IMG/VR virus record: IMGVR_UViG_3300005253_001308
Location: 1-22,018 of that record
Direction: 5' to 3' (one strand)
Length of the DNA stretch: 22,018 nucleotides
From: a virus
Part shown: positions 1-22,018 of the stretch, piece after piece
How positions within the stretch are numbered: position 1 is the stretch's first letter
Layout: every line of letters begins with the position of its first letter
Program-made: the position numbers and the translations under genes
Notes under the pieces: model-generated
What the model was told of the DNA's origin: nothing
The model's input: only the letters and a program-made list of their open reading frames with translations
Database searches by the model: none

Positions 1-62
1 GGCAGCGCCTCGAGGCGGGCGTTGGTGTTTACGCTCCGGCTGATGAATCTACCCCTTGCCAT
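1..62 (-). CDS. 5' end of a probable phage replisome-organiser protein (partial)
   Basis: Only the first 20 codons are inside the window; the reading frame stays open to the window edge. They begin MARGRFISRSVNTNARLEAL. Phage replication-initiation or replisome-organiser proteins (DnaD-like) often open with a very similar MARGR-(F/M)-(I/L)-S-(K/R)-S motif, followed by a segment on seeing or not seeing a partner helicase. The ATG at 62 has an excellent ribosome site (GGGAGGG, then AAGGG) that overlaps the last codons of the upstream small membrane gene. Its position after RecT fits a replication gene. That a gene starts here is fairly sure; the function rests on a short N-terminal resemblance recalled from the family and is tentative. 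Confidence 0.5.
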   Translation of the reverse strand, partial: MARGRFISRSVNTNARLEAL

Positions 63-69
63 TGAACCC

Positions 70-186
70 TTACCCTCCCAGGAGCCTAACAAACAGGTCG
101 GGAGCCAAGGTTATCAGAAGAAGGAAGGCCAGCGCAGCGCCGATCACGAACCCGTACCAGAACCACCATGACCTCAGTATTCTCAT
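70..186 (-). CDS. Small single-pass membrane protein, 38 aa
   Basis: This short gene lies just after RecT. It reads MRILRSWWFWYGFVIGAALA and continues FLLLITLAPDLFVRLLGG. Residues 7-28 form one hydrophobic segment rich in Trp, Phe and Leu, flanked by two arginines on the N side and by Asp and Arg on the C side: a small inner-membrane protein with one helix. The ATG at 186 follows GAGGGG at good spacing. Its last two codons (GGA GGG) plus the stop form the Shine-Dalgarno of the next gene, so the two are translationally linked. Role unknown; small membrane proteins in phage early regions include superinfection-exclusion and host-takeover factors, but nothing here selects one. A holin is possible but would be oddly placed. 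Confidence 0.6.
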   Translation of the reverse strand: MRILRSWWFWYGFVIGAALAFLLLITLAPDLFVRLLGG

Positions 187-257
187 GTCACCCCTCACTC
201 ACAAACTGATGGCCGGACAGAAACCTCCGCTTCTGCCCGGGGTATCAATCGGTGAAC

Positions 258-1463
258 CTAGCTGCCTCTGCTGAAGCAGTCTACGACAATATCGTATTGC
301 CACTTCTTGAGGTCGACGATGTGCCGGATGCCCCAGTTGCGTTGAGCATTGCAGAACTCGCCCATTGAGGCAGGGTCGAAAGCGCCGTCGTGGCTGAAGA
401 GGCGCTCGATCTCCTTGCCCTGCGCGTGGGTAACCGGTGTCTCGTCTCTCGGAGCTTCCCGTTCCGGCGACTTCGCCTTCGCTCTCGCTTTCGGCGCCGG
501 CTCTGGCGGGGGTTCCGGTTCGGGCTCGGGTTCGGGCTGGGGTTCCGGCTCGGGGTCGGCGCCGGGAATCTCGACGTCGGTGGGCGGCTCGTCCGGCAGG
601 GCCTCATGGAACTCGCCATTCGGCGGCAGTTCCCCGGTAACACTGTCAACAGTGCTGCTCGGTGTCTCCACGTACCGCTCGTCAACCACGTCCAGCCCGG
701 GGGGAAGCGCGTCGGGGTTGAGGCGGCTGAAGGCGCTGCGCTCTGACCGGATGAAGGCCATGTTCTCGCGGGTGTTGCCCTTGTCGCCGCCTTGGAAGTG
801 CCCCTCTTTCTTCGGGTACTTGCCGTAGCCCTGTGCCTCAAGACCGGTGGCGGTTCGCAGCTTCGTGATGGCGACGATGTTCTCTTTGTCCACGGTGCCA
901 AAGATTGCCTTCTGCTCTTCGTCCGTCATAATCCGCGGGGTGTTGTCGGTGTAGCCGAAGGCGCCCCGCCGGGCCATCATCAGCCGAGTGGCGCCGATCC
1001 CCAGCACCATCGTCCAAGTGCTGCCGTACTTGATGAGGTACAGGTGCTTGAGCAGAGGGTGAAGGCCGAAGTCCTGGCAGATCTTGGCTGCCTTCCATAT
1101 CTCTATCTCAGGGGCGTCCCTCCAGATGGTCTTGAGTACCGTCGTGGCCTGCGCCTCGGTCAAGGTGCCGCTCATTGGCAACCCTTGAGCGGCCAGCGCT
1201 GTGCTAACTTCCTGTCCGTGTGCCTCACTCGTCATGTCTATCCTCCGTTGTCGTTCTTGATTGGTGGTGTCCTCGCCTTTCGGCGCAATCCATTCCTTGA
1301 CTATCGGGGCCTCGTCGTGCTGCGTGCTTGAGCAGGCGATGTACCGCTCTTTCGTAATCGGGTTAAGGAAAGCGGCAACCTTACGCCCGCACTCACCGCA
1401 GACGTTCTTGCGAACGATGGCGTCGATGTTAGCGCCGGGCATATCGGCTGGAATGATGTGCAT
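258..1463 (-). CDS. recT: RecT-family single-strand annealing protein with N-terminal zinc ribbon
   Basis: This is a 401-residue protein. Residues 110-220 carry the RecT/Bet-type core: CQDFGLHPLLKHLYLIKYG (129-147), then GIGATRLMMARRGAFGYTD (155-173). Known RecT proteins anneal single-stranded DNA in phage recombination and replication. Before the core, C22-x2-C25, C44 and H49 look like a small zinc ribbon. After it, residues 303-332 are an almost pure Pro-Glu linker turning into Ala-Lys, followed by a C-terminal helical segment (343-401). The usual RecT is about 270 aa, so both ends are extensions. The ATG at 1463 lies 2 bases after the stop of the upstream gene and has a poor ribosome site; an in-frame ATG at 1235 (Met77) has a much better one, so a 325-residue form is possible. 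The annealing call is good; the start is uncertain. Confidence 0.8.
   Translation of the reverse strand: MHIIPADMPGANIDAIVRKNVCGECGRKVAAFLNPITKERYIACSSTQHDEAPIVKEWIAPKGEDTTNQERQRRIDMTSEAHGQEVSTALAAQGLPMSGTLTEAQATTVLKTIWRDAPEIEIWKAAKICQDFGLHPLLKHLYLIKYGSTWTMVLGIGATRLMMARRGAFGYTDNTPRIMTDEEQKAIFGTVDKENIVAITKLRTATGLEAQGYGKYPKKEGHFQGGDKGNTRENMAFIRSERSAFSRLNPDALPPGLDVVDERYVETPSSTVDSVTGELPPNGEFHEALPDEPPTDVEIPGADPEPEPQPEPEPEPEPPPEPAPKARAKAKSPEREAPRDETPVTHAQGKEIERLFSHDGAFDPASMGEFCNAQRNWGIRHIVDLKKWQYDIVVDCFSRGS
492..562 (-). repeat. Pro-Glu repeat tract in the RecT linker
   Basis: Short imperfect direct repeats (units built on GGTTCGGGCTC on the plus strand) encode alternating Pro-Glu at residues ~303-325 of the RecT protein. 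It is low-complexity, acidic and probably extended. Such tracts can expand or shrink by slippage. Confidence 0.6.
1241..1246 (-). promoter_or_regulatory. Strong internal ribosome site for a short RecT form
   Basis: GGAGGA lies 5 bases before the in-frame ATG at 1235 of the RecT gene. It is better than anything before the upstream ATG at 1463. It could start a 325-residue RecT lacking the zinc ribbon, either as the true start or as a second product. Confidence 0.45.
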
Positions 1464-1465
1464 GG

Positions 1466-2122
1466 CTACGGCGCCCGCCCGATGGCCAGCACCGGTTCCT
1501 GCCAGATGCGGACGCCGGCGATGGTGATGTTCATGCCGCCGGCCTTGACCGCCTTGGTCAGCTTGCCCGTATCCTGAATCTTGTAGTAGTCGTCCAGCGC
1601 GGCGAAGTCAACGACCTCGTACTTGGTGACCATGCGCTCACCGCTCTGAGTGTGGTTACCTTGAGCGAACGTCCGCGCCGGCTCCGGGGCGGGCGCGGGT
1701 TCCGGCTCCGGTTCGTCCTTGAGAGCGGCAAGCTCCCGTTCCTTGCGGGCAATCTCTTCCTTCCTGGCGACCTCGGCCCTCTGCTCGGCATTGAAGGCGA
1801 GGATCCGGTCGCGCAGAGCCTTGTCAGCCTCACCCAGCGGGACGGTGAGTTCCTTCATCGCCTCGTTGATGTCGGCGGTGTGCTGCCGGAGCGGGGCGAG
1901 GTACTCGTTGCGGCTTGACTCGATGAACTTGTGCCGCTCGTCGATGGCTCCCAAGTGGTCGGTTGCTATCTTGGCCTCGATCGGCGTACTGACGACGAGA
2001 GTTGCCGCCTTGGCGATCAGGGCATCGACCTCGACGACCATGCCTTGATAGGATAGCTCGCCCCGCGGGAAGACGACTACGAGTTCCGTGGACTCCTCTT
2101 CTTCTGTGGCATCATCTGACAT
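1466..2122 (-). CDS. RecT-associated phage coiled-coil protein, 218 aa
   Basis: I place the start at the ATG at 2122 (protein begins MSDDATEEEE), which follows AAGGGGGAA. The frame is open for another 52 codons, but that extension runs back over the end of the upstream gene and is basic and unlikely. Residues 55-135 are highly charged and helical, probably a coiled coil. Residues 137-148 are a Pro-Glu/Pro-Ala linker like the one in the adjacent RecT. The C-terminal ~50 residues (YEVVDFAALDDYYKIQDTGK, then AVKAGGMNITIAGVRIWQEP) match the closing block common in phage proteins of unknown function encoded next to RecT or other recombinases. The gene ends 2 bases before RecT, so the two are surely co-expressed. 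The function is unknown; a recombination accessory role is inferred from position. Confidence 0.7.
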   Translation of the reverse strand: MSDDATEEEESTELVVVFPRGELSYQGMVVEVDALIAKAATLVVSTPIEAKIATDHLGAIDERHKFIESSRNEYLAPLRQHTADINEAMKELTVPLGEADKALRDRILAFNAEQRAEVARKEEIARKERELAALKDEPEPEPAPAPEPARTFAQGNHTQSGERMVTKYEVVDFAALDDYYKIQDTGKLTKAVKAGGMNITIAGVRIWQEPVLAIGRAP

Positions 2123-2145
2123 CTGATTCCCCCTTCTCTGTTTCG

Positions 2146-2343
2146 TTAGACATCGCCATCGCAAATCAGGATGGCCTCTAGCTTCGGCACTGCGTTGTCG
2201 TAGAACATACTGGTGCCGACTGGCTTTACCACCTGCTCTACGGTGAGCGCCGCTGCCTTTGCGAGGGCGTCTTCCCACGTACTGGCGGTAACCGTAGTTT
2301 CAGTCACCACCTCTACCCTTGTGTGAACCGTGAACTCTGCCAT
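2146..2343 (-). CDS. Small hypothetical protein, 65 aa
   Basis: The ATG at 2343 follows AGGAG at good spacing and the gene fits tightly between its neighbours. The protein begins MAEFTVHTRVEVVTETTVTA, a beta-prone stretch, followed by a helix-prone segment (WEDALAKAAALTVEQVV) and a closing strand. A strand-helix-strand pattern with a WEDA-type helix is common in small phage early proteins, but I do not recognise the family. It lies in the early module upstream of the RecT partner and is probably co-transcribed from the promoter at 2923-2951. Confidence 0.55.
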   Translation of the reverse strand: MAEFTVHTRVEVVTETTVTASTWEDALAKAAALTVEQVVKPVGTSMFYDNAVPKLEAILICDGDV

Positions 2344-2357
2344 TTCTCTTCTCCTGC

Positions 2358-2708
2358 CTACAGATTCATGTCACTGAGCATCGCCTTGACGCTCAGAGAG
2401 AATGGCGAACCGTCGAGATTGATGCGGCCGTCGGTGGGAAGCGGTGCCAAGGGGAAAGGGGACTCGCGCCAGAAGCGGGTCTCGTTCAGGCAGATAGGGC
2501 AGGTGATCGAGTGGTTGTACCTCCCCGCAAGCTGGGTTTCCTTCATTTCGATAACCAGAGCGGAGAAGAAGCAGTGACCTTTGGCCTTCGAATAGAGAGG
2601 GCGGATACTCTCGGCTATCTCCCTGTACTCAGCATCCTTGTCAGGATGAGGAACTATCTCGGGACCGTCGCTGATAATCCCGCAGTGTTTACAGTGAAAG
2701 CGTGGCAT
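2358..2708 (-). CDS. Putative zinc-binding protein, 116 aa
   Basis: Two Cys pairs, C6-x2-C9 (CKHC) near the N-terminus and C70-x2-C73 (CPIC) further in, are spaced as one four-cysteine zinc site bridging an insertion of about 60 residues; H45/C46 lie between them. The rest is mixed polar sequence without recognisable catalytic motifs. The ATG at 2708 follows AAGGGG. It stands between the helix-turn-helix gene and the RecT group, so a DNA-related early function is plausible, but none can be assigned. No known family is recognised. Confidence 0.6.
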   Translation of the reverse strand: MPRFHCKHCGIISDGPEIVPHPDKDAEYREIAESIRPLYSKAKGHCFFSALVIEMKETQLAGRYNHSITCPICLNETRFWRESPFPLAPLPTDGRINLDGSPFSLSVKAMLSDMNL

Positions 2709-2732
2709 CTTTCATTCACCCCTTGCTCTGTG

Positions 2733-2915
2733 TTATGTCGTGATCTCAGGGAAGGCCTTGAGCGCCCTTCTCTCGAACAGCCTGCCGGCTGGATTCTGAC
2801 CGCACTTGATTCTCGTCCAGGTCATGCGATGCCCGTAGCCCAGCAGTTCGGCCATGTCTGCATCGGTGAGCCGCTTCTTTTCTTGAATGGCCTTTACCTG
2901 CTCGAAGATACTCAT
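2733..2915 (-). CDS. Small helix-turn-helix regulator, 60 aa
   Basis: Residues 16-39 read as a Cro/XRE-like helix-turn-helix: LTDADMAELLG, a short turn with Gly-Tyr-Gly, then a recognition-like helix HRMTWTRIKCG. A basic tail (RLFERRALK) follows. This is the size of a minimal phage Cro or Nin-type regulator. The frame is open upstream for 52 more codons, but the ATG at 2915 sits exactly where the promoter at 2923-2951 would begin transcription, and the extension runs through promoter and terminator, so the 60-residue form is preferred. No Shine-Dalgarno precedes it, consistent with a leaderless message. It is the first gene of the early module and could repress its own promoter. Confident as a gene; the regulator call is moderate. 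Confidence 0.6.
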   Translation of the reverse strand: MSIFEQVKAIQEKKRLTDADMAELLGYGHRMTWTRIKCGQNPAGRLFERRALKAFPEITT

Positions 2916-2922
2916 GCCAACA

Positions 2923-2951
2923 ATGGTACAGTGATAGTACGAGTTTGTCAA
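2923..2951 (-). promoter_or_regulatory. Sigma70-type promoter for the early module, possibly leaderless
   Basis: On the minus strand, TTGACA (2951-2946, perfect -35) is followed by a 17-base spacer and TACCAT (2928-2923, four of six bases of the -10 consensus). Seven bases later comes the A of the ATG at 2915, the normal distance from -10 to the start point. The spacer carries GTAC twice (GTAC TATCACT GTAC), a possible operator. It lies just after a terminator-like hairpin, as expected at a module boundary. Confidence 0.6.
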
Positions 2952-2978
2952 TACCCCCGGCGAAAATACTTTTCCCTG

Positions 2979-3011
2979 GAAATGCAGAAGAGCGGCCCCT
3001 TTCGGGACCGC
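2979..3011 (-). terminator. GAAA-loop hairpin, probable terminator of the virion transcript
   Basis: Minus-strand bases 3011-2992 form an 8-pair stem (GCGGTCCC / GGGGCCGC, one G-U pair) closed by a GAAA tetraloop. It is followed by the moderately T-rich stretch TCTTCTGCATTT. The U-tract is imperfect, so termination may be partial. It falls about 70-90 bases after the last virion-module gene and about 40 bases before the early promoter. Confidence 0.5.
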
Positions 3012-3020
3012 CGCCTCTGT

Positions 3021-3070
3021 ATACCGGTATTCTCTTTTGACGCCCAGGTTGCTCGCCTCAGTTAGCGTCA
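3021..3070. promoter_or_regulatory. Candidate operator palindromes
   Basis: ATACCGGTAT at 3021-3030 is a perfect 10-base palindrome. Around it, TGACGC (3038-3043) and GCGTCA (3065-3070) form a spaced inverted repeat. They lie in the only sizeable non-coding stretch of the window, upstream of the regulator gene. They may be binding sites, but chance cannot be excluded. Confidence 0.25.
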
Positions 3071-3078
3071 CAAGCCTT

Positions 3079-3309
3079 CTACGTGGCTCCCCGCCGCAGT
3101 ACGTAGTCTATGACTCCGACTATCGCCGCTCCGATAAGGGCACCGAGCCCGCCTGACGTGCCCATCGCCCTCTTCCCTCTTCCCTCGACCTTGCGCATCC
3201 GTCGGCCAAGGTCGTGAATCTGCCTGGCGTTGAACTCTGCCAACTCCCTGTCGCTCATTCCGCCTATCAGTTGCTCGAACTCCAGGTCTCCCAAGATGTC
3301 TTCGGCCAT
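3079..3309 (-). CDS. Small membrane protein, 76 aa
   Basis: The ATG at 3309 follows AAGGAG, which lies just past the stop of the GLUG gene. The N-terminal half (residues 1-47) is charged and helical, with a DRELAEFNARQ segment ending in a basic run (RRMRKVEGRGKR). Residues 51-70 are a Gly/Ala/Ile/Val hydrophobic segment (SGGLGALIGAAIVGVIDYV) with a basic end (LRR). This is a single-pass protein with a soluble amphipathic head, the general shape of small phage membrane proteins at the end of a tail operon, where holins or spanin-like proteins also occur. No endolysin is seen beside it, so a lysis role is only a guess. It is the last gene before the terminator-like hairpin. Confidence 0.6.
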   Translation of the reverse strand: MAEDILGDLEFEQLIGGMSDRELAEFNARQIHDLGRRMRKVEGRGKRAMGTSGGLGALIGAAIVGVIDYVLRRGAT

Positions 3310-3322
3310 GAATCAGGCTCCT

Positions 3323-3595
3323 TCAGTGTGTTCGCTCGGCTCCGGCGGTCTCGTCCAGGTAGTGCAACTCGCTTCCTTCAATGAAGGCCGTCCCTTCCGG
3401 TCCGGTATCCCCGGTGGCGGTGCCTTCCTCGGCACGCTCATCGCCGGCTGAATCGATCACGTTGAGTTCCGTTCCCTCAGTCCACAGGTAGCCAGGGTCT
3501 TCCGATCCGGAGACCGTCAGCGGGGGATTGTATCTCCCCCGGAAGCCGTCCTCAGTGCCAAAGTAGATGAACGGGCCTTCCTGCCAGAGATAACC
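3323..3595 (-). repeat. Three C-terminal GYLW/EG repeats in the GLUG protein
   Basis: Residues ~394-484 contain three related units: GYLWQEGPFIYFG, GYLWTEGTELNVIDSAGDER and TAFIEGSELHYLDETAGAER. The core is aromatic-x-EG-x-E-L-x-(Y/V)-(L/I)-D-x-A-G-x-E-R. They may be a carbohydrate-binding or virion-attachment repeat. Confidence 0.5.
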
Positions 3596-4777
3596 GGACG
3601 GGACTAGAACTGCGAAAGCCAGGAGGGTCGGGTAGCCCGCCATCAACCAGATGGTCGAGAAATCCCAGCCGGCATCGGTGAAGGTAGCCTCGGTCTGCAT
3701 TTGGTCTGTCGTCTTGCCAGTGCCGCCGTCGCTGGTCGCTTCGCCCGAGGACTCGGTATCCCAAAAGCAGTTTGTAATGTCGTCCTTTGGGGCAAATCGG
3801 GTAGCACAGAAGCCACCTTCGCCACTACCGGAGGCCGTTACGGTTCCGGTCGAGTAACAATTATCGATGTTGCCGCCTGTGATGTCGCCGTCTGTCTCTC
3901 CTGCAAAACCACCTACATCATCAACGCCGCTGACATTACCCCGGCAATAGCAATCTTGGATTTTATGGGTAGAATCTACATACTGAAAGTAGCCTACAAA
4001 CCCACCTATGTCCTCTCCGCCTGTACTGAGAACATTCCCATCAGCGTAGGACTGAGTGATAATACCACCCGTAGCGTTCCCATCCATCTGACCAACGAAG
4101 CCACCTACAGAACCACTCGTAGTAGTGACATTGCCTGTGGCATAGCATTGGGTAATAGTGCTTGATGCACCACCACTCAGATGCCTGCCTACAAATCCAC
4201 CGACCCTTGCACTACCGCTTACTGACCCCGTAGCTGAACAACCTGTGATTGTTCCGGACGCATTGGCAAGAGCACCTATCAGCCCTCCAGTTTGCGTGCC
4301 TCCAGCTACAACAACAGAAGATGAGCAATCCGATACTGTGCTGGGAGAATCGGCCTGGTATTCTCCAAACAACCCTCCGGTGTTGTTGCCCCCAGTCACT
4401 GTACCCGAGACATGGCAGCCACTAACAATGCCGTCCCAAATGATGTACGCAAGAGCGCCAACTGCTGATGTACCGGTGATATCAACGGAAGCCAGGGTCA
4501 CGTCTTTGATATTCAGGGTCGTGTCGATCTGGTTGAAGAGCCCTGCGGTCCCGGACTTGTCGATGAACAGGCCGGTGATAGTGAAGCCCTTGCCATCGAA
4601 GTTCCCCTGAAAGTACGAGATGGGGATGAAGCCAGCACCAGCGTTCCATCCCGAAGTAGCCGAGGCATCGATGTCACCCCCCAGTTCGTAGTAAGCCGTG
4701 AGGTCGTCCTGGATAGCCTGAAGGTCGTCAACGTCCTCGATGATGAAGGGGTCGCCTACTGTGCCGCTTCCAGTCAT
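3323..4777 (-). CDS. GLUG-repeat tail protein or adhesin, 484 aa
   Basis: Residues 1-70 match the entry segment of GLUG-type surface proteins (FIIEDVDDLQAIQDDL, then FDGKGFTITGLFIDKSG). Residues ~76-325 hold about seven GLUG repeats (GGLFGEY, GGLIGAL, GGFVGRH, GGFVGQM, GGFVGYF, GGFAGET), each ending in a C-x-A/S-x-G strand, likely a beta-helix. Residues 336-383 (NCFWDTESSG, then WDFSTIWLMAGYPTLL) are the usual closing block of bacterial GLUG adhesins. The last ~90 residues carry three degenerate repeats (GYLWQEG, GYLWTEG, TAFIEG). The gene sits after the hub protein, so it is probably a receptor-binding or fibre part of the virion. Its middle is visibly more AT-rich than its neighbours, which suggests horizontal gain. 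The start is set by an overlapping TAGGTGAT ribosome site. Confidence 0.75.
   Translation of the reverse strand: MTGSGTVGDPFIIEDVDDLQAIQDDLTAYYELGGDIDASATSGWNAGAGFIPISYFQGNFDGKGFTITGLFIDKSGTAGLFNQIDTTLNIKDVTLASVDITGTSAVGALAYIIWDGIVSGCHVSGTVTGGNNTGGLFGEYQADSPSTVSDCSSSVVVAGGTQTGGLIGALANASGTITGCSATGSVSGSARVGGFVGRHLSGGASSTITQCYATGNVTTTSGSVGGFVGQMDGNATGGIITQSYADGNVLSTGGEDIGGFVGYFQYVDSTHKIQDCYCRGNVSGVDDVGGFAGETDGDITGGNIDNCYSTGTVTASGSGEGGFCATRFAPKDDITNCFWDTESSGEATSDGGTGKTTDQMQTEATFTDAGWDFSTIWLMAGYPTLLAFAVLVPSGYLWQEGPFIYFGTEDGFRGRYNPPLTVSGSEDPGYLWTEGTELNVIDSAGDERAEEGTATGDTGPEGTAFIEGSELHYLDETAGAERTH
3796..4548 (-). repeat. GLUG repeat array
   Basis: About seven tandem protein repeats of ~30-34 residues, each opening with a GG(L/F)(V/I/F)G motif and closing with a Cys-containing strand. 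They are degenerate at DNA level, so the duplication is old. Confidence 0.6.
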
Positions 4778-4782
4778 ATCAC

Positions 4783-6180
4783 CTACCCGAACTTGTTGGC
4801 GCCGCGAGGAATCCGGAGCCGCTCGCTGATTTCCACCTCACGGAAGTAGGCATCGTCAACGAAGTCGAGAACCCACTGGTTGAAGTCGTTGGTGTCCACC
4901 TTGTCGCCGACGATATCGAGGAGCTGCTCGATGTAGCTGTAGGCTTGGTCAATCAGGGGTAGCAGGGCTTGTACCGTGATGCCCGTCTCTTTCGCCAATC
5001 CCTGCAGCGACGGTCTGCCCAACGGAACGCGCCCAAAGCCGAGACTCATGTTGAACTGGCCGGGCTGGTAGAGCTTGACGATCGAACCAACATTGCCGGC
5101 CCGGTTATCGCCAGCCCTGGCGTCGATGAAGTTCACGAAGTCGTAAGTCTCTTGGCCGAAGTGGACGAAAGGCAGGACGCCGGAACCCTTCTCCGATTGC
5201 ATCTGGTACTTCGAGAGGAGCGCACCAGCCAGGGCCGTGCATTGAGCATTGCTCGTAGCCCGGACGTAGTGAGTCTCCCGCTCAAGCATACTTCCGTTGC
5301 CGCCGGAACTCTCGTCGAGGTCTGCGCTGGCATCCTTGGCGAAGCCGGTGTACACGTTATCAAGATCCGCCGGGTACGTCTTGAAGGTGATGTGGTTGGG
5401 CGAGACCACCCGCCGACGGAACCGCTTGCTGAAGAAGTTTTGGAAGTCCCTGCCATGAATGAGACTGTATTCGTTGGAGTAGACCGTCCCGGAAGTCGTC
5501 GGCGTGAAGATGTGGATTGCCTCGTCCGCCTCAACTCGGGCGACGGCGTTAGTGTAGCGGAGCAGTTCCTTGAACTTCGCCAACCGGCTATCGTTCTTGT
5601 TGACGCTGAACGTATCGCCCGGGATGAACGTGTCGATCAGCCCGTCGTCGTCGTAGCCGCTATCGAAGGTGATTGTGTAGGCCGGGTAGTTCGTGTACGG
5701 CGCAAGCGTAGCATCGGCAATGGCAGTCAATAAGTCCTTGACCGTCAGCGTGAAGGGAGCCCGGTAGCGAATCACGGATTCAGCCTTGTGCTTGGCCATC
5801 CGGTCGAAGATGCCCTCGAGCTCGAAGTTGACCTCAAGCCTGTCACGGTACGAATCCCGGTCCTGACCGACTACCCACAGCGGGGAGGTAGCTACCAGTT
5901 CCTCGCCGCCCTTGGTGATGAGACCGTAGCTCAGGACAGCCTTGTAGCCCTCGAGGTCCAAGCCGTGAAGCACCTTGTCGGTATCCTCGAGCAACACCTG
6001 TGCCTTGTGGCTGAAAGCCTGCTCGGTATCCTGGAGCCGCTTGAACTTCCCTTCGAAGAGAGTGGCATTGTAGGTGTAGCTCGTGGCGCCATAACTGAGC
6101 ACCAAGCGAATGAGAATGTGCTTGCCGGGGATAGTCCGGGCTCGCTGCCCACGGACAAGATTGGGTGTCAGGCTTCTCAT
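4783..6180 (-). CDS. Tail hub or baseplate-like protein, 465 aa
   Basis: This is a large soluble protein without membrane segments. Its first third (residues ~35-130) has beta strands with a YKAVLSYGLITKGGEELVAT segment, followed by a Trp and a charged stretch (DRLEVNFELEGIFDRMAKHK). The middle reads VARVEADEAIHIFTPTTSG and a FQNFFSKRFRRRVVSPNHIT segment, the pattern of phage hub/gp27-like tail proteins, which form a ring at the tail tip and carry the cell-puncturing parts. The C-terminal ~100 residues are helical (ETGITVQALLPLIDQAYSYI). The start ATG overlaps the stop of the preceding gene by one base (TAATG), so the two are translationally coupled. The hub role rests on general resemblance and position, between the Ig-like tail gene and the GLUG protein; a baseplate wedge is an alternative. 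Confidence 0.55.
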   Translation of the reverse strand: MRSLTPNLVRGQRARTIPGKHILIRLVLSYGATSYTYNATLFEGKFKRLQDTEQAFSHKAQVLLEDTDKVLHGLDLEGYKAVLSYGLITKGGEELVATSPLWVVGQDRDSYRDRLEVNFELEGIFDRMAKHKAESVIRYRAPFTLTVKDLLTAIADATLAPYTNYPAYTITFDSGYDDDGLIDTFIPGDTFSVNKNDSRLAKFKELLRYTNAVARVEADEAIHIFTPTTSGTVYSNEYSLIHGRDFQNFFSKRFRRRVVSPNHITFKTYPADLDNVYTGFAKDASADLDESSGGNGSMLERETHYVRATSNAQCTALAGALLSKYQMQSEKGSGVLPFVHFGQETYDFVNFIDARAGDNRAGNVGSIVKLYQPGQFNMSLGFGRVPLGRPSLQGLAKETGITVQALLPLIDQAYSYIEQLLDIVGDKVDTNDFNQWVLDFVDDAYFREVEISERLRIPRGANKFG

Positions 6181-6488
6181 TACTCGTTGACTCCGGCTTT
6201 CATCGAGAAGTGGCCGTGAACCATGCTCTCGTAGGAACCGTCGGTAATCTGCGCCTGAATCCGGTAGTCGCCCTCGATAACCGCAGTCGTCGTCGTGTAG
6301 TAGTATTCGTAGGTCCCGGTGGCCGTCTTGCTCATGGCCTGCTCGTCGACGACAGCCGTACCGGACGGGTTCACCACGCTGACGATAACGGCAGTGGCGT
6401 CCACCAGGGCCTCGTCGTCGTCGTAGACGTAGACGATGATCCTGACAGTCCCCTTGCGCACGAATTCGGTAATGACCGGTATTGCCAT
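6180..6488 (-). CDS. Small Ig-like beta-sandwich tail protein, 102 aa
   Basis: The sequence alternates short strands and turns as in an immunoglobulin-like or macroglobulin-like domain: an N-terminal GTVRIIVYVYDDDEALVDA strand pair, then VIVSVVNPSGTAVVD, a TGTYEYYYTTTTAVIEGDYR block and a C-terminal VHGHFSMKAG strand. Such small beta-sandwich proteins decorate phage tails or heads and often bind polysaccharide. The ribosome site GGAGGG is formed by the last Gly-Gly codons of the upstream gene, and the stop overlaps the start of the hub-like gene. It is very likely a virion component; the exact place is unknown. Confidence 0.55.
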   Translation of the reverse strand: MAIPVITEFVRKGTVRIIVYVYDDDEALVDATAVIVSVVNPSGTAVVDEQAMSKTATGTYEYYYTTTTAVIEGDYRIQAQITDGSYESMVHGHFSMKAGVNE

Positions 6489-6489
6489 G

Positions 6490-6690
6490 CTACCCTCCGG
6501 TGGTAATGACCTTGGTCCCGCGATTCTGTGCGGTCACCGCATTAGTCCGGCGATTCTGAGCCGAGATAAGGTTGCCCGCCCGACGGGAGGCAGTCATAAG
6601 CTGGCCCTGTACGTTGCGGGCAACGGAAGCCAGCCAGCCATCCCAAAGGCTCCACTTCTGATCGAAGTACATATCGTTGAACAGGGGCAT
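6490..6690 (-). CDS. Small tail-module protein, 66 aa
   Basis: The protein starts with an aromatic-rich segment (MYFDQKWSLWDGWLASVARN) and a helix (VQGQLMTASRRAGNLIS). It ends with two short direct repeats, AQNRRTNAVT and AQNRGTKVIT, before Gly-Gly. The repeats and basic residues suggest a binding tail. The ATG at 6690 follows GGAGAAG. The gene is tightly spaced to the Ig-like gene below, for which it supplies the ribosome site. No family is recognised; a tail assembly or fibre-linking part is inferred from position only. Confidence 0.5.
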   Translation of the reverse strand: MPLFNDMYFDQKWSLWDGWLASVARNVQGQLMTASRRAGNLISAQNRRTNAVTAQNRGTKVITTGG

Positions 6691-6741
6691 CAGTGCTTCT
6701 CCACTTCCCGCCGCCGGCGCTTCAGAGCGTGGCTGTCCTGG

Positions 6742-7155
6742 CTATTCTGCCGCCGGAGCATCCGGCTCTTCCTTGCGTGCCGTCTTCGCTGTTGGTTCGT
6801 GTGGCTTGGTGAACCCTTCCTTGACGAATTCATATACGATGCTCCCGTTTACCCTGAAGACGGCCGGGCAGACCTGCTCCGCTCTCTTCTTCAGCCAGTC
6901 ATGGACGCCCTCGCCGATAACGATTTCATCCTTGCCCTCCGCCTCGTCAATGGCCGTGGCCAGGCGGTTGCCCTGAATGGAATCGTCCATGGTCTTGAAC
7001 TCGGAGTTGTTGAGGATGGCCAGGAAGATGTGCCGGGTTTCCGTTGACATTACTGCTGGCACGGTTGCGGTGGGCGCCGTAACGGGAATCTTGATCTTGT
7101 CTTTGCCGTTGTAGCCTAACAGGCCCTCGTTGGTAAAGTGTTTCTCGCTTGACAT
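6742..7155 (-). CDS. Hypothetical tail-module protein, 137 aa
   Basis: The ATG at 7155 follows AAGGAGAG. Residues 1-40 look like a strand region rich in Ala/Thr/Pro (IPVTAPTATVPAV). Residues 40-115 are mixed helix and strand with a FLAILNNSEFKTMDDS helix and an EIVIGEGVHDWLKKRAEQ segment. Residues ~118-137 are a Lys/Glu/Ala/Pro tail (KPHEPTAKTARKEEPDAPAA), probably disordered. No catalytic motif is seen. It is likely a small virion or tail assembly protein; a chaperone role is possible but cannot be supported. Confidence 0.5.
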   Translation of the reverse strand: MSSEKHFTNEGLLGYNGKDKIKIPVTAPTATVPAVMSTETRHIFLAILNNSEFKTMDDSIQGNRLATAIDEAEGKDEIVIGEGVHDWLKKRAEQVCPAVFRVNGSIVYEFVKEGFTKPHEPTAKTARKEEPDAPAAE

Positions 7156-7186
7156 TGAACTCTCCTTGTCTTATTCCCGGGCCGAC

Positions 7187-7408
7187 CTACGACTCCGGTT
7201 CGGGGTCGCCAGTCGTGCCTTCCTCGGCATTGATGGCAGCGACGGTCTCCTCGTGGATATCGGCGATGGTGGTGGGCAGCAGCTCAAACTCGATTGACCG
7301 CCGTTGCTTGACACCTTCGGAGTCCACGCCGTAGTCCGCCCTGACGCGGTGTTCGCCATTCGTCTCGGTGACGACGCATGAGATTGGGTTGGTGATCTTC
7401 TTGGGCAT
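7187..7408 (-). CDS. Small hypothetical protein, 73 aa
   Basis: The ATG at 7408 has a strong ribosome site (AAAGGAGG) about 12 bases after the stop of the tail fibre gene. The protein begins MPKKITNPISCVVTETNGEH. The first half looks like a small beta-hairpin domain (CVVTETNGEHRVRADYGVDS) and the end is acidic (EEGTTGDPEPES). No family is recognised. It is in the tail operon and probably a minor structural or assembly protein. Confidence 0.5.
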   Translation of the reverse strand: MPKKITNPISCVVTETNGEHRVRADYGVDSEGVKQRRSIEFELLPTTIADIHEETVAAINAEEGTTGDPEPES

Positions 7409-7424
7409 TGGTCTGTCCTCCTTT

Positions 7425-10400
7425 CTAACCGAGCCTCTGTATTCCGAATACTATCGTCTCAAACAGAATGTCGGTAGTATCAGTAATGTTTTTGTAATAC
7501 AGTTCTACGGTGCGATCTTTGGTTAGGTTAGCCGTTCCCCACCCGATAAACGGGCCAACATCAGCGGCCGCAAACTTACGGTGAGCGTGTATAAGCTCCA
7601 GTTCATTCACCAACCTCGCCGTGCCGCCTGAGCCGATGGCCGTCCCAATAATGTCACCGCCGTTGTCTTCCTGAAGCGAATAGGTATCGGCAGTCAACTT
7701 GGTCACGAGGAAGATTCTATCATTGAGGTCGGTTGCTGTTGCTACCCCGGTAATCTTTATCTTATCGTTGGTGCTGAAGGGGTGCCCGACATCGGTAACT
7801 ACCACTGGAGTTGCGTTGGTAGTGCTGGCAATAGGGCCGGTGGTTTCGGTCAACTCAAAGACGACAGCCTTATAGGTCTTATTAGCGCCACCCCCTGCGG
7901 CACTCGAATCAAAGTCTAGCCGGTACACACCCGTAGCCCCGACTGTGATGTTGTTGTTGGTGTGGTCGCCATTGCTGATATTCTCGGGACAGTCCGCATC
8001 GAAGACGGTTATCAACTCCCAGCCGTGCTGCTGCTCGGGAGTGAGGGCACCAGAGTTGTTGTCGACAGCGATGCCAGCGAAATCTCCCTGGCCAATGAAG
8101 ATGTCGTTGCCTTCATCATCAGTAAACCACGGCTCATTCGGTGTGACGGTCTTTACCCAGTGCTGACCGCGAGCGGCGATGTCTGGCCCGGCCGCAGCCT
8201 TCTCCACAAGGTAGAAGTCGGCGGTCACTTCCATGATTGCTAGGCCGGAAGCGACGGCCGAGTTGCTGATGCGCACCGCCTCGATCCTGGCGGCGTCGTT
8301 GGTGTTGTAGGCATCAAGGTGGTAGTAGTCGCTGGCCGATTCTCCTGTCAGTATCCCCTTGGTGTCGGCCATGAGCAGGTCGCCCGTTAGTGTCAGGTCA
8401 GCGAACGAGGGGCTTTCCCCGTCCGGCGTCCAGTGCTGCCACACGGTTCCTGACCGCCCATACAGCAGGTTATTACCCACGTCCAGGGCGATCGCGCCGT
8501 CCAAGTTGATGTCGATGTCACTGTCTGAAGGGGCACCATCGTAGATCGGCAGGTAGAAGGCCCGCGGCGTAATCATTCCGAGACCGTGATAGGCGACGTA
8601 AGTGATATCCGTGCTGGCCCCACTGGCGAAATCCCTGTCGAGGTCGACGTTGCTGGCGTCGGTGACTGCCGTAATCCTGTACCATCCTGCCGTGACGTTG
8701 GTTCCCGAGATAATCCGCACCACATCGCCGACCACTGAGTTAGTGAACTTGTTGGTTTCAGTGAGTTCATCGTTGTCAGCGCCGTCTGCCGTGCCCGTCG
8801 TGGAACTGGTGTACTTGCCCTCATTCTCCCCGACAGCAATGTGCGGCTGCACTACTTCATCAAACAGGCCGAGGTCCATAAAGCTGTAATTGGTCTCCTC
8901 GGCGAAGAGCAGCACAGGGACATTGTTGCCAGAGTCGTCCGATTCGTCGATTGTAATTTGTGCAATCTTGGCGTCTGCGTCCTGGACCGCGTAGTTCATC
9001 CTTACTTCGTTGTTGGCGCCCCATGAGTGTTGCGCATTATCGTTTGACTGTGCGATATTGCTACTTGTAGAGATCGAACCCCCTGTGACGCTGATACCAA
9101 GGTCAAAAAATGCGCTACCGGCCACTTCCAGTTTCCCGCTTACCATGAGGTCGTCCTCGGAGGCAAGGCCGTGGCTGGTTGTAGCAGCATCGCCCACTCG
9201 CAGATAGGCACCGACGCCCTTCAGCGTCGGGACATTTGAGAGCGTCTCAATCGACAGGTAATCGTCGACGTCCCCATTCGGGATGATGTAGATTGCCCCG
9301 GCGCTGACTATCTTGCCACCCGAGGTCAGCCGAACGTCGGCAGTCCCGTAGGTTGCACCTGTCAGGTCGATACCGTAGCCGAATCCCTTAGTGCCGCCGC
9401 CCATGGATGCTTCGGCAATCTTGATGGCCGCATCCATCTGACGGCCAGTCCCGCCCACGGCCTCGTTCCGAATCATCAGACCAACATCGTCGGACGTGAT
9501 CGTCTCGTTGCCCCGCGTCTGAATGTTGATTAGCCCACCGTAGAGGTTGGCGGCGTTCAGTCCGGTGCCCTGGCTGATATGAGCGGTGAAGCCCCTGACG
9601 TCCCCGGAGACGGTCACGCTGCCGGCAGAGTAGTCGGCATGGAAGAGAGCGCCCTCAAGCATGGCAGCGTATTTGCTCACTGCTGCCATCGTAGCCTCAA
9701 AGTAACCGCCTCTGACATTAGCACCGGCGCTGGTAGCATTGCCAGTTACCCTGGACCGAATACCCGTCAAGTCACCACTGGAGACTCTAGAACCCAGCGT
9801 AATCCAAATGCCATTAGCGGCTATTGTTTCAAGTGGTGTATTAATATAGATTGCTTGCTCACCAGAATTAAGAATGTCTGTGCCAGCTATACGAAGGTGA
9901 TAATCCGCAGCAGCCGCAGGTGATATATCAAGGATGCCGTCAAGGAACGTGGTGCCTGTTACCTCAAAGTCACCGGATACCATGAGGTCGTCTTCGGAGT
10001 TGAGAGTGTGCTGCGTCGTGGCAGCGTCACCAATCCGGAAGTAATCGCCCGCCAGTCCAGCCAGCGTCGTCACCGTGCCGTCATTCGTAATGTCGAGAAC
10101 CTTGGCGCCGCCGACGTAGACATCGACGGACTGCCCCGATGCCGCCATGATGGCGGTATCCCCGCTTGAGCCGTCTGCCCAAAAGACCTGCTGCGAAGCG
10201 CCGCCCTTGTTGACGTACATGGCGATGTCGCCAGAGGCCGTCACATTGCCAATCAGAAACGAATCGGCGGCTACGGCCTGAGCTACCGGTGTCCCGACGG
10301 CAATGCCCGCCAAGGGCGTGTTAGCCCCCAGGATAGAGCTTCTGAGCACCATCCCGACGTCGGCATCGGTGCCGAACTCGAATACCGCATCATCCACGCG

Positions 10401-10712
10401 GATATCCTCGATGGCGTTGACCGCCGTATTGAGGTCGGTGATCGACTTCGCCGTGATGTTGAGGAAGATTCTGCCGCCGCTGGAGTGGGCAGCCGCCGAT
10501 GTGCCCTGAGCCGCTCGCGTGAAAGTCAGCGTGTCGGTCGCCCGATTGGTGACAGCGAGTATCTCGTCGTCAATGGTGATGTGGAACGGGTAGGTTGAGG
10601 GGAACAGGGCGCCGTCGCCAGCCGTAACGTCTACTGTCAAAGCAGAATCCGTCAAAGCAGCGGCGAGTTTACTGAAGGCTCTGTTCTTGACTACCAGAAA
10701 CGATGTAGCCAT
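7425..10712 (-). CDS. Large tail fibre or tailspike-like protein, 1095 aa
   Basis: Residues ~14-82 are a compact module with FPSTYPFHITIDDEILAVT and TFTRAAQGTSAAAHSSGG, shared with the adjacent adaptor protein. Residues ~90-600 are Ala/Gly/Thr/Asp-rich beta strands typical of phage fibre shafts, with two related blocks (GDAATTQHTLNSEDDLMVSG, near residue 235, and GDAATTSHGLASEDDLMVSG, near 515). The stretch between these blocks has further stem-like repeats. Residues ~955-1040 (TNATPVVVTDVGHPFSTND, then IKITGV) match the FCCH-type phage domain with its Pro-VVVT-GH signature. The length and fold suit a host-recognising fibre that trimerises. The start ATG at 10712 follows AGGGGG. I am confident it is a fibre-type protein; receptor and fold are not visible. 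Confidence 0.7.
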   Translation of the reverse strand: MATSFLVVKNRAFSKLAAALTDSALTVDVTAGDGALFPSTYPFHITIDDEILAVTNRATDTLTFTRAAQGTSAAAHSSGGRIFLNITAKSITDLNTAVNAIEDIRVDDAVFEFGTDADVGMVLRSSILGANTPLAGIAVGTPVAQAVAADSFLIGNVTASGDIAMYVNKGGASQQVFWADGSSGDTAIMAASGQSVDVYVGGAKVLDITNDGTVTTLAGLAGDYFRIGDAATTQHTLNSEDDLMVSGDFEVTGTTFLDGILDISPAAAADYHLRIAGTDILNSGEQAIYINTPLETIAANGIWITLGSRVSSGDLTGIRSRVTGNATSAGANVRGGYFEATMAAVSKYAAMLEGALFHADYSAGSVTVSGDVRGFTAHISQGTGLNAANLYGGLINIQTRGNETITSDDVGLMIRNEAVGGTGRQMDAAIKIAEASMGGGTKGFGYGIDLTGATYGTADVRLTSGGKIVSAGAIYIIPNGDVDDYLSIETLSNVPTLKGVGAYLRVGDAATTSHGLASEDDLMVSGKLEVAGSAFFDLGISVTGGSISTSSNIAQSNDNAQHSWGANNEVRMNYAVQDADAKIAQITIDESDDSGNNVPVLLFAEETNYSFMDLGLFDEVVQPHIAVGENEGKYTSSTTGTADGADNDELTETNKFTNSVVGDVVRIISGTNVTAGWYRITAVTDASNVDLDRDFASGASTDITYVAYHGLGMITPRAFYLPIYDGAPSDSDIDINLDGAIALDVGNNLLYGRSGTVWQHWTPDGESPSFADLTLTGDLLMADTKGILTGESASDYYHLDAYNTNDAARIEAVRISNSAVASGLAIMEVTADFYLVEKAAAGPDIAARGQHWVKTVTPNEPWFTDDEGNDIFIGQGDFAGIAVDNNSGALTPEQQHGWELITVFDADCPENISNGDHTNNNITVGATGVYRLDFDSSAAGGGANKTYKAVVFELTETTGPIASTTNATPVVVTDVGHPFSTNDKIKITGVATATDLNDRIFLVTKLTADTYSLQEDNGGDIIGTAIGSGGTARLVNELELIHAHRKFAAADVGPFIGWGTANLTKDRTVELYYKNITDTTDILFETIVFGIQRLG
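9096..9212 (-). repeat. Second copy of a fibre repeat block
   Basis: Encodes GAYLRVGDAATTSHGLASED plus DLMVSGKLEVAG and is closely related to the block at 9936-10050. Internal duplication of the fibre gene. Confidence 0.6.
9936..10050 (-). repeat. First copy of a fibre repeat block
   Basis: Encodes GDYFRIGDAATTQHTLNSED plus DLMVSGDFEVTG. The DNA also matches the block at 9096-9212 over short stretches (e.g. TACCATGAGGTCGTC on the plus strand), so the duplication is fairly recent or under selection. Confidence 0.6.
10467..10673 (-). repeat. FPxxxPFxITID module, tail fibre copy
   Basis: A ~69-residue module at the N-terminal end of the tail fibre (residues ~14-82), also found inside the adaptor protein at 11170-11376. 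Shared signature: (A/T)-x-FP-(S/T)-(T/Y)-(Y/F)-PF-(H/Y)-ITID-(D/S)-E-(I/V)-L-x-VT. Confidence 0.65.
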
Positions 10713-10722
10713 GGATATCCCC

Positions 10723-11565
10723 CTAGTCCTTGGGCAGACTCTCGTAATTGTCGACGAGGGTGTGGGACCTCAGTTCTTGCTTGTAGATGCTCAGTTGCTC
10801 AAGCCCCCACGAATTCATACGCGGGCCGACATTCACGCCGCCGACATTGAGGGCGTTGATCTGCTCGCGTCCTTTGTTGATCGCGGCCCGGGCCTGGACA
10901 CCCTGAATGAGTATGTATTCATGTTCCGGCCTGAGGGTGGAACTATTCTCGGTGAGTGTGTGTTCCTTGAGGCAGTACAGATGCACGGCTTCGCCGCCTG
11001 CCGGATTGATATTCATGTCGAGCGTCAGAATATCGGCAAACCGGTCGGCGTTGCGATACTGCTTCGGTTGCCTCCCTATCCGGTACTCGACCGGCCTGTT
11101 CCTGCGAACCCGGATGAGGTTGCCGATGTTGTTGAGGTTGGCGATCTCCTTGGAGTTCGCCGTGGTAACGATCGTCAACCCCGCACCCTTGCTGACCGTG
11201 TGGATCGCAGCGGTCGTTTCCAGTTTCGCCCTGCCGACGGTAAAGTTTTCCGAGGACGCCAGGGCCGTCACCTGAAGAACCTCGCTATCGATCGTGATGT
11301 AGAACGGGAAGGTGGTCGGGAAGGCGTCGTCGGAAGCCACCACGAGGTTCGTCGCCGATGCTGACAGTTCGGTGGCCACGGTGCTCAGGGCATCGTAGGC
11401 GGTGACCTTGGCCTCGTAGGGCATCTTCTGTTCCATTTCCCGGAGCGTGTTGGCAATCAGCCGGTCGAGTTCGTCGTCTTCCCACTCGAGGTCGACGCCT
11501 TCCACGAACTCGTCCCGAAGATTATCGCGCACCGCCGCCCGAATGTCTGATCGCTTTCTAGCCAT
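10723..11565 (-). CDS. Probable head-tail adaptor with inserted fibre-type module, 280 aa
   Basis: The N-terminal ~60 residues (RSDIRAAVRDNLRD, then WEDDELDRLIANTLREMEQK) form the helical start typical of gp6-like phage adaptor proteins, which sit on the portal ring and link head to tail. Residues ~64-132 are an insertion almost identical in pattern to the N-terminal module of the tail fibre downstream. Residues ~133-280 return to an adaptor-like domain (ANLNNIGNLIRVRRNRPVEY, later ILIQGVQARAAINKG). The start ATG at 11565 follows GAAGGA. The inserted module might contact the fibre. It is followed immediately by the tail fibre gene. The adaptor role is inferred from the helical N-terminus, the position between capsid and tail genes and the family habit. 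Confidence 0.55.
   Translation of the reverse strand: MARKRSDIRAAVRDNLRDEFVEGVDLEWEDDELDRLIANTLREMEQKMPYEAKVTAYDALSTVATELSASATNLVVASDDAFPTTFPFYITIDSEVLQVTALASSENFTVGRAKLETTAAIHTVSKGAGLTIVTTANSKEIANLNNIGNLIRVRRNRPVEYRIGRQPKQYRNADRFADILTLDMNINPAGGEAVHLYCLKEHTLTENSSTLRPEHEYILIQGVQARAAINKGREQINALNVGGVNVGPRMNSWGLEQLSIYKQELRSHTLVDNYESLPKD
11170..11376 (-). repeat. FPxxxPFxITID module, adaptor copy
   Basis: A ~69-residue module inserted in the adaptor protein (residues ~64-132), with FPTTFPFYITIDSEVLQVT. It is a close match to the tail fibre copy at 10467-10673, also at DNA level in short runs. Confidence 0.65.
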
Positions 11566-11567
11566 GA

Positions 11568-11780
11568 TTACACGTCCTTCTCAACCTCTTCCCGAGGTCC
11601 GAAGCGTTCATGGGCAGCCTCGGTGAGCCGCCAACCGAACTGCGCAGGCTGCGGGAGTGAGACCAACTGCCTCGCTACGGCCCTGCACTCCGGGCAATGA
11701 ATCGGCTCCCCGCAATCAGCCATCGGCCTGAAGGTCTCGAACCGGTGGCCATCCTTGCACTCGTACTCGTAGAGCGGCAT
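11568..11780 (-). CDS. FmdB-type zinc ribbon protein, 70 aa
   Basis: Begins MPLYEYECKDGHRFETFRPM, the classic FmdB zinc-ribbon opening, followed by HCPECRAVARQLVSLPQPA. The zinc ligands would be C8 (CKDGH), then C29/C32 (CPEC) and a fourth near H12 or C23. FmdB-type ribbons are small regulatory or assembly-like proteins; in phage structural operons they turn up as small proteins of unclear job. The ATG overlaps the preceding stop (TAATG), so it is translated with the virion genes. The first ribbon cysteine pair (CxxC) has become C-K-D-G-H, so metal binding may be weaker. A role in virion assembly or as a nucleic-acid-binding chaperone is possible but unproven. Confidence 0.65.
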   Translation of the reverse strand: MPLYEYECKDGHRFETFRPMADCGEPIHCPECRAVARQLVSLPQPAQFGWRLTEAAHERFGPREEVEKDV

Positions 11781-12124
11781 TAGATGTAGCCAGCCGTGAT
11801 CCTGGTCCCGTCGTGCTCGATGTTGCCGAAGCGGATACCGGTGGAGAAGGGTATCGGCGGGTCGAAGGTGTGGACGACGGTTCTCTCCCCAGCGAGGTAG
11901 AACTTCGCTACCTCGTCGTCCGTCCCGTCCGTGTCGTCGTGGAGCGTGGCGTGCCTCATGCTGCTACTCGAATTGGACAAGATGAGCCAGTAGAGCTTGC
12001 CAGGGGCACCCTTGATATTGCCGGCGGCAGTGATGCGCGTCTTCAGGCAGATTTCCGACCCTCTGCCTTGCGTTGGCACGAGGTTCTTCGGGTCTGCTTC
12101 CAGCTTGTTGTCTGACTCTGCCAT
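11780..12124 (-). CDS. Probable small virion protein, 114 aa
   Basis: The protein is rich in beta strands: ICLKTRITAAGNIKGAPGKL, then LYWLILSNSSSSMRHATLHD and YLAGERTVVHTFDPPIPFS, ending with an FGNIEHDGTRITAGYI strand. It has no membrane segments or catalytic signature. This fits a compact beta-barrel decoration or tail-completion protein. Its start overlaps the stop of the gene before it (ATGA) and its stop overlaps the start of the FmdB gene (TAATG), so three genes are chained. The ribosome site GGGAGGT lies in the last codons of the upstream gene. A decoration, connector or neck role is inferred from position only. Confidence 0.55.
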   Translation of the reverse strand: MAESDNKLEADPKNLVPTQGRGSEICLKTRITAAGNIKGAPGKLYWLILSNSSSSMRHATLHDDTDGTDDEVAKFYLAGERTVVHTFDPPIPFSTGIRFGNIEHDGTRITAGYI

Positions 12125-12351
12125 CAGTCTGTACCTCCCAGGATTTCATCTATCGTCTCAAGTCCCGGCTGACTATTCGACAGCTCCCCTTCCCGGTCTG
12201 CTGACTGCCGGATGAACTCCGTCGTCGGGTTGATGAAGGTGAAGACGTAGACCCCATCGGCGGTGACCTCGCAGGACTTGAGCCTCTTCAGTTGCTTGGC
12301 GTTGAGCGCCTTCAACTGGCTGAGCATGATATTGGGAATAAGCTTTGACAT
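12124..12351 (-). CDS. Small virion-module protein, 75 aa
   Basis: Starts MSKLIPNIMLSQLKALNAKQ and continues LKRLKSCEVTADGVYVFTFI, then ends in an acidic helix (REGELSNSQPGLETIDEILG). The N-terminal helix is basic and the middle is a beta hairpin. The ATG at 12351 follows GGGAGAG, which can pair with an upstream arm and may be under RNA control (see the structure at 12356-12398). The last codons LGGTD supply the ribosome site of the following gene. No family is recognised; a head-completion or assembly role is guessed from position between capsid and adaptor genes. Confidence 0.5.
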   Translation of the reverse strand: MSKLIPNIMLSQLKALNAKQLKRLKSCEVTADGVYVFTFINPTTEFIRQSADREGELSNSQPGLETIDEILGGTD

Positions 12352-12355
12352 TTGA

Positions 12356-12398
12356 CTCTCCCGCCCTGGCGGGGGAGAGCCCGTTGACTCTCCCCCGC
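12356..12398 (-). promoter_or_regulatory. Three-element RNA structure over a ribosome site
   Basis: On the minus strand, GCGGGGGAGAG (12398-12388) pairs perfectly over 11 bases with CTCTCCCCCGC (12379-12369). The second arm can instead pair by CTCTCCC with GGGAGAG (12362-12356), the ribosome site of the gene at 12124-12351. The first and third elements are near-copies (GGGAGAGTCAA). Mutually exclusive pairing could switch or tune translation. The pairing is seen; the control is inferred. It could also act as a stabilising hairpin. Confidence 0.45.
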
Positions 12399-12404
12399 AA
12401 CTGG

Positions 12405-12497
12405 TTACTTCTTCGGTTTGGCCTTAGCCTTTGGCTTGGGCTCGGTATCGCCCTTCTCAGGGACAATCCCTTCCCTCACCAACAGTTCACCGGTCAT
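12405..12497 (-). CDS. Basic 30-residue peptide
   Basis: Reads MTGELLVREGIVPEKGDTEP followed by KPKAKAKPKK. The first part has a hydrophobic-charged pattern (LLVREGIVPEKG) and the last third is almost only Lys, Ala and Pro. It has a very good ribosome site (CGGGAGG) 5-6 bases before the ATG at 12497. Its leader is nearly identical to that of the scaffold-like gene. A basic tail may bind DNA, RNA or the acidic capsid surface. It is probably a short accessory of the capsid module; it could also be a decaying remnant of a longer gene. Confidence 0.5.
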   Translation of the reverse strand: MTGELLVREGIVPEKGDTEPKPKAKAKPKK

Positions 12498-12532
12498 TTT
12501 GACCTCCCGTTGGAGTGATTAGCCGGGGCAGG

Positions 12533-13369
12533 CTATTCGAGAGTCAGCCAGACCTCGAGGTCGCCGTAACCGCTGATGGTCATTACCGTCAGGTAGCCGA
12601 CGGTGTGCGTGGCGTCCGCGGCCTTCAGGGCGATGGTTCCGTCCGCGTGCATCTGAGCCATGCGCTCGTTCACGCTGTCCCCGAAGTAGGCCGTCGGCGT
12701 GATGATGCACCGGCCCTTGCGCTGGACCCAGCCGAAGTAACCTGACGTCATGGTGTCGGCGAGGCAGACGCCCATAGCCGAAGCGTAGGCCGCCCCACTC
12801 GTTGCATTGGTGGGTGAAATCAGGTTGTTGAAGATGGACGGGTACGCCGTGACACCGGTGGAGTTGACGACGAGGGCCGTCTGCAGGCCGTTCCGGTGGT
12901 CGAGGTAGATGGTCACGTCATCGACGCCGCTGGCGGCCTCGTTGCCGACGATGCGGTACTCAACGTAGTGGCCGCTGGGGAAGACGGACAGCATCCCGTC
13001 CTCGTAGTAGTTCTCCACCCTGTCTTCGGGATCGTTCAGAATGAGGGTGGTGGAACCGACGGCGAAGTCGCTGAGGGCGTCGAGGCTGCCCTCATAGCCG
13101 GCAACGTCGTCGGAGCCGGGGACAAGGTTGCCGTTGACGACCATGCGGGCAATCGGGCCGCTGGTGTTGGTCTCGCCCCACTTGCCATACCGGAAGCGGC
13201 GGCCGTCTGCGTAGTCGAGGCAGGAGCCCAACGGGTATTCCTGCCCCACCGACTGCTCGTAGACGTTGGGACGGAAGAGGTTGGACGCGATGGGGCTGCG
13301 GGGCATCCACAGCGCCATGCCGTCCTCGACGATAAGTTTGTGCCGGGGGTTGAAAATCTCGACGGTCAT
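12533..13369 (-). CDS. Probable capsid decoration or head protein, 278 aa
   Basis: This lies directly after the major capsid gene in transcription order. It starts MTVEIFNPRHKLIVEDGMAL and has many short strands, e.g. CLDYADGRRFRYGKWGETN and a SDDVAGYEGSLDALSDFAVG block. Its C-terminal half includes VDDVTIYLDHRNGLQTALVV and a GYFGWVQRKGRCIITPTAYF segment, the sort of trimeric beta-sandwich pattern seen in head-decorating proteins. No membrane or catalytic signatures. The ATG at 13369 follows TGGAGGT. The location after the capsid gene is the main basis; the decoration role is a family-level inference. A tail-completion protein is the alternative. Confidence 0.5.
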   Translation of the reverse strand: MTVEIFNPRHKLIVEDGMALWMPRSPIASNLFRPNVYEQSVGQEYPLGSCLDYADGRRFRYGKWGETNTSGPIARMVVNGNLVPGSDDVAGYEGSLDALSDFAVGSTTLILNDPEDRVENYYEDGMLSVFPSGHYVEYRIVGNEAASGVDDVTIYLDHRNGLQTALVVNSTGVTAYPSIFNNLISPTNATSGAAYASAMGVCLADTMTSGYFGWVQRKGRCIITPTAYFGDSVNERMAQMHADGTIALKAADATHTVGYLTVMTISGYGDLEVWLTLE

Positions 13370-13432
13370 TGTAGCTAGACCTCCATTTCACTACCGAGAG
13401 CCTATTAGAGACCCACTCTCTCAGGTCTTTCC

Positions 13433-13450
13433 TCGCCTACGACTAGGCGA
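13433..13450 (-). promoter_or_regulatory. Hairpin overlapping the capsid stop codon
   Basis: TCGCCTA, a 4-base GTCG loop, and TAGGCGA form a 7-pair stem containing the capsid gene's TAG. No U-tract follows, so it is not a clear terminator. It might stabilise the 3' end of the capsid message or slow readthrough to the next gene. Confidence 0.35.
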
Positions 13451-14432
13451 CGCCGGCTCCGACAACCCCGGCGATGGCGTACTTCTTGAAGCAGGCCATG
13501 CCTGTGTACCAGATGAGCCGGTTGGCAATCGCGTTGTAGTCCTCGAGGAACACTTCCCGCTCATGCTCCATTTCGCCGGCCTGGAGTCCCGTCACCCCGC
13601 CCTCGCCGATTTGCATGGCGATGATGATGGTGCTGTCGAAAGAGCCTGCGGTGTAGGCCTTGTCATAGTCGTAGGCCGTGATGTCGAGGACACTGGACGC
13701 AGCATCGGGGTAGTTGTTCAGAATCCAGTCTGAGATCAACAGGGGGATGCCGTCGTACATGTGCATCGTCTGGCCGAAGAGTGCCGAGTCGGTGAACTGG
13801 AGACCAGACGTGCCGGCTGCCCTCGACAGCGCCGTGAGTTGGCGCCGGACCTTGCGGGAGCAAAGGATCATGTCGGGTTTGCCCGGACGGACTTGGTCGA
13901 CGAGCTGGTCCATCGCATCGAGCGTGATTACGGCACCTGAGGCGTGGTTGACAATGAGTTGGTCGTTGTTGATGCCGTCCCAATCGGTCGTGCTCTCGGT
14001 CTCCATTTCCGCGAGGATGCGGAGCAGCCCCTTGAACTCGAGGGCGTCGGTGTCGACGGAAGTCCGGCCGATGATGGCCGCTTTCTCCCACCTGTGGGCC
14101 ATTGCCTTCGCCGCCAGGCCGATGTCGACCGTCTCCGGGTCCTGGGTCAGGTTGAGCTTCTTCTGGCCTTTGTCGGTGTAGCCGGTCTGAATCAGCGTGA
14201 AGACATCGGTCGTTCTCTGCTCGTAGGTGCCGGTGTTCTCGGACAGTTGCGTGCCGACGGTCGTGAACTGCGCGCTGGGCAGGCTGACCTCGACGTTGTA
14301 CTTGAACGAGTTACCGGCGATGGGCATGAAGGGCAGGACGCCGAGCAGCGGACTTTCCATGACGATCCGGTCGACGACACCCGCCAGAAGCATATCTCTG
14401 TCGAGATATTCGTATTGCGTTAGAGTCTGCAT
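13443..14432 (-). CDS. Major capsid protein (HK97-fold type), 329 aa
   Basis: Residues 25-50 (VMESPLLGVLPFMPIAGNSF) form the usual opening of phage major capsid proteins, and the protein then reads IGRTSVDTDALEFKGLLRIL (E-loop-like) and LIVNHASGAVITLDAMDQLV. The C-terminal half contains the P-domain-like stretch KPDMILCSRKVRRQLTALSR. The length (329) and order, right after a scaffold-like gene, fit the major capsid protein. It is normally present in hundreds of copies and builds the icosahedral shell by HK97-type fold. The ribosome site AAAGGAGGG is among the strongest in the window, which matches high expression. No processing protease is visible next to it. Confidence 0.8.
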   Translation of the reverse strand: MQTLTQYEYLDRDMLLAGVVDRIVMESPLLGVLPFMPIAGNSFKYNVEVSLPSAQFTTVGTQLSENTGTYEQRTTDVFTLIQTGYTDKGQKKLNLTQDPETVDIGLAAKAMAHRWEKAAIIGRTSVDTDALEFKGLLRILAEMETESTTDWDGINNDQLIVNHASGAVITLDAMDQLVDQVRPGKPDMILCSRKVRRQLTALSRAAGTSGLQFTDSALFGQTMHMYDGIPLLISDWILNNYPDAASSVLDITAYDYDKAYTAGSFDSTIIIAMQIGEGGVTGLQAGEMEHEREVFLEDYNAIANRLIWYTGMACFKKYAIAGVVGAGVA

Positions 14433-14447
14433 CAGACCCTCCTTTGA

Positions 14448-15200
14448 TTAGCCTTTCTTCTTCCGGCCCAGTCCCGCCGCGATTTTATCCTCGGAAGACA
14501 TACCGGAGGGGTCGGTGCCAGGAGCACGCTGAGCGGACACAGGGCGCTGTGACAGCCCCGCAGGCTTGTCCTTGGTGCCTGCACCCCTGTCGGCCTCAGA
14601 GCCGCTCTTCTTGAGCAGGTCAGCGGCAGTGGCGAGCCTTCCAGCGTCGCCGTCGGGAACCAAGTCGGCCAGCGCCTTTTCGCTGACGCCGGCTCTGCTG
14701 GCCGCCGCCGTGATCGCCACCCTCGCGGTGACTTTTCCGGCTTCGGCTGTCGAGGACTCAAGAAGGGCTTGCTTGGCGTCGATGTCCTTGAGGAGCCCGC
14801 CCAGCCGTCTTGCTTCTTTGGCGTTGGCCAGCCTGCCATCCAGTACCGAGAGTTTCTCGGGCTGATCCTTGAGGGCGTCTCTCTCGGCATCCTCTCGGCC
14901 CTTCAGGATATCATCCATCTGAGCCGAGAGTGTGTCGAACCGGGTTGTCAGGCCGGTCAGTTCCCCGGTGGCTCGCTTGGCCTCTGTCTCTGCCGTCTCG
15001 GCCCGGGTGAGGGCTACCCGCCCTTCCTTCGCAGCCCAGTCCGAGAACATCTTGGTTACGTCTGCTCCGCTGTAGCTCCTGTCCTTGTCGATGGTTGAAG
15101 TCAGCTCGTCCACGCTCGAAGGTTGCTCCAAGTTCGGCGAAGCGTCAGGTCCGCCATCCGTCGGTGCTCTGTCCTGCGTTTCGTCAGCTTTGTCCCCCAT
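14448..15200 (-). CDS. Scaffold-like coiled-coil protein, 250 aa
   Basis: Highly charged: residues ~55-135 are helical with heptad-like spacing (RVALTRAETAETEAKRATGE, then LTTRFDTLSAQMDDILKGRE). Residues 1-35 are acidic and Pro/Gly-rich and the C-terminus is basic (LGRKKKG). Phage scaffolding proteins look just like this: coiled-coil middle and a short basic C-terminus that contacts the capsid subunit. The gene immediately precedes the major capsid gene, the usual order. It has a GGGAGG ribosome site with a leader almost identical to the 30-residue peptide gene. A scaffold role is well supported by composition and position, although no sequence signature is decisive. Confidence 0.65.
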   Translation of the reverse strand: MGDKADETQDRAPTDGGPDASPNLEQPSSVDELTSTIDKDRSYSGADVTKMFSDWAAKEGRVALTRAETAETEAKRATGELTGLTTRFDTLSAQMDDILKGREDAERDALKDQPEKLSVLDGRLANAKEARRLGGLLKDIDAKQALLESSTAEAGKVTARVAITAAASRAGVSEKALADLVPDGDAGRLATAADLLKKSGSEADRGAGTKDKPAGLSQRPVSAQRAPGTDPSGMSSEDKIAAGLGRKKKG

Positions 15201-15235
15201 TTCGACCTCCCGTTTTGGAGTTTATCTTACCCGTC

Positions 15236-18200
15236 CTACGGGCTTACTCCCTCTCCACGTAGTTTCCTGAGCGCCTCTTCGATCTTCTTCTGCCTCTCAT
15301 CCCACTCTACCTGAAAGCGCTCAAGCGTAGTCATTTCCGACCGCCGCCTCTTCTCTTCGACCGGTGTGTACTCAAACTTCAGCACCAGCCAGGCATCGAG
15401 TTCCCGATTCTCCCAGCGGAAGGCATCCTTGGCAAAGAGCGTCGGTAGCTGCAGGTAGGCCAGATATTGCGTGAAGACTTCCCGGCTCGGAACCTTGCTG
15501 AAGTCGAGCCGCTCATTCCCCTTCAGGTCGACGTAGACCTCTTCGTAGAAGCCGAGATTCTCTATGAGGAACCAATCGTCGTCATACCAAAGATCGGTGC
15601 CGACGTTGAGCTTCCAGTTCTCAGGCTTGCCCTCGCCGATGATCTTGTAGTAGCCGACGAACGCCTCGATATGCTGCTCCGGCACGAAGGCGCCGTAGGC
15701 ATTGCGCCGGACCTCAGCCAGGCCGAACTCGCTGTAGTGTCCATTCTCGTCGAATCTCATGGCCCTGACGGCTTCGGCCCGCCTGTCCGTGTCCTCGATG
15801 TAGTGCTCGGAAGTGAAGTCAGGGAAGCCCTCGAGCCGCTCAAAGGCCGGGCGGAATTCGTCGTAGATATCGTCGTACTGAACCGCCGGCACGTCTTCTG
15901 CCGCCGGGATATCGATGCCCTTGATTTCGTGCATGGCCGTGGCGAAGACTGGGTTGTCGACGAGGAACCGCTCCTGCCGCTTGCCCTTCGCTGGGAGTTC
16001 GTAATACTGCACGAAGGTCGGAATCAAGTCTTGCGGGAAGCGCTGGCCATCCGGACCAAGCAGTTCAAAGGCCTCCCGGGTCCGCCTCGCCTGCCGGTAT
16101 TCGAGGTTGCCGGCAAGGTAAACAGCCCTGTCGTCGCCTTCAACCGGGAGAGCGTTGTACGCCTCGTCCTCGGCTTTGTACTGGACATCGATACGCCAGA
16201 TTGGAATACGGTATTCGTTCACGGCCTCAAGCGCCTGATTGCCCCACAGTTCTTCGTTCCTGCGGAAATCGTCGTAGCCTTGGTGGTCAACCCGGAAGAG
16301 CATCGCCTCGGGACTCGAGGCGGCAAACTCGTCGATGGCTCTGCCGTAGTCGACGTGCCAGCCGACCAGTTCATCCGAGATCGGCGACGTCGCCGAGCCC
16401 TGTTCGATGGCCTCCACCTGGCGGAGGATATCCCGGAACTGGGTATCGCCCTCGACGGTGGTGAGTTTCACCGCCTCGGTGGCGGCCTCTCTCTCTTCCT
16501 CGTCGTCAATCTCCCGGGCTTCCTCGAGAGCGTCGTACAGTCCCCGATTGTCGACCTTCAGCGTGAGCGCCGCGTGGGGGGTTTCCGGAAGCTGCATATC
16601 CCGCCACTCGATGTACGACTCCCGCTTGGCCTCGGTCGCCTCCATGTGGTCCTCAAGCAACAAGAGTTGAGCTTCCCAGGAGGCGTGTGCGCCTTCGGCA
16701 ACAAAGTCCTCGTACTTGAAGTGGGTTTCAATCGACTCCTGCGGCGGGAGCAGGAAGATGGGGATGCCGGCGTCGGGTATGTCCAACTCCTCGACCATCC
16801 GGTTGAAGGCGTTGTAGGCCTCGAGCGAGTAAATCTTCTCTTGGCCCCACACGGCCAGCTTGGCGTTCTCTTCCGGGTGAGCCTTCAACCATTCGTGCCG
16901 GGGGTTGACCGACAATTCCGGATGGTCCTCGCGGAACTTCCGCCGGGCGGCGGGGTCGTCGATTGCGTGGTAGTCGACCAGCAGCTCCGCCTGGCGCCGC
17001 GTCAGGCCATCGAGGTCGGCGTCGGTCACAAGCCCCTGCCGCCAGGACTCGTAATAGTCGGCGAAGGTCACGCCCTCTTTGAGGTCCGGGCTGATGGTGT
17101 AGACCTTCCTGTTGAGGATGGGGTCTACCTCCGTTTCGACCTCTTCCTTCTCGAGGAAGTGGTAGGCGAGGGGGTCGGCCTCGGGGTCGGTCAACTTCCG
17201 CAAGTCTTCGGCGGTCACCGCCTCAAGCAGGCGCGTGTATTCGGTGTTGAGGTTCCCCATGTCGTAGATGTCGGGCTTCTCGAGAGAGAGTTCCGGAACG
17301 TCGTCAATCACCGTCCCGAGCAAGTCGATGGCGCCGGAGAGCCTGGTCTGCAAAACGTCCGGCACATCGCCAAAGAACAGGTCGAGGGCTCTGCGGGCAA
17401 CGTCGGTCTTCACGAAGTCAATCTCGTCGACGAGCCGACGCTTCTGAGCGCCATCCATATCCGGGTCGTTGAAGACCTCGTCCTGCTTCTTTCGGAGTTC
17501 GCTCAGTTCCCGGGCAACGGTTCGGAGATACCGGGCGGTGGCCGAGTAGGCAACATCATTCTCAGCGTCGTAGAAGAACAGCAGTTCCGGATGCGCCGCC
17601 TTGAACGTGTCAAACTTCCCTTCGTTGCCCAGCTCGAGCATTTCCTTCAGGAAGCGCTCGCCGCTTTCGTGTTCCTCGAGAACCTTGTAGAAATCGTTGA
17701 CGGTCTCTCCGGAAGAGCCGTAAGGATGCCGGACGACGAACGCCTTGAGAACCGGAATGTCGGCCAGCGTCGGGTCCGGCTCGGGAATATCGGGACTGAT
17801 GCCGGTCGCCCTGAGAATGGGCGTAAGGCTGTCGACCGCGTACCGCCCCAAGCCTCCGGTGTAGCCGAAGATCAGGTTGTCAATCTTCGCCGGCGAGAAG
17901 TTGATGATGTCGCCGAGCCACACAGCGAGAGGCGATGTCCACCGGGTGTACTGCAGCTCCGGCGGCATATCCTGTCGGCTGGGCGGAACGATGTCCCTGC
18001 CCCGGAAGAATGAGAAGTTGGTGTAGTTCTCGATGATGGGGAGCGCCGCAGTCGGGATCACGCCAGGGAAACCAGCTTCAGCAAGGTTCGCCAGCATATC
18101 CCCGAGCATATCGGGGTCGCCGGTGTCCAGGTACTCGAGGAACCGCTCTGGAGCCGACCCGAAAATGATTCCCAACTCAAAGGGCTTCGGGATTCGGATT

Positions 18201-21200
18201 ATTCCCGACCTGCCTGAGTCGCTATTGATGTACTCGGACTTCTGCTCTGCCGACCACGACTCCCACTCGGCAGGCAGGGGCTTTATGAAGACGATCCAGA
18301 AGAGGTCTTTCTGCCACTGGGCTATCTCCTTCCAGCGGGGGTCGTCGCGGTTCGCGTAGTAGAGCAGCAATGACGGCAGGGTGATTCCGGCAAAGACCTT
18401 GAGCGACGTCCGGGCGGGATGCTCTTTGAAGGATGATATCATCCGGCCCCAGCCGCGTATGTTGGCATTGAAGAAGGCGATTAGTTGATTCAGCGCCAGC
18501 GCCGTTGTGCCGCCCTGTGCGAAGTCCAAAGTGACCGAGCGGGCGGAATACCCGGCCTCAAGCGGAACGGCCCCCCTGTCGAGGCCTCGCATGAACTCAC
18601 CCATCCTTGTCGCCTTCTCGCCAAGTTCACTGAGGATCTGGAAGAGTTCCAGCGGATGCTTGATATAATCCGTGAAGCCCTTACCCTCGACAACCTGCCT
18701 GAAGGTCTTTTGGAGATACTGCCGGTCAAGCGACACCATCATCGAGTGAGCGGCACCGCTCAGGTGGAAGAGGTTATAGGCATCACCCTTCCGGAAGATC
18801 TCGGCGACGCCTTTCAGGAAGTCAATGCCGGGAAGGAAGCCGTAGTTCGAATAGGCAAACGCCGTCATTTGATCCCTGAGCGGATTCCTCACCATAAAGT
18901 CAGGGCTCAGCGTGGCGCCGGCACGCAGCCACTTAGTCGGGTAGGAGAGTATCTTCCCGAGCATCCCCAGTGTATCCCTGTTGAGGCTCAGCATGGCATC
19001 CCGAAGGTCCGGGTCTACCCGGTAGTACTGCTTCTTCCCGTTGACGAGGACGGTTACCTCGTCACCGCGGACGAAGAAGGACGGCCGGAAGATATCGACC
19101 AGTTGCTCTTCCTCGGCCTCGGTCATGCCCTCGACTTCAACGCCCAAGTCTTTCGCGCTGATGCGGGCGACCCTGGCAATCGGCGTCTTGACCCTCTCGA
19201 AGACTTCGGCAATCTCGGGATTCTGGTCGACCATGTTGGCCAAGGCTACCCCCACCATGTTCCTGTCGGCGGCGCTGATGAGGACGTAGGTGTTCTTGAC
19301 GATGCTCTCGAGCGGGTTGATAATCTCGAGTTCCGACCCCCTGATGCGCTTGATGGGCGAAGCGATGTTGGCCATCTTCTTACCGAAGAGCCCCTTCGCC
19401 TGCAACTCGTTCATCACCCGGTAGAACGGGACGTAGTCGCCGAACTCCCGGAGCTTGGTCAGGAGGTCGTCGCTGATGAGGCTCATCTCGTTGGCGTAGA
19501 CAAGGAGGCTGTCCTGGTATCTGTAGACCCGATCAGCCAAGGCCGCGAATCCGGGGTTGGCCTCTTCGAGTTCCCGGATACTGTCCCGGGCATCGACGGC
19601 ATCCATGCCGGTCTCGATGTCACGCGCCGACAACTGAACCGCCCGCCGCGCTGTGAGGTAGATCGAGAAGTCCTGCCACTTCTGCGGCTGCCGGACTTCC
19701 TTGAGGATCGTCTCGAGGGCTTCGCCGGTGAAGTCAGGCGTGGCCTTGCCGTCAGGTCCCACCTTCCAGAATGTGCGTCCGAAAGTTCCCTTCTCCAGGA
19801 ACGTCGTCGCCTTGCTGGTGACCCCCCGGAGCAACCTGGCGAGGAGATAGGGGTTCTCGGCAATCGACAGTTCGACGCCGCTCTTGCGCAGCCGGTCGGT
19901 CAGCCGCTTCATGGCGAACAGGTCGTCGACCACCTTGACGTTGAACTTGTGCCAGCCGTGCCGAATCTTCTCTTTGAGGTTGCGCTCCGGCGGGTTGAAC
20001 TGTATCTGCTGCGCAACCCGGCCGGTGGCCGTCGGCGGCGGTGGTGGAACCGCCTCGCTGTAGTTGCTGGGGATGATAGTGTCGTCAGGCGTAGTCTCCG
20101 GAAGGCGTCTGCCTTTCTCCGGGGTCGTGTCTCTCAGCCTCTTCCACTGGGCCTGAGTTTCCACAGGGAAGACTTCCTCGATGATGGTATCGGGGACGTC
20201 CCGGCCCAGCTTTATCGAATCGCCAATGTACTGCTGATAGCCGGTCTCCGGCGTTCGGCTGATGTAGAACGCAGCCATGTCTTCGGGACTGAACCCCGCC
20301 GCCTCACCCCACTCGATAGCGCTGGCGTCGATGGCTTCGCCCTTCTGCACTTCGGCTTCGGCTTCAATGAACGGCGCTGTGCCCTCTTGGAACTGCCCGG
20401 TCGCAGCAAAGGTCGTGAACTCATCCGATGTCATGGCGAACGCTGGCTTTACGTCTATCGCCGGTGGCAGTGCCTCGAGTCGTTGCTCTATCGCCAGCGC
20501 CCCACCTTCCGGGGTGACGCCGGTGGCCTCAATAACGGGCGCCGGCAGTTCCATCGGCTTGTACCAGTTGCCGGTCCCTGGGTCTTGCTGAAGACCCTGC
20601 TCCTGGCGCTGCTCGTCGGTGAGTTTGTTGTAGTCCCCCGGCGACACTCTCTGAAGGGCCGTGAAGGCACCACCGAAAGCAGCAAAGGGAAGAGCAGCAA
20701 CCATCGCCTGCAGCATGGTCTCGTCCCAGTCCTCGAAAAGTTCCTGATTCTCGTCAAAGACCTTGATTCCGGCGTTGAGAACAGCAGCTTGGGCAACTTC
20801 CTCAAGGCCTTCGATGATGTCGATGGCGGCGAAGGCCAGTAAGCCTTTCTTCGCCATGGAGGCCAAGGTGCGCTCAGAGAGTTCTTTGACAATCTCCTTG
20901 GTGAAGAGTTTGAAGGCGTTGGGGAACATCAACTTGAGCGGAACCAAGTTACCGACGGATTCTATGCCCGCCATGAGTACACCAATAGGCAAGGCCATCA
21001 GGCCAGCTTGCTGCTCGCTGGCGCCAGCGGCGAGTAACGCATCGTGGGCTTGCTGAGCCTGCGGCGGCGTAGCGACTGTCATCGCGGCCAACGTACCAAG
21101 AACCGGATTACCAGTCGTGAGAGTAACGGCAATCTGCGTTCCAAAGACGGCGATTGCGAATGGAGCAGTCGTGGCAAACTCGTACAGGATCGTTCTGAGC

Positions 21201-22018
21201 GGGTCCTCCCTGAGCCTATCGCCGATATTTCCTTTCGTCCATTCGGGTGGGACAAGTTCGGGGTGGCTAGTTATCCATTCCTCATTGAGCCTCTCATTAC
21301 GGCTATACTCACTGCGAAATTTATCCCGCTGTACGGCATTGACGGCGTTGACTCGGTTGACGTACTCATCCCCGTAAATCGAACGCTCGGCCTCAGTCAA
21401 ATCCCGGAAGAGGAAGTTCGGGAGGGCGGAAAAGAGAAACTGCTTCGCATCGTGCAGGAGATTTTGCCCACCAAGGACGAAACCATCCCACACGTCCTTG
21501 AGCCAATCCTCTTCGGGAAGCGCGGCGAATTCCTGGGTGACGACATTGTAAGTCCCAGCCCAATTCCCCTGTTCGTCGAAGGCTCTCATGCTGGCGACGT
21601 CGACGGTGAGTATCTTCTCGAAGCCGTTGACCGTCGCCGGGACGGTAACGATGCTGAAGAACTCCCCGATCTCTTGGGGACTATAGCCCATGTACTGAAG
21701 GAGCGCCTGCTTCTCGGCAGTGATGCCCTTCCACCGCATTGTCTCCACGAAGAGGGGCCAATCAGTCTCGACGAGGCCAGCCAGGTCTTCGAGGTCGTGG
21801 TCCGCGAAGACGGCGTCAATCATGGTATCGACGCGGGCTTCCTGTTCCTTGAAGTCCAGCGTCCGTAGTACGTTCTCTTCGGTGACGCCCATCATCCGGA
21901 GGATGGTCTCGCCTTGCTCCGGGCCGGCCCGTTCGAAGAGTTCGGCGACGGTGCGCTCGTAGTCGGTGGCCAGGTTATTGCGAAAGCCCTGAAGCACCGC
22001 CTCGGGAAGGTTCTCAGG
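15236..22018 (-). CDS. Giant LPD38-like polyvalent or ejection-type protein, partial (>=2260 aa)
   Basis: The frame is open through the window edge, so the N-terminus is missing. Residues ~270-450 of the visible part carry several hydrophobic helices (TTAPFAIAVFGTQIAVTLTT and EGLEEVAQAAVLNAGIKVF). A Pro-rich linker (VPPPPPTATGR) lies near residue 658. Residues ~670-1450 resemble the LPD38-type polyvalent core: a helical region, then FFNANIRGWGRMISSFKEHP near 1183 and LPSLLLYYANRDDPRWKEIA just after. The last ~700 residues hold degenerate FRxDHPE-type repeats, and the C-terminus is a basic coiled coil (ERFQVEWDERQKKIEEALRK). LPD domains are known from phage polyvalent proteins thought to be injected with DNA. 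Here it precedes scaffold and capsid genes, so a virion-internal or ejection protein is inferred. No helicase, methylase or protease motif was seen. Confidence 0.6.
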   Translation of the reverse strand, partial: PENLPEAVLQGFRNNLATDYERTVAELFERAGPEQGETILRMMGVTEENVLRTLDFKEQEARVDTMIDAVFADHDLEDLAGLVETDWPLFVETMRWKGITAEKQALLQYMGYSPQEIGEFFSIVTVPATVNGFEKILTVDVASMRAFDEQGNWAGTYNVVTQEFAALPEEDWLKDVWDGFVLGGQNLLHDAKQFLFSALPNFLFRDLTEAERSIYGDEYVNRVNAVNAVQRDKFRSEYSRNERLNEEWITSHPELVPPEWTKGNIGDRLREDPLRTILYEFATTAPFAIAVFGTQIAVTLTTGNPVLGTLAAMTVATPPQAQQAHDALLAAGASEQQAGLMALPIGVLMAGIESVGNLVPLKLMFPNAFKLFTKEIVKELSERTLASMAKKGLLAFAAIDIIEGLEEVAQAAVLNAGIKVFDENQELFEDWDETMLQAMVAALPFAAFGGAFTALQRVSPGDYNKLTDEQRQEQGLQQDPGTGNWYKPMELPAPVIEATGVTPEGGALAIEQRLEALPPAIDVKPAFAMTSDEFTTFAATGQFQEGTAPFIEAEAEVQKGEAIDASAIEWGEAAGFSPEDMAAFYISRTPETGYQQYIGDSIKLGRDVPDTIIEEVFPVETQAQWKRLRDTTPEKGRRLPETTPDDTIIPSNYSEAVPPPPPTATGRVAQQIQFNPPERNLKEKIRHGWHKFNVKVVDDLFAMKRLTDRLRKSGVELSIAENPYLLARLLRGVTSKATTFLEKGTFGRTFWKVGPDGKATPDFTGEALETILKEVRQPQKWQDFSIYLTARRAVQLSARDIETGMDAVDARDSIRELEEANPGFAALADRVYRYQDSLLVYANEMSLISDDLLTKLREFGDYVPFYRVMNELQAKGLFGKKMANIASPIKRIRGSELEIINPLESIVKNTYVLISAADRNMVGVALANMVDQNPEIAEVFERVKTPIARVARISAKDLGVEVEGMTEAEEEQLVDIFRPSFFVRGDEVTVLVNGKKQYYRVDPDLRDAMLSLNRDTLGMLGKILSYPTKWLRAGATLSPDFMVRNPLRDQMTAFAYSNYGFLPGIDFLKGVAEIFRKGDAYNLFHLSGAAHSMMVSLDRQYLQKTFRQVVEGKGFTDYIKHPLELFQILSELGEKATRMGEFMRGLDRGAVPLEAGYSARSVTLDFAQGGTTALALNQLIAFFNANIRGWGRMISSFKEHPARTSLKVFAGITLPSLLLYYANRDDPRWKEIAQWQKDLFWIVFIKPLPAEWESWSAEQKSEYINSDSGRSGIIRIPKPFELGIIFGSAPERFLEYLDTGDPDMLGDMLANLAEAGFPGVIPTAALPIIENYTNFSFFRGRDIVPPSRQDMPPELQYTRWTSPLAVWLGDIINFSPAKIDNLIFGYTGGLGRYAVDSLTPILRATGISPDIPEPDPTLADIPVLKAFVVRHPYGSSGETVNDFYKVLEEHESGERFLKEMLELGNEGKFDTFKAAHPELLFFYDAENDVAYSATARYLRTVARELSELRKKQDEVFNDPDMDGAQKRRLVDEIDFVKTDVARRALDLFFGDVPDVLQTRLSGAIDLLGTVIDDVPELSLEKPDIYDMGNLNTEYTRLLEAVTAEDLRKLTDPEADPLAYHFLEKEEVETEVDPILNRKVYTISPDLKEGVTFADYYESWRQGLVTDADLDGLTRRQAELLVDYHAIDDPAARRKFREDHPELSVNPRHEWLKAHPEENAKLAVWGQEKIYSLEAYNAFNRMVEELDIPDAGIPIFLLPPQESIETHFKYEDFVAEGAHASWEAQLLLLEDHMEATEAKRESYIEWRDMQLPETPHAALTLKVDNRGLYDALEEAREIDDEEEREAATEAVKLTTVEGDTQFRDILRQVEAIEQGSATSPISDELVGWHVDYGRAIDEFAASSPEAMLFRVDHQGYDDFRRNEELWGNQALEAVNEYRIPIWRIDVQYKAEDEAYNALPVEGDDRAVYLAGNLEYRQARRTREAFELLGPDGQRFPQDLIPTFVQYYELPAKGKRQERFLVDNPVFATAMHEIKGIDIPAAEDVPAVQYDDIYDEFRPAFERLEGFPDFTSEHYIEDTDRRAEAVRAMRFDENGHYSEFGLAEVRRNAYGAFVPEQHIEAFVGYYKIIGEGKPENWKLNVGTDLWYDDDWFLIENLGFYEEVYVDLKGNERLDFSKVPSREVFTQYLAYLQLPTLFAKDAFRWENRELDAWLVLKFEYTPVEEKRRRSEMTTLERFQVEWDERQKKIEEALRKLRGEGVSP

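Follow-up and report, generated by a model that had tools for sequence, protein, structure and literature searches.

LPD38 was described as a domain of polyvalent proteins (PMC5512222). So far it has counted as a component of anti-defence proteins whose function is unknown. For JC1 gp69, in which the Pfam LPD38 model was matched near the C-terminus (E 5.3e-34), 51 unique peptides were detected in CsCl-purified virions (PMC9144972, Table 6). Knock-down of PTXU04 gp25, a protein that ends in the LPD38 module, strongly reduced plating, and the gene was called essential in that screen (PMC11879866). In 41 related loci, including those of HTVC034P and the podovirus MW202898, we found the LPD38 gene directly after a gp15-like gene, where it closed the series of genes for tail tube and internal (ejection) proteins. 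The gene order of N4 is alike, with the virion RNA polymerase (vRNAP) last in the row. This last slot is the one held by T7 gp16 and N4 vRNAP (PMC8954989; PMC12633501), and its occupation by most LPD38 proteins suggests their function. The module formed the C-terminal end in the named phages compared and, outside the lineage reported here, in almost all IMG/VR relatives that were sampled. It was preceded by lytic transglycosylase, methylase and helicase domains in DC1, by a helicase and a methylase in Vibrio D274, and by a pyrophosphatase plus LPD3 in CF418P1. Enzyme domains at this place fit a delivered protein. In GenBank, LPD38 proteins (MW202898, OQ817832, MG592596 and other records) bear the names restriction methylase, putative portal or N-6 adenine methylase, including cases in which the LPD38 module is all that matches.

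The window, i.e. the whole stretch of DNA analysed here, is an entire viral record of 22,018 bases. Its giant gene and the genes that follow are:
15236-22018, minus strand: gene of the giant protein, 5' end cut by the contig end
14448-15200, minus strand: putative scaffold, the next gene, named from its position; homologues follow the giant gene in ten related loci
13443-14432, minus strand: major capsid protein (PHROG 212, E 2.4e-34)

The frame of the giant contained neither an upstream stop within the record nor a convincing start within the contig. Because the window is the whole record, the start of the giant is unreadable here. A frame of 2260 codons is expected by chance at the same composition with a probability of ~1e-33, and GC by codon position was 0.63/0.39/0.78. 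The frame is coding beyond doubt, and the at least 2260 residues in one frame counted by an earlier note on this DNA are thereby confirmed. Open reading frames opposite to the giant on the plus strand (848 and 785 aa) were taken as by-products of the high third-position GC. The relatives L018, L022, L030 and L004 start 273, 197, 237 and 226 residues, respectively, before the first residue of the window's giant. Judged by these sequences, ~200-275 N-terminal residues seem to be missing, and the full protein would probably comprise ~2460-2530 (about 2,500) amino acids.

The middle of the giant was assigned as follows:
17366-19960, minus strand: LPD38 module, residues 687-1551
17747-18343, minus strand: Pfam LPD38 domain (PF18857), residues 1226-1424

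The Pfam match (E 3.5e-40) reached 138.5 bits against a curated cut-off of 27 and covered the full model (1-189), so that the LPD38-like middle suspected in the earlier note is now backed by a profile. Alignment with phage relatives delimited a conserved unit, residues 687-1551, far longer than the Pfam model; the module HMM scored 1016 bits. The structure prediction proposed at that time was run for residues 675-1560 with 59 sequences and yielded a confident fold (AF2; pLDDT 85.2, pTM 0.84). Viral predicted structures in BFVD matched the module over its whole length (TM-score up to 0.84, E down to 1.5e-43); matches at TM-scores of 0.83-0.84 included PTXU04 gp25, showing a fold in common with other LPD38 proteins. 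It follows that Pfam LPD38 covers a piece of a single ~870-residue fold, which occurs in many viral proteins. The same module was present in HTVC034P gp44 (Pelagibacter), Pascal gp19 (Bacillus), PTXU04 gp25 and JC1 gp69 (Burkholderia), roughly 25-33% identical to that of the window where aligned. In these podovirus proteins the module ends the chain and the gene is the last in the ejection-protein row, whereas the module of the window's giant is internal and followed by a repeat array, and its gene lies between a putative portal gene and the scaffold gene.

Sequence matches in the PDB were not obtained for the whole giant, the module profile or the repeat profile (best E-values at least 0.57), and Foldseek against the PDB returned nothing significant for the module model or the repeat-array model. 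In a second-look PDB comparison, most rows were helical-bundle matches of middling Z. One of the rows, 9pnr, the C-terminal domain of N4 vRNAP, covered the core of the module and was not a helical-bundle match (Z 4.3, 5.8 A over 180 residues, positions 360-612 of the model). The corresponding part is:
18335-18928, minus strand: part resembling the N4 vRNAP C-terminal domain (suggestive), residues 1031-1228, just before the Pfam LPD38 domain

A profile of Schitoviridae C-termini scored 34.2 against an extended LPD38 profile, in a stretch overlapping the structural match, as compared with at most 23.2 for 40 block-shuffled versions and 21.9 for the reversed profile. The unextended LPD38 profile scored 29.1 against N4, and 23 other families from these loci scored at most 21.7 with this unextended profile. 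HH-suite gave the N4-LPD38 match a probability of only 6%, and N4 vRNAP was not retrieved when PDB sequences were searched directly by profile. We rate the resemblance of this part of the module to the C-terminal domain of N4 vRNAP as suggestive. Between N4 gp50 and the giant, ~165-180 residues match in structure and profile, and LPD38 relatives hold the slot of gp50, but the giant has no polymerase domain and the similarity is weak and partial. The N4 paper itself reported no structural relatives for the C2 domain (PMC12633501). As for T7 gp16 and P22 gp16, relatives of the giant hold the equivalent gene slot, and all of these proteins are large and helical with hydrophobic segments; however, no sequence or structural match to them was found, and the giant carries no transglycosylase domain. 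T7 gp16 was not among the second-look PDB matches listed, which does not exclude similarity.

Taken by way of its relatives (gene order, mass spectrometry of JC1, essentiality in PTXU04), a virion-internal role of the giant is well supported, and we consider it likely that the protein is an ejection (pilot) protein. Gene order, virion proteomics and the possible N4 link all point to LPD38 as a structural part of the DNA-entry machinery, which would be present in very many short-tailed phages, abundant marine ones among them.

The N-terminal half was divided as follows:
19979-22018, minus strand: N-terminal part, residues 1-680
20660-21175, minus strand: moderately hydrophobic stretch, residues 282-453

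The N-terminal part was common to L018, L022, L030 and L031 up to about residue 490, with 51% identity between L018 and the window over residues 2-490; in L032 it stands as a separate ORF. Kyte-Doolittle peaks (19-residue window) of 1.45-1.61 were located at residues 282, 338 and 435, and relatives showed comparable peaks at similar positions. The hydrophobic N-terminal section announced in the earlier note is thus present but weak; with this borderline hydrophobicity, residues 282-453 are a possible membrane-interacting segment. The earlier note also thought of a membrane channel or of DNA protection on entry; both are tentative ideas, hydrophobicity being modest and a protective enzyme absent. 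An N-terminal peptide common to the giants was searched for and not found. Neither the N-terminal half nor the repeat array showed homology to gp14/gp15-like ejection proteins, and the idea of several ejection proteins fused into one chain was unsupported.

In the residues present on the contig, no enzyme or motor was matched by Pfam, NCBIfam or PHROGs, and HExxH, Walker A and methylase motifs were absent from all 2260 residues, in agreement with the earlier reading that the giant carries no such motif. Set against the definition of polyvalent proteins (Iyer 2017; at least two domains, one of them an enzyme or effector), the giant has several modules and no enzyme in the residues seen, ~200-275 residues lying off the contig. 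These results bear on the idea that the giant is ejected to protect the DNA or disarm host defence and takes no part in DNA passage. The description of LPD38 in polyvalent proteins (PMC5512222) and the methylase and helicase domains of DarB-like relatives speak in its favour. Yet the window's giant has no recognisable enzyme, the LPD38 module persists where enzymes differ or are absent, and PTXU04 needs gp25 on laboratory hosts (PMC11879866), which makes a purely protective role quite improbable.

The C-terminal third consists of a helical array:
15239-17386, minus strand: helical repeat array, residues 1545-2260
16382-16747, minus strand: repeat unit 1, residues 1758-1879
16031-16381, minus strand: repeat unit 2, residues 1880-1996
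15692-16030, minus strand: repeat unit 3, residues 1997-2109
15362-15691, minus strand: repeat unit 4, residues 2110-2219

When the profile of the last 716 residues was compared with itself, an off-diagonal match of E 8.9e-20 appeared, which substantiates the repeat-bearing C-terminal third of the earlier reading. In pairwise comparison, neighbouring units matched at 7.6e-13, 5e-5 and 1.5e-9; the comparison of 130-240 with 214-335 was an overlap artefact and was left out of the repeat evidence. The array comprises at least four tandem units of ~115-120 residues each and was predicted by AF2 as an all-helical solenoid of short helices (pLDDT 87.3). It was kept in ~30 viral contigs, some relatives having an extra unit. 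A PDB relative was not obtained by sequence profile, Foldseek or second look, nor did any phage of the named collection match the array. The array is undescribed so far. Its variable repeat number could be read as that of a tape-measure-like protein spanning the tail, in which the repeats set the length, and a tape measure gene was not seen among the late genes available for L003, L004, L021 and other related contigs. Nevertheless, the giant gene precedes that of the capsid, short helices form a solenoid in the array rather than a long coiled coil, and the closest functional relatives come from short-tailed phages. We regard a tape measure as highly implausible.

In the window's lineage, the giant gene was kept between the scaffold and capsid genes on one side and the putative portal gene on the other, the portal being so called only for its place and size. 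An LPD38 giant at this place that ends in a repeat array is new, whereas the kind of protein is already known. A position between portal and scaffold is the usual place of genes of the MuF/SPP1 gp7 type. The giant might accordingly be a minor head protein of this kind, bound to the portal and serving assembly or DNA exit instead of acting inside the cell, since its gene occupies just that place in many loci. However, neither MuF nor another head-morphogenesis domain was matched by Pfam in the residues seen, the giant is far larger than SPP1 gp7, and its LPD38 relatives are encoded among ejection proteins and include enzymes that would be of use in the cell only. A minor head protein is considered unlikely.

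For the preferred reading, an ejection protein, the conserved slot among putative portal, scaffold and capsid genes counts in favour. Against it count the non-classic slot, the capsid protein, whose closest matches are siphophage capsid proteins (28-30% identity), and the origin of the virion evidence in other lineages. Unlike the LPD38 gene in the 41 relatives, that of the window is not the last of an ejection-protein row but precedes scaffold and capsid genes; the giant is taken to work like the ejection proteins of podoviruses, and gene order does not make it a member of them. The earlier note had proposed a virion-internal protein because of the position directly before scaffold and capsid. 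The proposal is likely right by way of the relatives. The position itself is an exception among LPD38 proteins, and the function is suggested rather by the last ejection-protein slot, which most of them hold.

In a tree of 84 LPD38 modules, the 12 members with this slot or with the array formed one clade (support 1.0); this tree did not include L041 or L039, the latter with a slot of the same kind, and L025 and L079 represent one contig. The array was present in nine of the 12 clade members, a subclade with a support of 0.47, and thus weakly supported. L035, L036 and L040 were without it, and L039 seems, by eye, to keep one vestigial unit. The array was also found around middles without detectable relation to LPD38, and the proteins concerned have much of their N-terminal half in common with the window's giant. 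Because both also surround middles other than LPD38, constant N- and C-terminal parts enclose an exchanged middle. The alternative middles (L003/L004, L023 and L031) had been expected by their look to be LPD38 homologues; profile comparison did not support this. The lineage suggests a build plan in which one part is constant and another, the delivered one, can be exchanged; phage particles that deliver proteins would naturally be designed in this way.

As an ejection protein, the giant would probably be built into the head next to the portal and would leave via the tail, either together with the DNA or ahead of it. The LPD38 module (residues 687-1551), common to the third ejection protein of podoviruses, would be the delivered, functionally central part and would then, as in other podoviruses, act at the inner membrane or within it; contact with the membrane may be made by the hydrophobic N-terminal stretch. 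The array would probably be a fitting that holds the chain in the head in the window's lineage; such an anchor would explain why the array is retained when middles are swapped. The fold, the limits of the module, the repeats, the gene order, the exchange of modules and the clade were obtained here, whereas virion presence (JC1 gp69) and essentiality (PTXU04 gp25) were reported for relatives by others; the rest of the mechanism we infer.

The phage host probably belongs to the Chloroflexota. The window's capsid protein was 71% identical to one on a contig of a Dehalococcoidia metagenome-assembled genome that also bears the array and the scaffold. In a genome scan, the repeat profile found nothing and the capsid protein one Dehalococcoidia contig; the array was present in three of 393 Dehalococcoidia genomes. 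In one of them, G383, it is part of an element integrated in a contig with host genes. Because this element sits beside host genes, the assignment to Dehalococcoidia is firmer, though it concerns relatives and not the window phage itself. This lead would add to the little-known phages of environmentally important bacteria. Some members of the Dehalococcoidia have no peptidoglycan, which would fit the missing wall-degrading domain of the giant.

The integrated element (L160; G383, contig C19, 462-17200) is 16.7 kb long, is bounded on both sides by an exact 37-bp repeat in tRNA-Thr and encodes an integrase, an AAA_25 primase-like protein and a 2207-aa giant, with host genes beyond. Its giant carries the repeat array and is 40% identical to that of L022. 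Capsid, portal and large terminase genes were not recognised in the element, which looks like a phage satellite with its own copy of the giant. A 282-aa ORF of the same locus (15373-16221, minus strand) includes a peptide, DSFREFLDRYGYPISEEG, that closely resembles the first residues of the giant, MNGDSLKDFLDKYGYPISEEGG; the peptide in common is possibly a docking signal. One might imagine that the LPD38 module forms one ancient family with the C-terminal domain of N4-type vRNAP, a part common to giant ejected proteins, which here moved beside the portal and became fused to a repeat anchor with exchanged delivered modules, and that the copy of the satellite-like element is delivered by a helper phage. 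We put this forward tentatively and rather doubt that it holds in full.

A distant LPD38 protein of ~2490 aa, 21% identical to that of the window and with the module at its C-terminal end, was encoded in another Dehalococcoidia genome (G275, contig C60, L165); no gene of the window's lineage was detected beside it. HNH endonuclease-like ORFs, probably homing endonucleases, were located around the giant and capsid genes in L003 (3650-4204 and 16319-16909), with related ORFs in L040, L041, L016 and L018. In the late gene block of the window, the minus strand encodes a protein with four GLUG motifs (3323-4777, E 2.8e-18), which is perhaps a host-binding fibre. At 258-1463, minus strand, a RecT-like annealing protein is encoded, into which an acidic, proline-rich segment is inserted.
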